Part shown: positions 1 through 64,000 of the stretch, in pieces
Position numbering within the stretch: position 1 is the first letter of the stretch
How the letters are laid out: each line of letters opens with the position of its first letter
Source: a candidate division CSSED10-310 bacterium
GTDB taxonomy: Bacteria; CSSED10-310; JAFGJC01
Reading direction: 5' to 3'
DNA length: 64,000 nucleotides
NCBI GenBank assembly: GCA_016927905.1
Contig: JAFGLW010000016.1
Location: 1 to 64,000, forward strand
Notes under the pieces: model-generated
Databases searched by the model: none
What the model was told of the DNA's origin: nothing
The model's input: the letters and a program-made list of their open reading frames with translations, nothing else
Program-made: the position numbers and the translations under genes

Positions 1-81
1 ACGCGTCATTTTTTCCTCGCTCGTGGGATTGCATACCACATGTTCACGGTGAGTGATGTCGTAGAACTTCCATGTGTCCAT
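1..81 (-). CDS. SAM-dependent methyltransferase, N-terminal fragment (cut by window edge)
   Basis: Only the first 27 codons lie inside the window. The ATG at 81 is preceded by an AAGGA-type ribosome binding site. The peptide opens MDTWKFYDITHREHVVCNP, an opening I recognise from class I SAM-dependent methyltransferases of the methyltransferase type 11 group. The glycine-rich SAM-binding motif would lie beyond the edge and cannot be checked. Substrate unknown. The gene reads away from the PIN remnant and the ispG operon on the same strand. Confidence 0.7.
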   Translation of the reverse strand, partial: MDTWKFYDITHREHVVCNPTSEEKMTR

Positions 82-209
82 GATTCTCAATCCTTTAAAG
101 GCTTAACGACGGAAATAACCCGCAGCCATTGTGCCTGGGAAACTCGGGAAGCGGTTGCTGGCGGGTTCATTTCCGTGTTAGCGCTATCATCTCTGGTTGA
201 TAATGTGAT

Positions 210-476
210 TCAAGTGAACATCCAAAAGTCTCTTGACCGCAAAATCGATAGTCCTTCGTATCCGTTCAGTTTCAAAAGATGCCGATCGCCTCTGATTATG
301 AAGTGACACCCGGATGAAAGCGCGCAAGCAAGAAACTTGTCATCGTCAGGATCGTCAGAAATAGCCCCCGGCATATTCTCAATCGAGAAAAGAATTCGAT
401 GCATCGGAGGGAATCGTCCGGGCGAAACAGAAAAAATATATCCCGACCGTCCTGACACGCCTCGAAGTCGTTTCAA
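210..476 (-). pseudogene. PIN-domain (VapC-like/PIN_3) protein remnant
   Basis: The last 50 or so residues match the C-terminal half of PIN_3-type nucleases: a DDPDDDKFLACAL segment, then a GDRHLL segment, both carrying acidic metal-site residues of this family. The N-terminal half, with the first catalytic Asp (usually in a DTNV/DTNI motif), is absent, because the space upstream is occupied by the 3' end of ispG. The first 25 to 35 residues of the open frame do not resemble the family. No antitoxin gene is visible. I read it as a decayed toxin gene. The open frame as listed may be longer than what is expressed, if anything is. Confidence 0.45.
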
Positions 477-486
477 TTTGATTTTT

Positions 487-1578
487 TCAATCTCCGCCGT
501 TCTCGGCGGCGATCCGGTCGAACTCCTCGAGCAATGCGGACAGGATTTCCGCCTCCGGGACTTTTCGTATCGGTTTGCCCTTGCGAAACAAGAGCCCCTC
601 CCCCACTCCTCCGGCTATGCCCAGATCCGCTTCCCGGGCTTCCCCGGGCCCGTTCACGGCACACCCCATCACCGCTACGCTCAACGGCACCGTCCGGTCC
701 GCCAGTTCCGCCTCGACGTCACGCGCCAGGCCGATCACGTCGATCCGAGTGCGCCCGCAGGTCGGGCAGGCGATCACCAGCGGTCCGCACCGGCGCAGAC
801 CCAGCGATTCCAGAATCCGATATCCCACCCGCACTTCTTCGACCGGATCCGCCGCCAGCGAAACCCGGATGGTATCCCCGATCCCCTCCGACAGCAGGAT
901 GCCCAGTCCGACCGCCGACCGAACGGCGCCGGTCAGGAGCGTCCCCGCTTCCGTAATGCCGATATGCAACGGAAGATCCGTCTGTCCGACGATTAGCCGG
1001 TAAGCCTGTACACCGGTTCCCACATCGCTGGACTTCAGGGAGATAACCACATCGTTGAATCCCATTTCCTGCAACACAGCTGCATTGATCCGGGCACTTT
1101 CAGCCAGGGCTTCCGCCGTCGGTCTCCCGTATTTCCTGAGCAGATGCTTTTCCAACGAACCTGCATTGACACCCACCCGGATGGGGATTCCGCGATCCGA
1201 AGCCGCCTTGACGATCTCGCGCACCTTCGATTTCGATCCGATATTACCCGGATTGATCCGCAGCTTGGCCACACCGCACTCCAGCGCTCCCATTGCCAGC
1301 CGGTGGTCGAAATGGATATCGGCCGCGATCGGCACCGGCGATTGGGCTGTGACGATTTTCAATGCCACCAGGGATCGCTCATCGGGAACGCTGACCCGCA
1401 TCAGCTCCGCACCCGCCATGGCCGCCGACCGGATCTGGTCCAGCGACGTCTCGGCATCGTGCGGATCTGTATTGGTCATGGATTGAACCAGCACCGGGTA
1501 ATCGGGTCCGATAAACCGGTCCCCGATCTTCACAGTCCGGCAGATCCGGCGCGGCCGGGTGATCCCGATGTCCGTCAT
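487..1578 (-). CDS. ispG: 4-hydroxy-3-methylbut-2-en-1-yl diphosphate synthase
   Basis: Catalyses the reductive conversion of methylerythritol cyclodiphosphate to HMBPP, the penultimate step of the MEP isoprenoid pathway, in the cytosol. The 363-residue length fits the short bacterial form without the plant-type insert. The N-terminal TIM-barrel part has the GPDYPVLVQSMTNTD segment. The C-terminal part has the 4Fe-4S cysteine motifs CPTCGR and MGCAVNGPGEA, with the conserved glutamate after the last. The start overlaps the dxr stop as ATGA, so translation is probably coupled. It is the last gene of the operon that starts at rplM. Confidence 0.97.
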   Translation of the reverse strand: MTDIGITRPRRICRTVKIGDRFIGPDYPVLVQSMTNTDPHDAETSLDQIRSAAMAGAELMRVSVPDERSLVALKIVTAQSPVPIAADIHFDHRLAMGALECGVAKLRINPGNIGSKSKVREIVKAASDRGIPIRVGVNAGSLEKHLLRKYGRPTAEALAESARINAAVLQEMGFNDVVISLKSSDVGTGVQAYRLIVGQTDLPLHIGITEAGTLLTGAVRSAVGLGILLSEGIGDTIRVSLAADPVEEVRVGYRILESLGLRRCGPLVIACPTCGRTRIDVIGLARDVEAELADRTVPLSVAVMGCAVNGPGEAREADLGIAGGVGEGLLFRKGKPIRKVPEAEILSALLEEFDRIAAENGGD

Positions 1579-2735
1579 CGCCCGAGGATCCTTTCCGCAG
1601 TTTCCTTGGCCCAGCGGTCACTTTCCAGAACCTCGCTGAGGGTCGTGACCGGTCGGACCGAATGCCGCGCCATCACCATCGCGATGATTTCCGGTATCCG
1701 CGTAAACGGTATCCTTTTGGCGACGAATGCATGAACTGCAGCTTCGTTTGCGGCGTTCAACACCGCCGGCATGGTTCCCCCCGCTTTCAATGCATCGTAT
1801 GCCAGATTCAGACATGGGAAGCGCTCGGTATCCGGCGTCCGGAAATTCAGTGCTCCCAATCCAGCCAGATTCAGCCGGGACGCTGCAAAATCCGGATGCC
1901 GTCCACCGGAAAGGGCATACAGGATGGGTAGCCGCATGTCGGGAAGGCTCATCTGCGCCATCACCGCCCCATCCCGGCATTCGATCATGGAATGGATGAT
2001 GCTTTCCGGATGGATGAGCACCGAGATGTCCGCCGGATCGATATCGAACAACCACCGGGCCTCAATCACCTCCAGGCCCTTGTTCATCAGCGTAGCCGAA
2101 TCGACGGTGATTTTCGTTCCCATGCTCCAGGTGGGATGGGTCAGTGCCTCTTCGGGAGTGACGTCATCGAGAGATATCCCCGGCCGGTTCAAAAAAGGAC
2201 CTCCGGAACAGGTCAAAATGATTTTTCGAAGATCATCCCGGTCGATCCCATTCAGGCATTGACGGATCGCGGAATGTTCGGAATCGACGGGAAACAGCTC
2301 GATCCCGGTCTTCCGCACGGTACCCGAAACGAGTTCACCAGCCGTCACCATCGTTTCCTTGTTGGCCAGTGCGATATCCAGACCGGCCTCCACCGCCACG
2401 CACGTCGGCTCCACTCCCGCGGTCCCGGATATGGCGGACAAAACCATGTCAGCCGGTGCGGATTCCCCGCGCGCGAGTGCGAGGTGTTCCGACCGGCCGG
2501 TGCCAATCCGGGCCGCCAATCCCGCGCAGGCGTCCCGGACCGGAGGGTAGAATCTTTCATCCGTGATACACACTGTTTCCGGTTTGAATGCATGGATCAG
2601 ATCGATCAGCCGCTTCGTCCGACTCCCGGTAGCGCTCATTCCGGTCACCCGAAACGATCCAGGATACTTTGATATGACATCCAGCGCCTGTTCGCCGATG
2701 GACCCGGTGCAACCGAGAACGACGATGCGTTTCAA
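1575..2735 (-). CDS. dxr: 1-deoxy-D-xylulose 5-phosphate reductoisomerase
   Basis: Converts DXP to MEP with NADPH, the first committed MEP-pathway step. The 386 residues match the family length. Visible motifs are the nucleotide-binding GCTGSIGEQALDVI near the N-terminus, ANKETMV, SEHSAI (metal and substrate site), the flexible-loop segment with HPTWSMG and the SATLMNKGLE region, and NAANEAAV near the C-terminus. It lies 10 nt downstream of cdsA and overlaps ispG by 4 nt, so two pathway steps are co-transcribed. Many bacteria have the rseP protease between dxr and later genes; here it is absent. Confidence 0.97.
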   Translation of the reverse strand: MKRIVVLGCTGSIGEQALDVISKYPGSFRVTGMSATGSRTKRLIDLIHAFKPETVCITDERFYPPVRDACAGLAARIGTGRSEHLALARGESAPADMVLSAISGTAGVEPTCVAVEAGLDIALANKETMVTAGELVSGTVRKTGIELFPVDSEHSAIRQCLNGIDRDDLRKIILTCSGGPFLNRPGISLDDVTPEEALTHPTWSMGTKITVDSATLMNKGLEVIEARWLFDIDPADISVLIHPESIIHSMIECRDGAVMAQMSLPDMRLPILYALSGGRHPDFAASRLNLAGLGALNFRTPDTERFPCLNLAYDALKAGGTMPAVLNAANEAAVHAFVAKRIPFTRIPEIIAMVMARHSVRPVTTLSEVLESDRWAKETAERILGR

Positions 2736-2745
2736 TTCACGACCT

Positions 2746-3579
2746 TCATCCCGGCCATGCGATTGAAGCGAAGATATAAAAAAACGGGGACGTGAACAGC
2801 AGATTATCCAGTCGATCGAGAAAGCCGCCGTGCCCGGGTATCAGAAAACCCGAATCCTTCACGGCAGCGGTCCGTTTGAGAATGGATATGAAAAGATCGC
2901 CGACATGAGCCAGAACAATGAGAGCGGGTGTGACCGCGATGACATGCCAAAGCGGGAACGGATAGGACCAGATATGATATGCGGCGGTACCGCCGATCCA
3001 TCCGGCCGCGACTGCGCCGGCAAAGCCCTCGACGGTTTTATTGGGAGAAACAAGTGGGCAGAGTTTGTGTTTCCCCAGCGAACGCCCGATATGCATGGCC
3101 CCGGCATCACCGGTCCACACGGTTGCCAAAAGCAGAAAGATCAGGTTTCTTGAATCCGCCGAAAAACCCGTTTCCCGGATCAGGATCAGCGCACCGCCAC
3201 CCCAGCATATCAGCACCGGAAGAAGCAGCAGAAGTCCGGCCAAACAGGCGGCTTCTGACATGGAATTTCTGGGTGCTGCGATCGTATAAGCGCAAATACC
3301 CGCCGTCATGATCAAGATACAGGCATATCCTATGCTTGCCGGGCCGCCCCGAGCGATCATGACCAGGCTTCCCACGGCAATGAAACCGTTAACCATTCCA
3401 AACACCACGGGTATCCGGACAAGAAACTTGCGGGTGATAAATAGCGCTTCCGAAAGAGCCAGAAGAAACGCAGCCGCGATCACCATGTCGAAACTCCAGG
3501 ACGGAGAATGCTGGATCAGCAGAACCAACAAAGGCAGCACCAGGATTGCGGTCAGATACCGCAGTGCCATGTTTTTCAT
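2746..3579 (-). CDS. cdsA: Phosphatidate cytidylyltransferase (CDP-diglyceride synthase)
   Basis: Integral membrane enzyme making CDP-diacylglycerol from phosphatidic acid and CTP. The 277-residue protein is a series of hydrophobic segments. Near its C-terminal third it carries the family signature: WTGDAGAMHIGRSLGKHK followed by SPNKTVEGFAGA, with the metal-binding aspartate and the S-P-x-K-T-x-E-G core. Its start overlaps the stop of uppS by 4 nt. The order uppS-cdsA-dxr is common in bacteria and supports the assignment. Confidence 0.95.
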   Translation of the reverse strand: MKNMALRYLTAILVLPLLVLLIQHSPSWSFDMVIAAAFLLALSEALFITRKFLVRIPVVFGMVNGFIAVGSLVMIARGGPASIGYACILIMTAGICAYTIAAPRNSMSEAACLAGLLLLLPVLICWGGGALILIRETGFSADSRNLIFLLLATVWTGDAGAMHIGRSLGKHKLCPLVSPNKTVEGFAGAVAAGWIGGTAAYHIWSYPFPLWHVIAVTPALIVLAHVGDLFISILKRTAAVKDSGFLIPGHGGFLDRLDNLLFTSPFFYIFASIAWPG

Positions 3580-4346
3580 TCCCGGTCCTCCTCCGTATGC
3601 ACACCCCCGTATCTCCGGTCCCGTTGCTGATAGGAAAGTATGGCCCGTTTCAGATCACGTTTGGAGAAGTTCGGCCAGAGCACATTTGTGAAATGCAATT
3701 CGGCATAGGAATTCTGCCAGAGCAGAAAATTGGACAACCGGTATTCGCCGCTTGTTCGTATGGTCAGATCGGGATCGGGCAGTCCGGCCGTATACAGGTG
3801 GGATTCGAACCGTTCCAGAGTGATATCCGAAACACCGATCAATCCCCGATCAACCTCCCCGGCGATCCGCCTGCAGGCTCGCAGGATTTCCTCCCTGCCG
3901 GAATAACCCAGTGCCAGGTTCAGTATGAGTTTGGTGCATCCGGTTGTTTCGCGGACAGTTTTCCGGAGTTCGGTTTGAACGTTGGCGGGAAAACTGGACA
4001 GGTCGCCGCTGAGCCAAAGTTTCACACCGTTTTTAACCAGTATGGCTCTTTGAGACATCAGGTTACTGTAAAGCAATTCCATGAGTGAATTGATTTCACT
4101 GGCAGGACGGGACCAGTTCTCCAGAGAGAAGGTGTAAAGGGTCAGAACTTCGACGCCCAGTTCAACACATGCCTTCATGACCCGTTCGATGGATTTGACT
4201 CCTGCCCGGTGTCCGATCGAGCGGGGTAATCCGCGGCGTTTTGCCCACCGTCCGTTTCCATCCATTATGATGGCGATATGCCGGGGAATATTTGCCGGAT
4301 CGATTTCGTTGTGATCCGCATCGGTATTTGGGTATCGGGAAATCAT
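3576..4346 (-). CDS. uppS: Undecaprenyl diphosphate synthase (cis-prenyltransferase)
   Basis: Extends farnesyl diphosphate with isopentenyl diphosphate to make the C55 lipid carrier for peptidoglycan and LPS. The IAIIMDGNGRWAKRRG motif carries the catalytic Asp. SFSLENW-type (TFSLENWSRP) and DLTIRTSGEYRLSNFLLWQ motifs, with the conserved Arg residues that hold the diphosphate, follow in the family order. The length of 256 residues is normal. A 12-residue acidic N-terminal lead precedes the conserved block. It sits 6 nt downstream of frr. Confidence 0.97.
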   Translation of the reverse strand: MISRYPNTDADHNEIDPANIPRHIAIIMDGNGRWAKRRGLPRSIGHRAGVKSIERVMKACVELGVEVLTLYTFSLENWSRPASEINSLMELLYSNLMSQRAILVKNGVKLWLSGDLSSFPANVQTELRKTVRETTGCTKLILNLALGYSGREEILRACRRIAGEVDRGLIGVSDITLERFESHLYTAGLPDPDLTIRTSGEYRLSNFLLWQNSYAELHFTNVLWPNFSKRDLKRAILSYQQRDRRYGGVHTEEDRE

Positions 4347-4352
4347 ATCCGG

Positions 4353-4910
4353 TCAAGTATTGAGGATTTCGTCTTCCTTGTCTACTCCAACTTTATCGAT
4401 TTTTTCGATATATTCATCGGTGATTTCCTGAATGTCGTCGTAACCCTTGTGGGCTTCATCTTCGGAAATCTCTTTTTCCTTCAAAAATTCCTTCAGGTTT
4501 TCGTTGGCATCCCGGCGGATATTGCGGATTGCGACCCGGCCCTCTTCAGTCAGTTTTTTCACCAGTTTCACCAGTTGCTGCCGCCGCTCCTCAGTCAAAG
4601 GCGGAACGCTCAGACGGATGATTTTGCCGTCGGAGTTCGGTTGAAGGCCCAGGTCGCTTTTCAAAATGGCGCGCTCGATATTCGGAAGTGCGGAAGCGTC
4701 CCAAGGCTGGATCACGATGAGTGCCGGTTCCGGAACGGCTATTTTGGCCATCTGCTTGATGGGTGTGGGTGTTCCGTAATAATCTATTCGGATATTGTCC
4801 AGCAGACCGGCAGATGCCCGTCCGGTGCGAATGGTGGAGAACTGGCGCTTGTAGTGTTCTATGGTTTCAATCATCCGTTGTTTTGCATCATCAACGACTT
4901 CCGAGATCAT
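4353..4910 (-). CDS. frr: Ribosome recycling factor
   Basis: Splits post-termination ribosomes together with EF-G. The 185-residue length is exactly that of the family. The conserved IRTGRASAGLLD segment (helix 1 of the three-helix bundle) and the VPPLTEERRQQLVK segment are present, and the C-terminal helix is rich in charged residues as expected. It lies between pyrH (10 nt gap) and uppS (6 nt gap) in the classic tsf-pyrH-frr-uppS order, so the identity is not in doubt. Confidence 0.97.
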   Translation of the reverse strand: MISEVVDDAKQRMIETIEHYKRQFSTIRTGRASAGLLDNIRIDYYGTPTPIKQMAKIAVPEPALIVIQPWDASALPNIERAILKSDLGLQPNSDGKIIRLSVPPLTEERRQQLVKLVKKLTEEGRVAIRNIRRDANENLKEFLKEKEISEDEAHKGYDDIQEITDEYIEKIDKVGVDKEDEILNT

Positions 4911-4920
4911 GGCTCAATCC

Positions 4921-5637
4921 TCATGAAATCAAGGTCCCGAGTTCCGGATTCGTGACGACCTTGAACAGATTGCCCGGAACGGTCATGTTGAAAATGCGTA
5001 CCGGGAGATTGTGGTCGCGGCACAGGGTGATTGATGTGAGATCCATCACCTTGAGACGCCCGGCGATCACATCGTCATAGGATACCGACCGAAGCAATTC
5101 GGCATCCGGATCTATTGCCGGATCTTGGGAATGAACCCCTTCAACCTTTGTTCCTTTAATCAGCACTTCTGCTTTGATTTCCAGCGCCCGCAGCGCCGCG
5201 GCGGTATCGGTCGAGAAATAGGGTCTTCCTGTCCCGCCGCAGAACACAACAACCGCGCCCTCACCGAGTCTTGTCCGGGCCTTTGAGGCGCTGAATTCCG
5301 GTAGAATCCCCGGAACGGGCCAAGCCGACATGACGTCGGCATCCAATCCTCCGGTCCGGCAGAATTCGGTCAAGGCGATCCCGTTGATCATGGTGGCCAG
5401 CATTCCCATGGCATCCGCGGGGATTCTGTCGAGTTTGAAATGCTCCGCACGATACCCTCGGAAAATGTTCCCGCCGCCACATACGATGCCAACTTGAATG
5501 TTCTCCCGAACCAGCGAGGTCAGTTCCCGGATCAGCCGCTGTGCGGCCTGGGGATCGAAACCACCTCCGAACCCGCCCAGAACCTCCCCGGAAATCTTGA
5601 GGAGGATTCGCCGGTAGAGTGGTTTCGGAGAGTCCAT
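4921..5637 (-). CDS. pyrH: UMP kinase
   Basis: Phosphorylates UMP to UDP using ATP; amino-acid-kinase fold, cytosolic. The N-terminal RILLKISGEVLGG motif binds phosphate, and VGIVCGGGNIFRGY is the second glycine-rich loop. The segment RIPADAMGMLATMINGIAL is typical of bacterial PyrH, as is the D-P-A (SQDPAIDPDAELL) region. The length of 238 residues is usual. The gene is 14 nt downstream of tsf, within the ribosomal/isoprenoid operon. Confidence 0.97.
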   Translation of the reverse strand: MDSPKPLYRRILLKISGEVLGGFGGGFDPQAAQRLIRELTSLVRENIQVGIVCGGGNIFRGYRAEHFKLDRIPADAMGMLATMINGIALTEFCRTGGLDADVMSAWPVPGILPEFSASKARTRLGEGAVVVFCGGTGRPYFSTDTAAALRALEIKAEVLIKGTKVEGVHSQDPAIDPDAELLRSVSYDDVIAGRLKVMDLTSITLCRDHNLPVRIFNMTVPGNLFKVVTNPELGTLIS

Positions 5638-5651
5638 ATCCGGTGTATCTC

Positions 5652-6245
5652 CTATTCTCCCAAACTGATCCGGACGAATTTCCCCACCCGGATGTTTTCA
5701 CCGAACCTGGATATGGCGTTCTTCACGTAATCCCCGACGGTGATATCGTCCTGCTTGACGAACTGCTGATTGAGCAGACATACCTGCTGGTGAAATTTGG
5801 TGAGTTTTCCTTCCACGATTTTATCCACGATGTTGGCAGGTTTACCCATTGCCGCCACCTGTTCCCGGTATATTGACCGTTCATGTTCCAGAACATCTTC
5901 CGGAATGGAGTCCGGATCCAGGTACAGGGGTCCTATGGATGCGATATGCATCGCGATATCCTTTGCGAATTCCTGAAAATCGGGTGTTTTGGCCACAAAA
6001 TCGGTTTCGCAGAAGATCTCCACCAGAACACCCAGTTTGTTGGAATGATGGAGATAACAGCCGACGACTCCCTCAGAAGTCGCGCGGTGGGCTTTCTTGG
6101 AGGCATCTGCCAGGCCTTTTCGTCTGAGGTATTCGACGGCTTTATCGATGTCCCCGCTGGTTTCGATCAAAGCCTCCTTGCATTTCATGATTCCCAGACC
6201 GGTTTTGGATCGCAGGTCCTGAATCATTGCGGTTGTGATTTGCAT
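5652..6245 (-). CDS. tsf: Elongation factor Ts (short form)
   Basis: Guanine nucleotide exchange factor for EF-Tu. The N-terminal UBA-like domain has KTGLGIMKCKEAL and the core has ETDFVAKTPDFQEFAKDIA, the segment that inserts into EF-Tu. At 197 residues it is the short type, about 80 to 90 residues shorter than the E. coli protein. Known short forms work as dimers or with one core repeat, so this is not a truncation. It follows rpsB after only 2 nt, the usual rpsB-tsf pair. Confidence 0.96.
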   Translation of the reverse strand: MQITTAMIQDLRSKTGLGIMKCKEALIETSGDIDKAVEYLRRKGLADASKKAHRATSEGVVGCYLHHSNKLGVLVEIFCETDFVAKTPDFQEFAKDIAMHIASIGPLYLDPDSIPEDVLEHERSIYREQVAAMGKPANIVDKIVEGKLTKFHQQVCLLNQQFVKQDDITVGDYVKNAISRFGENIRVGKFVRISLGE

Positions 6246-6247
6246 GA

Positions 6248-7348
6248 TTATTCCCCCTCTTTTCCGGCGTCCGCACTGGGTTGATCCGGATCAGCTTCTG
6301 CCTGTTTATCCGGAGCATCGGATTCGGATGATTCCTTCTGATCCGGGTCTTTCTTTCCCGATGTTTTCACCTGCCTGGCCGGTTTCTCTTTCCCGGCCGG
6401 TGGTTTCGGTTTCTGGGTTTCGCCGGTGGTTTCGGTTTCAGCCGTATTCCCGGTTCGTTCCCTGGCCGTCCTGGATGCGGCCGCCGCCCTGGGTTTCCCG
6501 GCCGGTCTGGAAGCTTTCTGCTTCTTCACCGGAGCGGCTTCCACCTTATTCTCCTCAATCATTTCCTCTTCCTGTGCAGCTGCAGCTTTTGCCGCCGCAG
6601 CCGCTGCTTTGGAAGCGGCGATTTTTTCCATTCTTTCCCGCTCGATGATGGTCATTCTGGATTTGTATATTTCCTTGCCTTCAATAGCCGAATCGGCGAC
6701 CTGAGAAGTGATCAGCCGGATAGCCCGGATGGCATCGTCGTTCCCGGGAATGGGAAACTGAATCTCCTGGGGATCTGAATTGGTATCCACGATCGCCACC
6801 ACGGGAATTCCCAGCTTGTTGGCTTCCCTGACCGCAATCTGTTCCTTTTTGGTATCGATGATGAACACCACACCGGGAAGTTCGTTCATGTCATGTATCC
6901 CGTTCAGATTCCGTTCCAGTTTCATGCGTTCTTTTTCCAGCCGCTGGATTTCTTTCTTGCCCAGATCTTTGTATCCGCCGCCGTCCCGGAGATCGGTCAG
7001 GTAATCCCATCGAAGAACCGATTTTTTGATGGTCATGAAATTGGTCAGCATGCCGCCCAGCCATCGATGGGTAACATAATACATGCTGCTTCTGAGCGCT
7101 TCCTCTTCGATGACCTGCTGGGATTGTTTCTTGGTTCCGACGAACAGAACGCTGGCACCCTGGGAACAGGCGTCCCGGACATAATCGCAAGCTTCCTGGA
7201 ATTTTCTCATCGTCTTCTGAAGATCGATGATGTAAATTCCGTTTCGTTCACCGAATATGTATGGTTTCATCTTGGGGTTCCAGCGATTGGTCTGATGGCC
7301 GAAATGAACCCCGGCTTCCAGCAACTGGCGCATTGTTACGCTTGGCAC
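6248..7348 (-). CDS. rpsB: 30S ribosomal protein S2 with a long C-terminal tail
   Basis: Small-subunit ribosomal protein. I place the start at GTG 7348, because AAGGAGGAA lies 7 nt upstream and the peptide then reads [19 protein letters not shown], the conserved S2 opening; a longer frame upstream has no such signal. Residues 1 to about 240 are ordinary S2 ([12 protein letters not shown], the GTKKQ and [11 protein letters not shown] motifs, [10 protein letters not shown]). The last 120 or so residues are low complexity: an Ala-rich helix, then Lys/Pro/Glu-rich sequence. S2 is usually about 230 to 260 residues; this one is 366. tsf follows after 2 nt. Confidence 0.96.
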
Positions 7349-7392
7349 TTGCGTGTTCCTCCTTCGGGTTGTTCCACGATACGCTTCATCTT

Positions 7393-7430
7393 CCGTTTCG
7401 GACCGGATTTTACCGGGCACCCTGAAACGG
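7393..7430 (-). ncRNA. Possible structured leader of rpsB-tsf
   Basis: The 135-nt gap between rpsI and rpsB contains a nested inverted repeat on the minus strand: CCGTTTC pairs with GAAACGG, and inside it CCGG pairs with CCGG around TAAAAT. It lies about 30 nt upstream of the rpsB ribosome binding site. rpsB leaders in several bacteria fold into a structure bound by S2 for autoregulation. That this one does so is inference. A second small hairpin (7461-7477, CGGGAT/ATCCCG) sits just after the rpsI stop. Confidence 0.4.
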
Positions 7431-7483
7431 AATCCACATATCTGAGAATTAATACTGCATCGGGATACTCGATCCCGCAATCA

Positions 7484-7879
7484 TTACCGTTTTGAAAACT
7501 GGAACCGAGCTCTGGCACCGCGCTGTCCGTATTTTTTCCGCTCGACCTGGCGGGGATCCCGGGTCAAAAATCCGGCTTTCTTCAGTGCCGGCCTGAGATT
7601 GATGTCGTATTCGACCAGAGCTCTTGAAATGCCGTGCCGGAGTGCGCCGGCCTGCCCGGAGTTTCCTCCCCCTTTGATGAGGGCATAAACGTCGAATTTC
7701 CCGGTTGCAGAAGTCAGTTCGAAGGGTTGTGCGATCACCATCTGAAGCGTCTGCCGCTTGAAATACTGCTCGGCCTCCAGACCGTTGATGCTGTATTTGC
7801 CTGTTCCCGGTTTGATCCACACGCGCGCTACGGATGTTTTCCGCCTGCCCGTTCCATAATATTTTTCCTGCTGACTCAC
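7484..7879 (-). CDS. rpsI: 30S ribosomal protein S9
   Basis: Small-subunit protein whose C-terminal tail reaches the P-site tRNA. The N-terminal [15 protein letters not shown] motif and the [19 protein letters not shown] segment are typical, and the protein ends in the universal SKR. The length of 131 residues is standard. It follows rplM by 15 nt, the usual L13-S9 pair. The 135-nt gap after it is the largest inside the operon and may hold a regulatory site for rpsB. Confidence 0.97.
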
Positions 7880-7894
7880 GTACCCAGCCTCCTG

Positions 7895-8356
7895 TTATTC
7901 CCTGACCTTGATGAACTTTTCCCCGGACACTTCGATCGATGTCGGTTGCTGTGCCTGATGGGGATGATCCGAACCGGCATATACCTTCATTTTCTTGAGC
8001 AGTTTTCGTCCCAGCTTATTCTTGGGCAGCATCCCCCGAACCGCGCTGATCATCACCCGGTCCGGATGGTTCTGCAGCAATCTTTCGGCATTGATCTCGC
8101 TCATTCCTCCGAGATATCCGGAATGACGATAATACATTTTCCGGGCCATTTTCTGGCCGGTCAACCGGATTTTGTCTGCATTCAGAATGATAATATGATC
8201 ACCCAGATCGACATGGGGCGTATAATCCGGACGGTGTTTCCCCCTCAGGATGAACGCCGCCATCGATGCAATTCGACCCACCGGCTGCTGGGCTGCATCC
8301 AGAATATACCATACCGGCCTGATATCCTCTTTCTTTGCAAACCGCGTCGTTTTCAT
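7895..8356 (-). CDS. rplM: 50S ribosomal protein L13
   Basis: Early-assembling large-subunit protein. Conserved segments are WYILDAAQQPVGRIAS, GDHIIILNADKI, YYRHSGYLGG and the VRGMLPKNKLGR motif. I choose the ATG at 8356 (153 residues), giving MKTTRFAKKEDIRPVWYILDA, which matches the family opening; an upstream extension in frame adds nothing conserved. An AAGGAG lies 13 nt upstream, slightly far. A TTG directly before the ATG is an alternative. It is the first gene of the ten-gene operon; a consensus promoter lies 60 nt upstream. Confidence 0.97.
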   Translation of the reverse strand: MKTTRFAKKEDIRPVWYILDAAQQPVGRIASMAAFILRGKHRPDYTPHVDLGDHIIILNADKIRLTGQKMARKMYYRHSGYLGGMSEINAERLLQNHPDRVMISAVRGMLPKNKLGRKLLKKMKVYAGSDHPHQAQQPTSIEVSGEKFIKVRE

Positions 8357-8416
8357 CAATCGAATCCATCTCCTTGTCAAGATCCATCTGCCCCAGCGCG
8401 GGCACACGAACTGGCT

Positions 8417-8445
8417 ATGTTATAGTCAAGCCAAAGCACTGTCAA
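8417..8445 (-). promoter_or_regulatory. Sigma-70-type promoter for rplM operon
   Basis: On the minus strand TTGACA (8445-8440) is followed after 17 nt by TAACAT (8422-8417); an overlapping TATAAC at 15 nt spacing is also possible. It lies about 60 nt before the rplM start and is the only good promoter-like match in the gap between pagL and rplM. The rest of the 8408-8649 gap shows nothing else I can name. Confidence 0.6.
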
Positions 8446-8649
8446 GTGAAATTCATACGAACGCCCGTCGTCATCCTGAAAACCGGTTGTCCGATAGGAG
8501 TCCATTAAAGAATCCCCTTTGAATTCGCAATCATCGAGTTGCCCTTTTCCGTACTATAGCTTGCCGGTTGTCATCCGTAAGTGAAGGCGATTTTTCGGAA
8601 TCGTTTTCTGATCCGTTTTGTTTCCGAGCGATGTCCGTGGCGAAAATCG

Positions 8650-9168
8650 TCACAATTTGAAGGTGACTCCGGCAATAAAGATATCGATCCCCTGATTCGG
8701 CTGCACCCGGCCTGCGTTCGAATAGTGCATGTAGCGGACGTGAATGTTAATACCACGCAATTTGACACCACACCCGATCCGATCCTCAAACTGAAGCATT
8801 GAGGACATGTCACGGTTATCGATAATCTCCTCAGATATCAGAGAAATACCGATCCCGGCCTCCAGGTAAGGTGCATTCTGACAATCAGGGCACAACGGAA
8901 TAATGAATACCGGGGACAGACCGATTCCCGCCAGGATGTTACGGTGACCATCCCAGAGATTTAGTGACATCTCCATATATCCGGAAAGAGGCATGGCGGT
9001 ATTTTTAATCCGGCAAACAAAATCTTTCCTGAATCCGAGACGGGTAATACTAATATCATCCTTGCTCCTGCCGAAATCAAAAGAGAAGGTGTCGAATCCC
9101 TCAGCGGCACTGAAGTCTGCGCCTGAGAATATCAGATAGATGAAAACGGTCATATGGACACACTTCAT
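8650..9168 (-). CDS. pagL: PagL-like lipid A 3-O-deacylase
   Basis: Outer-membrane beta-barrel esterase that removes the 3-O-linked acyl chain of lipid A. The 172-residue length and the N-terminal hydrophobic signal-like segment fit PagL. The diagnostic C-terminal motif is RYMHYSNAGRVQPNQGID: the His and Ser (H-x-S) correspond to the catalytic His126 and Ser128 of the Pseudomonas enzyme. The residue 12 positions after the Ser, Glu140 there, is Asp here. The protein ends in FKL, compatible with a barrel terminus. It implies an LPS-bearing outer membrane. It stands alone between truA and the rplM promoter; an inverted repeat CATGCC/GGCATG (9211-9226) lies upstream. Confidence 0.8.
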   Translation of the reverse strand: MKCVHMTVFIYLIFSGADFSAAEGFDTFSFDFGRSKDDISITRLGFRKDFVCRIKNTAMPLSGYMEMSLNLWDGHRNILAGIGLSPVFIIPLCPDCQNAPYLEAGIGISLISEEIIDNRDMSSMLQFEDRIGCGVKLRGINIHVRYMHYSNAGRVQPNQGIDIFIAGVTFKL

Positions 9169-9287
9169 TAGCCGATTTCACCATCAATATTTGAACAAAA
9201 TCAACTGGTTCATGCCAGTCGGCATGCCAGATAAAGATGCACTGTCCGGATTTGATTCAAACTTGAGTCGTATCGGTACACCGGCAA

Positions 9288-10070
9288 TCAGATTCCGGGA
9301 AACGGTTCCGGGGGATCGAGAAATTCCGGATCATCCGGATACCTGATTTCCAGCAGGCAGAGTCCCTGCGGCCCGATCGTGGGCCCCGCACTTTTTCTGT
9401 CCCGTTCATCCAATATTATCTTGAACCGATCCACGCTCAGTCTGCCCCGTCCCACCCAAAGGAGTGTTCCCACGATATTCCGAACCATATGCTGGAGAAA
9501 TGCGTTGGCCTGGAAATACAGGCTGATGATCGTGCCGTTTTGCTTTCCCCATATCCGGATCATTCTCCGGACAGCATGCCGGGTGGCATCGTGAGCGCTC
9601 TTGAAACTGCTGAAATCCTGTTCACCTTTCAGGTATTCGGCCGCATCCAGCATGGCATCCAGGGCCAGGTTTCCAGGATAATGCAATGCAAACTGCCGGT
9701 TGAACGGAGATCGAAGCGGGCTTGTATCGATCCGGTAAACATAAGTTCGGGATTGGGCACTGAATCTGGCATGGAAACCATCGGGAACCTCCTCCACAAA
9801 GCGCAGGGAAACATCCGCCGGAAGCAGAGCGTTCGTGCCTTTGAGGAGTTTGTCCGTGGAAATCATCGATACCGTCCGGAAATTCACGACCTGACCGTAT
9901 GCATGCACGCCGGCATCCGTACGGGCGCCGGTGGCCAGTTTTACGGGACCGCTGGTGATCCTGGACAGGACATCCTCGAGAACCTTCTGAACCGTGCGGA
10001 CAGACGGCTGGATTTGAAAACCATGAAAATCGGTACCGTCATATTGGATTTTCAGTTTGATGTTTCGCAC
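9288..10070 (-). CDS. truA: tRNA pseudouridine(38-40) synthase
   Basis: Isomerises uridines 38 to 40 in the anticodon stem-loop of many tRNAs. The catalytic Asp lies in GARTDAGVHAYGQV at about residue 55. The opening IKLKIQYDGTDFHGFQ and the C-terminal FLQHMVRNIVGTL and GLCLLEIRYP segments are all family hallmarks. The 260-residue length is normal. It is 22 nt downstream of a glycosyltransferase gene, and the two probably share a transcript. Confidence 0.97.
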   Translation of the reverse strand: MRNIKLKIQYDGTDFHGFQIQPSVRTVQKVLEDVLSRITSGPVKLATGARTDAGVHAYGQVVNFRTVSMISTDKLLKGTNALLPADVSLRFVEEVPDGFHARFSAQSRTYVYRIDTSPLRSPFNRQFALHYPGNLALDAMLDAAEYLKGEQDFSSFKSAHDATRHAVRRMIRIWGKQNGTIISLYFQANAFLQHMVRNIVGTLLWVGRGRLSVDRFKIILDERDRKSAGPTIGPQGLCLLEIRYPDDPEFLDPPEPFPGI

Positions 10071-10092
10071 GCCAGTATTGACATCTTCCTTT

Positions 10093-11217
10093 TTATCTCT
10101 GAAAAGTCTTCAGATATGTGTCCAAGGTGTCCCGCGCCGTCTTGATCCATGAAAACGAAGCCGACCGGATAAAACCGCGACCGGCGAGTCGTTCTCTCAA
10201 TCCGCGATCGGTCAGAACACTGTATAACGCAGCCGCCATCGACTCGGGGTCGAGGGGATCGAAATACACCGCACAATCTCCGGCGACCTCGCTCAACGAT
10301 GAAGCGCGTGAAACGGCCACCGGTTTCCCGCAGGCCATTCCTTCCAGCACCGGCAGGCCGAATCCTTCATATAAAGACGGAACGGCAACCAGATCGGATC
10401 CGCGGACGATATGGACCAGATCTTGGTCCGGCAGATATCCCGTGAATATAACTCGTTCGTTCAGTCTGAGATGATCCAGGACCCGCCGGATCGGATCGTA
10501 TTTCCAGCCGAATGCACCCGCAATGACCAGATTATGAGAAACCGACCGTTCTTCGGTCAACCGGGCAAAAGCCTTTAGAAACCGGACCAGATTTTTGCGG
10601 GGTTCGAGATTGGCGGTCATGAGAACATAGGGTCTGTGGATATTTCGGCGAGCAAGAATGTCCGGATCGGGTGATCCGGGGATAAAACGTGCATGGGGGG
10701 CCAGGTATACCGGATCGATCCGATCCGGTGAAACGCCGAATCTTTCAATGATCTCCTCTTTTACGAAATGGCTGTGGGTAATGATTCGATCGGCGGCCCG
10801 GATGGAATGCCGGATCATGAACCGCCAATAGAGATTGTATTTGACCGAATTCGTCTCAGGCATGCGAAACGGAGCAAGATCATGAATGGTCACGACCGAT
10901 TTGATACCCGTGCCGATCAGTGGAAGCTGAAATGCCGTGTCGTGAAACAGCTCGATCTTACGTCGCTGCAGATCGGCTGGGCACCGGAAATGTTTCCATA
11001 TTTCCCCCCGAACGTGATCATCGGGTGCCCAGGGAACCGGTATGCGGTGTTCCCAGGGTCGGGGTACCGGCAGGAATGCTTCGGACCCGGGCAGAACGTA
11101 AGCTGTAATTTCATGATCTTTCGCTATTTGGGCCAGATTCGAGAGCAGACAGCAGGCATAGACGCCCAGTCCCGACATTCCGGATCGAATCCGCCGGGCA
11201 TCGATTGCAAATTTCAT
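10093..11217 (-). CDS. Glycosyltransferase family 4 protein
   Basis: Predicted GT-B retaining glycosyltransferase. The C-terminal half has the GT4 signature: MTANLEPRKNLVRFLKAF, a central VIAGAFGWKY strand, and the EX7E-type donor site YEGFGLPVLEGMACGKPVA. The N-terminus MKFAIDARRIRSGMSGLGVY fits the acceptor domain with a glycine-rich loop (FAIDARRI...SGLGVY is common in mannosyl- and rhamnosyltransferases). The length of 374 residues is typical. The start overlaps the stop of the upstream glycosyltransferase by 4 nt. Acceptor unknown; envelope polysaccharide or glycolipid synthesis is likely. Confidence 0.9.
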   Translation of the reverse strand: MKFAIDARRIRSGMSGLGVYACCLLSNLAQIAKDHEITAYVLPGSEAFLPVPRPWEHRIPVPWAPDDHVRGEIWKHFRCPADLQRRKIELFHDTAFQLPLIGTGIKSVVTIHDLAPFRMPETNSVKYNLYWRFMIRHSIRAADRIITHSHFVKEEIIERFGVSPDRIDPVYLAPHARFIPGSPDPDILARRNIHRPYVLMTANLEPRKNLVRFLKAFARLTEERSVSHNLVIAGAFGWKYDPIRRVLDHLRLNERVIFTGYLPDQDLVHIVRGSDLVAVPSLYEGFGLPVLEGMACGKPVAVSRASSLSEVAGDCAVYFDPLDPESMAAALYSVLTDRGLRERLAGRGFIRSASFSWIKTARDTLDTYLKTFQR

Positions 11218-12386
11218 TTCGATTCACCCGGTCCGCTCCGTACGGCCTCGTCCAGACAGGATTTCCATTGCCGCATGGTTTCATCCCTGTTGAACTGAAG
11301 CGCCCGTTCCCGAGCCGCGGCGCTCATCAATTTTCTCCCGGATTCATTTTCAATCAGCTCCGAAACAGCAGCTGCAAATGCGTCCGAATTCCCCGGAGAA
11401 ACCACATGGCCGTCAACCGCGTTCCGAACCAGGTCCTGCAGTCCTCCAACACCTGAAACCACAACCGGAATCCCGCATGCCATCGCTTCCAGGACCGCAA
11501 GACCGAATGATTCCTCCCGGGATGCCAGTACAAAAATATCCATTTCCCCGAGAATCTCCGCCGGATCGGCTTGAAACCCGGTTATCCGTACTTTTTCTTC
11601 CAGTCCCAGGTCGCGGATCCGATTTGCCAGTGCCCGAGTAAAATTCAGGTTTTCAGCCGGTGTCTCGATCTCCTCCCCGACAATCAGAAACCGCACATCC
11701 GGATATTTGGAACTGATCCGGAATGCCATTTCAACGAACAGCTCTTGTCCTTTTCCCGGGTGCAGCCTGCCCATGGTCCCGACGATGATCAGCGTCCTTG
11801 ATGTGCTGGGTCCTTCGAACGGTTCCCGCTTCCGGGGTGAAAACCGGTCGATATCCACTCCGTTCGGAATCACCCGGATGTTTTCCTTATGGATACCGAT
11901 CGCTGCCAGTTCGCGGCTCAATGCCTGCGATACCGTGATCCACAGGATCGGTGTAGAAGTTATGAATCTGTCAAGCTGATACAATCCGAGTCGTTTGAGG
12001 AAGCGTTTCGGCCGTATGGAAGCATGGACCGCGCACAGGTTGGTTACGGGGCGTCTGCGCAGTGCGAAATAAAGAGAAGTCAGTGTCCACAGCGAATTGG
12101 AGACCAGAACATCCGGATTCACGGTATCGATAATTTTCAGAAATTCATCGGTAACGGTTTTCCAGGTTTTTCTTCTGAGCCAGCGGGTTTTCAGCACCCG
12201 GATATCGTTGAAAAATACCGGTATGCCCAACCGATTCAACCGGGCGGCAAAATGTCCTTCGGCCGGTAGAACGCAATGGAATCGATAGTGCTCGTTCCAC
12301 GCATCGATGACCTGGAGCAGCACCGTTTCAGCGCCCCCGATACCGCTGCATTCATCGATGAGCAATACGGATGGTTTACCGCTCAT
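11214..12386 (-). CDS. Glycosyltransferase family 4 protein
   Basis: Second GT-B glycosyltransferase of the cassette. The N-terminal SVLLIDECSGIGGAETVLLQ has the glycine-rich acceptor loop. The C-terminal half has GTMGRLHPGKGQELF and the donor motif EESFGLAVLEAMACGIPVVVS. I use ATG 12386 (390 residues): GGAG lies 5 nt upstream, and an in-frame extension further up would run deep into the PIG-L gene. The gene overlaps the PIG-L 3' end by 11 nt and the next glycosyltransferase by 4 nt, so the three are translationally linked. Confidence 0.9.
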   Translation of the reverse strand: MSGKPSVLLIDECSGIGGAETVLLQVIDAWNEHYRFHCVLPAEGHFAARLNRLGIPVFFNDIRVLKTRWLRRKTWKTVTDEFLKIIDTVNPDVLVSNSLWTLTSLYFALRRRPVTNLCAVHASIRPKRFLKRLGLYQLDRFITSTPILWITVSQALSRELAAIGIHKENIRVIPNGVDIDRFSPRKREPFEGPSTSRTLIIVGTMGRLHPGKGQELFVEMAFRISSKYPDVRFLIVGEEIETPAENLNFTRALANRIRDLGLEEKVRITGFQADPAEILGEMDIFVLASREESFGLAVLEAMACGIPVVVSGVGGLQDLVRNAVDGHVVSPGNSDAFAAAVSELIENESGRKLMSAAARERALQFNRDETMRQWKSCLDEAVRSGPGESK

Positions 12387-13194
12387 TTTGCTCCGAATCC
12401 AGTATACTGAACAGGCTTTCCAGGAATTCGGCGGAAGTTTGGAAAATGCCTTCCGCATACCCTTTGCCTCCCATCAATCCATGGGTTCTCAGCCGATTCA
12501 GACCTTCAACAATGGTGTAAATATAATCGCTGACTTGATTCTGCGACTGGAAGCAGCTCACAGCCTGACGTTTTTTTTCAATCAGGCTCGTTATGTCTGA
12601 AATATAGTTGGGGATCAGAGGGATGATGCATTCATAGCACCGGATAACCGGTTTCGTCCGGACTGGCCTCAAGGCTTCCAGAACCATTCGGGTGGCTGCG
12701 AGATGATCATGGTGATAATCGATCGGAAACGGAATGTAGATTACATCGGGACTCAGGAACCGGATCAAGCGGGTCATGTTTTCGACCAGTTCCGGACCGG
12801 ATTTCAGTTCGCCGTCCGGTTCATCCCGGAATTGCAGGTCGGTGAATCCCAGTATGTTCGCGGCTTTTTGCGTTTCCGCCCGGCGGATTTGTTTCAGTTC
12901 ATCCGATTTCCCGGTATCGGCCGTTCCACGTTCGCCGGATGTCAAGACCAGGGATGTGACTGTTCCGCCGGATAGAATGTGGCCGTGCAGCGTTCCGCCG
13001 ACCGCCAGAATGTCGTCATCCGGATGAGGAGATATGCTCAGGGCCGACCGTTTCTCGGGCGCCTTGATGATCCGGGGCAGGAAAACCGGAGTTTTTGTCG
13101 AGATATATTTTCCGGTGATCCGCCGGAGAATCTTGAATGCGGTATGGTACCGCAATTCCTGAAAACGTTGTCTGAGCCAGCCCGGATGCGTCAT
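12376..13194 (-). CDS. PIG-L family N-deacetylase
   Basis: Zinc-dependent deacetylase family acting on N-acetylglucosamine-containing substrates. The zinc motif SPHPDDDILAVGG is at about residue 55, and the downstream DYHHDHLAA supplies the second metal His pair. SGERGTA and RRAETQKAANILG are also family features. The protein of 272 residues has no signal peptide, so it probably acts on a cytosolic or inner-leaflet glycolipid. Between a GNAT gene (1 nt gap) and two glycosyltransferases, a deacetylate-then-acylate step on an amino sugar is a reasonable inference. Confidence 0.9.
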   Translation of the reverse strand: MTHPGWLRQRFQELRYHTAFKILRRITGKYISTKTPVFLPRIIKAPEKRSALSISPHPDDDILAVGGTLHGHILSGGTVTSLVLTSGERGTADTGKSDELKQIRRAETQKAANILGFTDLQFRDEPDGELKSGPELVENMTRLIRFLSPDVIYIPFPIDYHHDHLAATRMVLEALRPVRTKPVIRCYECIIPLIPNYISDITSLIEKKRQAVSCFQSQNQVSDYIYTIVEGLNRLRTHGLMGGKGYAEGIFQTSAEFLESLFSILDSEQNER

Positions 13195-13195
13195 A

Positions 13196-14281
13196 TCAGA
13201 TGCAATCCGAATCGCCCATGGTCACCTGCCACCGGCACGGATCCCACAGGCGGCGGTTGTGTTCCGGGGAGAGAAAGGATCGGATGACATGGTAGATCTT
13301 CGATTCCCTGCGCATAAATCCCATTCTAGAAATGAGCCGGGATTGCAGATCATTCTCCAGCAGCCAGATTCTCTGGGCTGAAACCCCGTTTTCCAGACCC
13401 AGACGGATTCCAGCCCCGATCAAGCTCCGGGCAGCCTCGACGTTGTCGCTGGGATCCAGGATAAACTCCGTAAAAAAAGCATCATTTCCCTTGATGACAT
13501 GAACGGCAAATCCCTGGGGTTTCGATTCGGTTCCCGCCGTCAGAAACCGGTACCGTCCTTCCGGTCTCGATTCATATCTCCATTTCAGATAATCCCCGTC
13601 GCGCTCAAATGCGAATTCGCGGATTCTGGAAGTTGCGGCAAACAAACCTGCAATCCCGGACGGAATTGTATCCGTTATCCTGCATGGGATTTCCGATGCG
13701 TATTTGGTCCCCATGATTTTTTTCATGCAGAACCGGACCGTTCCGGCGGGCATCCGGACGGTTTTCAGACGGGGATATTTTTTGATCATGGATGTGCAGG
13801 GATCCAGGAATATGGAATACATGGGGATTTTGCCGATGGCGCGCCATTTGAGAATTCTCGATCCGAGTGGAAGGGAGACTTGATTAGGAAAACCGAACGT
13901 AAAGGACGGATCATCCCGGGTGGCGTATCCGTACGCGGTTTCACCCAGTTTTTTGAACAGACCGCCCTTCTTGTGGTCCGGATGAACCATCAGATCGACT
14001 TCCTGCAATGCCGTGTATGCAGTGTCGAAACATCGTATCCGGCGGGGAAGAAGACCATAGTGCCCAACGATTTCCCCCCTGTCCACGGCAACGATAATGA
14101 TCGGCTGGCCGTGGGGATTTTCCATGAATTTCCATTTCCAGAGGCTTTCCGGCCGGGTCCATCCGAATGTCAGCTTAAACAGTTTATCGATCCCGGCTCT
14201 GTCCTGTGGTTCAAATGTTCTTATCGCCAATTCGTCCTTCTCCCGACCTTCAAAACAAACGGTTCGTTTGATTCTGAGCAT
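13196..14281 (-). CDS. GNAT family N-acetyltransferase
   Basis: The N-terminal half is a GNAT fold: ELAIRTFEPQDRAGIDKLF start strand, IIIVAVDRGEIVGHYGLLP, then VDLMVHPDHKKGGLFKKLGE, which fits the motif A region for the acetyl-CoA pyrophosphate. The C-terminal half, about 150 residues, looks like a second, degenerate GNAT-like domain (FILDPSDNVEAARSLI...RMGFMRRES). I use ATG 14281 (361 residues); a TTG nine codons upstream at 14308 is possible. It heads the minus-strand cassette GNAT-PIG-L-GT4-GT4-truA. Substrate unknown; N-acylation of a sugar amine fits the neighbours. Confidence 0.75.
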   Translation of the reverse strand: MLRIKRTVCFEGREKDELAIRTFEPQDRAGIDKLFKLTFGWTRPESLWKWKFMENPHGQPIIIVAVDRGEIVGHYGLLPRRIRCFDTAYTALQEVDLMVHPDHKKGGLFKKLGETAYGYATRDDPSFTFGFPNQVSLPLGSRILKWRAIGKIPMYSIFLDPCTSMIKKYPRLKTVRMPAGTVRFCMKKIMGTKYASEIPCRITDTIPSGIAGLFAATSRIREFAFERDGDYLKWRYESRPEGRYRFLTAGTESKPQGFAVHVIKGNDAFFTEFILDPSDNVEAARSLIGAGIRLGLENGVSAQRIWLLENDLQSRLISRMGFMRRESKIYHVIRSFLSPEHNRRLWDPCRWQVTMGDSDCI

Positions 14282-14330
14282 CTTAACATCCGGTAATGTA
14301 ATGGGCAATGTCGAGCTCGATGGATTCCGC

Positions 14331-14358
14331 TTGCTATTTCATGGCAAATGGATAAAAT
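14331..14358 (+). promoter_or_regulatory. Promoter for iorA
   Basis: TTGCTA (14331-14336), a 16-nt spacer, then TAAAAT (14353-14358), about 100 nt before iorA. Downstream in the leader a perfect hairpin GAGGGT-GGA-ACCCTC (14374-14388) lies about 70 nt before the start codon; it has no U-tract after it, so it is not an obvious terminator. Confidence 0.5.
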
Positions 14359-14457
14359 ATTTTTTCGCTCCCGGAGGGTGGAACCCTCTGAAGATTGCGG
14401 TAGAAAATTCAGTGGTCTGGCAAAAATCAACGCACCAAGCGTAAAGGACGTGTAAGT

Positions 14458-16041
14458 ATGCAACAGCTATTACTTTTAGGTAACGAAGCGGTCGGCATGG
14501 GCGCTCTTCATGCGGGTCTCAGCGCCGTATTCGGCTATCCGGGAACACCCTCCACAGAAGTATTTGAATTCGTGGAAAAACTGGCTCCGAAATACGGGGT
14601 TCGGGCCGTATGGTCGGCGAATGAAAAAGTTGCTTTCGAAGAAGCCCTGGGGATGTCTCATGCAGGGAAACGGTCGATGGTCACGATGAAGCATGTCGGG
14701 TTGAATGTTGCAGCCGACCCATTCATGAATTCCGCAATGACCGGAGTCAACGGAGGGTTGGTTGTTGCCGTTGCGGACGACCCGGGAATGCATTCCTCCC
14801 AGAACGAACAGGACAGCCGTTACTATGCCGATTTCGCTCGTCTGCCCTGTTTCGAGCCTTCCAGCCAGCAGGAAGCTTATGACATGATGCGAAGCATCTT
14901 CGAGGTTTCGGAAACGATGGATGTTCCGGTCATGCTGCGCCTGGTGACCCGGTTATCGCACAGCCGGGCCAATATCACACCGAATACCGACATTCTCGAC
15001 CAGAACCCGCTCAATCCGTCAAATGACTGGAAAAAATGGGTTCTTCTGCCACCCAACGCGAGAATCCGAAACCGGTTGCTGATTGAAAAGCAGCGGGATC
15101 TGGTAAATCTGTCGGAGCGATCCCCATACAACTCCCTGGACCTGAAAGAGGGAGCGAAACTGGGTATCATTTCGACCGGTATCGCCACCAACTATGTGAT
15201 GGAGAATGTTGCGGATCTGGAGCAGCCCGTCAATCTGCTCAAGATCAGCCAGTATCCCATCCCGGAACACCTGATCAAGGAGATTGTCCGGGCCAGCGAT
15301 GAGTTGTTGGTGGTGGAAGAGGGTTATCCGTTTGTCGAATCGAAAATGCTCGGGATTTTCGGAATTCCCGGCAAGACGGTTCGGGGCAAGTTGAGCGGCG
15401 ATATTCCGGCCACAGGGGAGATGAACTGTGATTTTGTCCGGAAAGCGCTGGGGCTGGCACCTTTTTCAAAACTGAATTTCGATCCGGGCGTTCTGCCGGG
15501 GAGACCGCCGATGCTGTGCAAGGGCTGCCCCCATGCCGATGCTTTCAAGGCCTTGAAGAAGGCCGCCGAATCCATTCCCGGCACCAAGATGTTTTCGGAT
15601 ATCGGTTGTTACACGCTGGGTGTTCTGCCGCCGTATCTTTGCGGGGAGACCTGTGTGGATATGGGCGCTTCGGTATCGATGGCATATGGATCGGCTTCAG
15701 CGGGTGTCTATCCGGTTGTCGCCATCATCGGGGATTCCACGTTCATCCATTCGGGAATGACTCCGTTGATCGGAGCGGCCAAGCACGATGCCGATATTAC
15801 TGTCATGATAATGGACAATTCCTTTGTTGCCATGACGGGCGCCCAAGAAACCATGACAACGGGTCAACCATTGATTGATCTGATTGAGCGGCTTGGTGTG
15901 GATAGGAGTCACATTGTCCCGTTCAATCCCCTGCCCAGACATCACAATGAAAATGTCAACCTGATTCGGAGAGAGCTTGAACATCACGGCACTTCGGTGC
16001 TGATCCCGCAGCGCGTATGCGTTAAAGCGGCCAAACGATAG
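14458..16041 (+). CDS. iorA: Indolepyruvate ferredoxin oxidoreductase alpha subunit, lacking the ferredoxin domain
   Basis: Thiamine-diphosphate subunit of the oxidoreductase that decarboxylates aryl-pyruvates to aryl-acetyl-CoA with ferredoxin as acceptor. The N-terminal pyrimidine-binding domain has GNEAVGMGALHAG and FGYPGTPSTE. The linker has LCKGCPHAD. The TPP-binding part has SDIGCYTLG and the GDSTFIHSG...NSFVAMTGAQ diphosphate/metal site. At 527 residues it stops where the TPP domain ends (LIPQRVCVKAAKR) and lacks the usual C-terminal two-cluster 4Fe-4S domain of about 80 residues. The stop is TAG, so this is not UGA recoding. AAAGGA lies 9 nt before the ATG. iorB follows after 11 nt. 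Confidence 0.93.
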   Translation: MQQLLLLGNEAVGMGALHAGLSAVFGYPGTPSTEVFEFVEKLAPKYGVRAVWSANEKVAFEEALGMSHAGKRSMVTMKHVGLNVAADPFMNSAMTGVNGGLVVAVADDPGMHSSQNEQDSRYYADFARLPCFEPSSQQEAYDMMRSIFEVSETMDVPVMLRLVTRLSHSRANITPNTDILDQNPLNPSNDWKKWVLLPPNARIRNRLLIEKQRDLVNLSERSPYNSLDLKEGAKLGIISTGIATNYVMENVADLEQPVNLLKISQYPIPEHLIKEIVRASDELLVVEEGYPFVESKMLGIFGIPGKTVRGKLSGDIPATGEMNCDFVRKALGLAPFSKLNFDPGVLPGRPPMLCKGCPHADAFKALKKAAESIPGTKMFSDIGCYTLGVLPPYLCGETCVDMGASVSMAYGSASAGVYPVVAIIGDSTFIHSGMTPLIGAAKHDADITVMIMDNSFVAMTGAQETMTTGQPLIDLIERLGVDRSHIVPFNPLPRHHNENVNLIRRELEHHGTSVLIPQRVCVKAAKR

Positions 16042-16052
16042 GAAGAACTGCC

Positions 16053-16643
16053 ATGGAAAAAAACATGATTTTATGTGGAGTCGGAGGACAGGGGATTCTT
16101 TCGATTTCTTATGTGATCTGCAATGCGGCACTGGCCAATGGCTGGAATTTCAAACAGGCGGAAGTGCATGGGATGGCTCAGCGAGGCGGCGCGGTGCAGT
16201 CCCACCTGCGTATCGCCGATAAACCGATCGCCAGTGATCTGATACCCGAGGGTCGTGCCGATCTGATTCTCAGCGTGGAACCCCTGGAAGTATTCCGGTA
16301 TATCGGTTTTTTGAAGCCGGATGGAATAATCATCACCAGTACTGTTCCCTACGTGAGCATCGACAACTATCCGGATGCTGAATTCATGCAAGCCAATCTT
16401 CAGCGGCTGCCCCATAAAATCCTGATCGACGCCAAGGAAATCGCCCAGTCGATCGGCAGCCCCAAGGTGCAGAATATCGTGATTCTCGGGGCTGCTGCCC
16501 ACAGTCTGGGATTCGTGCCGGAGAATTTTGACACGGCACTGGAGGAGCTTTTCGGCAGGAAGGGAGAAGACATTCTCCGGATGAACAAACAGGCTGTCCG
16601 GAAAGGTTATGAACTGGGTCTTGCAGGCGGGACACCCGGATAA
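16053..16643 (+). CDS. iorB: Indolepyruvate ferredoxin oxidoreductase beta subunit
   Basis: Gamma-type subunit of the 2-oxoacid:acceptor oxidoreductase family, partner of IorA. The opening MILCGVGGQGILSISYVI and the following AEVHGMAQRGGAVQSHLRI are the conserved family segments. The 196-residue length is normal. Only 11 nt separate it from iorA, and 25 nt from the acyl-CoA synthetase, so the three form one operon. Neither IorA nor IorB carries Fe-S cysteine clusters here, so an external ferredoxin or another subunit must collect the electrons. Confidence 0.94.
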   Translation: MEKNMILCGVGGQGILSISYVICNAALANGWNFKQAEVHGMAQRGGAVQSHLRIADKPIASDLIPEGRADLILSVEPLEVFRYIGFLKPDGIIITSTVPYVSIDNYPDAEFMQANLQRLPHKILIDAKEIAQSIGSPKVQNIVILGAAAHSLGFVPENFDTALEELFGRKGEDILRMNKQAVRKGYELGLAGGTPG

Positions 16644-16668
16644 ATCTGATTAATTCATGGAGGTTGGT

Positions 16669-19032
16669 ATGAAAATCGATGGGAAGGCGTGTGACCGGAT
16701 TTTGAGCAAGGCATTTGATCAGGGTCGAACTTTTCTGATGGAACACGAAACATATCAACTTTTAGCCGCTGCCGGATTGAGGACAGACTGCTGGTGGAAA
16801 GTTGCGGGGAGTGGCGATGATGTAACCGATGATTTTCTTGATGGATTGACCGCAAAACAGGTCGTTTTGAAGATTGTTTCGCCGCTGATCACACACAAGA
16901 CAGACGTCGGGGGTGTAGTATTTGAACCCGCCCGGCCATCCGGAATCCGCATCGCCATCCGCTCCATGATCGATTCGGTCCCGGAGCGTTACCTGGAATG
17001 GATCCGAACGAACAATCTCAGCCTGCCGGATCACATATCCGGCAGCGACGATTCGAAGCTGGTCGAGCAGATACGCAGGGAAATCCTGGGGATACTGGTG
17101 GTCGAGTTTATTGAATCGGACGCCGGGGGATTCGGATATGAAATGCTGGCCGGCATGCAGTGGACCCGGGAGTTCGGACCGGTTATCACCATGGGGCTGG
17201 GGGGTATCGATACGGAGTTGCTTGCAGCTTCGTTGAAGCCGGGCCGGTCGACGGTTACGGCTTCCGCATCCCTGTCCCCTTCAGGATTTCTGGAGATTTT
17301 CAAACAGACGATTATATATCAGAAAGTTGCGGGACTGACCCGGGGCACAGATCGGATTGCTGACGATGAAATACTGACGGAATGCTATCGGGTGTTTTCC
17401 TGTCTCGCCGACTGGTACGGACCGGATGGAACCGGTGAATTTGTCATCGACGAGCTGGAAGTCAATCCTTTTGTTTTTACCGGCGGCCGGATCGTGCCGC
17501 TGGATGGTTTGTGCCGGTTCAAACACCGCACTCCGAAACCACTTCCATCTCCGGTACATAAAATTGGGAAACTGCTGCATCCGAAAAGCATGGCGGTGAT
17601 CGGCGTATCAGCCCGGAAAATGAACATGGGCCGGATCATCCTGCGCAATATCCTGAGAAATCAGTTTCCGGTGGATCACATGTACATCATCCGTCCGGAA
17701 ATGGATCGGATCGACGAAGTGCCCTGCGTGCCCTCCATCGGGGATCTGCCGGAAACAGTGGATGTTCTCGTTCTTGCCGTAGACGCAGCACAGACACCCT
17801 CCATAATCCGGGATGCCGCCGAATCCGGAAAGGTCGAATCGGTGATCATCATTCCCGGCGGACTCGGTGAAAAATCCGGAACGGAGGAAATCGTCCGGGG
17901 CATGAACGAAGCGATCCAGCAGAGCCGGACCCGCCCGGATCACGGCCCGATATTCGTGGGCGGGAACTGCCTGGGCATTTTATCCAGACCCGGGCGGTAC
18001 GACACCCTGTTCGTCCCGGAAGCGAAGCTTCCCAAAAACTATGATAAATCACCCGATCCGGTGGCGTTTCTTTCTCAGAGCGGCGCCCGGATGATAACGG
18101 TAATGAGTCAGCAGACGAATTTGTCTCCTCTTTTCGCTGTATCGACCGGTAACCAGATGGATTTGGGTGTCGCCGATTTCCTCGAGTATCTGCTTGAACA
18201 TGAGCCCGATGTCAAGGTAGTGGCGGTGTACGTGGAAGGATTTCGCGATCTGGGAGGGATGAAAGTTTTTCACGCAGTCCGCAGGCTTGTATCGGAAAAC
18301 CGCACGGTTGTGTTTTACAAGGCCGGGCGGACCGCCGCCGGCAGAACCGCGACATCCGGACACACCGCATCCATCGCCGGGGATTATCAAGTCGCGGCCC
18401 AGCTCATGGCCCAGGCGGGTGCCATGGTCTGCGATAATTTCACGGAATTCAACGAACTGATCCGGCTGGCTGTCGCACTTTTCGACAAACGGGTGGAGGG
18501 CAACAGAATCGCGGGGATTTCCAATGCCGGGTACGAAACCGTGGGAATGGCCGACAACATCGGTCCGGAATCGGGACTGGAACTGGCGGTCTATTCCGAG
18601 CAAACCCGGGAGACGATCCGGAAGATACTGGTGAACGGGCGGATTGAAACCCTGGTCGATATTCGGAATCCGATGGATGTCACACCCATGGCCGTCGATG
18701 CGGTTCACGAAGGAATCATTCAGGCTCAATTGAACGATCCGGGCATCCATGCGGTTATCGCGGCCACCATTCCGATAACCCCCGCCCAGCAAACACTTCC
18801 GGCAGGAATATTCGGGGAGGAGAACATTTTGAAACCGGACAGCTATCCCAACCGGATCATCCGGCTGATCCGCGAATCCGGCAAGCCCGTGATATCCGTC
18901 ATCGATTCCGGTGAAGTGTACGATCCGATGGTCAAAATGATGGAACGGAGCGGGGTGGTTGTCTTCCGAACGGCCGATCTGGCTATCCGGATGCTCGGGA
19001 AGTATATCACCTGCCGGCTGAATGCCCGCTGA
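16669..19032 (+). CDS. Acyl-CoA synthetase (ADP-forming), fused ATP-grasp/CoA-binding protein
   Basis: Converts acyl-CoA, ADP and phosphate to free acid, CoA and ATP. Residues about 1-240 form an ATP-grasp (beta-subunit-like) domain (VVLKIVSPLITHKTDVGGV, GYEMLAGMQWTREFGPVITMGLGG). From about 300 comes the CoA-binding domain (HPKSMAVIGVSARKMNMG), then the succinyl-CoA-ligase-like domains with the phosphohistidine region SGHTASIAGDYQ. This is the beta-alpha order; alpha-beta also occurs in the family. ATG 16669 is chosen because the ATG four codons earlier overlaps the ribosome binding site GGAGG. Behind iorAB it probably makes ATP from aryl-acetyl-CoA. It overlaps the convergent 19007 gene by 26 nt. 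Confidence 0.9.
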   Translation: MKIDGKACDRILSKAFDQGRTFLMEHETYQLLAAAGLRTDCWWKVAGSGDDVTDDFLDGLTAKQVVLKIVSPLITHKTDVGGVVFEPARPSGIRIAIRSMIDSVPERYLEWIRTNNLSLPDHISGSDDSKLVEQIRREILGILVVEFIESDAGGFGYEMLAGMQWTREFGPVITMGLGGIDTELLAASLKPGRSTVTASASLSPSGFLEIFKQTIIYQKVAGLTRGTDRIADDEILTECYRVFSCLADWYGPDGTGEFVIDELEVNPFVFTGGRIVPLDGLCRFKHRTPKPLPSPVHKIGKLLHPKSMAVIGVSARKMNMGRIILRNILRNQFPVDHMYIIRPEMDRIDEVPCVPSIGDLPETVDVLVLAVDAAQTPSIIRDAAESGKVESVIIIPGGLGEKSGTEEIVRGMNEAIQQSRTRPDHGPIFVGGNCLGILSRPGRYDTLFVPEAKLPKNYDKSPDPVAFLSQSGARMITVMSQQTNLSPLFAVSTGNQMDLGVADFLEYLLEHEPDVKVVAVYVEGFRDLGGMKVFHAVRRLVSENRTVVFYKAGRTAAGRTATSGHTASIAGDYQVAAQLMAQAGAMVCDNFTEFNELIRLAVALFDKRVEGNRIAGISNAGYETVGMADNIGPESGLELAVYSEQTRETIRKILVNGRIETLVDIRNPMDVTPMAVDAVHEGIIQAQLNDPGIHAVIAATIPITPAQQTLPAGIFGEENILKPDSYPNRIIRLIRESGKPVISVIDSGEVYDPMVKMMERSGVVVFRTADLAIRMLGKYITCRLNAR

Positions 19033-19702
19033 TGCTGTTTCGAGTGCGGGATTGCGGCGGATCAATGATGAATGTGGTTGTTGAATTCGATTTCCCCACG
19101 ACCCTGTGGTTGATTTCTTGAATGACGCCGTAATCCGGATGTATCCACATTTCGATTTTCATGGGAATCTGAACACCCATAACCTTCGCTTCACCGGTTC
19201 CCCGGATATGCACGCATCGATAGGTTTCACCGTGAAGGATGAGAGAATCGGCGCGATCCAAAATTTCATAATCAACAGATATCTTTTTCTTCTTTTCCCG
19301 GATACCGCTTTTCCAGGTAACGGCGGTTTCGGGTGGTAATTTCAGCCACAGCAGCGGTTCGGAAAAAAACACCGGATCTCCCCCGGTCTCTTCCGATTCC
19401 GCGATCAGAAATATGCCATCCGGTCGCACCTGGTAATATTTTACTTTGCGGTATTCCTGTTCCCGCATCGTAACGATTTCTTCGTGCACCGTCCGGAATT
19501 CTCCGGATCCGGCATCCCGGAACGGTTCCAGAACCCGGAGGATTTTACTGATGTCTTTTTTTTCACCGTCTATCACCATGGTGCCCGTATATTTAAGGAC
19601 CGTTCCCGGTTCGGACACCAGGTAATCCATCGCCCCCGCCTGCCGGATCAATGCGGTAACAATCAGTCCCGGGAATCCAAGGCGGGATTTCCCGAAAATC
19701 AT
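19007..19702 (-). CDS. Secreted protein of unknown function, paralogue of upstream gene
   Basis: I do not recognise a named family. The 231-residue protein has an N-terminal hydrophobic stretch (LGFPGLIVTALIRQAGA) compatible with a signal peptide, then a beta-rich body. It aligns along its length with its neighbour at 19702-20454: both start DYxx...G after the signal, and share K-x-I-x-x-I/V-L-x-P, a xxDGIFLIA / EDGIYLVAT strand, a LPLPVTVGAKWHKN-like / LPPETAVTWKSG strand, and a C-terminal G-x-V-x-Q/EI segment. The pattern is like DUF-type lipoprotein carrier or TapB-like periplasmic beta folds, but no motif proves it. Its start overlaps the upstream stop; its 3' end overlaps the convergent synthetase gene by 26 nt. 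Confidence 0.7.
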   Translation of the reverse strand: MIFGKSRLGFPGLIVTALIRQAGAMDYLVSEPGTVLKYTGTMVIDGEKKDISKILRVLEPFRDAGSGEFRTVHEEIVTMREQEYRKVKYYQVRPDGIFLIAESEETGGDPVFFSEPLLWLKLPPETAVTWKSGIREKKKKISVDYEILDRADSLILHGETYRCVHIRGTGEAKVMGVQIPMKIEMWIHPDYGVIQEINHRVVGKSNSTTTFIIDPPQSRTRNSISGHSAGR

Positions 19703-20454
19703 CAGCTGTGATCGCTGCCGATGTCGGTCTTCCCAGGTTCAACGGGCTGAACTGAATCTGATGCGGAGGGACTGCCCGCCGGTTCAAACCCTTTCGGCGG
19801 CACTCCCGGCGGGACAATCTCCTTCAGGATGAAGCTGCTGACTGCCTTGTGGTCCCGGTCGATGTATTTTGAGGTTACCTGATACACCCTGCCCTGCCTG
19901 GAAAAATAGGATTCTTTTTCAATTTTATGGGTTTCGGCTCCCAGCTTGATTTCCCCGACGGCTTTGACGACGACGACGGTTTCGGTTTTTCCGCCTATTT
20001 CCACCGACTTGTCAATCGACAGGATTTCCATATCGAAATCAACCGGATGCCCGCCTTCAATCCGGTTTTTATGCCACTTGGCTCCGACGGTTACCGGGAG
20101 CGGCAGCTCCAGTGAGGGAGTATTCAGAACATCGATACGACCACCCATTTTATCGGCCGTGGCGACAAGATATATGCCGTCTTCCCGGGCGTTGTAAAAC
20201 AATATCTTTTCATCTGAAAAAGTGTCCCCCCTTATCAGGGAATGATGAATCACGTCGAATTTTGCGCCTTCCACGACGGCCGGATCGAGTATGTGAATGA
20301 TTTTGCCGAAGGACATGGTTTTTCCTTCTTTTTCAAGCGACCCCTCAAAAATAACTTTTTCATCGATCGTATCGAAAATATAGTCGATCGCGAACACAGC
20401 CGAACCGGAGCAAACCAGCAAAACGGATAGCAGAGCGGTTGTTGTAGGTTTCAA
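19702..20454 (-). CDS. Secreted protein of unknown function
   Basis: The 250-residue protein begins with a clear signal peptide (TALLSVLLVCSGSAVFA, cleavage likely after AFA-like VFA). The body is predicted beta-rich and shares its strand pattern with the downstream paralogue, so the pair arose by tandem duplication. The C-terminal 30 residues are Pro/Ser-rich (PPGVPPKGFEPAGSPSAS). The start codon is TTG at 20454, with GGAG 9 nt upstream. A promoter-like sequence lies just ahead. Function unknown; a periplasmic or surface location is the only safe statement. Confidence 0.75.
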   Translation of the reverse strand: MKPTTTALLSVLLVCSGSAVFAIDYIFDTIDEKVIFEGSLEKEGKTMSFGKIIHILDPAVVEGAKFDVIHHSLIRGDTFSDEKILFYNAREDGIYLVATADKMGGRIDVLNTPSLELPLPVTVGAKWHKNRIEGGHPVDFDMEILSIDKSVEIGGKTETVVVVKAVGEIKLGAETHKIEKESYFSRQGRVYQVTSKYIDRDHKAVSSFILKEIVPPGVPPKGFEPAGSPSASDSVQPVEPGKTDIGSDHS

Positions 20455-20496
20455 GTTCTCGGTCTCCTTTCCCCGGGGATATACCGGATAATCCCA

Positions 20497-20525
20497 TTAT
20501 TACTATGAAGCGGATGAATTTACAA
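20497..20525 (-). promoter_or_regulatory. Promoter for the tandem secreted paralogues
   Basis: On the minus strand TTGTAA (20525-20520), 17 nt, then TAATAA (20502-20497), about 40 nt before the TTG start at 20454. Confidence 0.45.
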
Positions 20526-20592
20526 GTACAGCGACATGTCCCGAAATGGTACTTGAAATCGATGGCGGGGAGTGGAAAAATCAGTTGTTGTC

Positions 20593-21798
20593 ATGAAATA
20601 CAAGGATTTATACAAAAAAATTGAAATTTCGGTCAGGGAACTGGATGTCAGCCAGGATGAAAGCGGGTTGATCGAGACCGTTCTGGACACGGTGTTGTCC
20701 CTGTACGGCGATGACCTGGGTATACTGAGCGGGCGGTTGTATATTAGAGAGGGTGATATATACAGGTTGATCAGGCAGATCGGCCGGTCGAAACTGGATA
20801 TCGACCAGACGGAACTGCCCTCGGAATACCTTCCGATCCGAAAACTGCGTGAAGAAAAATATATCATCATGCACCGGAACGACAGCGGCATCGATTCCAA
20901 TCTTCAGCAGTTCATGGTTGCAGACACCTTTGCCGCCATCGCCCTGGGTGATACCAACCAATATCTTGCTTCCTTCAGTGTATCGGAGCCCTGTGAGGAG
21001 GAGCAGCTTCATTTTTCGCTTAATACGATCCGGTTTGTGACCAATTTCAAGCTGCGTGAGCTTTCGATGCAGGATGTTTTACTCAAAGCCCGTGAAATAC
21101 AGCTTTCATTGTTGCCTTCCTACCTGGTGGATCGCAGGGGATACGAGATATACGGAAAGAGCATTCCCGCCGATTTTGTTGGCGGCGATGCCTTTGACTA
21201 TCTCCTCATCAGCGACGACACGCTGGGTATCGCCGTAATGGATGCGGTGGGGCACGGGCTGCCGGCCGCCCTTCAGGCCCGGGATGCCGTCACCGGTCTT
21301 CGGATGGGTATCGAAAGCAACATCAAGATGGAATTCATGATATCCCGCCTGAACCGTGTGATGCACCGTTCGAACCTCAGCAGCCGTTTTGTTTCGCTCT
21401 TCTATGGGGAGCTGGAGGAAAACGGCAACTTCATCTATATCAACGCCGGTCACCCGCCTGCTCTGTTGTTTCGTTCAGGCGGTTCGGTGCATGAATTGAC
21501 CCGGGGCGGAATGGTTCTGGGTCCGAATCCCACCGCCAGGTACCAGCGTGGATTTGTATTTCTGAATCCCGGAGACATCCTGGTGGTATACTCCGACGGG
21601 ATTACCGAGGAGGGGGACGGGAATGGAAACCGGTATGGGCTCGAGCGGTTCAGGGAGCATATCAACACCCGGTTGAACCTGTCCGCCCGTGACCTGACGG
21701 AAACGGTATTCCAGGAAATCCACAGTTATTCCGGTAAGATTTCGCCTTCAGACGATCAGACACTCGTGATCGTAAAACGGACTGAAAATTTATCCTGA
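20593..21798 (+). CDS. RsbU-type PP2C (SpoIIE) protein phosphatase with N-terminal sensor domain
   Basis: Predicted serine/threonine phosphatase of partner-switching systems. Residues about 1-165 form a GAF-like sensor region with no recognisable ligand motif. A helical linker (LLKAREIQLSLLPS) leads into the SpoIIE domain: GKSIPADFVGGDAFDYL, IAVMDAVGHGLPAAL, the YINAGHPPALLF strand, and DILVVYSDGITEEGDGNGNRYG, carrying the metal-binding Asp residues. No STAS or anti-sigma partner is adjacent. ATG 20593 starts the conserved MKYKDLYKKIE; a GTG seven codons upstream is possible, and neither has a good ribosome binding site. The 3' end overlaps convergent murC by 9 nt. Confidence 0.88.
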   Translation: MKYKDLYKKIEISVRELDVSQDESGLIETVLDTVLSLYGDDLGILSGRLYIREGDIYRLIRQIGRSKLDIDQTELPSEYLPIRKLREEKYIIMHRNDSGIDSNLQQFMVADTFAAIALGDTNQYLASFSVSEPCEEEQLHFSLNTIRFVTNFKLRELSMQDVLLKAREIQLSLLPSYLVDRRGYEIYGKSIPADFVGGDAFDYLLISDDTLGIAVMDAVGHGLPAALQARDAVTGLRMGIESNIKMEFMISRLNRVMHRSNLSSRFVSLFYGELEENGNFIYINAGHPPALLFRSGGSVHELTRGGMVLGPNPTARYQRGFVFLNPGDILVVYSDGITEEGDGNGNRYGLERFREHINTRLNLSARDLTETVFQEIHSYSGKISPSDDQTLVIVKRTENLS

Positions 21799-23196
21799 TT
21801 CCCGTTTTGCCAGTCCATCGATCAGGATTTCATTGATTTTGAATACATCTCCCGCTCCCAGCGTCAATATGATTTCTCCCGGGCGGACGGTTTCAATAAG
21901 TCTGGCTGCGGCCTCATGCTTCGTGTTCACAACCTCCACCCGGCGGCATCCGGCCTGCCGGCAGCGTTCCGCCAGCAGGTTGGAAGTGATACCCGGAAGG
22001 GGTGGTTCGGAGGCCGGGTAGATGGGCAGGAGAATCACCTGATCCAGGTCTTTCAAGACTGCGGCGAACCGGTCCATGAAGTAGGCGGTCCGGGTGTACC
22101 GATGGGGCTGGAAAACCGCGTGTATGGGCGATGAATGCTGCTGGCGGACGGCGGCAACGGTGGCTTCGATCTCGGTCGGGTGATGAGCGTAATCATCGAT
22201 TAGAATGATCCCGCCGGAGGCATCCGTTCTGTCCAGTCGCCGTTTGACGCCTTTGTATTGCCTCAGCGCACGCCTGATGATTCCCGGTTGAATGCCGATT
22301 TCTAGCCCGACCGCTATAGCGGCCAGCGCGTTCAGCACCATGTGCCGCCCGGGAATCCGGATGGCAAATTCACCCAGGTCGATATCTTGATGAAACACCT
22401 GGAAATACTGCCATCCTTCCTCCGAACGAAGCAGCATGGCCTTGATATCGTTCCCCGGGGTTAAACCGTATTTGATCAAGCGCCTGGAATAATCGACGGT
22501 GAGTTTGGATATGATTCGATCGTCGCCGCAAACAACGGCAGCACCGAAAAACGGAACTCTGGACAGAAATATTGAGAATGTTTCCAGAATCCTGTCGAAG
22601 GTCTGGTAATAGTCCATGTGTTCTTCTTCGACATTCGTGACCACGGCGATGGCCGGGGACAACAAAAGAAACGAAGCGTCACTCTCATCCGCCTCCGCAA
22701 CGAAGTAAGGACCCCGCCCGATTCTCGCGTTGGTTCCGATGTTGTTGGCGTTGCCCCCGATCAGGATTGTCGGATCCAGTTTTGATTCCTCCAGAACGAG
22801 TGCGATCATGGATGTGGTGGTTGTTTTACCATGGGTACCGGCGATGGCGATTCCGTATTTGAGCCGCATCAATTCAGCCAGTAATTCAGCCCGCCTGATT
22901 TCGGGTATACCGGTCCTGCGTGCAGCAGTTCGTTCCGGATTATCCGATCGGACGGCCGAAGAATAAACCAGAACATCCGCTCCCCTGATATGTTCGCCGC
23001 TGTGACCGATCCAGATATCCGCGCCCAGGCTGGAAAGGCGACGCGTCACCGGCCCGTCTCCCTGATCCGAACCCTGAACTTCGAATCCCAGGTTCATGAG
23101 GATTTCCGCCAGTCCGCTCATCCCGATACCGCCGATTCCGACGAAATGAACACGTCTGACTTTCCCCATGAACCACTCATTTTTTCCCTGCATCAT
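21790..23196 (-). CDS. murC: UDP-N-acetylmuramate--L-alanine ligase
   Basis: Adds L-Ala to UDP-MurNAc in cytosolic peptidoglycan precursor synthesis. The N-terminal UDP-binding VHFVGIGGIGMSGLAEIL, the ATP P-loop GTHGKTTTTSMIA, the EADESDASF segment and DDYAHHPTEI are all classic MurC motifs. The 468-residue length is normal. An AAGGGG precedes the ATG at 23196. It follows murG by 42 nt; murG-murC is a fragment of the usual dcw order, with no other dcw genes here. Confidence 0.97.
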   Translation of the reverse strand: MMQGKNEWFMGKVRRVHFVGIGGIGMSGLAEILMNLGFEVQGSDQGDGPVTRRLSSLGADIWIGHSGEHIRGADVLVYSSAVRSDNPERTAARRTGIPEIRRAELLAELMRLKYGIAIAGTHGKTTTTSMIALVLEESKLDPTILIGGNANNIGTNARIGRGPYFVAEADESDASFLLLSPAIAVVTNVEEEHMDYYQTFDRILETFSIFLSRVPFFGAAVVCGDDRIISKLTVDYSRRLIKYGLTPGNDIKAMLLRSEEGWQYFQVFHQDIDLGEFAIRIPGRHMVLNALAAIAVGLEIGIQPGIIRRALRQYKGVKRRLDRTDASGGIILIDDYAHHPTEIEATVAAVRQQHSSPIHAVFQPHRYTRTAYFMDRFAAVLKDLDQVILLPIYPASEPPLPGITSNLLAERCRQAGCRRVEVVNTKHEAAARLIETVRPGEIILTLGAGDVFKINEILIDGLAKRESG

Positions 23197-23238
23197 GGTC
23201 GGGCCCCTTATCGGAAGATGCTTTCACGGTGGCCGGAT

Positions 23239-24357
23239 TCAACCGGCCAGAATCAGATCCGCAATTTTGTCTGCAGCATCGGAGCATCCCATTTCTCTCG
23301 AGTTTTTTGCCATCTGCGCCAGCCGTTGGGGGTGTTCCCGGTATTCGTTCAGTATAGATGACACGGCGATTCCGGTCAGTTGTGTTTCGGGGATCAGCAG
23401 GGCGGCTCCAGCATCGGCGAGAACCTGGGCGTTGGTATATTGATGATTCCTCACTGCACCGGGCCATGGGACGATCACCGCGGGAACACCCCGGGCGGTA
23501 ATTTCTGCGAGTGTCATAGCGCCACCTCTGGAAATCACCATGTCCGCAGTGGCCAGTGCCAGATCCGCCCGGTAAAGAAAAGGGTAGGGATAATATCTCG
23601 GTTTATTCCGGGTCAGGCGTGTGGCCGAATCAAACTTGTTCTGACCCGTAGAATGCAAAATCTGCCAGCCAGCATACGCCGAACCTTCCTCACCCAGACA
23701 TAGAATCTCCTGAACCATCCTGTTCATCGCCATCGATCCCAGACTTCCGCCCACCACCAGCAGAGTTTTCAGCCCGGGATCCAGATTGTATTTCTGACAG
23801 CCTGCCCGCCTGGATGCAGTGATAATCGATTCCGACACCGGATTGCCCACAAGGACGATGGGTGCGGGTGATTTGATCATGCTGCGGGTGGATTCATAGG
23901 CTATTCCGACGCCGTCGACGATTCGAGCCAGCCATTTTACAGTCAGTCCCGGGACGGAATTCTGTTCCAAAATCCAACGGGGTATGCCCATCGTTTTACC
24001 TGCCATGATAACCGGAGCGCAGACGTAGCCGCCGGTTCCAAGAATCATATCGGGTGCGAATTCCTTTAAAACCGACCGTGCCTGGATTACCGGTCGCAGG
24101 GAAATCCAATGACAAGCCGTCCGCGCATTCCGGAGGATCGCGGCGGGTTTCAGAGAACGTTCGAGTCCGCGCATGCGCATGGTGACCAGAGGGATATCGT
24201 GACGGGGAACCAGATCCTCCTCCCGCCTTCCCTTCACTCCCACCCATAGAATCCGCGCATTGGATACTCTCTTCCTCACTTTTTCAACAACGGCGATGCC
24301 GGGCATGATATGCCCGCCCGTTCCGCCGCCGGTCACCACCAAACGGAAAGAACTCAT
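23239..24357 (-). CDS. murG: UDP-N-acetylglucosamine--undecaprenyl-PP-MurNAc-pentapeptide GlcNAc transferase
   Basis: Makes lipid II from lipid I at the inner face of the membrane. The N-terminal VTGGGTGGHIMPGIAV loop, the central LLVVGGSLGSMAMNRM loop and the donor-site segment ISRGGAMTLAEITARGVPAVIVPWP match MurG throughout. The length of 372 residues is typical. It starts the murG-murC unit; a promoter lies 76 nt upstream and is divergent from that of lepB. Confidence 0.97.
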   Translation of the reverse strand: MSSFRLVVTGGGTGGHIMPGIAVVEKVRKRVSNARILWVGVKGRREEDLVPRHDIPLVTMRMRGLERSLKPAAILRNARTACHWISLRPVIQARSVLKEFAPDMILGTGGYVCAPVIMAGKTMGIPRWILEQNSVPGLTVKWLARIVDGVGIAYESTRSMIKSPAPIVLVGNPVSESIITASRRAGCQKYNLDPGLKTLLVVGGSLGSMAMNRMVQEILCLGEEGSAYAGWQILHSTGQNKFDSATRLTRNKPRYYPYPFLYRADLALATADMVISRGGAMTLAEITARGVPAVIVPWPGAVRNHQYTNAQVLADAGAALLIPETQLTGIAVSSILNEYREHPQRLAQMAKNSREMGCSDAADKIADLILAG

Positions 24358-24433
24358 TTCAAAACCGTATTCCGTTCAATCCCGGACATGTTTCCTGCGC
24401 CCCCGATCTCTCCGCATCCGCTGGATTCTGTTT

Positions 24434-24463
24434 ATTATAATCACAGCGTGACGATTATGTGAA
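24434..24463 (-). promoter_or_regulatory. Promoter for murG-murC
   Basis: On the minus strand TTCACA (24463-24458), 18 nt, TATAAT (24439-24434). The perfect -10 box lies 76 nt before murG. Confidence 0.5.
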
Positions 24464-24510
24464 TCTTCTTTTTGGTCAAACCCGACAACGCCCCATGATA
24501 TTAATATGCT

Positions 24511-24539
24511 TTGACTTGCCATCCAACATTCTTTATGAT
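24511..24539 (+). promoter_or_regulatory. Promoter for lepB
   Basis: TTGACT (24511-24516), 17-nt spacer, TATGAT (24534-24539), 48 nt before the lepB ATG. Its position also argues against longer open-frame starts upstream. Confidence 0.55.
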
Positions 24540-24587
24540 TTCTTTTCTTCGCAAGGATTAAGCCGATTGTTTTCGTTCGGAGATGAG

Positions 24588-25205
24588 ATGGAGTCCGAGA
24601 TAATGTCAGATGCAGATTCAAAACGCAGCAAGCGGTCCGACAGGATATTGCGTGAAATCAAGGAATGGAGCAAGAGCATCCTGTGGGGAGCGGTATTTAT
24701 ATATTTTTTCACCGGTTATGTATTCAAGGCCTACCGGGTGGAAGGAACTTCCATGCAACCGTTGCTGCAAAATGCTGAACGGCTTTTTGTAAACCGGATT
24801 GTATATAAATTTCGTGACATTGAACGCGGTGATGTGGTTGTGTTTTATTTCCCCGCTCAACCGCACGATTATTTCATCAAGCGCGTCATCGGGCTGCCGG
24901 GTGAAAAGATATATATCAAAAAAGGGAAAATATTTATCAACGACCGACTGATCGATGACCATTACGTTCCCAATTACTTCAAGAGCTATGAAGATGTCGG
25001 GACGCAGGAAATCCCTCTGGGATATTATTTCGTTTCGGGAGATCACCGGAACAAGAGTTACGACAGCCGCGCCTGGGTGAAGGACAGGCGGTTATCGGCT
25101 TTTGTTCCCTTGAAATATATCGTTGGTAAAGCCAGTTTCAGATACTGGCCGCTGAATCAGATCGGACCCATCCGGTCGAATTTCGAACCGAACGGGAATG
25201 ACTGA
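24588..25205 (+). CDS. lepB: Signal peptidase I
   Basis: Membrane serine protease that removes signal peptides. One N-terminal transmembrane segment (SILWGAVFIYFFTGYVF) is followed by the catalytic Ser in EGTSMQP, the general-base Lys in FIKRVIGLPGE, and the C-terminal GDHRNKSYDSRAWG-like box (GDHRNKSYDSRAW). I choose ATG 24588 (205 residues), with GGAG 5 nt upstream; ATG 24603 is an alternative. A promoter lies just upstream. plsB follows after 15 nt. Confidence 0.95.
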   Translation: MESEIMSDADSKRSKRSDRILREIKEWSKSILWGAVFIYFFTGYVFKAYRVEGTSMQPLLQNAERLFVNRIVYKFRDIERGDVVVFYFPAQPHDYFIKRVIGLPGEKIYIKKGKIFINDRLIDDHYVPNYFKSYEDVGTQEIPLGYYFVSGDHRNKSYDSRAWVKDRRLSAFVPLKYIVGKASFRYWPLNQIGPIRSNFEPNGND

Positions 25206-25220
25206 TCAGGTTTCCGACAT

Positions 25221-27599
25221 TTGACTTCTCGATCCAATCAATTCCCGGTTTCTTCCACTTGGTTTCATGGTCTGCCCATTTGGACAACCGATCGACCGGC
25301 GGGCCTGATCGACCGAATCTGTCTTCGAACCAGAGCCTCCGGAATCGGCTTCCTGCCCCATGCTGAACGGGCACTGCACCGGGTTGCCGGCAAGTATCTG
25401 ATCATTTATGCATTTATCAGATCGATACCGTTCACCATCGAGTTGCTGAACCGGGCACTCCGGCGATCCCATCTACCTCCGTGCCGGTTCCAGGTCGCGG
25501 CGGGGAAAACGGTACCGGAACCTATTCGTTCCCTTGCGGATCCCCCCCCCGACTGTTCCGGATACATCCTGCTGGGCGACACTTTTTCCGGAGAAATCGC
25601 TCCCATCGAGATTCTGCTGGACTGGGTTCCGGCCCAGACGAGACCGGTCGTGGTAATCCCCATATTGAATCTGGCCGCCCGTGACCCGTTTCGGGTACGT
25701 TTCAACACATGCTGGAACACTTTCCGCTTCGGCGGACGCGGCCTGTTCAGCTGCGGCAACCCGGTCGACCTGAACCATCTGGAATCAACCGTGCGCAAAC
25801 CGTGGAATCCCGCACACATTCGGCGTCAACTGCTGCGATCCATCCTGCGCGAACACCGGGTAATTACGGGAAACATCCCCGAACCGCGTCGGCAGTTGAT
25901 CCGGCGTCTGGTCCAGAGTGACGACTTGCAGAATCTTATTCGCACAACCTCCCTAACAATGAAAACCCCGCCGGGAAAAACAAAAAGAAGCGTCGAATCG
26001 CTGATACGGGAAATCGCCACCGATTACCGGGATTTCTTTCCCCGGCTCTGGCGAATTGTCCTGGACCGATATCTGTTTCGCCTTTATGACAGTATTGAAT
26101 TCGATGAGTCTGGTCTGGAGCGGTTGCGCAGCACGATCCGGCAGAACAAAAAATGTATCCTGATTCCCACGCATCGCAGCCACATGGACTACATTACATT
26201 GTCTTTCGGGTGTTACCAGGAGGGTATCGCTCCGCCCCTGATCGCCGCCGGCAAAAACCTGGCTTTCTGGCCCATGGGATTCATTTTCAGACATACGGGA
26301 GCTTTTTTCATCCGGCGCAGCTTCAAGGGAATGGAGATGTACGCGAGGGTTTTCCGACGGTATGTTCTGGATCTGTTGCAGAAACCGCAGCCGATCGAAG
26401 TCTTCCTGGAAGGGGGACGGAGCCGTTCCGGGCGCCTTCGGCATCCGAAACTCGGTTTTCTGCGCATCCTTCTGGACGCTGTACAGGAACGACACATTTC
26501 CAATTTGACCCTGGTGCCCATTTCAATCAACTACGACCGTATTCTGGAAGAAGACAGCTATCTGAAAGAGCTTTCCGGTCAACCCAAATCGACCGAACGT
26601 TTGACCGATATGGTACGGAATCTCCACCTTCTGAATCGAAAACAGGGCGGCATATACATCACCGTCGGAGATCCCCTGGTTCTGGGGAGTGGAACCGGGG
26701 GAACGGAATGCGGTGTCGAGGACCGGGAGGAGATCGCGCATGAATTGATGTACCGACTCGGTGCCAACCTGGCCGTTTCACCCATGGCACTCATGAGCAC
26801 CAGCATTCTCAGGCTTCCCGGAACATCAATTGACGCGGCATCCATCCCCGAAACCATGTCGGAGTTATTGAAATATCTCAAAACGCAATCCTGCGCGTTT
26901 ACCGGCGACCTGAGTGATAATCCCGAGCTGGACCGGATCTTCCGTCGAACACTCGATTTTCTGATCCGGATACAGTATTTTGAACCCGAATCCCAGCTCG
27001 ATTCCGAATCCCGCCGTTTCCGGCTGAGACCGGAAGTACGGAAAAAACTCGATTATTCCAGGAACAGTCTGGCGATTCATATGATTCCGGTCGCAGTGGC
27101 CGGGCTGGCTGAAATCGAATCGATATCCGGCACGGAACTGCCAGAATTCATCGTGGGTCTGTTATGTCCCCACATGCATCCGGTCAATCCCGACAGGTTG
27201 GTCCCGGCGTTAAGATCTGCACGGGAATATCTCAAGGCAAAACCCCGTGACACAGCCACTCTTTTTGCGTCCTTTATCCTCCCCGAAATCAAGATCATCA
27301 AACGGGTCTATCGCTACTTCAAGCATTCCGTCGGACCCGGTTTGAAATTGGATTCGATCAGGCTCAAGACCCACATCGAGAAGGCACTGACCTTGCCGGA
27401 TATTGAGAAGGACTATCCGGAACGGTTCAATATTGAAACGATCGAATTTATCCGGAGGTGTTTTCAGGCACACCACATTCTGTTCAGGGAATCCTCAGGC
27501 CGATTCAGTTTCCTGCCAGCGCAACCGGATATCTGGGAACGTTTTGAAGTTCTTGTGCCGGATGAGCCTGCCGATCCGTCCGAACCACCTCCAACATGA
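25221..27599 (+). CDS. plsB: Glycerol-3-phosphate 1-O-acyltransferase
   Basis: Membrane-associated enzyme making lysophosphatidic acid, the first step of phospholipid synthesis. The acyltransferase block I HRSHMD (H-x4-D) is at about residue 315, followed by AGKNLAFWPMG, GAFFIRRSF and the substrate motif FLEGGRSRSG. PlsB proteins are about 800 residues; this one is 792. The start codon is apparently TTG 25221, since no ATG occurs before the conserved core; it has only a weak ribosome binding site. It uses acyl-ACP or acyl-CoA. The final 95 nt overlap the 3' end of the convergent ftsZ-like gene. Confidence 0.92.
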   Translation: MTSRSNQFPVSSTWFHGLPIWTTDRPAGLIDRICLRTRASGIGFLPHAERALHRVAGKYLIIYAFIRSIPFTIELLNRALRRSHLPPCRFQVAAGKTVPEPIRSLADPPPDCSGYILLGDTFSGEIAPIEILLDWVPAQTRPVVVIPILNLAARDPFRVRFNTCWNTFRFGGRGLFSCGNPVDLNHLESTVRKPWNPAHIRRQLLRSILREHRVITGNIPEPRRQLIRRLVQSDDLQNLIRTTSLTMKTPPGKTKRSVESLIREIATDYRDFFPRLWRIVLDRYLFRLYDSIEFDESGLERLRSTIRQNKKCILIPTHRSHMDYITLSFGCYQEGIAPPLIAAGKNLAFWPMGFIFRHTGAFFIRRSFKGMEMYARVFRRYVLDLLQKPQPIEVFLEGGRSRSGRLRHPKLGFLRILLDAVQERHISNLTLVPISINYDRILEEDSYLKELSGQPKSTERLTDMVRNLHLLNRKQGGIYITVGDPLVLGSGTGGTECGVEDREEIAHELMYRLGANLAVSPMALMSTSILRLPGTSIDAASIPETMSELLKYLKTQSCAFTGDLSDNPELDRIFRRTLDFLIRIQYFEPESQLDSESRRFRLRPEVRKKLDYSRNSLAIHMIPVAVAGLAEIESISGTELPEFIVGLLCPHMHPVNPDRLVPALRSAREYLKAKPRDTATLFASFILPEIKIIKRVYRYFKHSVGPGLKLDSIRLKTHIEKALTLPDIEKDYPERFNIETIEFIRRCFQAHHILFRESSGRFSFLPAQPDIWERFEVLVPDEPADPSEPPPT

Positions 27600-28551
27600 T
27601 CTCTCTTTCTGGAGCCGCCCCAACGATAATACCCAGTCTCAGAGTGCCATCCATTGACGGATCCATGGAAGCGCCGTAGGTAAGGTCGACTTCGCTGCCC
27701 CAGTTTTCACAGATCCAGGATGCTGCTTCATCGAGCTCGAAAAGTGTCAGGTCGTTGCCGGCCAGGAAATGAACGATGATGGATGCGGGACGCTTCATGT
27801 AGCTTGACAGGAGTGGATCGGCCAGGACCTGTTCGGCGGCTTTTCTGCCGCGTTCCCTGCCATCGGCTGAAGCGACTGCGATCGCCGTCGAAGTCTCCAT
27901 GGAAATAATATTCTGGACGGTGGACATATCAATGGATACCACACCGGTATCATAAAGCGCATCCATGACCACCTGAAGCTTTTCGCAAACAGATGCTTCC
28001 ATGGCACCGCCTGCAGAATCGGCGATCTCCTCAAAACCATTCGGGTGGTTCAAAATGATGCATCCATCAACCCATTTCCGGATCTCAGTCAGGGCCAGCT
28101 CGGCGCAAAGACAGCATTTCCGACCATGACGCGCCCGATCCGGCATGATGAGAAGCGCAAGGATGTTCATTCCCGATTGTTTCAGATGTCGGGTTATCAC
28201 CGGCATCACGCCTGATCCAACGCCGCCTCCCAGTCCAGCAACGAGAACGATGAACCCCTGATCCGGCATATGAAGATGGAGTTCCGGCAGAATTCTTTCG
28301 GCATCTCGCGAGGCGACAATCATGTCACCGCGGGGATGATTGGAGGAAATCGGATCCAGTGCAATGCACAACCCGGCTTCTGAATCGGTCAAAACATCAG
28401 CCCGATCGATGACGATCGGAGTCAGAGGACAGGCGGTCCGCCATTGAATCCGTTGCACCAGCCGACTGCCGACTCCCCCGACACCGACAAGAAGATTCCG
28501 GTTGAAGGATGATTGTTCACGGCCGCTTTCCCGGTTTCCACCGGTGTTCAT
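27505..28551 (-). CDS. Divergent FtsZ/tubulin-family protein
   Basis: The 348-residue protein follows the FtsZ GTPase fold: GVGGVGSRLV at residue 23 (FtsZ: GVGGAGGN), the tubulin signature variant GLGGGVGSGVMPVI at 106 (FtsZ: GGGTGTG), EIRKWVDGCIILNHP at 156, then SIDMSTV at 206 where FtsZ has the T7 loop N-x-D-x-x-D, AAEQVLADPLL, and GNDLTLFELDEAA at 265. The second T7 Asp, needed for GTP hydrolysis in FtsZ, is Thr. No linker or C-terminal FtsA-binding peptide is visible. ATG 28551 overlaps the mraZ stop (ATGA), with GGAG 8 nt upstream. The last 31 codons overlap plsB. Probably a filament-forming or regulatory paralogue, not the main FtsZ. Confidence 0.85.
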   Translation of the reverse strand: MNTGGNRESGREQSSFNRNLLVGVGGVGSRLVQRIQWRTACPLTPIVIDRADVLTDSEAGLCIALDPISSNHPRGDMIVASRDAERILPELHLHMPDQGFIVLVAGLGGGVGSGVMPVITRHLKQSGMNILALLIMPDRARHGRKCCLCAELALTEIRKWVDGCIILNHPNGFEEIADSAGGAMEASVCEKLQVVMDALYDTGVVSIDMSTVQNIISMETSTAIAVASADGRERGRKAAEQVLADPLLSSYMKRPASIIVHFLAGNDLTLFELDEAASWICENWGSEVDLTYGASMDPSMDGTLRLGIIVGAAPEREIMLEVVRTDRQAHPAQELQNVPRYPVALAGN

Positions 28552-28946
28552 GGTTCCGGCTCCATCTCCGGATACCGATCCTTCCAATCCGGTTGGGTCC
28601 ATATTTCAAAATCATGCCCTGCGCCGACGAGAATCATGGTGTCACCTCCCTTGAAATTTGGAAAATCGGGGATTTTCAGCCTGCCCTGTGGATCCACGTG
28701 AACGGTTTTGACCGGAGCCATTGCCAGGCGTCGGATTTCGCGAATCTCTGCATCGTCGTCGTCACCGGATGCGATGGAGGTGAGATGGTCCCTGAGTGAT
28801 TGTTCGACAGTCAAAATAAGATAATTTTCGTTGGCGCGGACATAAAGGGTAGCGCTTCGCGCCATCGATTCACGCCGGAATCCCCTTGGCAGGATGATCC
28901 GTCCAAGCTTATCCACGGGACAGATAAAAAGCCCGGTATATATCAT
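28548..28946 (-). CDS. mraZ: MraZ-family transcriptional regulator
   Basis: The 132-residue protein has two SpoVT-AbrB-type halves, as in MraZ: VDKLGRIILPRGFR near the N-terminus and VDPQGRLKIPDF at about residue 83, then the MraZ-typical MILVGAGHDFEIW. MraZ forms ring oligomers that bind direct repeats upstream of its own gene and often represses the dcw cluster. Here the next gene is an ftsZ-like gene rather than rsmH, joined by an ATGA overlap. It could be a paralogue of a genuine mraZ elsewhere. A consensus promoter lies 54 nt upstream. Confidence 0.9.
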   Translation of the reverse strand: MIYTGLFICPVDKLGRIILPRGFRRESMARSATLYVRANENYLILTVEQSLRDHLTSIASGDDDDAEIREIRRLAMAPVKTVHVDPQGRLKIPDFPNFKGGDTMILVGAGHDFEIWTQPDWKDRYPEMEPEP

Positions 28947-28999
28947 AAGAATATCTTAGCAAAAGTTAGCTTTTTCAACCTAATCCTTCCTAATATGGT

Positions 29000-29028
29000 T
29001 ATATATACGCAAAATCAGGTTTAGTCAA
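29000..29028 (-). promoter_or_regulatory. Promoter and possible autoregulatory repeats of mraZ
   Basis: On the minus strand TTGACT (29028-29023), 17 nt, TATATA (29005-29000). Just downstream, TTAGG occurs twice (28993-28989 and 28983-28979) exactly 10 nt apart, one helical turn, in the start-site region. MraZ is known to bind spaced short direct repeats, usually TGGGN-type; whether TTAGG serves here is inference. Confidence 0.5.
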
Positions 29029-29043
29029 CATAAATTTCTAAAT

Positions 29044-30648
29044 TTAATCGCTCAGTAAACCATTGGGATCGTAAACGGGGTTCCCGTTCATCAGGGTCAT
29101 CACCACTTTGTTCTCCCTGAAATTATCCGGATCCGCCTGGACCGGGTCCCGGTCAAAGACCACCAGATCCGCCGCATTGCCCGCCGTCAACTCCCCTCGT
29201 TCCCCCGGTCGACCTTCCAGAACCGCTGGCAGCAGTGTGGATGCGGCCAGTGCATCGGTCAGGGTCATCCGTTCCTCCGGTATCCAGCCGTTCTCATCCG
29301 GATACCCGTCGATTCTCCGGCGGGTGACCGCCGCCCGGATGATTGACAAGGGTCCGGGCGGTTCAATCGGGGCGTCGGATCCGAACACCATCAAAGCTCC
29401 GGTCCGCCGGATGCTCCCATAGGGGTACAGAAGACCCGGTATATGTTTCCAGAGTGTTTCCGCCATTTCGATATCCGACAGGGCATGAGCTGGTTGGACG
29501 GAAGCCGTGATTCGGTATTTTGTGAAATCTCCGACACGGTTTGGGGGTATCAGTTGAATATGTTCGATACGTTGTCCTGAGATTTCCGGATAATGGATTC
29601 TCACATGGGACAGAGCATCCAGGGCATTGGAAACGCCTGTATCCCCGATCGCGTGAATAGCGGAGGCGATCCCGTGCCGGGCCGCATGATCGCAGATGTC
29701 GCGCAATTCCGCTTTGCCTGTGACGATCTGCCCGAAGTTGCCGGGCTCGCCGGGATAGGCGTCGCTGATGGCGGCTGTGCGGGATCCCAGAGCGCCGTCT
29801 GCAAACAGTTTGATACCGCCGAACCGGATATACCGATCCCCGTCTGATGACCTCACACCTTTTCCGATCAACCCGTCCAGTTCCTCGCAGGGCAGGTAAT
29901 AATGCAGCCTGATGGGTATTTTGCGTGCCTGGAAGAGATTCCATATCAGGCGCATCGTCTCTGCTTTTTCGAAGCAATGCAGGCCGGTTAAGCCCAGAGC
30001 GGACAGGTCTGCAATCCCCTCTACCAACGCATTTTTCAATTCGCGTTCATGGGGAAGCGGAATCCGGCCGATCGCCAGATCCGCAGCGGTTTCCAGCATC
30101 GCTCCGGTCAACATTCCCGCCGAATCCCGAATAAAGCAGCCGCCTTCGGGATCCGGGATGTTCCCATCCAGTTCCAGATGCTTCATGGCCTGGCTGTTCA
30201 ACCAGAGTGCATGTCCGTCCTTTGACGAAAGCGCCACGGGACGATCCCGACAGATCTCATCCAGGTGCCGGCGGTTGGGAAACACCGGATTCTCCCACCG
30301 GTTGATTTCCCATCCCCGCCCTCGAATCCAATCACCGGGGCGACTGTTGAGAACGGCATCGGAGACTTTTTTCAGGATCTGCTGCAATGTCAGGGAATCC
30401 AGCACAAGGCGGTTCCGAGCCAGGCTGTAACTCAGCAGATGGATATGACAGTCGGTAAATCCCGGGCTGATCCAGCATCCGGATAGATCCACGATTTTCG
30501 TTTTCCTGTCGTTTCTGTTCCGGAAATCCGGCATCTCGGCAATTCGATCGATTTTCCCATTCTCCAGTCGAAATGACATCGGAAGATCCGAAGATGAAAG
30601 GGGGCTGAAGATTCGAACGCCCGTTAGCCAGACCGGCCGATCCATCAT
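29044..30648 (-). CDS. YtcJ-like metal-dependent amidohydrolase
   Basis: Predicted amidohydrolase_3 family enzyme. The N-terminal metal site is DCHIHLL after GCWISPGFT. RGRGWEINRW and the DGHALWLNSQAM strand are typical of the YtcJ group, as are GIASAIHAIGD (metal His), GSRTAAI and VFGSDAPIEPP (catalytic Asp). The length of 534 residues matches. GGAGGAG lies 5 nt before the ATG at 30648; a longer frame upstream is not needed. No signal peptide. The substrate cannot be read from the sequence. It is divergent from the selenoprotein gene. Confidence 0.9.
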   Translation of the reverse strand: MMDRPVWLTGVRIFSPLSSSDLPMSFRLENGKIDRIAEMPDFRNRNDRKTKIVDLSGCWISPGFTDCHIHLLSYSLARNRLVLDSLTLQQILKKVSDAVLNSRPGDWIRGRGWEINRWENPVFPNRRHLDEICRDRPVALSSKDGHALWLNSQAMKHLELDGNIPDPEGGCFIRDSAGMLTGAMLETAADLAIGRIPLPHERELKNALVEGIADLSALGLTGLHCFEKAETMRLIWNLFQARKIPIRLHYYLPCEELDGLIGKGVRSSDGDRYIRFGGIKLFADGALGSRTAAISDAYPGEPGNFGQIVTGKAELRDICDHAARHGIASAIHAIGDTGVSNALDALSHVRIHYPEISGQRIEHIQLIPPNRVGDFTKYRITASVQPAHALSDIEMAETLWKHIPGLLYPYGSIRRTGALMVFGSDAPIEPPGPLSIIRAAVTRRRIDGYPDENGWIPEERMTLTDALAASTLLPAVLEGRPGERGELTAGNAADLVVFDRDPVQADPDNFRENKVVMTLMNGNPVYDPNGLLSD

Positions 30649-30677
30649 GATCTCCTCCGTTCGACTGCGTTGAAAAC

Positions 30678-30707
30678 TTGAAAAACCATAGTGATACAAT
30701 TTATAAT
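30678..30707 (+). promoter_or_regulatory. Promoter for the DUF1573 selenoprotein gene
   Basis: TTGAAA (30678-30683), 18-nt spacer, perfect TATAAT (30702-30707), 64 nt before the ATG. AAGGAG lies 8 nt before the ATG. Confidence 0.5.
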
Positions 30708-30771
30708 TTTTTGTTGAGCTCGAGGCAAGCCGAAAATACCTTGCAGCTCTTTCAGATAAGGAGTTTCAGGA

Positions 30772-31974
30772 ATGAAAACACGCTGGGCATTTGGAATCAT
30801 CACATTCAGTTTCGTAGCGCTGCTGCTGACACTGGTTATCGCGAACATGTCTGACGCGAACCGAACCGAACCGAAACAGCTGGCGGCTTCCCGCAATGAA
30901 ACAATGGTCGCGGATGGATCCGCACCCCAATCTCCTCCATCGGTTAAAGGACCGCATCCCATCATCAGGTTTGAAGAAACGGTTCACGATTTCGGAACAC
31001 GGATTTCCGGTGAAGATCTGGAGCATATTTTCAAGTTTCAAAACATTGGTGAAACCGATCTGGTGATCGACAAGGTGAGAGGCGGGTGAGGCTGCACGGC
31101 GGCCTTGGTCTCCGACAAGGTCATTCCCCCGGGCGGGGAAGGAAAGGTGCAGATCAGATTCAAAACCAAGAACAAACATGGAAAATCGAGTCAGAAAATC
31201 ACGGTAACATCCAATGATCCCACGCAACCCAGTCTCAATCTCGAAGTTCAGGCGGAGCTTGAGGTTTATTTCGACGTATCACCCAGGCGCTTGTATTTCG
31301 GCCGGGTCAAACCCGGTGAACGGATTACCAAGACGCTGACCTTCACCGGAAAGGAGATCGGATCGATCCGGATCAGGGACATCAAGATCGAGAATCGGGA
31401 TGCATTGAACTATGTTCAGTGGAAACTCCATGACGATCGAACCGGGGAAACCGGAATCTATACAATGGACATCACCCTGGATCCCGGAAAAATCAAACCG
31501 GGGCGTTTCACCGAAAACCTGATTATCGTCACCGACAGCAAGGTTGTTCCGGATCTCACTTTCAACATCTCCGGTGAGATCCTCGGACCGATATCCGCGA
31601 CGCCCCCCCGGATTTATTTCGGCAATTACGAACCAGGACAATCCATGGCTCGCTCCGTGAAAATTGAATCCTCCTCCGGTAGACCGTTCCGGATTCTCAG
31701 TGCAACAATCAATCATGATTCTTTGAAAGCCAGCATTTCAGACTCATCTCCCAAGACGGTGCACATGCTTGAAGTAGTTCTGGACCCCGACATCAAGCAG
31801 GATCGATTCCGGGCGGAACTCATCGTGAAAACCGATCTTGCGGAGCATCCGGAAATCGAGATTCCCATAAACGGATATAAGCAGCGGGAACGGACACATA
31901 CCCGGACCTCCGAAGGCGGAGTCGGCACCATGAAATCTTCTGCCGATCAGTCCCGGGCGGATCAGACCCTGTGA
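30772..31974 (+). CDS. DUF1573 domain protein with predicted selenocysteine (UGA at 31087-31089)
   Basis: Reading through the in-frame TGA gives a 400-residue protein. Residues 7-25 form a signal or membrane anchor. The first DUF1573 domain starts at about 65: FEETVHDFGTRISGEDLEHIF, then VIDKVRGG-Sec106-GCTAALV. DUF1573 normally has C-G-C-T exactly here, so UGA replaces the first cysteine. Two further Ig/ASH-like repeats follow (RRLYFGRVKPGE at about 170, PPRIYFGNYEPGQ at about 280). TGA is used as an ordinary stop by other genes here. A bSECIS-like hairpin starts 11 nt after the UGA, and tRNA-Sec lies at 35024. Alternatives are a nonsense mutation or two genes, but the downstream part has no start of its own. 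Function unknown; a periplasmic redox role is inference. Confidence 0.85.
31087..31122 (+). promoter_or_regulatory. Predicted bacterial SECIS element
   Basis: The recoded TGA is at 31087-31089. After 11 nt a 7-bp stem follows: GGCCTTG (31101-31107) pairs with CAAGGTC (31116-31122), with one G-U pair and the 8-nt loop GTCTCCGA. The GGTCT at the stem-loop junction equals the loop core of the E. coli fdhF SECIS, and the 11-nt spacing is the same. Such a hairpin binds SelB. Confidence 0.75.
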
Positions 31975-32010
31975 AATCTCCGACGGATTGATTCGCACGA
32001 AAAACAAGAA

Positions 32011-32036
32011 AACCCGGGATCGATTCCCGGGCTTTC
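32011..32036. terminator. Bidirectional rho-independent terminator
   Basis: CCCGGGA-TCGAT-TCCCGGG hairpin (32013-32031) with a T-rich run after it and an A-rich run (AAAAACAAGAAAA) before it, between the convergent selenoprotein and porin genes. It can end transcription from both sides. Confidence 0.8.
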
Positions 32037-32055
32037 TTGATTCTTTCCTGTCGGA

Positions 32056-33087
32056 TCAGAAGCAGTATTGGGCCATGAAGACGACCTGGAGTTCCTTGTC
32101 GTCGTCGATCGTGTCCAGATACAGATCGCTTATTTTCTCAATGACGTTCAGATAGAACTTCACGTTATACTTCGCCAGTTCATAATTCAATCCCACGGTA
32201 TACCAGTTTTCTTCGTCATCATCGATGTCTTTGTTTCTGTCGTAAGCATCATATCGGGCCAGCAGTTCAAAATCTTCCATCAGTTTTGCGCCGGCCTGGA
32301 TGAAAAATCCGTGGTTGTCCAGATCTTCCGATTCATATTCCGTTTTACCCATGATGTATTCACCGGCGACATGGAAGGTTTCGTGCTGGTAGCGAAAATT
32401 GAATCCGAAACGGTTTGCGGTGAAATTCTTGTCGTTGACCATATCATAAGGGTTCCCGAGCCATCCGTACAGGCCGATTTTCAATCCATCCAGCGGTTTG
32501 ACATCGATCCGGAGGAGATAATCTTTTTCGACATTGTCGTCACCCCAGTCGTTCCCGTTGAGATTACCGGAATTCTCATCGAACTGGTACCCGTTGAACA
32601 CACCGGCCGTGATATCCACGTACTCGGTTTTGGATTGGGTCTGAAGTCCCGTCTGCCGCCACATGGCATATTTGGTGTTGACAAGCGGATAGTTGATGAA
32701 GTCGAGTTTCCCGGTGTGGGAGGGCATGTAAAGTGAGAAATTCGGCAGGAACCGGCCGAAAACAATTTCGGTCTGCGGGATGTACTGGAAAATCATCTTG
32801 GAATCGAGCACGTAGGGTGAGCTGACACCTTCAGTCTGAACGAAGAACTTGACCCGGTCGGGAATCAGAGTTCCGGAAAGCAGCAGACGTGCCCTTTTCA
32901 ACTTGAATTCCATACTGGAATCGTTCGCATCGGAGTACATTCCGGTTGCCTGGAATATGCCTCCGATATTCAGAGTGCCGAAGCCGACGGTAACGCCCTG
33001 TTCCGCCCGGACCGGCTGCGCCGGCATAACGAACAGAATCACTGCGCCTAGAATCATCATGAACCGTATTGCATTTCCCGTTCTCAT
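32056..33087 (-). CDS. Outer-membrane porin of the phosphate-selective OprO/OprP type
   Basis: The 343-residue protein has a signal peptide (MILGAVILFVMPAQPVRA) and a body of alternating amphipathic strands ending in AQYCF, with the C-terminal Phe used for outer-membrane assembly. The FKLKRARLLLSGTLIPDRVKFFVQ segment and the RYQHETFHVAGEYIMGKTEY strands match the porin O and P family. Acidic turns (NKDIDDDEEN) are periplasmic or extracellular loops. Substrate preference cannot be read off. The ATG at 33087 or a GTG directly before it can be the start, behind GGAGG. It has its own promoter and a shared terminator, so it is monocistronic. Confidence 0.88.
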   Translation of the reverse strand: MRTGNAIRFMMILGAVILFVMPAQPVRAEQGVTVGFGTLNIGGIFQATGMYSDANDSSMEFKLKRARLLLSGTLIPDRVKFFVQTEGVSSPYVLDSKMIFQYIPQTEIVFGRFLPNFSLYMPSHTGKLDFINYPLVNTKYAMWRQTGLQTQSKTEYVDITAGVFNGYQFDENSGNLNGNDWGDDNVEKDYLLRIDVKPLDGLKIGLYGWLGNPYDMVNDKNFTANRFGFNFRYQHETFHVAGEYIMGKTEYESEDLDNHGFFIQAGAKLMEDFELLARYDAYDRNKDIDDDEENWYTVGLNYELAKYNVKFYLNVIEKISDLYLDTIDDDKELQVVFMAQYCF

Positions 33088-33190
33088 CACTTTTCGACCT
33101 CCTCTTTCTTCTTAAAGGTGTGTTTCATTTTCGAACACAGTGGTTGGTTTTTCCCGATAAAACCAGTCTGAACCATCCGCATAAGCCGCA

Positions 33191-33219
33191 AACTTAAATG
33201 ATTCAGTCATCCCTGTCAA
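33191..33219 (-). promoter_or_regulatory. Promoter for the porin gene
   Basis: On the minus strand TTGACA (33219-33214), 17 nt, TAAGTT (33196-33191), about 105 nt before the porin start. The leader in between shows no clear hairpin. Confidence 0.55.
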
Positions 33220-33274
33220 GCAATATGAATACTCACTTTCGGCGTGTCCCTCACCGGTCAGTTAAAAAACCTTC

Positions 33275-33303
33275 TTGACAACCTTACAATCCCCCGATAA
33301 ATT
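33275..33303 (+). promoter_or_regulatory. Promoter for tRNA-Phe
   Basis: TTGACA (33275-33280), 17 nt, TAAATT (33298-33303), 37 nt before the mature tRNA 5' end. Confidence 0.55.
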
Positions 33304-33339
33304 TAAAATCCGGTTTTAGCGCGGACACCGATTCTGGAA

Positions 33340-33412
33340 GCCGAGGTAGCTCAGGAGGTAGAGCGAGGGACTGAAAATCCCTGCGTCGGGGGTTCAACTC
33401 CCTCCCTCGGCA
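33340..33412 (+). tRNA. tRNA-Phe (GAA)
   Basis: A 73-nt cloverleaf. The acceptor stem GCCGAGG pairs with CCTCGGC, the anticodon stem AGGGA/TCCCT encloses the loop CTGAAAA with anticodon GAA, and the T-loop reads TTCAACT. The discriminator is A. CCA is not encoded, in contrast to the tRNA-Sec gene nearby. It has a promoter upstream and a terminator 12 nt downstream. Confidence 0.95.
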
Positions 33413-33423
33413 TTACCACATAC

Positions 33424-33447
33424 ACCCCTGCAGGCCAGGGGTTTTTT
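33424..33447 (+). terminator. Rho-independent terminator after tRNA-Phe
   Basis: ACCCCTG-CAGGC-CAGGGGT hairpin followed by six T residues (33442-33447). It ends just before rlmD, which argues that rlmD starts at 33474, not at the ATG inside the T-run region (33450). Confidence 0.8.
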
Positions 33448-33473
33448 ACATGGTCAGATTGAAGGAACCGATC

Positions 33474-34967
33474 ATGGGCACATTTGAGGAAGATGATCTC
33501 CTGGAAAAACTCCGGGCCAAGCTGGGTGCACCCCGGAAACAAGACGAGCGGCAGGAACTGGAGCGGATCTTCGGAAGCATGAAGGAAGCTCCCGAAACGA
33601 AACTTCGGAATAAGATGAAAAAACCGCTTCTCGATGTCGGTGCCGAATTCAATGTGACCATCCTGAAACTGGCGTTTGGAGGGCGAGGATTCGGGCGGCA
33701 TGAGTCTATCGGTGTTTTTGTTCCGGGAGCTGTACCGGGCGATACGGTCCGGGTTCGGATCACAAAGGTCGACAAGGACACCTACCATGCGGAACCCATC
33801 GAATTGATCGCACCCAGCTCCAACCGCATCCATGCCAGATGTCCATTCTTCGGCCGATGCGGCGGATGCTCACTTCAGAACCTGACCTACACCGCCCAAC
33901 TCACCGCCAAACAGGAAATGATCAAAGATGTTCTGCATTCCATCGGCGGTATCGATTTTCAAATCCGTAATCCTATTGCGTCACCCGATCCCTATGGATA
34001 CAGATTAACGGCCAGGCTGCACGTTCATCACCATGACGGCACGGTGCTGATCGGTTTCAATGCCGCCAATACAAACCAGATCGTCCCGATCGATCAGTGC
34101 CCGGTTCTCGTTCCGGTCCTGCAGAAGTTGCTGCCGGTTCTGCCGGAAATCCTGCCGGAGCCGGGAACCAATGTTATTCCGAATGAAATCCGCCTTCATG
34201 CCGATTCGGAGCAGAACGCGGTGGTTATCCACCTGGTTGCTGACCAACCCATACTATATCTCGATTCGCTCCTCCGGACATGCCGGAATCGTTCCCTGCC
34301 GGTATCGGGTATCAGCGCAGAATCCCCGGAATGGAGAAATTCCACGGGCGAAACAACCGTCAGGCATACAATCGGAAAAGTGACTTACCGGGTCGAAGGC
34401 GGTTCATTTTTCCAGGCCAACCGGTATTTGCTCCAGGCCCTGCAGAATCAGGCGATCATGCTGCTGTCGCCCGGACCCAGGGACACGCTTCTGGATCTCT
34501 ATTGCGGCTGCGGTTTATTCACTTTACCGATGAGTCGCTACCTTGCGGGAGCTGTCGGACTCGACTGCGATATCCCCGCCATTTTAGCGGCGAAAGAAAG
34601 CCTGCATGAAAACGAACTCGACAAGGTTGTCTTTGCAGCGGTGGAAGACCGGAATTTCTTCAAGAACGAAACCGTTGCGGGGACCGGTTTTTCCATTCTC
34701 ATCACCGATCCACCACGTTCCGGCATGCCTTCGGAGGTTTTGAAGAAGATCATCGAACTCAAACCGGCAAAACTTCTGTACGTCTCCTGCAATCCCCCCC
34801 ATCTCGCACGCGACCTCAAGCAGCTGATCGAAGCTGAATTCCGGATCCGGATTATCCAGCCGCTGGACCTGTTTCCGCAGACCCATCACATTGAAGTGCT
34901 CGCTTTTCTGACACATCGATACACCGGTCCCCAGGCCGCATCGGCATCCCTGCCGGACCTGGATTGA
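33474..34967 (+). CDS. rlmD: 23S rRNA (uracil-C5)-methyltransferase, RlmD/TrmA family
   Basis: SAM-dependent m5U methyltransferase of rRNA. A basic, predicted helical N-terminal segment of about 50 residues precedes the TRAM domain (FNVTILKLAFGGRGFGRHE). The Fe-S motif RCPFFGRCGGC follows, with a fourth Cys in PIDQCPVL. The methyltransferase domain has FFQANRYL, LLDLYCGCGLFTLPMS, the ITDPPRSGMP motif and the catalytic Cys in LLYVSCNPPHLARDL. AAGGA is 8 nt before ATG 33474, giving 497 residues. TrmA-family paralogues differ in target base, so RlmD rather than RlmC is probable but not certain. Confidence 0.88.
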   Translation: MGTFEEDDLLEKLRAKLGAPRKQDERQELERIFGSMKEAPETKLRNKMKKPLLDVGAEFNVTILKLAFGGRGFGRHESIGVFVPGAVPGDTVRVRITKVDKDTYHAEPIELIAPSSNRIHARCPFFGRCGGCSLQNLTYTAQLTAKQEMIKDVLHSIGGIDFQIRNPIASPDPYGYRLTARLHVHHHDGTVLIGFNAANTNQIVPIDQCPVLVPVLQKLLPVLPEILPEPGTNVIPNEIRLHADSEQNAVVIHLVADQPILYLDSLLRTCRNRSLPVSGISAESPEWRNSTGETTVRHTIGKVTYRVEGGSFFQANRYLLQALQNQAIMLLSPGPRDTLLDLYCGCGLFTLPMSRYLAGAVGLDCDIPAILAAKESLHENELDKVVFAAVEDRNFFKNETVAGTGFSILITDPPRSGMPSEVLKKIIELKPAKLLYVSCNPPHLARDLKQLIEAEFRIRIIQPLDLFPQTHHIEVLAFLTHRYTGPQAASASLPDLD

Positions 34968-34987
34968 GTCCCGATACCCGGAATCTC

Positions 34988-35017
34988 TTGAAAACGGGAA
35001 GCCTGGAGTGATAGGTT
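34988..35017 (+). promoter_or_regulatory. Promoter for tRNA-Sec
   Basis: TTGAAA (34988-34993), 18 nt, TAGGTT (35012-35017), placing the start of transcription at about the mature 5' end of the tRNA. Confidence 0.4.
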
Positions 35018-35023
35018 ATCGAA

Positions 35024-35119
35024 GGGAGCGGATGGTGTCTGGTGATGCCTCCTGACTTCAAATCAGGCAGGGGGTCCTGACCGGTCCCCGGTGGGTTCGA
35101 TTCCCATGCGCTCCCGCCA
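35024..35119 (+). tRNA. selC: tRNA-Sec (anticodon TCA), selenocysteine tRNA
   Basis: The acceptor GGGAGCG pairs with CGCTCCC; the eighth position expected for this tRNA is G-G. The D-stem has 6 bp (GGTGTC/GATGCC) with a 4-nt loop TGGT, a tRNA-Sec hallmark. The anticodon stem CCTGA/TCAGG encloses CTTCAAA, the same loop as E. coli selC, with anticodon TCA reading UGA. A long variable arm (35070-35089) has a 7-bp stem. The T-arm is GTGGG/CCCAT, discriminator G, and CCA is encoded. It needs SelA, SelB and SelD, none of which is in the window. Confidence 0.93.
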
Positions 35120-35166
35120 CCTTTAAAATCAAGTGGGCCGAAGCCCGTTTTGATCGGACACTCCGG

Positions 35167-36417
35167 ATGACACCAGAAAAATTCCTCCAAGACATCCAAC
35201 CGGTGATTGTACAGAAGTTCGGCGGATCAACAATCGGCGATCCGAACCTGTTGAACGCGATCATCCGCACCATCGGGAAGAACCTGGAATCGGGATATCG
35301 CATCGTTGCAGTCGTTTCGGCAATGGGCCGCAAGGGTCAACCCTACGCCACCGAAACGCTCCTGTCGTTGCTCCCACGGGATCCAAGGTTTGTCTGCCGC
35401 AGGGAACGGGACCTGTTGATGTCATGTGGTGAAATTATCTCGGCGGTCAAATTGGCGTGCATCCTCAGAAGCGAAGGGATCGCGGCGATTGCCCGGACCG
35501 GATTTGAAGCCGGTATCATCACCGATGGCGAACACGGCAACGCAAAAATTCTCCGGATAAACCCGAACCGACTGGCATCTGATCTGATGTTGTTTCCCTG
35601 CGTGGTCGTCGCCGGATTTCAGGGAATGTCGGAACAAGGTCGGATCACCACTCTGGGACGGGGCGGTTCAGATACATCCGCCATGGCCATTGGTGTAGCT
35701 CTGCATGCACACCGGGTGGAAATTTATACCGATACCGACGGGATCCATTCCGCTGATCCCAATCAACTTCCGGAAGCCGTTATGTTGAAGAAAATCTATG
35801 CGGAGGACATTCGCCAGATGGCCTGGCAGGGCGCGAATGTTCTTCATCCTCGTGCGGCGGAACTTGCTGCTCGAACCGGAATGCCGACCCTGATCGGCAG
35901 GATCGACCGACCGGATGTTCATTCCGAGATTCTGCCGGACGTTTCCATGGAGTCCCGTTCGGTCATCACCGCCGTGGCCTGCGGACCCGGCGTCGCTCAG
36001 TTTTCGGTGAATCTGTCCGAACATGCCGACCAGGAGCAGGTGACCCACATTTTCGATCGAATCACCCGGGCGGGAATCAGCATGGATATGTTCACATTGA
36101 CGGAAAACCTGCTGCGATTCACCGTTGCAGATGAAGATGTAATCAATGCGCGGGCAGTGCTCGGGCAAACGGACTTTCAGTTTGAAATCCGGGAAAAATG
36201 CGTCAAGATATCCATTGTCGGAGCCGGCATGCATGGAATGCGGGGGGTGATGGCCCGATTTGCACGAAGTCTGATTTCGGCTGTCGTCCCCATCCTGCAA
36301 ACAGTCGATTCTCACGCCACGATCTCAGCACTGATCCCGATGGAAATGAAACTGACCGCCCAGAAAGCGCTTCACCGGGAGTTTATCGATTCAGACCGGA
36401 ACAATTCCCCGGAATAG
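35167..36417 (+). CDS. lysC: Aspartate kinase
   Basis: Phosphorylates aspartate in the first step of the Lys/Thr/Met pathway. The N-terminal VIVQKFGGSTIGDPN is the amino-acid-kinase phosphate loop. The substrate site is in VVAGFQGMSEQGRITTLGRGGSDTSAMAIGVAL, followed by EIYTDTDGIHSADP. The C-terminal third has two ACT-type regulatory segments (FSVNLSEHADQEQVTHIF and VKISIVGAGMHGMRGVMARF), so feedback inhibition by an amino acid is expected. At 416 residues it is a monofunctional enzyme. It follows tRNA-Sec by 47 nt with no other gene. Confidence 0.95.
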   Translation: MTPEKFLQDIQPVIVQKFGGSTIGDPNLLNAIIRTIGKNLESGYRIVAVVSAMGRKGQPYATETLLSLLPRDPRFVCRRERDLLMSCGEIISAVKLACILRSEGIAAIARTGFEAGIITDGEHGNAKILRINPNRLASDLMLFPCVVVAGFQGMSEQGRITTLGRGGSDTSAMAIGVALHAHRVEIYTDTDGIHSADPNQLPEAVMLKKIYAEDIRQMAWQGANVLHPRAAELAARTGMPTLIGRIDRPDVHSEILPDVSMESRSVITAVACGPGVAQFSVNLSEHADQEQVTHIFDRITRAGISMDMFTLTENLLRFTVADEDVINARAVLGQTDFQFEIREKCVKISIVGAGMHGMRGVMARFARSLISAVVPILQTVDSHATISALIPMEMKLTAQKALHREFIDSDRNNSPE

Positions 36418-36442
36418 GAATCAAACAACCGGGATCTGCAGG

Positions 36443-37243
36443 TTATTGCCTGTAATATTTCTTGATTAAATCGATATACTTTTCATCCTGCCAGAGCTTT
36501 TCGAAATCATAATCGGAAACAATGTTCTCCAGATATCGATCTTCCGTTTTCAGCACTTCTTCGATCAGCCTCAAGCTCTCATCAACATCATTCTGTTTGG
36601 CAGCGATGCATGCCAGGTTGTATATCGAATCGACATAATCCGGTTCCAGTTCCAGCGACTTCCGGAATGCCGCCTTTCCTTCCTCCATCATGTGATTCTC
36701 AAGATTCCAGATGCCCAGATTGTAGTAATCTTCCGCCGATTCAACTTCCATTGGTTCAGCAATCGGAGGATCTTCCTGATAAAAACGAAGGTACATCCCG
36801 GCTCGGTCCATGATATCCGTTTCAGTGGCAAATGTTTTCATGATAAACCGGAGCTCCTCCAGCCCCTTTTCACGGTCTCCCCCGGCAATCAGTGACATTG
36901 CATTGTCGAATTCGCGGATGGCGCGCTTGCGTTTCTCCGTCTGTTCCCTGGGAACATATTTTGCCTGTCGAACCTTCGCAGCCGGTGATTTTTTAATTTC
37001 GATCGAGAGTCGCTTGGGACGATATTGAAAAACATCATTCTTTTCGGATGCCGGTTCGAGGATCGCTTCCTGAAACTCGGTTTTCTCGGGAACCGATTCG
37101 GTTCTATGGAGCCCCAGTCTCCGGAGTTTTCCCTGGATTGATTTTTTGGATACATCAAAAATTTCCGCCAACTCCTGATTGCTTAATTTCAGGTAGTTTT
37201 TTCTTAAAAAAACATTGTCTTCTTCTTTCCATACCTTTGCCAT
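36443..37243 (-). CDS. Myb/SANT-like DNA-binding domain protein with TPR repeats
   Basis: The 266-residue protein starts MAKVWKEEDNVFLRKNYLK, then LSNQELAEIFDVSKKSIQGKLRRLGL: a three-helix Myb/SANT-like domain (residues 1-47) as used for DNA binding. A basic, Lys/Arg-rich middle follows. From about 160 come two TPR-like repeats (EDYYNLGIWNLENHMMEEGKAAFRKSLELEPDY and DSIYNLACIAAKQNDVDESLRLIEEVL). ATG 37243 has AAAGGAG 9 nt upstream. Bacterial proteins joining these modules are uncommon in what I know. A transcription factor with a protein-binding arm is a reasonable guess. A consensus promoter lies upstream. Confidence 0.8.
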   Translation of the reverse strand: MAKVWKEEDNVFLRKNYLKLSNQELAEIFDVSKKSIQGKLRRLGLHRTESVPEKTEFQEAILEPASEKNDVFQYRPKRLSIEIKKSPAAKVRQAKYVPREQTEKRKRAIREFDNAMSLIAGGDREKGLEELRFIMKTFATETDIMDRAGMYLRFYQEDPPIAEPMEVESAEDYYNLGIWNLENHMMEEGKAAFRKSLELEPDYVDSIYNLACIAAKQNDVDESLRLIEEVLKTEDRYLENIVSDYDFEKLWQDEKYIDLIKKYYRQ

Positions 37244-37294
37244 GCAAGCCATCTCCTTTGAGAATACAGCACATTCCCCCACCGGGGCAGAGTG

Positions 37295-37323
37295 AATGTA
37301 GACGGATCGTCTGCAATTGTCAA
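37295..37323 (-). promoter_or_regulatory. Promoter for the Myb-like/TPR gene
   Basis: On the minus strand TTGACA (37323-37318), 17 nt, TACATT (37300-37295), about 52 nt before the start codon. Confidence 0.6.
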
Positions 37324-37406
37324 GAATCAGCAATTGCGCTATCTTTACCCTGGATCGAATGCGGATGAAACCGTTCCGGGAGCATAATGATTTCCGTTGC
37401 GGATGC

Positions 37407-37435
37407 TTGACGGAAAATCATCAAGTATTTATCGT
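37407..37435 (+). promoter_or_regulatory. Promoter for the DUF507 pair
   Basis: TTGACG (37407-37412), 17 nt, TATCGT (37430-37435), 43 nt before the first DUF507 gene. Divergent from the Myb-like/TPR gene promoter. Confidence 0.5.
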
Positions 37436-37477
37436 AGCGTGAAGATTTCCTCGGCAAGCGGCAGCAGGGAGGGCGAG

Positions 37478-37756
37478 ATGAAACTCCAGCCAGCACGAAT
37501 CGAGTTGTTGTCCAGGGCGATATTATCGATCCTCGAAAGCGAGAATTTTATCGAAATAGAAGATCCGGACAGGGCGTTGACCCGTGTTCGGTCTGTCATC
37601 ACCGAAGATCTGATGGTTGAAGTCCAACTGGACGACGAGGTCAGAGATCTTTTGGAAAAGTATGCGGATAAAATCGATCAGGACCGGATCCAGTATCATG
37701 AAATGTTCAAGATGGTCAAAGAAAAACTGGCGAAAGAAAGGAATCTGATTCTTTAG
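37478..37756 (+). CDS. DUF507 family protein (first copy)
   Basis: A 92-residue, mostly helical protein. The opening MKLQPARIELLSRAILSIL is typical of DUF507, a small family found in Aquificae, deltaproteobacteria and candidate phyla, with no established function. GGGAGG lies 6 nt before the ATG at 37478; an in-frame ATG further up (37397) precedes the promoter and is not used. Nine nt downstream a second DUF507 gene follows. In many genomes the two copies occur together, which suggests a heteromer. Confidence 0.85.
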   Translation: MKLQPARIELLSRAILSILESENFIEIEDPDRALTRVRSVITEDLMVEVQLDDEVRDLLEKYADKIDQDRIQYHEMFKMVKEKLAKERNLIL

Positions 37757-37765
37757 GAGTGTTCC

Positions 37766-38071
37766 ATGAGATTGTCTGCGGCAAAAATCAATCACATCGC
37801 GCATCTGGTCGCTTCCGATCTGGCCGAGGAATCCAGCGTCGTCTGTCTCAGAGACAAGAACGATATCCGGCTTCGGATAAAAATTATAATAACCGATGAA
37901 CTGCGCCTGGATGATGAAATCGATCGTATTGTCCGGCGGACCTTGAATTCCCTGCAGAAATCCCCGCCCGAGGGAAGCAAAGAATGGGAAATATTATATT
38001 CCAAGTATTACGAAGAGGAGATGAACCGACGCCGCCGGCTCAGAGGCGACGGTATCCGGCGGATGGCTTGA
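37766..38071 (+). CDS. DUF507 family protein (second copy)
   Basis: A 101-residue paralogue of the preceding gene: MRLSAAKINHIAHLVASDL aligns with MKLQPARIELLSRAILSIL, and both continue with an acidic DDEI/DDEV segment and a C-terminal charged helix. The C-terminus is very basic (EEEMNRRRRLRGDG). Its stop overlaps the probable TTG start of the DUF4416 gene as TTGA, so the three genes are one translational unit. Function unknown. Confidence 0.85.
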   Translation: MRLSAAKINHIAHLVASDLAEESSVVCLRDKNDIRLRIKIIITDELRLDDEIDRIVRRTLNSLQKSPPEGSKEWEILYSKYYEEEMNRRRRLRGDGIRRMA

Positions 38072-38613
38072 AATCAATCCGGATCAACCATCCTTCCGTC
38101 CTGTTCTTTGCGATACTGGCAACCGATATGGATCCATATCAGTCCGCCCGGGCGGAACTGACGGAAAAATTCGGCACGATCATCCACGAAATATCGCCCT
38201 CGCCATTTACACTGACCCGTTATTACGATCTTGAAATGGGGGAACGACTCCTGAAAGGATTCATCGGTTTTGCTCAACCGGTTTCCCAGGCCGATCTGGT
38301 TCGATGCAAACGAACCGCGCGGGACATCGAATGGCGCCATGCGATTGCGACGGATGGGAAGATCCGGCGGAAACTCAATCTGGATCCGGGCTTGGTGACC
38401 CTGGCCAGCGTCATCCTTTCAACCTCCAAGAATTTTGCACACCGAATCTATATCGGTGACGGAGTTTTTGCCGAGGTCACCCTGATTTATCATCCTTCCG
38501 GATGGCGGGAACTGCCCTGGACATATCCGGATTACAAGACCCCCGGGGTTATGGATTTTCTGATCCGCTGCCGGTCAAATCTCAAGAAAAACATCGATCG
38601 AACTCCATCTTGA
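38068..38613 (+). CDS. DUF4416 family protein
   Basis: The 181-residue protein matches the DUF4416 pattern: SVLFFAILATD start strand, LTEKFGTIIHEISPSPFTLTRYYDLEMGERLLKGF, then the conserved RKLNLDPGLVTLASVILSTSKNFAHRIYIGDGVFAEVTLIY block and the C-terminal LPWTYPDYKTP. The family has no known reaction. The start is probably TTG 38068, overlapping the preceding stop; an ATG at 38125 would lose the first strand. A longer open frame upstream lies inside the DUF507 gene. Confidence 0.82.
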   Translation: MKSIRINHPSVLFFAILATDMDPYQSARAELTEKFGTIIHEISPSPFTLTRYYDLEMGERLLKGFIGFAQPVSQADLVRCKRTARDIEWRHAIATDGKIRRKLNLDPGLVTLASVILSTSKNFAHRIYIGDGVFAEVTLIYHPSGWRELPWTYPDYKTPGVMDFLIRCRSNLKKNIDRTPS

Positions 38614-38666
38614 CTCCGACGAAGCACATGTGCTAGCCATGGCATTTCTGCGCGTGGAGAAACCGC

Positions 38667-39293
38667 ATGAAACACCTCAGAAATATCAAGGGAATTCTCC
38701 TCAATCCCGTTCGGACAATCCGTAAATTACTGCTGGGAACACCCATCGTTTTCAGCCTGATTGTACTGGCAGGATTCCTGCTGTCCATGGTGTTGACCCA
38801 GTGGATCACCCGGTTTCCTCTGGCTCCGGGAGAAGCGGCATTTATCATGAAAACATTCGCACCTCAGTGCGTATTGCTGCTGGTGGTTCTGTTTCTGGGA
38901 ACCGCGTTGATCCACCTGACTGCTGATCTTCTCAATGGTGCCGGCAGGGGACTGAATCTGTTTCTGCTGTCCCTGATTTCCCTTCTCCCGTTCTGGTTCG
39001 CCGCTCCCCTGGCGCTGCTTTTTGACTGGCTGATTCCGGCCGGTGTATTTCTGACGGGATTCCTGTTATCTCTGGGTTTGTGGAGTCTGTCCCTGTTTTT
39101 GATCGCGATCCGTGAAATATATCGGTTCAACATCCGGAAAGCGTTCCTCACACTCTTCATCCCCGCTGCAATCATTACGGGACTATGCATGATCATCTTG
39201 TTTTCCGGGAGTAATCGGATGCTGGATAATCTGAAGGATACGAGCCGATCCATATACAGGGATCTTGTCCTGGAAACCGACTCTGCCAAATGA
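38667..39293 (+). CDS. Yip1-like integral membrane protein
   Basis: A 208-residue protein with about five hydrophobic segments (TPIVFSLIVLAGFLLSMVL, VLLLVVLFLGTALIHL, LFLLSLISLLPFWFA, IPAGVFLTGFLLSLG, ALFIPAAIITGLCMIIL-like). The N-terminal KGILLNPVRTIRKLL and the overall layout resemble bacterial Yip1-domain proteins; the match is by pattern, not by catalytic residues. It follows the DUF4416 gene by 53 nt, with a 12-bp palindrome AGCACATGTGCT (38623-38634) between. Function unknown. Confidence 0.6.
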   Translation: MKHLRNIKGILLNPVRTIRKLLLGTPIVFSLIVLAGFLLSMVLTQWITRFPLAPGEAAFIMKTFAPQCVLLLVVLFLGTALIHLTADLLNGAGRGLNLFLLSLISLLPFWFAAPLALLFDWLIPAGVFLTGFLLSLGLWSLSLFLIAIREIYRFNIRKAFLTLFIPAAIITGLCMIILFSGSNRMLDNLKDTSRSIYRDLVLETDSAK

Positions 39294-39365
39294 TGGTGAA
39301 TCCGGAACGACCTGTTCGACCGCGCCATTTCAGTTCAGATGAAACGACCCGGGAACGGGCATATC

Positions 39366-39394
39366 TTGCAAAATTCTCAGGGATCTTCTAGCAT
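39366..39394 (+). promoter_or_regulatory. Promoter for the PpiD-like gene
   Basis: TTGCAA (39366-39371), 17 nt, TAGCAT (39389-39394), 64 nt before the ATG at 39459. Confidence 0.4.
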
Positions 39395-39458
39395 AATTCC
39401 ACCCTTTTCCTGGTTGCAGCCGGAGGGATCGTTTCAAAACTGTCTGAGGGAGAAAACA

Positions 39459-41372
39459 ATGCTGAGAACCTTTCGCTCAAAAATCAAATTCTGGAGCAAT
39501 GTTGCCTTATGGCCTGTGATCATCGCCTTCATCGCGTTTTACGGGTGGAGCTTTTCGGGAAGTCAACACGGAAAAGCCGACATGGCGGCGAAGATATACG
39601 ATACCGCGATCGGCACCGAAGACGTCGTCCGCATGCGGGAGCGGATCACCCAATATTACAGGACCCTGTATAAAGACAATTTCGAACAGATGGCGCAAAA
39701 TCTGGATTTCCAGCAACTGGCTCTGGACAAATTGATCGACGACACCATTCTGCTGCATCATGCCGGCGAACTGGGTCTGCAGGTTTCCAAAGATGAAATC
39801 CGGACCAAAATCACTCAAACACCCTATTTCCAGAAGGACGGGACCTTTTCACCGAACCTGTACAACGCCATTCTCAGGCGGATGAGAATGTCTCCCGCCG
39901 AATATGAAAAATCAATACAGACCGAAATACTCCTGAACAAGGTCAGTGCTGTCATTGAATCCGCAGCCCCGGTAACACTGGACGAATTACGAGATAGCTA
40001 TGAGAAGACCAATCTGAAGATTTCGTGTGATTTTTATTCCACCCAGATCAAGGACTACCTGGAGGAAGCTCCGGTCGATGAGACGGAACGGCGGAAATAT
40101 TATGAGGAGAATCCGGAGGACTTCCGGCTGGAGGATCAGGTCAAGGTGGATTATGTCGTTTTGGATCCCAAGGATTTCGAGAAGGACGTGGATATCATCG
40201 AAGAAGACATCGACGATTATTTCAATGACAATATCAACAACTATAAGACACCGGAGCAGGTCCGGGCCAGTCATATCCTGATCAGAGTGGATGCCGGAGC
40301 TTCCGAGGATGCCTGGGAGGCGGCCAGTGAAAAAATCGACGCCATCAAGCAGAAACTGGATGAAGGTGGATCTTTTTCCGATCTTGCCAGGGAATATTCC
40401 CAGGACATTACTGCGGAAAATGGCGGCGATCTGGGTTTTTTTTCACTGGGCCAGATGGTGAAACCGTTTGAAAACACCGTATGGAATCTGGAAATTGACG
40501 AGATCGGCGGTCCGGTAAAAACACAGTTCGGGTATCACCTGATCCAGAAAACCGGGTATCGCAAGGGCGGAGTGCAGCCGATCGAAATGGTGGAATCGCA
40601 AATCCGGGATACCTTGATGCAAACCGAAAGCCAGCGGTTAGCCCGTGAGAAGGCTCAGGAAATTTTCGAAACGACTTCCGAATCCACAACTCTGAAAGAA
40701 GTTGCAGATAAATTCGGATTGGAAATCAAATCAACGGATTTCTTCGAGAAACATTCCGCACCGCCTGAAATCGGCCAGGCTCAAGACATGGATACCATCC
40801 TGTTCAATCTGGATATCGGAACGGTCAGCATCCCCATGGAGACTTACAAGGGTGTTTTTCTGGTTTCGGTAACCGAGAAGAAAGCCAGCCACATCTCCCC
40901 TTACGAGAAAGTTGAGGACACGCTCGATCAAAAGGTGCGGGAAGATCGCGCCAGAGCGGCCGCCCACAGCAAGCTGGAAGCGGTTATAAGGCATCTTGAG
41001 AAGGGCAGGACCTGGGAGCAGGCCGGGGAGGAATCCGGGCTGGAATCCGGCAATACCGGCGAATTCACGAAGTCGGGGTACATCCCGAAACTGGGTTCGT
41101 ATCCAGATCTGGTGGATAAAGTTTTCGCCATGGATGTCGGACAAATCAGCGGTATCATGGATATGCAGACCCGTTTCACTGTTTTCAGGATTGCCGGCAA
41201 AACCGAATTTGATGAAGAAGCGTTTCAGGAAAAACTTCCACATCTTCGCAAACAAACTCTCACATCGCGTCAGTACCAGACCCTCAACTCTTTTTTGAAC
41301 AACCGCAAATCCCGGCTTCGAAGAGACGGCAACCTGGAAATATTCATCAGCGGGAAGGAATCATCAACCTAA
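39459..41372 (+). CDS. PpiD/SurA-type peptidylprolyl isomerase, membrane-anchored
   Basis: Periplasmic foldase on an inner-membrane anchor. One N-terminal transmembrane segment (FWSNVALWPVIIAFIAFYG) is followed by a SurA_N-like helical region (DKLIDDTILLHHAGELGLQVSKDE), then a complete parvulin domain (VRASHILIRVDA ... GGSFSDLAREYSQD ... GGDLGFFSLGQM ... TQFGYHLIQ) at about residues 270-375, and a second, degenerate rotamase-like region near the C-terminus. This is the PpiD layout. GGGAGAAAACA precedes ATG 39459 (637 residues). ispB-like and maf genes follow directly. Confidence 0.9.
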   Translation: MLRTFRSKIKFWSNVALWPVIIAFIAFYGWSFSGSQHGKADMAAKIYDTAIGTEDVVRMRERITQYYRTLYKDNFEQMAQNLDFQQLALDKLIDDTILLHHAGELGLQVSKDEIRTKITQTPYFQKDGTFSPNLYNAILRRMRMSPAEYEKSIQTEILLNKVSAVIESAAPVTLDELRDSYEKTNLKISCDFYSTQIKDYLEEAPVDETERRKYYEENPEDFRLEDQVKVDYVVLDPKDFEKDVDIIEEDIDDYFNDNINNYKTPEQVRASHILIRVDAGASEDAWEAASEKIDAIKQKLDEGGSFSDLAREYSQDITAENGGDLGFFSLGQMVKPFENTVWNLEIDEIGGPVKTQFGYHLIQKTGYRKGGVQPIEMVESQIRDTLMQTESQRLAREKAQEIFETTSESTTLKEVADKFGLEIKSTDFFEKHSAPPEIGQAQDMDTILFNLDIGTVSIPMETYKGVFLVSVTEKKASHISPYEKVEDTLDQKVREDRARAAAHSKLEAVIRHLEKGRTWEQAGEESGLESGNTGEFTKSGYIPKLGSYPDLVDKVFAMDVGQISGIMDMQTRFTVFRIAGKTEFDEEAFQEKLPHLRKQTLTSRQYQTLNSFLNNRKSRLRRDGNLEIFISGKESST

Positions 41373-41374
41373 TA

Positions 41375-42361
41375 ATGCCGATGTATCAACCGTTATTCGA
41401 ATCGCTTCAATCAATTGACAATTCCCTGGAAGACGTCGATCGGTTCCTGCTTGAAAATCTGACATCGGGAAATCCCGTCCTGGTTACGCTTCTTACCGAA
41501 TTTATCAGCCGGGGCGGCAAGCGGCTCCGGCCGGCGCTTGTTCTGCTTGCCGCCGGTGCCTGCGGCTGCAGAAACTCAAAATCAAAAATTTTTGCGGTGA
41601 TCATCGAACTGATCCATACCGCATCCCTGTTCCACGATGATGTGCTGGATTCCGCCGAAACCCGGAGAGGCCGTATATCCATCAATAACGCGTACGGCAA
41701 TCACCTGGCCATCCTGGCAGGTGATTACCTCTATTCAAAGGCATTGTCATTTCTGATCGGTGAACCGGCCGCAATCCAGCAGGCGACGATCGATACGGTT
41801 CTGGCCATGACCGAAGGTGAGCTGCTTCAGTCCATGCACCGGTTCCATATTTCGATTGATTTACATGAATACCTTGGAATTATCGAGAAAAAGACTGCCG
41901 TGCTGATGGCGCTTGCCTGCAGACTCGGTGCATCGATATCCGGAACGGACGACCAGATTGCAGCTTTCGATCGTTTCGGGCGGAATCTGGGAATCGCGTT
42001 TCAGATGATCGACGACCTCCTCGATTGGATTTCAGAAACGGAGGAAATCGGGAAGGGTATCCTGCAGGATTTCAGGGAGGGTCGGGCGACTCTGCCGGCG
42101 GTTTTGCTGATGAAACAGATGAACAACGACGACCGGATGCGGTTTCATTCCATCATGGTGAACCGGAAATTTGAACATGACTGGAATGAATTACTCAATT
42201 TTCGCGATCGGATGATTGATTGCGGCATCCCGGGCGAAATCCGGAATAAAGCGGGAGAGTATTCCCGGCTGGCATTGGAATCTCTGGAAGGATTCCCATC
42301 CTCCCCTGAACTCTCCGACTTGAAGGAATTGACATCCGTTCTGCTGACTCGGAATAGATAG
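41375..42361 (+). CDS. Polyprenyl (trans-) diphosphate synthase
   Basis: Condenses IPP with allylic diphosphates to long-chain trans-prenyl diphosphate, probably the quinone side chain. The first aspartate-rich motif is HDDVLD with RRG after it; the second is QMIDDLLDW. GGKRLRPALVLL binds IPP. The length of 328 residues and the order of motifs are those of IspB/HepT-type enzymes; chain length cannot be deduced. It starts 2 nt after the PpiD-like gene and its stop abuts the maf ATG, so these three are one operon. Confidence 0.93.
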   Translation: MPMYQPLFESLQSIDNSLEDVDRFLLENLTSGNPVLVTLLTEFISRGGKRLRPALVLLAAGACGCRNSKSKIFAVIIELIHTASLFHDDVLDSAETRRGRISINNAYGNHLAILAGDYLYSKALSFLIGEPAAIQQATIDTVLAMTEGELLQSMHRFHISIDLHEYLGIIEKKTAVLMALACRLGASISGTDDQIAAFDRFGRNLGIAFQMIDDLLDWISETEEIGKGILQDFREGRATLPAVLLMKQMNNDDRMRFHSIMVNRKFEHDWNELLNFRDRMIDCGIPGEIRNKAGEYSRLALESLEGFPSSPELSDLKELTSVLLTRNR

Positions 42362-42964
42362 ATGATCCCGCCATTGATACTGGCATCCGGTTCACCACGG
42401 CGAAGTGCGCTTCTTGAACGGATGAATCTGTTGTTTGAGATGCAGCCCGCCGAACAGGTCGAATCCTTGCCCCGCACCGGTGATAACCCGCTGGAATTCT
42501 GCTGTGCCGCGGCCGAATTCAAAGCGGGATCGGTCGTCCGGCGTTTTCCGGGGCGAACTGTTCTGGGTGCTGACACGGTTGTCACCATCGACGGCATGAT
42601 CCTGGGCAAACCCTCTGACGAAACAAGCGCAAAAAACATGCTGCGGCACCTCTCCGGACGGCATCACCTGGTCATTACTGCTTTGTCTCTGAAAACAACC
42701 TCCGGACGATCCATTTCGGAACATGAAAAAACTCGAGTTCATTTCCGGGATATCTCCCGGGAGGAAATAGAATGGTACTGTGGCACCGGAGAGGGTTTTG
42801 ACAAGGCCGGCGGATATGGTATCCAGGGTTTGGGTGCCGTATTTGCCGATCGTATCGAAGGTTGTTATACCAATATCGTGGGGCTTCCCCTTCCCAGATT
42901 GATCCGCATGCTGTCAGATCACGCCCCCGAATATTGGCCTCCCTGGAAGCTGAAACGGGTGTGA
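42362..42964 (+). CDS. maf: Maf-family nucleotide pyrophosphatase
   Basis: House-cleaning enzyme hydrolysing non-canonical or modified NTPs. The opening PLILASGSPRRSALLERM, ADTVVTIDGMILGKP and GEGFDKAGGYGIQGLGAVF are the conserved Maf motifs, the last with the catalytic Asp/Lys environment. The 200-residue length is standard. Substrate class (dTTP/UTP versus 7-methyl-GTP) is not clear from the residues. The ATG follows the stop of the prenyl synthase without a gap. No terminator is visible in the 90-nt gap to trkA. Confidence 0.94.
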   Translation: MIPPLILASGSPRRSALLERMNLLFEMQPAEQVESLPRTGDNPLEFCCAAAEFKAGSVVRRFPGRTVLGADTVVTIDGMILGKPSDETSAKNMLRHLSGRHHLVITALSLKTTSGRSISEHEKTRVHFRDISREEIEWYCGTGEGFDKAGGYGIQGLGAVFADRIEGCYTNIVGLPLPRLIRMLSDHAPEYWPPWKLKRV

Positions 42965-43054
42965 ATTGAAGGACCGGTTTCCCCGATCCCGTAACAAAAC
43001 TCGATTCTTTGATCTGAATTAATTAGAATATGGCGAAACGGAAGGAGTCCGCGG

Positions 43055-44416
43055 GTGAGAATCGTCATTATCGGAGCCGGGATGGTTGGATCTAGCCTGG
43101 CTGAGGAATTGATCTTTGAGGGTCATGATATCTCAATTGTGGAAAAAGACGGGGAACTTTGCCGGACAATCGAGGAAAAATTCGATGTTCTGGTCAGTCA
43201 CGGATCCGGATCCAATCCCAGCATCCTGAAATATGCGGGCATCGAGAAAGCGGATCTTCTCCTTGCAGTCACACCCGACGATGAGATCAACATCATGGCC
43301 TGTATCATTGCCAGGCAATTCAACGTGAAAGAGAGAATCGCCAGGATCCGAAGTGAGGATTTCCTGCTGAATCCTCCGATCGTCCGATTGCAGGAACTGG
43401 GCGTGAGCAGAATCATTGATCCGGAGAAATCAGTGGTTGAATCCATCATGCAATTCCTCCAGACGCCGGGTGCCATCGAAGCATCCGCTTTTGAGAACGG
43501 CAAGATCCTGATGCGGGAATTCCGCATTACGACCGACATGCCCGTCGTCAACAAGACCCTCCATGAAATACGACAGATGGTGAAACAGCATCAGATACTG
43601 GTGATGACAATCCTGAGAAATGATCTGGCTATCATACCGACAGGTGATGAGGTTGTGGCGGAAAACGATGAGATACTGGCGATCTTTCCGGCAGAATCCC
43701 TGGACGCTTTCTTGAAGTTGATGAACAACCAGCGGGGTCAGGTTCGCAAGGTGATAATCTCCGGGGGCACATTGACCAGTTTAAAACTGGCAAAACTTCT
43801 CGACAAACTGATCGACCAGGTAATCCTGGTCGTGCCGGATTATGACTATGGCAAACAGGTTGCCAATCAGCTTGAACAGGTCGAAGTATTGCATGGTGAT
43901 TGCACAGATCTGGATCTCCTGCGCGAAATCCACGCCGAAAGAGCGGATTTTTTCGTAGGATGCAACAAGAACACAGACAATAATATCCTGGCTTCGCTTC
44001 TGGCGAAATCACTGGGAACGAAAGAAATCATCGCCCTGTCCGATCAGCCCAGAAAAAGCAACCGCATGTTCAAGTCCATCGGGATCGATCACGTCATCAA
44101 TCCGCGGTTGACAACCGCTTCGGCCATAATGGACATCATCCACAGGGGCAGGATGCTCAGTGAAATCCGGATCCGTGACATGGATCTGGAAGCGGTCAGG
44201 ATCCTCACCGGAAACAACAGCAAAATCAGCAATAAACCCTTGAAATCGGCCTGGAAACCGCTGGCGAATAAGGCCATTGTCGGTGCCATCATACGAGATG
44301 AGCAACTGATCATTCCGGAAGGCGAATCCGTTCTGCTGCCGGGAGATCAGGCGATGATAATCACCCGAGAGAAAACATTGGATGAGATCAAACGCATGTT
44401 CAGGGAAAGACCGTGA
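43055..44416 (+). CDS. trkA: Trk system potassium uptake protein TrkA
   Basis: Cytosolic NAD-binding regulatory subunit of the Trk potassium channel. Two tandem RCK units fill 453 residues. The first has IVIIGAGMVGSSLAEEL with the acidic residue binding ribose at the end of beta-2 (SIVEKD). The second, from about residue 230, starts KVIISGGTLTSLKLAK and lacks the GxGxxG loop, so only the first half should bind NAD. RCK_C parts follow each. The start is GTG with GGAG upstream. It overlaps trkH by 4 nt (GTGA). Confidence 0.95.
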   Translation: MRIVIIGAGMVGSSLAEELIFEGHDISIVEKDGELCRTIEEKFDVLVSHGSGSNPSILKYAGIEKADLLLAVTPDDEINIMACIIARQFNVKERIARIRSEDFLLNPPIVRLQELGVSRIIDPEKSVVESIMQFLQTPGAIEASAFENGKILMREFRITTDMPVVNKTLHEIRQMVKQHQILVMTILRNDLAIIPTGDEVVAENDEILAIFPAESLDAFLKLMNNQRGQVRKVIISGGTLTSLKLAKLLDKLIDQVILVVPDYDYGKQVANQLEQVEVLHGDCTDLDLLREIHAERADFFVGCNKNTDNNILASLLAKSLGTKEIIALSDQPRKSNRMFKSIGIDHVINPRLTTASAIMDIIHRGRMLSEIRIRDMDLEAVRILTGNNSKISNKPLKSAWKPLANKAIVGAIIRDEQLIIPEGESVLLPGDQAMIITREKTLDEIKRMFRERP

Positions 44417-46017
44417 ACAAACGGTCCGTCGGGTACGCAATAGGGAAGTTGCTCCAGGTAATGGCACTTGTCCTGGTGATCCCGCTTCTGATCGGCATTT
44501 ATTATGATACCCGGATTTACCGGAAATCCATCCTGCTGATACCTGAAGTCACCGGGTTTTTTCTTGGCATCACCGTATCGTTCATCCTGGGGTTGCTCCT
44601 GACATACATCTGCCGGAAACAACGGGGTGATATCGGCGTGCCGGAAGGATATTCGGTGGTGACGATCGGCTGGCTGACGCTGTCGGCCGTGGGAAGCCTG
44701 CCGATGTTTTTCTATTTTATATTTACATCCGATGCGGGATCTTTTCCGGAAATAATTCGATTGCTGACCGATTCATTTTTTGAAACGATGAGCGGGTTCA
44801 CCACGACCGGATCGACGATCCTGATCGATGTTGAATCTCTCCCCCGGGGGATTTTGTTCTGGCGGAGCATGACCCACTGGTTGGGAGGCATGGGGATCAT
44901 TACGCTGGCTCTGGCTATTTTCCCGGCCATGGGAGTATCCGGGTACGGCATGTACAAAGGGGAAGTGCCCGGACCAACCAAGGAACGTCTCCAGCCGAGA
45001 TTGTCCGAATCCGCTAAGATTCTATGGGGCGTATACCTTTTTTTCACGTTCACCGAAACGCTTCTGCTCACTACAGGCGGCATGCCGCTCTATGATGCAT
45101 TCTGTCATACCTTCGGAACCCTGGCCACCGGCGGGTTTTCCACTCAGAACCTATCCATCGGCCAGTATGACAATTTCTTTTTTCACTGGGTCATTATCGT
45201 GTTCATGGTGTTCAGCGGGATGAACTATCTGATACATTATCGGATTCTTTTCAAATCTGAGATCCGGTATTCCCTTCAGGATCGAGAACTCCGTTTTTAC
45301 CTTGCCACCCTTGTCGTGGCCGTCGTTTTTGTAACCGGAATGTTGTATTTCAAGGGAGTTCCTCCGGCCGAGGAATCTTATCTGCATTACCGTCACGACA
45401 AGGCATCTCTGGAGGATTTCAGAGATCATGTCGAACGGGAGTCCCGTAAAGTGTCCTCCCCGGGAGGTGCCTTTTCACATGCCGCGTTTCAGGTGGTGTC
45501 CATTCTGACCACGACGGGTTATTGCACTGCAGATTTCGATGTCTGGCCGGAAACCTGCCGGTATCTGCTGCTTGTTCTGATGTTCTGGGGAGGTTGCGCA
45601 GGTTCCACGGGTGGCGGTTTAAAAATCATCCGAATCATGACGGTGTTCAGCATTTCCTGGCGTGAAATCAAGAAGCTGGCCCGCCCCCGATGGATTCCGC
45701 CGATGAAGATCGCCGGGCTCCCCACATCGGAAAACCAGATCATCAATATCCTTGCCCTGTTCAATCTGTTCATCATCATGTTTATCATCTGCACCGCCCT
45801 CATGACTCTGATGACCGGCGATCTGGTCACGGCCGTATCCTGTGTTGCCGCGACTCTGTGTAATATCGGCCCGGGATTGAACGGAGTGGGAGCAGTGGAG
45901 AACTACGCATGGCTGCCCATTCCTGCAAAATGGCTCCTTTCAGCATGCATGCTGATGGGACGGTTGGAAATTTTTTCGGTTCTGGTGGTACTGCAGCCGT
46001 CGATCTGGAAGAAATAG
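44413..46017 (+). CDS. trkH: Trk system potassium transporter TrkH
   Basis: Membrane potassium channel subunit partnered with TrkA. The 534-residue protein shows four pore-like M-P-M repeats. Selectivity segments include TMSGFTTTGSTI, HTFGTLATGGFSTQN, SILTTTGYCTADF and TLCNIGPGLNGVG, each holding the Gly that lines the filter. Ten or more hydrophobic segments surround them. The GTG start overlaps the trkA stop. The convergent M14 gene ends 14 nt away; there is no room for a separate terminator. Confidence 0.95.
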   Translation: MNKRSVGYAIGKLLQVMALVLVIPLLIGIYYDTRIYRKSILLIPEVTGFFLGITVSFILGLLLTYICRKQRGDIGVPEGYSVVTIGWLTLSAVGSLPMFFYFIFTSDAGSFPEIIRLLTDSFFETMSGFTTTGSTILIDVESLPRGILFWRSMTHWLGGMGIITLALAIFPAMGVSGYGMYKGEVPGPTKERLQPRLSESAKILWGVYLFFTFTETLLLTTGGMPLYDAFCHTFGTLATGGFSTQNLSIGQYDNFFFHWVIIVFMVFSGMNYLIHYRILFKSEIRYSLQDRELRFYLATLVVAVVFVTGMLYFKGVPPAEESYLHYRHDKASLEDFRDHVERESRKVSSPGGAFSHAAFQVVSILTTTGYCTADFDVWPETCRYLLLVLMFWGGCAGSTGGGLKIIRIMTVFSISWREIKKLARPRWIPPMKIAGLPTSENQIINILALFNLFIIMFIICTALMTLMTGDLVTAVSCVAATLCNIGPGLNGVGAVENYAWLPIPAKWLLSACMLMGRLEIFSVLVVLQPSIWKK

Positions 46018-46031
46018 CCGGGAATCGACGG

Positions 46032-49000
46032 TCAGCGGTAATTCCAGGTTATGATTTCGACAGTGCCGATCGGCGTCCAGGTTTCGGGTTCAAAAATACA
46101 ACCTATAAATTCAAGACTGGATGCGCTTCCCACCCCGTATGGCCATTCAAACCGCAGAACGGATTCCAAGATTGAAGTCGATGCCGGAACACTGAAAAAT
46201 TTGGAATCGATTCCCAGATTGACATCGATCCAGGATGGCCAGCACCAGTACATGCCGTAAACACCCAGGAGCAGGTATGCATCACTGACAAACGGTTCCG
46301 GTTCGGGATTGTGCAGGTAGAAATACAGATTGAATTCATCTCCGGCTTCCAGATCGGTATCGGTCATGATCAGTTCCATTCCTTTCGGCGGAACGGTGGT
46401 GGGAACCGGTGTATCCGTCGGGATCGAGGGTGTATGTGTTGGTGGTTCCGGAGTGTTCGTGGGCTCCACCGGTGTATGGGTGGGCGGAAATGGTGTGTGC
46501 GTTGCCGGAGACTGGGTATGAGTGGGAGCTGCCGGGGTACCGGTAGGCGGAACGGGTGTCGGAGTGGGTGGCATGGGCGTTTCGGTCGGAATTGACGGCG
46601 TATCAGTGGGGAAAGCGGGTGTTCCGGTGGGCGGTACCGGTGTCGGCGTCACGAATATCGTGGGTGTTCCGGTGGGCGGCGGTGTCGGGGAAGGCTCCGT
46701 ACACTCGGCGATATACCCGATTCGGACATCATCGATATTCCACCCGCAGTAATAGACGCTGGTATCCGTAGTTCCCATCTGCCAACGGACCTGGACCTGG
46801 CTGTATCCTGCGGCAAGAGCCGTAATATCGTACTCGACATAGGTCCATTCGCCGTCGGACATGGATGATCCGGGGTTCTCCCAAATAGTCGTCCAGGTTG
46901 ATCCGTTGTTGTTGGAAACGCCGATCACAGCGTGATCCCATGAATTTGATTCCACTCCCAGCCACCGGTAAAAACTGAAGATGACTTCGGAAGCTCCGGA
47001 ACAATCAAATGAATCGGTTGTCAGGTAATAAGCCGGCATGTTATTGGAATAATCGCCGTTGAGATTGTATCCGACCACGTTGGATCCCGTATAACCGGAA
47101 GTCGGGTCGGGATTCCCGTAGTATCCGCCGCCTCCGGTCGGCTGGCCCCAGGCCCACTGACCGCCGGATATGGTCCATTCCGGGTCGGTATCCATGTTCT
47201 CCTCGAGCAGCACGTAATACTGGAATGTCACGAAATTGTAATACTGGCCGGAAGCGTTATCCACGGTTTCGTTCCCGACCTCATCGGTCGACGCCACCTG
47301 GAAATAGTAGGTTGTACATTCCGCCAGGTCTGAAATTTCAATTTCATGGATCAGAACAAACCCCGAATCGGATGTTTCGAGATCCGGTGGAACGGTCAAT
47401 CCGTATGTGACTTTTGAATCGGATGGTTCATCGGTTGTCCAGACAACGACCGCGCTTTGATCGGAAATGCTCTGAACGGACACCCCGGTAATCACCGGCC
47501 CGACGCAATCGATTTCGGCGGCCCGGATGACGGTGGTCGGTTCGCCTTCGCAATCTGCGTCTTCGTATGTAGCTGTCAGAGTATCCTGGTGGGCGACTCC
47601 GATGATTCCCGGACCGGGTGCCGGTTCCACCTGCACCGATCCGTAAAATTCACTGGTGTTGAATCCCGTCTCCGTCAGTTCAACCGTTTCACCTTCCGGA
47701 TCGCTGGTGCTGGTTACCTGGATGAAGGTGGTTTCGATCAATCCGGGATCGGTGTTCAGATCGGCGTCGATCAACTCGAAGGTGACGATATCGCTGCAGG
47801 CGTATTTTCCCGCATCCAGTTCCAGTACTCCGCAACCCGGCACGATATGCTGGGTGGTGAGGGCGTCCAGGTCGAATCCGGGAAGCAATGCGCCTGCGTT
47901 GCCATCCCCGTCATCGATGATCTTGACATACCTGGCCGGATCAAGACCGGATCCGTTCAGATCGAATGAGGTCGTTCCGCTACTGGTCCCGACCGTGATC
48001 CATGGTCCCTGCCAGTCACTGGATACCTGGACCTGGTATCCCTCATCGGTTCCGTCGTCGCCTTCCCATACCGTGAAATCATCTCCCGGAAGATCGTCAA
48101 TGGGTGTGGTTTCACCCATGTCGATAACGATGTACCCGGCGACTCCGATCGAATAGAACTCACCATCCACGGGACCCAGAGCGCTGTTGGTAAAGGTGTG
48201 ATTGTTATCGTTCGTCTGGGTGTCTTCACATAAAATCACACGGTAAGCATAGGAATCGATGGTCCGGTCCAGCTGAACATTGACGGTGACTGCGCCATCC
48301 TCCGGGACAATCACACTGGGAACGACTACACTCTCGTAATCATTCGCCCAGACCTGCAGACTGTATGTACCTGGCAGAATATAACGGTGGTAGTCACCTA
48401 TGATCGGATCACAGTATACCGGCCAGCCGATCTCGATGACCTCCACCAGCGCCGCTACCGGTTCTCCGGTCTGAACATCCGTCACGGTCCCGGTGATACC
48501 GTTCCCGATTTTTTCAAAAAGATCCAGTGCGGCCTCGCGGTTTTTCAAGCAGTAGAACTCGATATCGGCGGCAGGTGGGGTCTTGATGTCCGAAATCTCG
48601 AGCGTATAGCCGAAAGTTCCGCTCGTGATGTAATCGGCTTCCTTGCTGGATCCGTTCACGTAATACAGGACGTGGCTGGACTGGCCGCCCGGATATCCCG
48701 AAATCCCGCTGTACCGGACCTGGATATCCGAATACTGGGCTTCATCCCAGGTCGGATCCCACATGTAACTCCAGGCATAAATCAGCAATTCGGTGCCGGA
48801 ATGACCGGATATCCCCACGATGCACTGGTTGTTCTTTATCAATTCTTGAATCGCCCGGGTTTCAGGCTGGGAATAGGGTGCGGGACTGCCGCCCCATCCC
48901 GCCCATTGGCACCCATAATCCCGGTTGCAGTCCACGCCATTGGCATTACTCCGGGTCCCCGCTTCCATTCCATCCGGATTCACGCAGGGTGTAAACCATA

Positions 49001-49601
49001 TTTCCCGGGTATCCACAATCGCGGTGATCCGGGGATCGGTTCCGTAGTTAGACAGAAGTTCGTTGATCAGGTACAGGGCTACTTCCATGGCGATCTTTTC
49101 ATCTCCGTGGATGGTTCCATCCCACCGCATCTCCGGTTCCGGCTCATCGGTCAGCACGTTGTCCGATACTTTGATGGAAACGATGTCCCGTCCCTGAACA
49201 CTCTGACCGGTTATGAGCACGCTGGCCAGGTCCGGATAGGCCGTTTCCAGGTCGAAAAGCTCCTGCCGCATGGTCGCATAAGTGTGATACTGGGGATCTC
49301 GCCCTCTCAGATAATTCTCCAGACGCTCCGCTTCCAGATCTTCAACAACCATGACCGGTTCGTATCCTTCCAGTTTCAGCCGCTTTAAATCCTCCTGATT
49401 GACCTCCAGAAACAGCCAGTTTCCGGATCTCGATACCGGATCCAGCCGCATGGTTTTCAGCCGGATCAGATCATCCTTTCCGGATATTTGGATCTTAACC
49501 CGCATCATCCCGGACAAGTCCTGGGACCGGATTGTTCCCGCCAGGAACAGCCCGACCAAAAGCAATAATGCCATCCGTACAACCTGCGTAACGAATCTCA
49601 T
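46032..49601 (-). CDS. Secreted M14 zinc carboxypeptidase with multidomain C-terminus
   Basis: The 1189-residue protein has a signal peptide (VVRMALLLLVGLFLAGTIRS), a propeptide-like region to about 95, and an M14 domain to about 365 with zinc ligands His165, Glu168 (IHGDE) and His267 (GISGHSG), catalytic Glu335 (YTLEISD), and CVNPDGMEAGTRSNANGVDCNRDY. Then come a carboxypeptidase-regulatory-like fold, beta domains, an FnIII-like domain (SVQSISDQSAVVVWTTDEP), a jellyroll domain ([18 protein letters not shown] ... [11 protein letters not shown]), a Pro/Thr linker, and the C-terminal module shared with the 50973 and 53251 proteins. ATG 49601 has GAGG 9 nt upstream. Extracellular peptide degradation is likely. 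Confidence 0.9.
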   Translation of the reverse strand: MRFVTQVVRMALLLLVGLFLAGTIRSQDLSGMMRVKIQISGKDDLIRLKTMRLDPVSRSGNWLFLEVNQEDLKRLKLEGYEPVMVVEDLEAERLENYLRGRDPQYHTYATMRQELFDLETAYPDLASVLITGQSVQGRDIVSIKVSDNVLTDEPEPEMRWDGTIHGDEKIAMEVALYLINELLSNYGTDPRITAIVDTREIWFTPCVNPDGMEAGTRSNANGVDCNRDYGCQWAGWGGSPAPYSQPETRAIQELIKNNQCIVGISGHSGTELLIYAWSYMWDPTWDEAQYSDIQVRYSGISGYPGGQSSHVLYYVNGSSKEADYITSGTFGYTLEISDIKTPPAADIEFYCLKNREAALDLFEKIGNGITGTVTDVQTGEPVAALVEVIEIGWPVYCDPIIGDYHRYILPGTYSLQVWANDYESVVVPSVIVPEDGAVTVNVQLDRTIDSYAYRVILCEDTQTNDNNHTFTNSALGPVDGEFYSIGVAGYIVIDMGETTPIDDLPGDDFTVWEGDDGTDEGYQVQVSSDWQGPWITVGTSSGTTSFDLNGSGLDPARYVKIIDDGDGNAGALLPGFDLDALTTQHIVPGCGVLELDAGKYACSDIVTFELIDADLNTDPGLIETTFIQVTSTSDPEGETVELTETGFNTSEFYGSVQVEPAPGPGIIGVAHQDTLTATYEDADCEGEPTTVIRAAEIDCVGPVITGVSVQSISDQSAVVVWTTDEPSDSKVTYGLTVPPDLETSDSGFVLIHEIEISDLAECTTYYFQVASTDEVGNETVDNASGQYYNFVTFQYYVLLEENMDTDPEWTISGGQWAWGQPTGGGGYYGNPDPTSGYTGSNVVGYNLNGDYSNNMPAYYLTTDSFDCSGASEVIFSFYRWLGVESNSWDHAVIGVSNNNGSTWTTIWENPGSSMSDGEWTYVEYDITALAAGYSQVQVRWQMGTTDTSVYYCGWNIDDVRIGYIAECTEPSPTPPPTGTPTIFVTPTPVPPTGTPAFPTDTPSIPTETPMPPTPTPVPPTGTPAAPTHTQSPATHTPFPPTHTPVEPTNTPEPPTHTPSIPTDTPVPTTVPPKGMELIMTDTDLEAGDEFNLYFYLHNPEPEPFVSDAYLLLGVYGMYWCWPSWIDVNLGIDSKFFSVPASTSILESVLRFEWPYGVGSASSLEFIGCIFEPETWTPIGTVEIITWNYR
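46390..46700 (-). repeat. Pro/Thr-rich linker repeats in the M14 protein
   Basis: Degenerate tandem units of the type P-P-T-x-T-P-x (about 21 bp each) encode a linker of about 100 residues between the jellyroll domain and the C-terminal module. The units have diverged much more than the matching array in the S8 protease gene. Such linkers are often O-glycosylated. Confidence 0.8.
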
Positions 49602-49668
49602 GGGTTTCATCCTCATATATTTTTCCAATGATTGACAGCTGTCCTCGCAGCAACAACGCTCAACATAT

Positions 49669-49697
49669 AGTTTAAATAGTCCGACCGGAGTTGACAA
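49669..49697 (-). promoter_or_regulatory. Promoter for the M14 carboxypeptidase gene
   Basis: On the minus strand TTGTCA (49697-49692), 17 nt, TAAACT (49674-49669), 68 nt before the ATG. Confidence 0.5.
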
Positions 49698-49768
49698 GCC
49701 TGATCCGGAGAAACCGGACATGGTAATCCCGGCAACATATTGAAGATCCCTTCAGGTTGCACCCGGTG

Positions 49769-49797
49769 TTGACCCTTCCGCTTGATTATTCTAGGGT
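49769..49797 (+). promoter_or_regulatory. Possible promoter for the SGNH hydrolase gene
   Basis: TTGACC (49769-49774), 17 nt, TAGGGT (49792-49797). The -10 box is poor. It ends 8 nt before the GTG at 49805, which would give a nearly leaderless message. Confidence 0.3.
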
Positions 49798-49804
49798 CAC
49801 AGGC

Positions 49805-50869
49805 GTGAAACGGGCCGGCCTGGTATCTATTGTCGCAATAATGGGTATGATCCTGCCGGTGCTGATCGCCGAAGGCATTTTCCGGTATCGACACCGCGAC
49901 GATCCGATAACCCTGGAATGGGTTCCCGGCCCCCTGTTGTGGGTCAATCCGGTCGGGATCCTGGAAGATCCTTCCCATACGGGCGGAATTCCGACTTTCT
50001 TCAATTCGGAACGGCATCGGGTCCGGTGTCCGGGATTGACCGATTACGATGCGGAGATTCTTCTTCTGGGCGCGTCCAATTTATTCGGATACCATCTGCC
50101 CTATGCCGATACGCCGCAACATATGATCGAGCGGTTGACCGGGCATCGGGTGATGAACGCCTCGGTAATCGGCTATACATCGCAACAGGGCAGGCTGGCG
50201 TTGGAACGGCTGCTGACCTCCGGACGATTCCGGAACCTGAAAATTGCGCTGGTCCAGTTCGGCATAAACGATGTCTCCCACTGGGGAGGCCGGCCGCCGG
50301 TTCCGGTCCTGTCGCTGAATTCATTTTCCCGGGTGGGCGGATCATTGTGCGGAAAATGGATTTCCGCCGCCGGAAAACGTTGCCGGACTTACCGGCCGAG
50401 AGTTACACCGGCTGAATTCAAGCGCAATGTGCAAGCCATTCTGGATATCAGCCGCAGGCATGGTTTGAGGGTCATCCTGATCCCGGATACGGTTGCATGC
50501 TACAAACAGCTCAAATACCGGGACGCCTTTCCGGATCCGGAAGTCTTCCCCGAGATTTTTTCCATGCCATCGGTCATACACGGCGTCAAATTGGAGCTGG
50601 CGGCCGCAAAAGCATGGAAGGTTCACGAGTATTTCCCGGCCACATTGTGGGAAGTGCGGGTCTGGCTGGAATACGAAAGATGTCTTCTGAAGCTGGGCGC
50701 TCTGGATATCAATGCCCTGCTTTTCGACATGGAATCCCGGTCCGTATTCCGACCCTGGAGGATTCAGGGGGAGATATATTCCGACAAGTGCCACCTGAAT
50801 CCGGAGGGGTGGCATTTTGTGTCGTCCGTTCTGGCCTGCAACATCAACAAACTGTTCGACGGCGATTGA
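49805..50869 (+). CDS. SGNH/GDSL-type hydrolase, membrane-anchored
   Basis: The 354-residue protein has one N-terminal hydrophobic segment (GLVSIVAIMGMILPVLIA), an anchor or signal. The SGNH blocks are visible in order: EILLLGASNLFGY (block I; Ser follows Gly-Ala rather than Gly-Asp), the Gly block around NASVIGYTSQQG, VQFGINDVSHW (block III, GxND), and DKCHLNPEGWHFV (block V, Asp-x-x-His). The group includes esterases and glycan O-acetyl hydrolases; the substrate is unknown. GTG 49805 is my choice of start; a TTG at 49757 lengthens the frame but lies ahead of the possible promoter. Confidence 0.78.
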   Translation: MKRAGLVSIVAIMGMILPVLIAEGIFRYRHRDDPITLEWVPGPLLWVNPVGILEDPSHTGGIPTFFNSERHRVRCPGLTDYDAEILLLGASNLFGYHLPYADTPQHMIERLTGHRVMNASVIGYTSQQGRLALERLLTSGRFRNLKIALVQFGINDVSHWGGRPPVPVLSLNSFSRVGGSLCGKWISAAGKRCRTYRPRVTPAEFKRNVQAILDISRRHGLRVILIPDTVACYKQLKYRDAFPDPEVFPEIFSMPSVIHGVKLELAAAKAWKVHEYFPATLWEVRVWLEYERCLLKLGALDINALLFDMESRSVFRPWRIQGEIYSDKCHLNPEGWHFVSSVLACNINKLFDGD

Positions 50870-50912
50870 ATCCGGTATTTTCAGGACCCATTATGCGAAA
50901 ATCCCGCCCGTC

Positions 50913-50921
50913 TGGTATAAT
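50913..50921 (+). promoter_or_regulatory. Extended -10 promoter for the transglutaminase-like gene
   Basis: TGGTATAAT: a perfect TATAAT (50916-50921) with the TGn extension, and no good -35 box. An AAGGAGGAA ribosome binding site precedes the ATG at 50973. The same nonamer stands before the S8 protease gene. Confidence 0.5.
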
Positions 50922-50972
50922 GAGAATCCATGAGATTGAATTCATTGACCCGTAATAAGGAGGAATAGATCG

Positions 50973-53225
50973 ATGAACAGATTTGAACACCGGATGATCC
51001 TGTGGGGTGTGTTCTGCCTGCTTTCAGTGGGATTCAATACCGTAATCGCAGCAAATATCCGCTCGACGACACAGGAACTTTTTATCGAAGAGGCTTTTCA
51101 GGCCGAGAATGTGTTCCCGCTCCCAGCCCGGCATGTTCCCGACCGTGACCTGACACTGGCGGAAACCCTGCCGCCGGATAAATTCACCGACAGCGCCAAA
51201 CAGGCCATCGAACACGCCCCGTTATGGATCCGCAACGAGCTGGGGGATAATTTCGCCCGCATGGATGCGGACTTTCAGAATATCTATGCCGACATGATCC
51301 TGAATCCGTCCGACCAGCGGTTCACCGACGAGCTGGCGTTCTGCGTGGCTGAAGTCGCTGCCGAAATTCTTCAGGATCCCGTTTTTCTCCCAGAGCTTCT
51401 CGAAGAAAACATTTATTACATCTATGAACACGATCAGTATTTGGACTACGTGAGACTGGCGGATGTCGGGCAGGCTGGAGTCGATGAAGATTACTATACG
51501 ACAACCTATTATTTCGTGGAGGAATCGGGTGTAACCACGGAGTATGAGCTGGACCGTGAAATCTATTACTGGTTCATCGTCCATCCCAAAATCGAAGACG
51601 AGATGGTGGATTACATCGATCCCGACAGCCGGGACCAGCATGCGGATCCACCGGTCGGTGTGTTCTGGAGAGACTGGCTGTTCACCTATACGGAACCGAT
51701 TCCGGGATCCGATGAGGATTATCCGATTCTGAGAGATCAGTTCGCAGGAGTCGACGTCCTGTGGAAATCCTGGGACAATATTGACAACGGCGCAATGGGT
51801 GTTCTGACCCAGTGGATATTGGATGTCTTGGATTTCACTTCCGGAGCGGAACGGCCGCACCAGCCGGTGCGCATATACAAGTTGCATGTGGGCCGCTGCG
51901 GCGAACATCAGGATTTCGCTTCCGCTGCCAGCCGGGCCTGCCTGGTACCCTGCCTGAATACGGAGGCGGTGGGCGAGGATCACGTCTGGAACGAGTTCTG
52001 GGACCGGCGCTGGATTCACTGGGAACCGGTCAATGTCGATTTTGATGTCCCGCTTGTTTATGAAAACGGCTGGGGCAAGAAATTCTCCGGTGTCCTCGAT
52101 GTTTATGGTGACGGTTACACATGGGACGTCATCGACCGGTATTCCGAAGGCACCTGCACAATCAATGCCCGGATTGAAGACGCCGACGGCGATCCCATCG
52201 ACGGCGCCAAACTAAATGTCAAACGGGCCAGCTGGGTCAGCGCTTGGGGATTCGCAGGTTCCGACGGAACCACAACCGTCCGGTACGGCGACGAGGTGGC
52301 CTGTTACGTCCGGGCCATCACCGATATCGGGATGTACCCGGAAGATGATTTCCAGCTTCTGGCCAGTCCCACTGTAAACGGCGAGGTGTACGACTGGACC
52401 GCCACCCTTTCGACGACGCTGCCCCAGATCCCCGCCACACCAGCCGCGGCCATGCCGGATGGCGATTACCGCTGGACCATCGACTATCAGATTGGCGGGG
52501 AGGTTCTGGTCGGGTTTTACCAGTTCGACAAATCCCACAAGTTCACACGCCGGATCCCGTCCGGGAACATCGATTTCTTCATCGTCGACCAGACGAATTA
52601 TGACCTGTATACTGCAAAGGAACCGTTTGAAGCCCATCAGATCACCTGGCGGTCCGAAGATGACATCATGAATTTTTCATTCCCTTACGCCGATATCTGG
52701 ACGGCTGTTTTTACTGCAGAGCGAAAGCTCAACTGCAAACAGCTCCTGGACGTGGAATTCAACCTGGAGCAGTATGACGGGGAGAACTGGACGGTGCTGG
52801 ACAGCATCTCCCGATCCCTGGAGCTATTCCCGGGAGAAAATTACCGGGTCACAACCCAGGTGCCCGAATCAATGGGCGTCTCCATGGAAATGCCGTCGCA
52901 CAGCTTCCGTCCGGGGGATCCCTGCAGCCTGACCGCCCGGCTGAGCAATCCCGGAGCAGTCATGACCGACATCCCGCTCTTCGTCATGCTCGATGCCTGT
53001 GGATTGTATTTTTTCTGGCCGGACTGGACCCGGTTGCCGGAAATTTCATGGGGAATCGTCGATGTACCAGCCGGAATATCGGAAATTGTCATCCTGCCGG
53101 AGTTCCCTTGGCCGCCGGGAGTCGGATCGGCTTCCGGTCTGTTTTTTTATGGAGCCATGACGGATCCGGCGATCACGCAACTTCTGGGTTCAATGGGAAT
53201 GTGGGAATTCGGCTGGACCGAATAA
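50973..53225 (+). CDS. Secreted transglutaminase-like protein with the shared C-terminal module
   Basis: The 750-residue protein has a signal peptide (MILWGVFCLLSVGFNTVIA). In the middle is a transglutaminase-like (papain-fold) core: the Cys in HVGRCGEHQDFASAASRA at about residue 309, the His in EDHVWNEFWDRRWIHWEPVN and the Asp/Asn that follows. This fold includes proteases and peptide-modifying enzymes as well as cross-linkers. A carboxypeptidase-regulatory-like beta domain follows (INARIEDADGDPIDGAKL). The last 115 residues are the module shared with the two other secreted proteins, here without a Pro/Thr linker. AAGGAGGAA precedes the ATG. Confidence 0.85.
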   Translation: MNRFEHRMILWGVFCLLSVGFNTVIAANIRSTTQELFIEEAFQAENVFPLPARHVPDRDLTLAETLPPDKFTDSAKQAIEHAPLWIRNELGDNFARMDADFQNIYADMILNPSDQRFTDELAFCVAEVAAEILQDPVFLPELLEENIYYIYEHDQYLDYVRLADVGQAGVDEDYYTTTYYFVEESGVTTEYELDREIYYWFIVHPKIEDEMVDYIDPDSRDQHADPPVGVFWRDWLFTYTEPIPGSDEDYPILRDQFAGVDVLWKSWDNIDNGAMGVLTQWILDVLDFTSGAERPHQPVRIYKLHVGRCGEHQDFASAASRACLVPCLNTEAVGEDHVWNEFWDRRWIHWEPVNVDFDVPLVYENGWGKKFSGVLDVYGDGYTWDVIDRYSEGTCTINARIEDADGDPIDGAKLNVKRASWVSAWGFAGSDGTTTVRYGDEVACYVRAITDIGMYPEDDFQLLASPTVNGEVYDWTATLSTTLPQIPATPAAAMPDGDYRWTIDYQIGGEVLVGFYQFDKSHKFTRRIPSGNIDFFIVDQTNYDLYTAKEPFEAHQITWRSEDDIMNFSFPYADIWTAVFTAERKLNCKQLLDVEFNLEQYDGENWTVLDSISRSLELFPGENYRVTTQVPESMGVSMEMPSHSFRPGDPCSLTARLSNPGAVMTDIPLFVMLDACGLYFFWPDWTRLPEISWGIVDVPAGISEIVILPEFPWPPGVGSASGLFFYGAMTDPAITQLLGSMGMWEFGWTE

Positions 53226-53250
53226 AACTTCTTCATTCCCGGATGCGGGA

Positions 53251-56200
53251 TCACCTGTAGGCGAACTCCCAGCTGTCCAGTTCGCCGTAAATCATGGTTA
53301 TCTGCGGATCGGTGATAGCGCCGTGAAAATACAGTCCATCTGCCGATCCCACACCCGCCGGCCAGTCGAACGGTTCGATGACGGTAAGTTCGTAATACCC
53401 CGCCGGTCCGGTCAACGTGTAAAAATCGATACCGGCATCAAGCGGAATCCAGGACGGCCAGAGCCAGTAGAAACCGTAAACATCCAGGATCACGAACAGA
53501 GGGATATTGTCCAGAGGCTGATCGGGATAACAAACCTTTGCCTTCAGCCAGCAGGAATCCCCCGCCCGGAACACATGCTCAGGCATTTCCAGTCGCACAC
53601 CGAGATAATCGCAAATCGGTGTCTCGGTCGGTGGAACCGGTGTCTCGGTCGGTGGAACCGGCGTCTCGGTCGGTGGAACCGGCGTCTCGGTCGGTGGAAC
53701 CGGCGTCTCGGTCGGTGGAACCGGCGTCTCGGTCGGTGGAACCGGCGTGTCGGTCGGCGGAACCGGCGTCTCGGTCGACGGAACCGGTGTGTCGGTCGGC
53801 GAAACCGGCGTCTCGGTCGGAGAGACCGGCGTGTTGGTTGGATATGCCGGTGTGTCCGTGGGCTGAACAGCTGTTGGAGTGGGAGTTGCACCGCCGCATG
53901 GAACTAAAGTGGTGATCATGATGTCGTCTATATTCCAGCCGCAATATACCCAGGCGCTGTCGGTGACGCCAATGGTCCAGCGGATATAGACGGTTGGCTG
54001 ATCGTCAGCCCATTGGGATATATCATACTCGCAGAGTGTCCACGTATTGTCGGCAACCTCCGCCGTGTTTGACCAGACGCTGTTCCAGATTGATCCATCG
54101 GTGGAAACCCGAACATGAGCGTGATCATAACTCGGCTGCTCGACTCCCAGCCATCGCCAGAACTGCAATCTCGTTCCCCAGTGCCCGGTCAGATCGATGG
54201 CGTTGGTGGTCAGGTCGTATTCCGGCATGCCGTTGGTGTAGTCGCCATTGAGATTGTAACCATAAACATTAGCCCCCGTATACCCAGCTGTCGGATCGGG
54301 ATATCCATGCTCGCCGCCTCCTCCGGTCGGCTGACCGTAAGCCCATAATCCTCCCGATATCTGCCATCCCGGATCCGAATCAAGCAGTTCCTGGAACAGG
54401 GTAATGGTTTCCCAGGTTATGAAGGTATGGTAGCTTCCACCGTTATCATCAACAGTGACATTGCCGGCCGAATCCGAGCTTTCAACCTCGAAATGATACT
54501 CAGTGCAGACACCGAGATCTTCGACGATTAATTCGTGATCGGTGACCAGTTGAAAAGCTTCCGCGACATGGTCCGGGATTCCGGTTCCGTACCGGATCAC
54601 GGACGTTCCCGGTTCATCGGTCGTCCAGCTGAACCGGGCGGTCGTAGGTTCGATACCCGTTACCCGGATATCCGAGATGACCGGTCCCATGCAGTCTATG
54701 CCGGCCTCATCGCTATCGGTCATGGGAGCGTAGGTCGCGGTCACGGTATCGCCATGGCTGACCGACAGCATGGAATCACCGGATTGGGGGGGCGTTGAAG
54801 TTAACGTGAAATCCGCTTCGAACAAACCCGGTTCGGTTTCGGGCAGAACAACCGTTTCTCCGGCCGGCTCGGTGTCGGAAACGATGGAGACATCGACCGA
54901 TCCGGATGCGGCGCTGTCCCGGACTCTAATTGTCGCGACATCGTCACACATGTAGACGGTGCTTTCCAGGTTGATCCCGTCCACATCGAAAATCTCGTGC
55001 TGGAGAAGGGTGTCGAGATTTGGTCTGGGTCCGATATACTGGGTGACCGGTTCGGGCTGTGGCGCTCCGGTTTCGGTTATTGCGGAGCGGAGGGTCAGCG
55101 GATCCAGCACATTCCCTCCCGATAGAGATTTATAGACCGACTGGGCCACGCAGCAGACGCCGACGACCATGGGGGACGCTCCGGAAGTCCCGCCGAAATC
55201 TGCGGTGTACCAATAATCCTGACCCTCGGAAGAGTAAAGATCGCCGTAGCCGGTGGTCACGATTTCCGATCCCCAGCCATTGGCGTCCATCCGCGATCCG
55301 TAATTAGTGAACCATTCCGGTTGCATGGCATAGGGTGTTCCCGCGCCAACCAGAACCGCCAGGGAATCCCGGACCGTCCGGTCGAACTTGCCTTCATAGA
55401 TGGGATTATCCAGATCTGCGGACCCGTTCCCGCCGGCTTCCACGCAGATGCGCCCCTGGGCCGTGGAATTGGCAATGGCGTCATAATTGGCCTGCCAGTA
55501 TTCCATGCAGACGTAATCACCGCCGGGACCCGGACCGTGCAGTTCGATCAGCCAGACATCACCCGGATTCAGGGCTGCGGACGCCATGTCGAACCATGAC
55601 GCCACGTTTTCGGGCCAGTCGCCGATCGCGATCGCCACCCCGCCCACCGGAACGAGCGGAGAAATCCCGGTCACCCCGAACTCATTCTCAATACCCCGGA
55701 TTTCACCCAGAACAGCGGTACCGTGATTGAGGTAACTGAGCTCCGAGCTGGGTGTCCCGCCGGTGAAAAACGGGTCGGGCAGATCATGGTGCGTCCAGTT
55801 CCAGGCCAGTTCCACGTCGATCATCTGGACATTCTCACCCTTGCCACCCGGATAGGTCCATCCCGCATAGGCATCCACTCCGATCGGGGATGCCTCCAGA
55901 TAATCCTGGGAATCGACATAGCTCGGCGGAACCAGAACATCAGGTATGGGAAGCCAGGCCGGTTCGGGGACAGGTTCGGGGTAGGCAACTTCGACAATAT
56001 CCAACCGGTTCAAGGCATTCAGGATTTCCGTCGCAGCCTGGCGTGTCGCCGGGCCGAAAGCATAATACAGGTTCAGGTCGGCCAGTTCCCTTCCGGTCAT
56101 CCGCTCCCCGCTTCGTTTCTCCATTTCATACAACTCCTCCGGACGTTGAAACAGCCTGGCGATGCGTGTATCCGGATATGCTGCAATCATGTCCGATATC

Positions 56201-56418
56201 TCGGACATATCGGCATCTGTCCTGGATATCAGCCGGCCGGCCCGCAGGCGCACGCCGCTGCCCTCAACGAACTTGACTACCAGAAGATCCCATCTCTCGC
56301 AGCTCCGGATAACCTGATCGGGATTTTGTGAGAACACGGCACGTGGAACGAGAGCGTTTGCATGACAGCAAAGGATCAGACTGATGCATATTGCGATGAC
56401 GATCGGTAATGATTTCAT
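53251..56418 (-). CDS. Secreted S8 (subtilisin-like) serine protease with multidomain C-terminus
   Basis: The 1055-residue protein has a signal peptide ([20 protein letters not shown]), an inhibitor-type propeptide to about 150, and a subtilase domain with catalytic Asp201 (VQMIDVE), His232 (NHGTAVLG), oxyanion Asn331 (EAGGNGS) and Ser412 (GGTSGASP). A beta domain, an FnIII-like domain and a jellyroll domain ([18 protein letters not shown] ... [11 protein letters not shown]) follow, closely matching those of the M14 protein. A Pro/Thr linker of 12 heptapeptides and the shared C-terminal module end it. GGAGG lies 8 nt before ATG 56418. Converges on the transglutaminase-like gene with a 25-nt gap. 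Confidence 0.92.
53618..53869 (-). repeat. Twelve tandem 21-bp repeats encoding heptapeptide PTETPVP
   Basis: The plus-strand unit is GGYGTCTCGGTCGGTGGAACC. Units 1-6 (53618-53743) are nearly or fully identical; units 7-12 diverge increasingly. The unit length is a multiple of three and the reading frame is kept. The near identity of half the units suggests recent expansion by slippage. Confidence 0.9.
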
Positions 56419-56468
56419 CGGAGTTCCTCCCCAAAAAGACACCTCATCAACTTGTTGAAATTGCAATG

Positions 56469-56477
56469 ATTATACCA
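56469..56477 (-). promoter_or_regulatory. Extended -10 promoter for the S8 protease gene
   Basis: On the minus strand TGGTATAAT, 51 nt before the ATG; no good -35. Identical to the nonamer before the transglutaminase-like gene. Confidence 0.5.
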
Positions 56478-56542
56478 AATCGGCACTCCCGAGAAAGCAG
56501 TCCGCAGGATGATCCTGTTCATTCCATCTTTCTCCCGCCCTC

Positions 56543-56571
56543 TTGACACAATCCGATTTACTTCATAAATA
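56543..56571 (+). promoter_or_regulatory. Promoter for the M28 peptidase gene
   Basis: TTGACA (56543-56548), 17 nt, TAAATA (56566-56571), 44 nt before the ATG. Confidence 0.55.
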
Positions 56572-56614
56572 AGTTTCTTCCCGATTCCGGGTATCAGGGT
56601 GGAAGCGAGGTCTT

Positions 56615-58009
56615 ATGAATAATCAGGAAAAACAAAACGAACAAACCGGGCTCCGGATCGAGGCCACCCAGCTGATGAACCACATCCGCGCGCTGTCCTC
56701 ACCCGCAATGCGTGGAAGGATGCCCGGTGATTCCGGGTATGAGCTTGCATCGGTTTACGTGGAAAAAATTCTCGCCGGACTGGGTATCGAACCGATGGGA
56801 GATTCGAAAACCTATCGGCAGGTTTTCCCCCTGGAGGTCAACCGGGTTCGATCCGCCCGTGTCACGTTCCACGCTCCGGATGGCGGTTCGATTCCTCTGG
56901 AATTGGGACGCGATTTCATCTGCCGGGGACTGACCGGCTCGGGTTCGATTCACGGCCCTCTGGTATTCACCGGATATTCCGGGGAATCAGATCCTGTCGA
57001 TGAATTGTCCGGTATCGATCTTCATGGCAAGATCGCAGTCACTTTCAAACACCCGCCCCCCTGGGCCGGAAATCGCCATGGAGATCTGCCCCGGGAAAAA
57101 GCGCACCGCCTGAAAAAACGGGGAGCAGTCGGTCTGGCCATTATTCCCAATCCGAACCTGGAGAAACCGGACCGGATGTCGGCCAGCCTGATGGAATCGA
57201 TGGACCCGCTCCCCGACTTCCCCATGATCGTCCTGTCAGAGGAAATCGCTACCCGGATGATGGACTTCGGCGAACAGACCCTGTCGTCACGCCAGTATCA
57301 GATCGATATCCACCGGCGATCCGCTACCCAGATTATTCCGGGCGGAATGTCCGTCGAGATCGAAACCGACCTTGAACGGAACGGGCGATGTTGGAATGTG
57401 ATCGGCTGTCTGAAAGGCCGGGATCCGGAATGCATGGAAAATGCGGTTGTTCTGGGTGCCCACATGGATCATGTCGGGATCCAGGGTGAATCCTTGGTGT
57501 TCCCCGGCGCTCAGGACAATGCGTCCGGGGTGTCGGGAGTTTTGGAGATCGCCCGGGTGATGTCGATGTCCAAACGGCCTGCGTATTCTGTGGTGTTCAT
57601 CCTGTTCGGAGCTGAAGAAACGGGAATCGTAGGATCGCGGTTTTACGGCGAACACCCCGCATGGCCCATGCATCGAACGCTGGCGATGTTGAACCTGGAC
57701 TGCATGGGTGCGGGAATCGGGCTGGACACCCGCGGCAGAAAATCGCATCCCGCACTGTTCGATATCTTCGACCGTATGAACGACCGGTACGTTAAGATCT
57801 CCGATACGATGGCGGATCATCCCGCGGGAGGTGCGGATGCCGAAGCATTCGAACGGGCTGGAGTTCCGAATATGTTTATTGTGGCGGACAATCCATACCG
57901 GCACCTGCACATGATATCCGACACGGCGGAAACCCTGAATCCATCTGTTTTCAGAGCGATCACACAGCTCGTCTGCCTGACCGCTTTATCCTTGAACGGA
58001 TCACGTTAA
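56615..58009 (+). CDS. M28 family zinc metallopeptidase
   Basis: Aminopeptidase-type enzyme. A PA-like inserted domain (residues about 100-210) precedes or interrupts the catalytic domain. Zinc and catalytic motifs are in order: LGAHMDHVG, PGAQDNASGVSGVLEIAR, LFGAEETGIVGSRFY, LNLDCMG and HLHMISDT. The 464-residue protein has no signal peptide or membrane segment at the N-terminus (a hydrophilic MNNQEKQNEQTGLR), so a cytosolic place is more likely than secretion, unlike the neighbouring proteases. It has its own promoter. Confidence 0.9.
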   Translation: MNNQEKQNEQTGLRIEATQLMNHIRALSSPAMRGRMPGDSGYELASVYVEKILAGLGIEPMGDSKTYRQVFPLEVNRVRSARVTFHAPDGGSIPLELGRDFICRGLTGSGSIHGPLVFTGYSGESDPVDELSGIDLHGKIAVTFKHPPPWAGNRHGDLPREKAHRLKKRGAVGLAIIPNPNLEKPDRMSASLMESMDPLPDFPMIVLSEEIATRMMDFGEQTLSSRQYQIDIHRRSATQIIPGGMSVEIETDLERNGRCWNVIGCLKGRDPECMENAVVLGAHMDHVGIQGESLVFPGAQDNASGVSGVLEIARVMSMSKRPAYSVVFILFGAEETGIVGSRFYGEHPAWPMHRTLAMLNLDCMGAGIGLDTRGRKSHPALFDIFDRMNDRYVKISDTMADHPAGGADAEAFERAGVPNMFIVADNPYRHLHMISDTAETLNPSVFRAITQLVCLTALSLNGSR

Positions 58010-58188
58010 TCCATTCCGTTCCCATTCTCCTCGGTCCATCTCCGGCATTGATATTGTGAGCCGGCGAATCAAGGGCAAAAGATTTGCGTTGATCGGAGTC
58101 AATCTGCCCACCCTGCGGGTTTTCCCGGCAGGCAGGAAAGAAAAAGCGGAACCGGAACGATGGGTTCACTGATGCCGGTGACGGAATA

Positions 58189-58203
58189 CGGGATTGAATC
58201 CCG
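58189..58203. promoter_or_regulatory. Perfect 15-bp palindrome, possible operator for the acyl-CoA dehydrogenase gene
   Basis: CGGGATTGAATCCCG is a perfect inverted repeat around a single central G. It overlaps the -35 box at 58194-58199. A dimeric repressor binding here would block the promoter; the regulator is not in the window. The remainder of the 58010-58286 gap shows no gene. Confidence 0.4.
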
Positions 58204-58222
58204 GGTCCCATTGAGATATGCT
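58194..58222 (+). promoter_or_regulatory. Promoter for the acyl-CoA dehydrogenase gene
   Basis: TTGAAT (58194-58199), 17 nt, TATGCT (58217-58222), 64 nt before the GTG start. Confidence 0.45.
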
Positions 58223-58286
58223 TTTTCTCCTGATGTTTTCATGATTTCGGGAATGAATTTCAGCCTATTGGCAGGGAGGTGAAATT

Positions 58287-59915
58287 GTGGCGCTGGCTGG
58301 TTTGCCCATCGAAGAAAGAGAAATGATTCTGGATCTGATCGAGAAGATCCACGAGCGGATGCTTAAACCGGAAACCATTCGTCATCTGGATGAAACCGAG
58401 GAATTTCCGGATAAGGTAATACAGGAACTTCTGGGACCCAACATCGGGCTGCAACTGCTTTTCATTCCCGAAGAATACGACGGGATGGGCGGAGGTGCCA
58501 GGGACATCGCGGCCGTATCGGAAGCCATGGCGAAGATCTGCCTGGGTCTTTCCACTGCGTTTTTGGCCATCCATCTGGGTACCGACCCGATCATAGTGGG
58601 GGGAACCCTCGATCAGAAGAAAAAATGGCTTGGCCGTATTGCCGAAGGTAAGGCAATCGTGGCCTATGCCGTGACCGAACCGGAGGCTGGAAGCAACCTG
58701 GCCAGCCTGAAAACCTTTGCGGATCCCATATATGACGACGCCGGATCTTTGACCGGCTACCGCCTTAACGGCAACAAGCAATTTATTTCGAACGGATTGT
58801 ACGCCGATGTGCTGACCGTTCTGGCGAACACGCCGGACGGACCGTCGTTTTTCATTGTTGAAAAAGGCATGGACGGTTTCAGATACGGGAAACCGGAAGT
58901 CAAACATGGGATACGTTGTGCTAATACAACCGCGCTGACGTTCGACAATGTCTTCATCCCGTCTGACAACCTCATTGGAGAGGTTCCGGGAGCCGGTCTT
59001 CAGCAGGCCAATGCGGTATTCGGTTACACCCGCCTGATGGTCGCAGCGTTCGGCCTTGGCGCGGGAACGGCGGCGCTGGAGAAAGTGATCCCGTATGCCA
59101 AGCAGCGCGTGCAATTCGGCAGCCCGCTGATTGAAAAACAAGGTTACACCCATACGCTCATCGTGCCCCATATCGTGAATCTGGAAGCCGCCCGGGCTTA
59201 TATCGAGGAAACTGCCGAACGCCTGGATTCCGGTGAAGAGGATCTGCAGACGGAAGGAGCCATTGCCAAATATTTCGCGACGGAAGCGGGCAATGCGTGT
59301 GCTGAAGATGCCATCCAGGCACTGGGCGGATATGGTTACATCAAGGAATATGAAGTCGAGAAGATCAAGCGGGACGTCAAGATCACCACTATCTATGAAG
59401 GAACCAGCCAGATCCAGCAGATGATTATCGGCACCTACCGGTGGCGTTCCACCGTCCGATCCAAAGGGGGATACTACAACGACATCGCGGACGAAATGAA
59501 CCGGATACAAGACAGTATTCCCGAACTTAAGGCTCATTCGCTGGCCGGGCTGATCCGCACGCTCAATGCGGTTGTTCTGGCGGTTCATAAAGCCAAGCTG
59601 ACCCGTCAGCAGTATATCATGTTCGAACTGGCCCAGATCATGACCTGGGTCGAAGTGGGCGCTGCACTGATCCGGAAGACCGCCAGCCTGAGCCGGTCCG
59701 GAGCGTCGACTGCCGCCCGGTTGAAAATCATCAGCCGCCTGTTTGTTCTGGAGACGGTGGAGCGAGCCGCGGTGAAACTGAACCGGGTGGTCAACGGGAG
59801 CTCCGGATTGAGTGATCCGGATATGGAGAACCTGCTTTCCGGTCTGATGACCAGCCTGAAAACGGTTCAATCGAACGCAATCCCGGATATGGACAGCTTG
59901 ATCCGGTTGCACTGA
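58287..59915 (+). CDS. Acyl-CoA dehydrogenase
   Basis: FAD enzyme oxidising acyl-CoA to enoyl-CoA. The substrate/FAD motif AYAVTEPEAGSNLASL, the FGSPLIEKQGY segment and the C-terminal QALGGYGYIKEYEVEKIKRD are classic. The catalytic base is the Glu of ITTIYEGTSQIQQ. At 542 residues it has about 130 extra C-terminal helical residues after the core, as in several long bacterial members. GGGAGGTGAAATT precedes the GTG start. No electron-transfer flavoprotein genes are adjacent. The chain specificity is open. Confidence 0.93.
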   Translation: MALAGLPIEEREMILDLIEKIHERMLKPETIRHLDETEEFPDKVIQELLGPNIGLQLLFIPEEYDGMGGGARDIAAVSEAMAKICLGLSTAFLAIHLGTDPIIVGGTLDQKKKWLGRIAEGKAIVAYAVTEPEAGSNLASLKTFADPIYDDAGSLTGYRLNGNKQFISNGLYADVLTVLANTPDGPSFFIVEKGMDGFRYGKPEVKHGIRCANTTALTFDNVFIPSDNLIGEVPGAGLQQANAVFGYTRLMVAAFGLGAGTAALEKVIPYAKQRVQFGSPLIEKQGYTHTLIVPHIVNLEAARAYIEETAERLDSGEEDLQTEGAIAKYFATEAGNACAEDAIQALGGYGYIKEYEVEKIKRDVKITTIYEGTSQIQQMIIGTYRWRSTVRSKGGYYNDIADEMNRIQDSIPELKAHSLAGLIRTLNAVVLAVHKAKLTRQQYIMFELAQIMTWVEVGAALIRKTASLSRSGASTAARLKIISRLFVLETVERAAVKLNRVVNGSSGLSDPDMENLLSGLMTSLKTVQSNAIPDMDSLIRLH

Positions 59916-59938
59916 TTTTTGTCGGGAGCCTGACTGGC

Positions 59939-60811
59939 ATGCATCGCCGTTATCCGATCATCATTTTTCTTCTGGCAGTCGGATTCTTGAACGACGGTTG
60001 TTCCATCCGCCGGATCACCCGGCGATCCATGATGGATTTTTCGGACAATCTGTCCACAGCCATGCTCAGACAGCCGGACCCCGCACTGGCCCGGGAAGGC
60101 GGAGCGACATTTCTGCTGGTGATCGACAGTATGATCCAGAAAGATCCCCGGGATACCCGATATCTTTTGGCCGGAGTGCAGGCGTATACCGCCTATGCAT
60201 CGGCATTTTTGCTGGACTCGGATCCCTCCCGTGCCTATATCCTATATGACCGCGCATTGAATTACGGTTTCAGACTCTGTGAACTGAATTGGGGAATCGA
60301 TTCACTGCGCAAACGGTCTGCAACGGAACTTGCCGGGTTTCTGCAGAATCTTGACTCGTGCGCGGTTCCGGCGCTGTACTGGACGGCAACCGCCTGGTCC
60401 GGGTGGATCATCACCAATCCGGATCAGATGCTGGGAATCGCAGATCTATCGCTGGTTGTAACCATAATGGGAAAAACGCTTGAGCTGGATCCCGTCTATC
60501 AATCCGGCGGACCCCACATGTTTTTCGCCCTCTATTATGCTTCCCGACCTCCGGCAATGGGGGGAAACCTGGAAAAATCGAAACGGCATTTCGAAGAGCT
60601 GATGGAAATCGCGGGGCCGGAAGCCCTGATGCCCAGAGTGCTCTATGCGCGCTATTACGCCCGGCTGACTCTGAATGAGGATCTTTTCGTTGAAACGCTT
60701 CAATCGGTTCTAAAAGCACCTCCGCCCGAAAATGCGGATCTCAATCTGATGAATGCAATCGCCAAGAAACGCGCCGCAGATCTGCTCATTCAAAAGGATG
60801 ATTTTTTCTGA
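59939..60811 (+). CDS. TatT-type TRAP-associated lipoprotein
   Basis: The 290-residue protein begins with a lipoprotein-like signal (IIIFLLAVGFLNDGCS; the lipid-bearing Cys would be residue 21). The rest is helical with TPR-like hairpins (LYDRALNYGF, ELDPVYQSGGPHMFFALYYASRPPAMGGNLEKSKRHFEEL). The segment with GGPHMFFALYYASRP...GGN matches the TatT family, trimeric periplasmic partners of DctP-type receptors described in Treponema. It lies directly before dctP (13 nt) and 23 nt after the acyl-CoA dehydrogenase gene. Confidence 0.85.
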   Translation: MHRRYPIIIFLLAVGFLNDGCSIRRITRRSMMDFSDNLSTAMLRQPDPALAREGGATFLLVIDSMIQKDPRDTRYLLAGVQAYTAYASAFLLDSDPSRAYILYDRALNYGFRLCELNWGIDSLRKRSATELAGFLQNLDSCAVPALYWTATAWSGWIITNPDQMLGIADLSLVVTIMGKTLELDPVYQSGGPHMFFALYYASRPPAMGGNLEKSKRHFEELMEIAGPEALMPRVLYARYYARLTLNEDLFVETLQSVLKAPPPENADLNLMNAIAKKRAADLLIQKDDFF

Positions 60812-60824
60812 CAGGGGAACGGTT

Positions 60825-61844
60825 ATGATCTGCAAAAATATGACGATCGGGATCGGAATGGCCCTCACTATTCTATCCACGGCGCCTCCCGTTTCAACAA
60901 ACGATATCACCTTGAAGATCGCCACAATCGCTCCGGATGGCAGCCCCTGGATCAAGGAATTCCAGAAGATGGCAGAAGAGGTCCGGGATCTGACCGGTGG
61001 ACAGGTGAAATTCAAGATATATCCGGGTGGTATCCTGGGTGATGACGATGTTGTCATCCGAAAGATCCGGGTCGGTCAGCTGGACGGCGCCATGCTCACC
61101 GGTGGAGGTTTGAGCAGTATTTACGATGGTTTTCGAGCATTCGCGCTTCCCCGGATGTTTTTCGACATCGTGGAAGTCGATCACGCTCTCCAGAAGCTCC
61201 GCCCGGACCTGGCAACCGAATTCAGAAAAGCCGGATACGAACCCCTTGGATTCGCCGGGATCGGTTTCACCTACATGTTCACACGGCAACCCATGCCCAA
61301 CGCCTCCGCATTGAAAAAAGCCAAAGCATGGCTCCTTGAAAACGATCCTGTCATGAAAGCTATTTATCAGGTGGCTGGGGTAACGCCGGTGTCCGTGGGC
61401 ATTGGGGATGTCATGACCGCGCTGCAAACCGGGCTGCTGGACTGCGTTTTCAACACTCCCAGCGGTGTGCTCGCGCTGCAATGGTTCACAAAGGTGAATA
61501 TCATGACCGACATTCCCTTGACCTATTCAATCGGGGGCTTTCTGGTCAGCAGTAAATCGTGGAATAAAATCCCGGAAGGAAACCAAAGAATTGTCCAGGA
61601 AAGGGTTTCCACTCATTTGGAACAGATAACGGCCAACGGGAGGAAGGAAGATGAACGGGCCCTGTCCATCATTTCACAACGGGGTGTGGAAATCCAAAAA
61701 CCCACACCGGAACTCCGGATGGATTTCGAACGCATTTCGAAAAGTGTCCGGCTCAGCCTGGTCGGACCATACGTGCCCCCGGAATCGTTTAACAGACTGC
61801 AGGATATCCTGGCGGTATTCCGTACCGACCAATCGAATAACTGA
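60825..61844 (+). CDS. dctP: TRAP transporter substrate-binding protein DctP
   Basis: Periplasmic receptor of a tripartite ATP-independent transporter. After a signal peptide (MTIGIGMALTILSTAPPVS) comes the DctP body: LKIATIAPDGSPWIKEFQKMAEEV, VKFKIYPGGILGDDDVVIRKIRVGQLDGAML, and FTYMFTRQPMP. The length of 339 residues is usual. I use ATG 60825 with AGGGGAAC upstream; a longer frame lies inside the TatT gene. The ligand is unknown; TatT-associated systems are suspected to carry hydrophobic acids. Its stop overlaps the dctQ start (TGATG). Confidence 0.93.
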   Translation: MICKNMTIGIGMALTILSTAPPVSTNDITLKIATIAPDGSPWIKEFQKMAEEVRDLTGGQVKFKIYPGGILGDDDVVIRKIRVGQLDGAMLTGGGLSSIYDGFRAFALPRMFFDIVEVDHALQKLRPDLATEFRKAGYEPLGFAGIGFTYMFTRQPMPNASALKKAKAWLLENDPVMKAIYQVAGVTPVSVGIGDVMTALQTGLLDCVFNTPSGVLALQWFTKVNIMTDIPLTYSIGGFLVSSKSWNKIPEGNQRIVQERVSTHLEQITANGRKEDERALSIISQRGVEIQKPTPELRMDFERISKSVRLSLVGPYVPPESFNRLQDILAVFRTDQSNN

Positions 61845-62353
61845 TGCACGACAATCGCCCGGAACCCCGTCAATGGATTCGCAGGATCCATCGGATCGAG
61901 AATTTCGTTCTGTGTCTCCTGCTGTCAACCATGATTCTCCTGGCATTCCTTCAGATATCCGGCCGGCTTTTTCTGAAGATTGGTTTTTCATGGGCTGATC
62001 CGGTTATCTATCATCTGGTTTTATGGGTCAGCCTGGCGGGAGCGGCCGTATCGACCCGTGAGCATCAGCACATTACCATCGATGTGGTCAGCCGCGCATT
62101 GCGGCCGCAGCATCAGCGAATCATCCGGGTGATTACAGATTCATTTTCGACCTTTGTCTGTGGCCTGTTGACATGGTCTGCAGTCCGGTTTGTCCGGGAT
62201 GAATTCACCTTAGGGAATGTTCTGCTCGGGAACATGCCGGCTTGGACCTTTCAGATCATCCTGCCGCTTTCATTCGCGGTCATTACAGCACGATTCTGCC
62301 TGCATGCTTTGGATGGCGCTATTTCAATCTTTCACAAGGATGAAAACCCTTGA
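61844..62353 (+). CDS. dctQ: TRAP transporter small permease DctQ
   Basis: A 169-residue protein with four hydrophobic segments (ENFVLCLLLSTMILLAFLQI, WADPVIYHLVLWVSLAGAAV, SFSTFVCGLLTWSAVRF, FQIILPLSFAVITARFCLHAL) and the DctQ-typical REHQHITIDVVSRALRP between the second and third. It bridges receptor and large permease in the inner membrane. It overlaps dctP by 1 nt and dctM by 4 nt, so the operon is tightly coupled. Confidence 0.93.
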   Translation: MHDNRPEPRQWIRRIHRIENFVLCLLLSTMILLAFLQISGRLFLKIGFSWADPVIYHLVLWVSLAGAAVSTREHQHITIDVVSRALRPQHQRIIRVITDSFSTFVCGLLTWSAVRFVRDEFTLGNVLLGNMPAWTFQIILPLSFAVITARFCLHALDGAISIFHKDENP

Positions 62354-63606
62354 TTCTCATGGGTCTCGTCACCGTCATCCTGGCACTCCTCGGTACGCCT
62401 CTGTTCGTTATCATTGCTGCAAACACCTTCATGCATCTTTATTTAGCCGGTTTCGACTTTTCATTGACCTCGATCGAATTCTACCGGATATCCGGTATGC
62501 CCATGCTGCTGCCCATCCCACTGTTCACGTTTGCCGGGTACATCCTGGCGGAAAGCGGCGCTCCCAAACGCCTGCTGAAACTGTCCCAGGCGGCACTGGG
62601 ATGGATGCCCGGCGGTCTGGCGGTGGTTTGTATCACGGCATGTGCCCTGTTCACCGCCTTCACCGGGGCATCGGGTGTGACCATCATCGCCCTGGGTGGT
62701 TTGCTTTTTCCGGCACTCATTCAAGAGAAATACGGTGAAACATTTTCGCTGGGTCTCATCACCACTTCCGGCAGTCTGGGACTTCTGTTTCCGCCCAGCC
62801 TGCCGTTGATTCTATACGGCGTAGTCGCTGGCGTTTCCATCGATGATCTGTTTCTTGCCGGTATCTTTCCCGGATTGATCATGGTGACCCTCCTGGCGGC
62901 TTACAGCTCCATCACTGCTGTTCGCAAAGGAGTGGCCCGACCGGCTTTTTCCCGGTCTCAGATCGCAAAGGCACTGTGGGAAGCCCGATATGAGATTCCA
63001 CTCCCCTTTCTGATCCTGTTCGGAATCTACTCCGGAAAATTCGCCATTTCCGAAGCGGCGGCATTGACCGCTTTCGCTGTTCTGTTCGTCGAGATGGTGC
63101 TGTACCACGAGATCGAATGGCGCAATCTGCCGGTTATCATGCGCAAGAGCATGGTTTTGGTGGGCAGTATCCTGATTATCATGGGATGTGCCATGGGATA
63201 CACCAACATCCTGCTGGATGCGGAAGTTCCCGTCAGGATACTCGATGCGATCAAAGTCCACATGCACAGCCGGCTGGCGTTTCTGATCGCTCTGAACGTC
63301 TTTCTATTGATCGTCGGATGCATGCTGGACATATTCTCGGCCCTGATCGTGGTGATTCCGTTGATCGTGCCGATCGCCAGGAGTTACGATGTGAACCTGG
63401 TTCACCTTGGAATCATTTTCCTGGCGAACCTGAATATCGGTTATATGACACCCCCGGTCGGACTGAACCTGTTCATCTCCAGTATCCGGTTCAAAAAACC
63501 GGTTATCACTCTGTACTGGGCAACGATACCTTTTTTGGTTATTATGTTTATTTCGCTGATTCTGATAACCTATATACCCGGGTTGTCTCTGTTCCTGTTG
63601 AAATAA
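62350..63606 (+). CDS. dctM: TRAP transporter large permease DctM
   Basis: Sodium-coupled transport subunit with about 12 hydrophobic segments in 418 residues. Family motifs are PMLLPIPLFTFAGYILAESG, TAFTGASGVTIIALGGLLFPAL, SLGLLFPPSLPLILYGVVAGVS and, near the C-terminus, NLNIGYMTPPVGLNLF. The start is TTG 62350, overlapping the dctQ stop as TTGA; ATG 62359 is an alternative. It ends the TatT-DctP-DctQ-DctM operon. The convergent helicase gene ends 33 nt away. Confidence 0.95.
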   Translation: MILMGLVTVILALLGTPLFVIIAANTFMHLYLAGFDFSLTSIEFYRISGMPMLLPIPLFTFAGYILAESGAPKRLLKLSQAALGWMPGGLAVVCITACALFTAFTGASGVTIIALGGLLFPALIQEKYGETFSLGLITTSGSLGLLFPPSLPLILYGVVAGVSIDDLFLAGIFPGLIMVTLLAAYSSITAVRKGVARPAFSRSQIAKALWEARYEIPLPFLILFGIYSGKFAISEAAALTAFAVLFVEMVLYHEIEWRNLPVIMRKSMVLVGSILIIMGCAMGYTNILLDAEVPVRILDAIKVHMHSRLAFLIALNVFLLIVGCMLDIFSALIVVIPLIVPIARSYDVNLVHLGIIFLANLNIGYMTPPVGLNLFISSIRFKKPVITLYWATIPFLVIMFISLILITYIPGLSLFLLK

Positions 63607-63639
63607 CCGCTGCGAATCGAAGACAGATCCGGATTTCTC

Positions 63640-64000
63640 TTATTCCAGGAATGCACTCAGTTCATTGAAATCGTGTGTTCGGGTGAATTCCGGGATGCTG
63701 TCCAGAAATGCCCTGCCGTAGCTCTTGGTGAATACCCGATGGTCCAGAATGGCGGCGATGCCCCGATCGGAACGGGACCGGATCAGGCGGCCCAGCCCCT
63801 GTTTCAGGATCATGACCGCTTCCGGGATCTGGAAGTCGTTAAATGCATCGCCGCCCATCATTCTGATTTTTTCGATCCGCGCCTTGATCACCGGATCAGT
63901 CGGTATGGAGAACGGCAGTTTATCGATGATGACACACGAAAGTGCCGGACCGGGAACATCCACTCCCTGCCAGAAACTGGCTGTACCGATGAGAACACTA
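63640..64000 (-). CDS. DinG-type ATP-dependent DNA helicase, C-terminal fragment (cut by window edge)
   Basis: The last 119 codons of a superfamily 2 helicase. Visible are SVLIGTASFWQGVDVPGPAL (motif V region), VIIDKLPFSIP, and motif VI QGLGRLIRSRSDRGIAAILDHR with both arginines. This pattern is typical of DinG/XPD-like helicases such as DinG and YoaA. The Fe-S cysteines and Walker motifs lie beyond the edge. The gene converges on dctM. Confidence 0.88.
   Translation of the reverse strand, partial: SVLIGTASFWQGVDVPGPALSCVIIDKLPFSIPTDPVIKARIEKIRMMGGDAFNDFQIPEAVMILKQGLGRLIRSRSDRGIAAILDHRVFTKSYGRAFLDSIPEFTRTHDFNELSAFLE

Follow-up and report, generated by a model that had tools for sequence, protein, structure and literature searches.

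We analysed a 64,000-nt stretch of DNA (hereafter the window) from a candidate division CSSED10-310 bacterium and found in it a DUF1573 gene whose in-frame UGA at codon 106 is almost certainly decoded as selenocysteine (Sec), as judged from the Sec machinery of the genome, a hairpin 3′ of the codon and the alternation of Sec and Cys among homologues. The protein belongs to the Sec-containing DUF1573 branch that is already listed (OS_HP2 type), and we find no support for a selenoprotein of a new kind. The present analysis adds the breadth of the family, the Sec/Cys alternation, the hairpin statistics and the synteny with tRNA-Sec.

A DUF1573 gene interrupted by one UGA

The features of the window that bear on this reading are the following:
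30758..30763, + strand: Shine-Dalgarno-like AAGGAG, 8 nt 5′ of the ATG at 30772, read directly from the sequence
30772..31974, + strand: putative Sec-containing DUF1573 gene of 400 residues with Sec at 106; a hydrophobic N-terminal segment, then Ig-like domains
30964..31254, + strand: DUF1573 domain spanning the UGA (PF07610 match with one TGA inside)
31087..31089, + strand: in-frame UGA, read as Sec106, the first residue of Sec-Gly-Cys-Thr; same site in all 24 aligned UGA homologues
31101..31122, + strand: SECIS-like hairpin with a 7-bp stem and an 8-nt loop, G first; loop centre about 22 nt past the UGA
31124..31140, + strand: second hairpin, TTCCCC-CGGGC-GGGGAA, in which relatives show compensatory changes
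35024..35119, + strand: tRNA-Sec gene (ARAGORN; Rfam RF01852, 76.8 bits, 35024-35115)

The open reading frame has a single internal in-frame TGA and ends in a TGA at 31972-31974. A sequence-only reading of the window had put the internal UGA in the very place of the first Cys in the C-G-C-T motif of DUF1573 proteins, and both its coordinates and its description were right. It had also claimed that reading through restores the motif, the length and the downstream homology, and our results agree: the read-through protein carries G-Sec-G-C-T-A-A-L at the expected place, matches Pfam DUF1573 over residues 65-160 (98.3 bits vs a cut-off of 26.1), and is as similar to its UGA-containing relatives downstream of the UGA as upstream (for example, 44% identity over 284 aa downstream vs 39% over 75 aa upstream). 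The 290 codons 3′ of the UGA contain no further stop or frameshift, and their conservation is normal. Start signals for a separate downstream protein, said to be lacking, are indeed lacking, the only possible start being a TTG at 31105 that has no ribosome-binding site and lies within the conserved domain. At the N-terminus, a helix is predicted at residues about 8-29 (low confidence); the N-termini of relatives have a lipobox-like Cys or are hydrophobic.

Sec machinery and Sec/Cys alternation among homologues

The three genes on which the sequence-only reading had made its case depend are all present in the genome, with scores above curated cut-offs (selA: 577 bits; selB: 350 bits; selD: 342 bits), and so is tRNA-Sec, which lies on the same contig, 3 kb downstream of the DUF1573 gene. 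The selD gene (G000:C25:148819-149751, L009) itself contains a single TGA in frame, which probably makes SelD a selenoprotein in this genome. Across genomes, tRNA-Sec was matched strongly (at 60 bits or above) in 17 of 19 verified UGA carriers vs 16 of 40 genomes with only Cys copies among the matches listed (Fisher P = 3e-4, related genomes being non-independent). The two carriers that have no strong match are G003 (60% complete) and G197 (98% complete). In G197, the UGA copy is at L112:2328-3095 on the minus strand and the best tRNA-Sec match has E = 3.2e-6, which might reflect contamination, a tRNA that escaped detection or an unusual tRNA-Sec.

Searches for DUF1573 covered 8 genomes of the phylum, 60 relatives and 386 genomes, and returned many copies with one internal TGA. 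In all 24 distinct UGA copies that were aligned (18 genomes, window copy included), the TGA falls on the same Cys codon, which excludes chance placement. A 25th copy, in G242, has its TGA at the same site in the context G-Sec-G-C-N, and carrier genomes number 19. One TGA match in G144 (L116) was excluded from the UGA set, its DUF1573 frame being unreadable. The window's genome has a second UGA-containing DUF1573 gene (G000:C28:100704-100997, L002), whose UGA occupies the same Cys of the motif and which is 33% identical, as well as a Cys-type paralogue with Cys-Gly-Cys-Thr (G000:C19:79063), which shares the domain and the length class of the Sec form and differs in having Cys at the site. UGA and Cys versions are thus present side by side in one genome, and a one-off sequencing error is very improbable. 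In two related genera, UGA-containing DUF1573 genes occur in tandem, two in each (L067 4293-6671; L068 7485-9894).

Sec/Cys alternation, which the sequence-only reading had proposed to look for with UGA-aware searches, was found. On a tree in which 24 domains have Sec and 29 have Cys (109 columns, Sec/Cys site masked), the state changes nine times, and at least six of these changes are forced by well-supported branches; gains and losses of Sec are indistinguishable on this tree because the domain is short and several branches are long. The residue before the site is Gly in 18 of the 24 Sec forms, and Ser, Gly, Asp or Thr in Cys forms. Two distant Cys homologues came from a contig scan with a peptide pattern that fixes Cys at the Sec site, so that UGA copies were outside its reach.

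Hairpins 3′ of the UGA and rival readings of the codon

Bacterial SECIS elements have a loop layout like that of the hairpin at 31101-31122 (GGCCTTG-GTCTCCGA-CAAGGTC), with G first in the loop and the loop at that distance from the UGA. Its stem score is significant against synonymous shuffles (P = 0.010). Among homologues, the mean stem score is higher in Sec copies than in Cys copies (14.0 vs 10.6, Mann-Whitney P = 6e-4), and folding energy, measured against the same kind of synonymous shuffle, points the same way (mean z = -1.46 for Sec vs -0.61 for Cys). When 13 UGA copies were aligned over the two named helices, changes on both sides of a pair occurred in 16 cells vs 7.0 in shuffles, and slid controls were lower. 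The window's own 60 nt are unremarkable (dinucleotide-shuffle z = -0.22) and their minimum-energy fold differs from the hairpin, whose support therefore comes from comparison among homologues. In the second hairpin, 93.6% of cells are paired and two pairs are changed on both sides, and RNAalifold recovered this hairpin alone, without the first. Its strength did not differ significantly between Sec and Cys homologues, and it falls within conserved Pro-Gly codons; its role as a functional element is suggestive only.

A decaying pseudogene, or a UGA created by sequencing or assembly error, would fit a lone stop in one draft genome, and the assembly is indeed a draft of 31 contigs. We consider either very improbable given that 24 homologues, drawn from independent assemblies, have the UGA at this very site, that the genome has a second gene with the UGA, and that the 290 downstream codons are intact and normally conserved. 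Two outcomes that the sequence-only reading had named as refuting do not fit these data well: an error with TGC or TGT in other assemblies is at odds with the recurrent UGA and the same-genome paralogue, and relatives that share the UGA show normal downstream conservation and, on average, stronger hairpins than Cys copies. Certain uncultured bacterial lineages are known to recode UGA, and a genome-wide reassignment (e.g., to Trp or Gly) would yield a residue other than Sec. That explanation is more improbable still: UGA terminates the DUF1573 gene itself, all parts of the Sec machinery are encoded in the genome, homologues show Cys at the site and neither Trp nor Gly, and no further read-through genes are evident within the window. 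The selenocysteine reading, in contrast, is backed by the Sec machinery, the Sec/Cys alternation, the 3′ hairpin and recurrence in several lineages.

Family membership, gene context and proposed function

A "DUF1573 domain-containing protein" (PF07610, motif UGC) stands among the bacterial selenoproteins in PMC9312934 (2022) and PMC13188914 (2026), and the 2022 review credits it to Zhang and Gladyshev (2007), from an Olavius algarvensis symbiont; OS_HP2 (pfam07610, UxC) is listed for ocean samples (PMC2398784), and NCBIfam has a model, NF041425, under the name "OS_HP2 family (seleno)protein." The sequence-only reading had suggested that such a protein has no counterpart among listed bacterial selenoproteins, which was mistaken: DUF1573 with UGC is in these lists, NF041425 carries the OS_HP2 name, and the family is thus known. 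The window gene has the features of the published Sec-DUF1573 (UGC) entries, namely PF07610, UGA at the first Cys, Sec machinery and a SECIS-like hairpin. It has the same domain as NF041425 and matches the model over profile positions 2-97 of 98 (E = 7.4e-26), with a score of 90.4 bits that is slightly below the cut-off of 100, so we take it as a divergent OS_HP2 member that is clearly related. Over the 386 genomes, the cut-off was passed in one, by a Cys copy, and the UGA copies among the matches listed all scored lower. The window protein thus shares with OS_HP2 the DUF1573 domain and Sec in place of the first Cys of CGC but, going by the descriptions, is set apart from OS_HP2 of the Olavius algarvensis symbiont as part of a different small group (8 species in the phylum); several of its relatives have two UGA paralogues per genome, unlike OS_HP2 as described.

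The window's DUF1573 gene stands alone, flanked by an amidohydrolase and a porin. The neighbours of Sec-DUF1573 are conserved in four genera of two families (window, L067, L068 and L069), with tRNA-Phe and tRNA-Sec nearby. Elsewhere in the window, positions 27505-28946 encode a divergent FtsZ-like protein beside a MraZ-like one, the Pfam tubulin match starting from profile position 55; FtsZ-like/MraZ-like pairs seem to be present in the same block of L068 and L069. In more distant lineages, Sec-DUF1573 is adjoined by CcdA, a TlpA-like thioredoxin, a membrane-anchored rhodanese and MauE (L120), by MauE and thioredoxin (L112), by MsrB (L109) or by a NapC/NirT-type cytochrome (L110). Neighbours were counted at 22 loci with Sec, 24 with Cys and 20 control regions. 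The thioredoxin/rhodanese/MauE/CcdA/MsrB set occurs at three of the 22 Sec loci, all of them sources of search seeds, and at one of the 24 Cys loci, and there was no overall enrichment of redox neighbours near Sec copies relative to Cys copies and controls. Because these neighbours are confined to three seed loci and one Cys locus, they support a functional reading weakly.

Sec106 and Cys108 are the sole Sec/Cys residues of the read-through protein, which makes chemistry of the Sec-Cys pair most likely. Codon 106 would be decoded by SelB with Sec-tRNA, aided by the adjacent 3′ hairpin, and the product would be membrane-anchored and outside the cytoplasm. Most likely, the pair would form a reversible selenenylsulfide in the Sec-Gly-Cys turn, or Sec would act as a nucleophile with Cys108 as the resolving residue. 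The protein would then serve as an extracytoplasmic partner in thiol/selenol redox or sulfur handling, a function of Sec106-Cys108 that we hold with moderate confidence. Its electrons would probably come from a CcdA/TlpA-type thioredoxin system, to judge from gene context in a few relatives. A periplasmic redox centre, as the sequence-only reading had proposed, is plausible. The single-sequence AlphaFold model (pLDDT 39) gives no structural support to the Sec106-Cys108 geometry; a search of the sequences of solved structures with the single protein returned no matches, and one with a profile returned one weak match (2qsv_A, E = 0.0032).

The Sec-Gly-Cys might instead bind a metal or metalloid, or be structural, with no redox exchange. 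Such a role would suit a pair carried on an Ig-like domain without a thioredoxin fold, and the rarity of redox neighbours. However, replacement of Cys by Sec at one fixed position is typical of redox-active sites, and MauE, TlpA, CcdA, rhodanese or MsrB adjoin the gene in three lineages; we regard a metal-binding or structural role as unlikely, with some weight left to it. A membrane-anchored Sec-DUF1573 protein with a redox pair and a thioredoxin-type reductant is, taken as a whole, the likely explanation. It is rather doubtful, on present data, that Sec-DUF1573 proteins are an extracytoplasmic group far broader than one would gather from the lists in print and from NF041425, extending over many lineages with Sec and Cys exchanged repeatedly, with a two-hairpin SECIS region in the window's lineage and with a role as Sec-Gly-Cys redox partners of CcdA/TlpA-type systems.

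Comparative data from 19 genomes now back a selenoprotein family that is otherwise a table line in the lists we found. The curated NF041425 model misses the Sec members of the family in the genomes searched, and gene callers will truncate Sec-DUF1573 genes or call them pseudogenes. Finally, alternation of Sec and Cys on a fixed Cys-Gly-Cys points to this pair as the probable active site of a domain that occurs very widely and whose function is as yet without a name.
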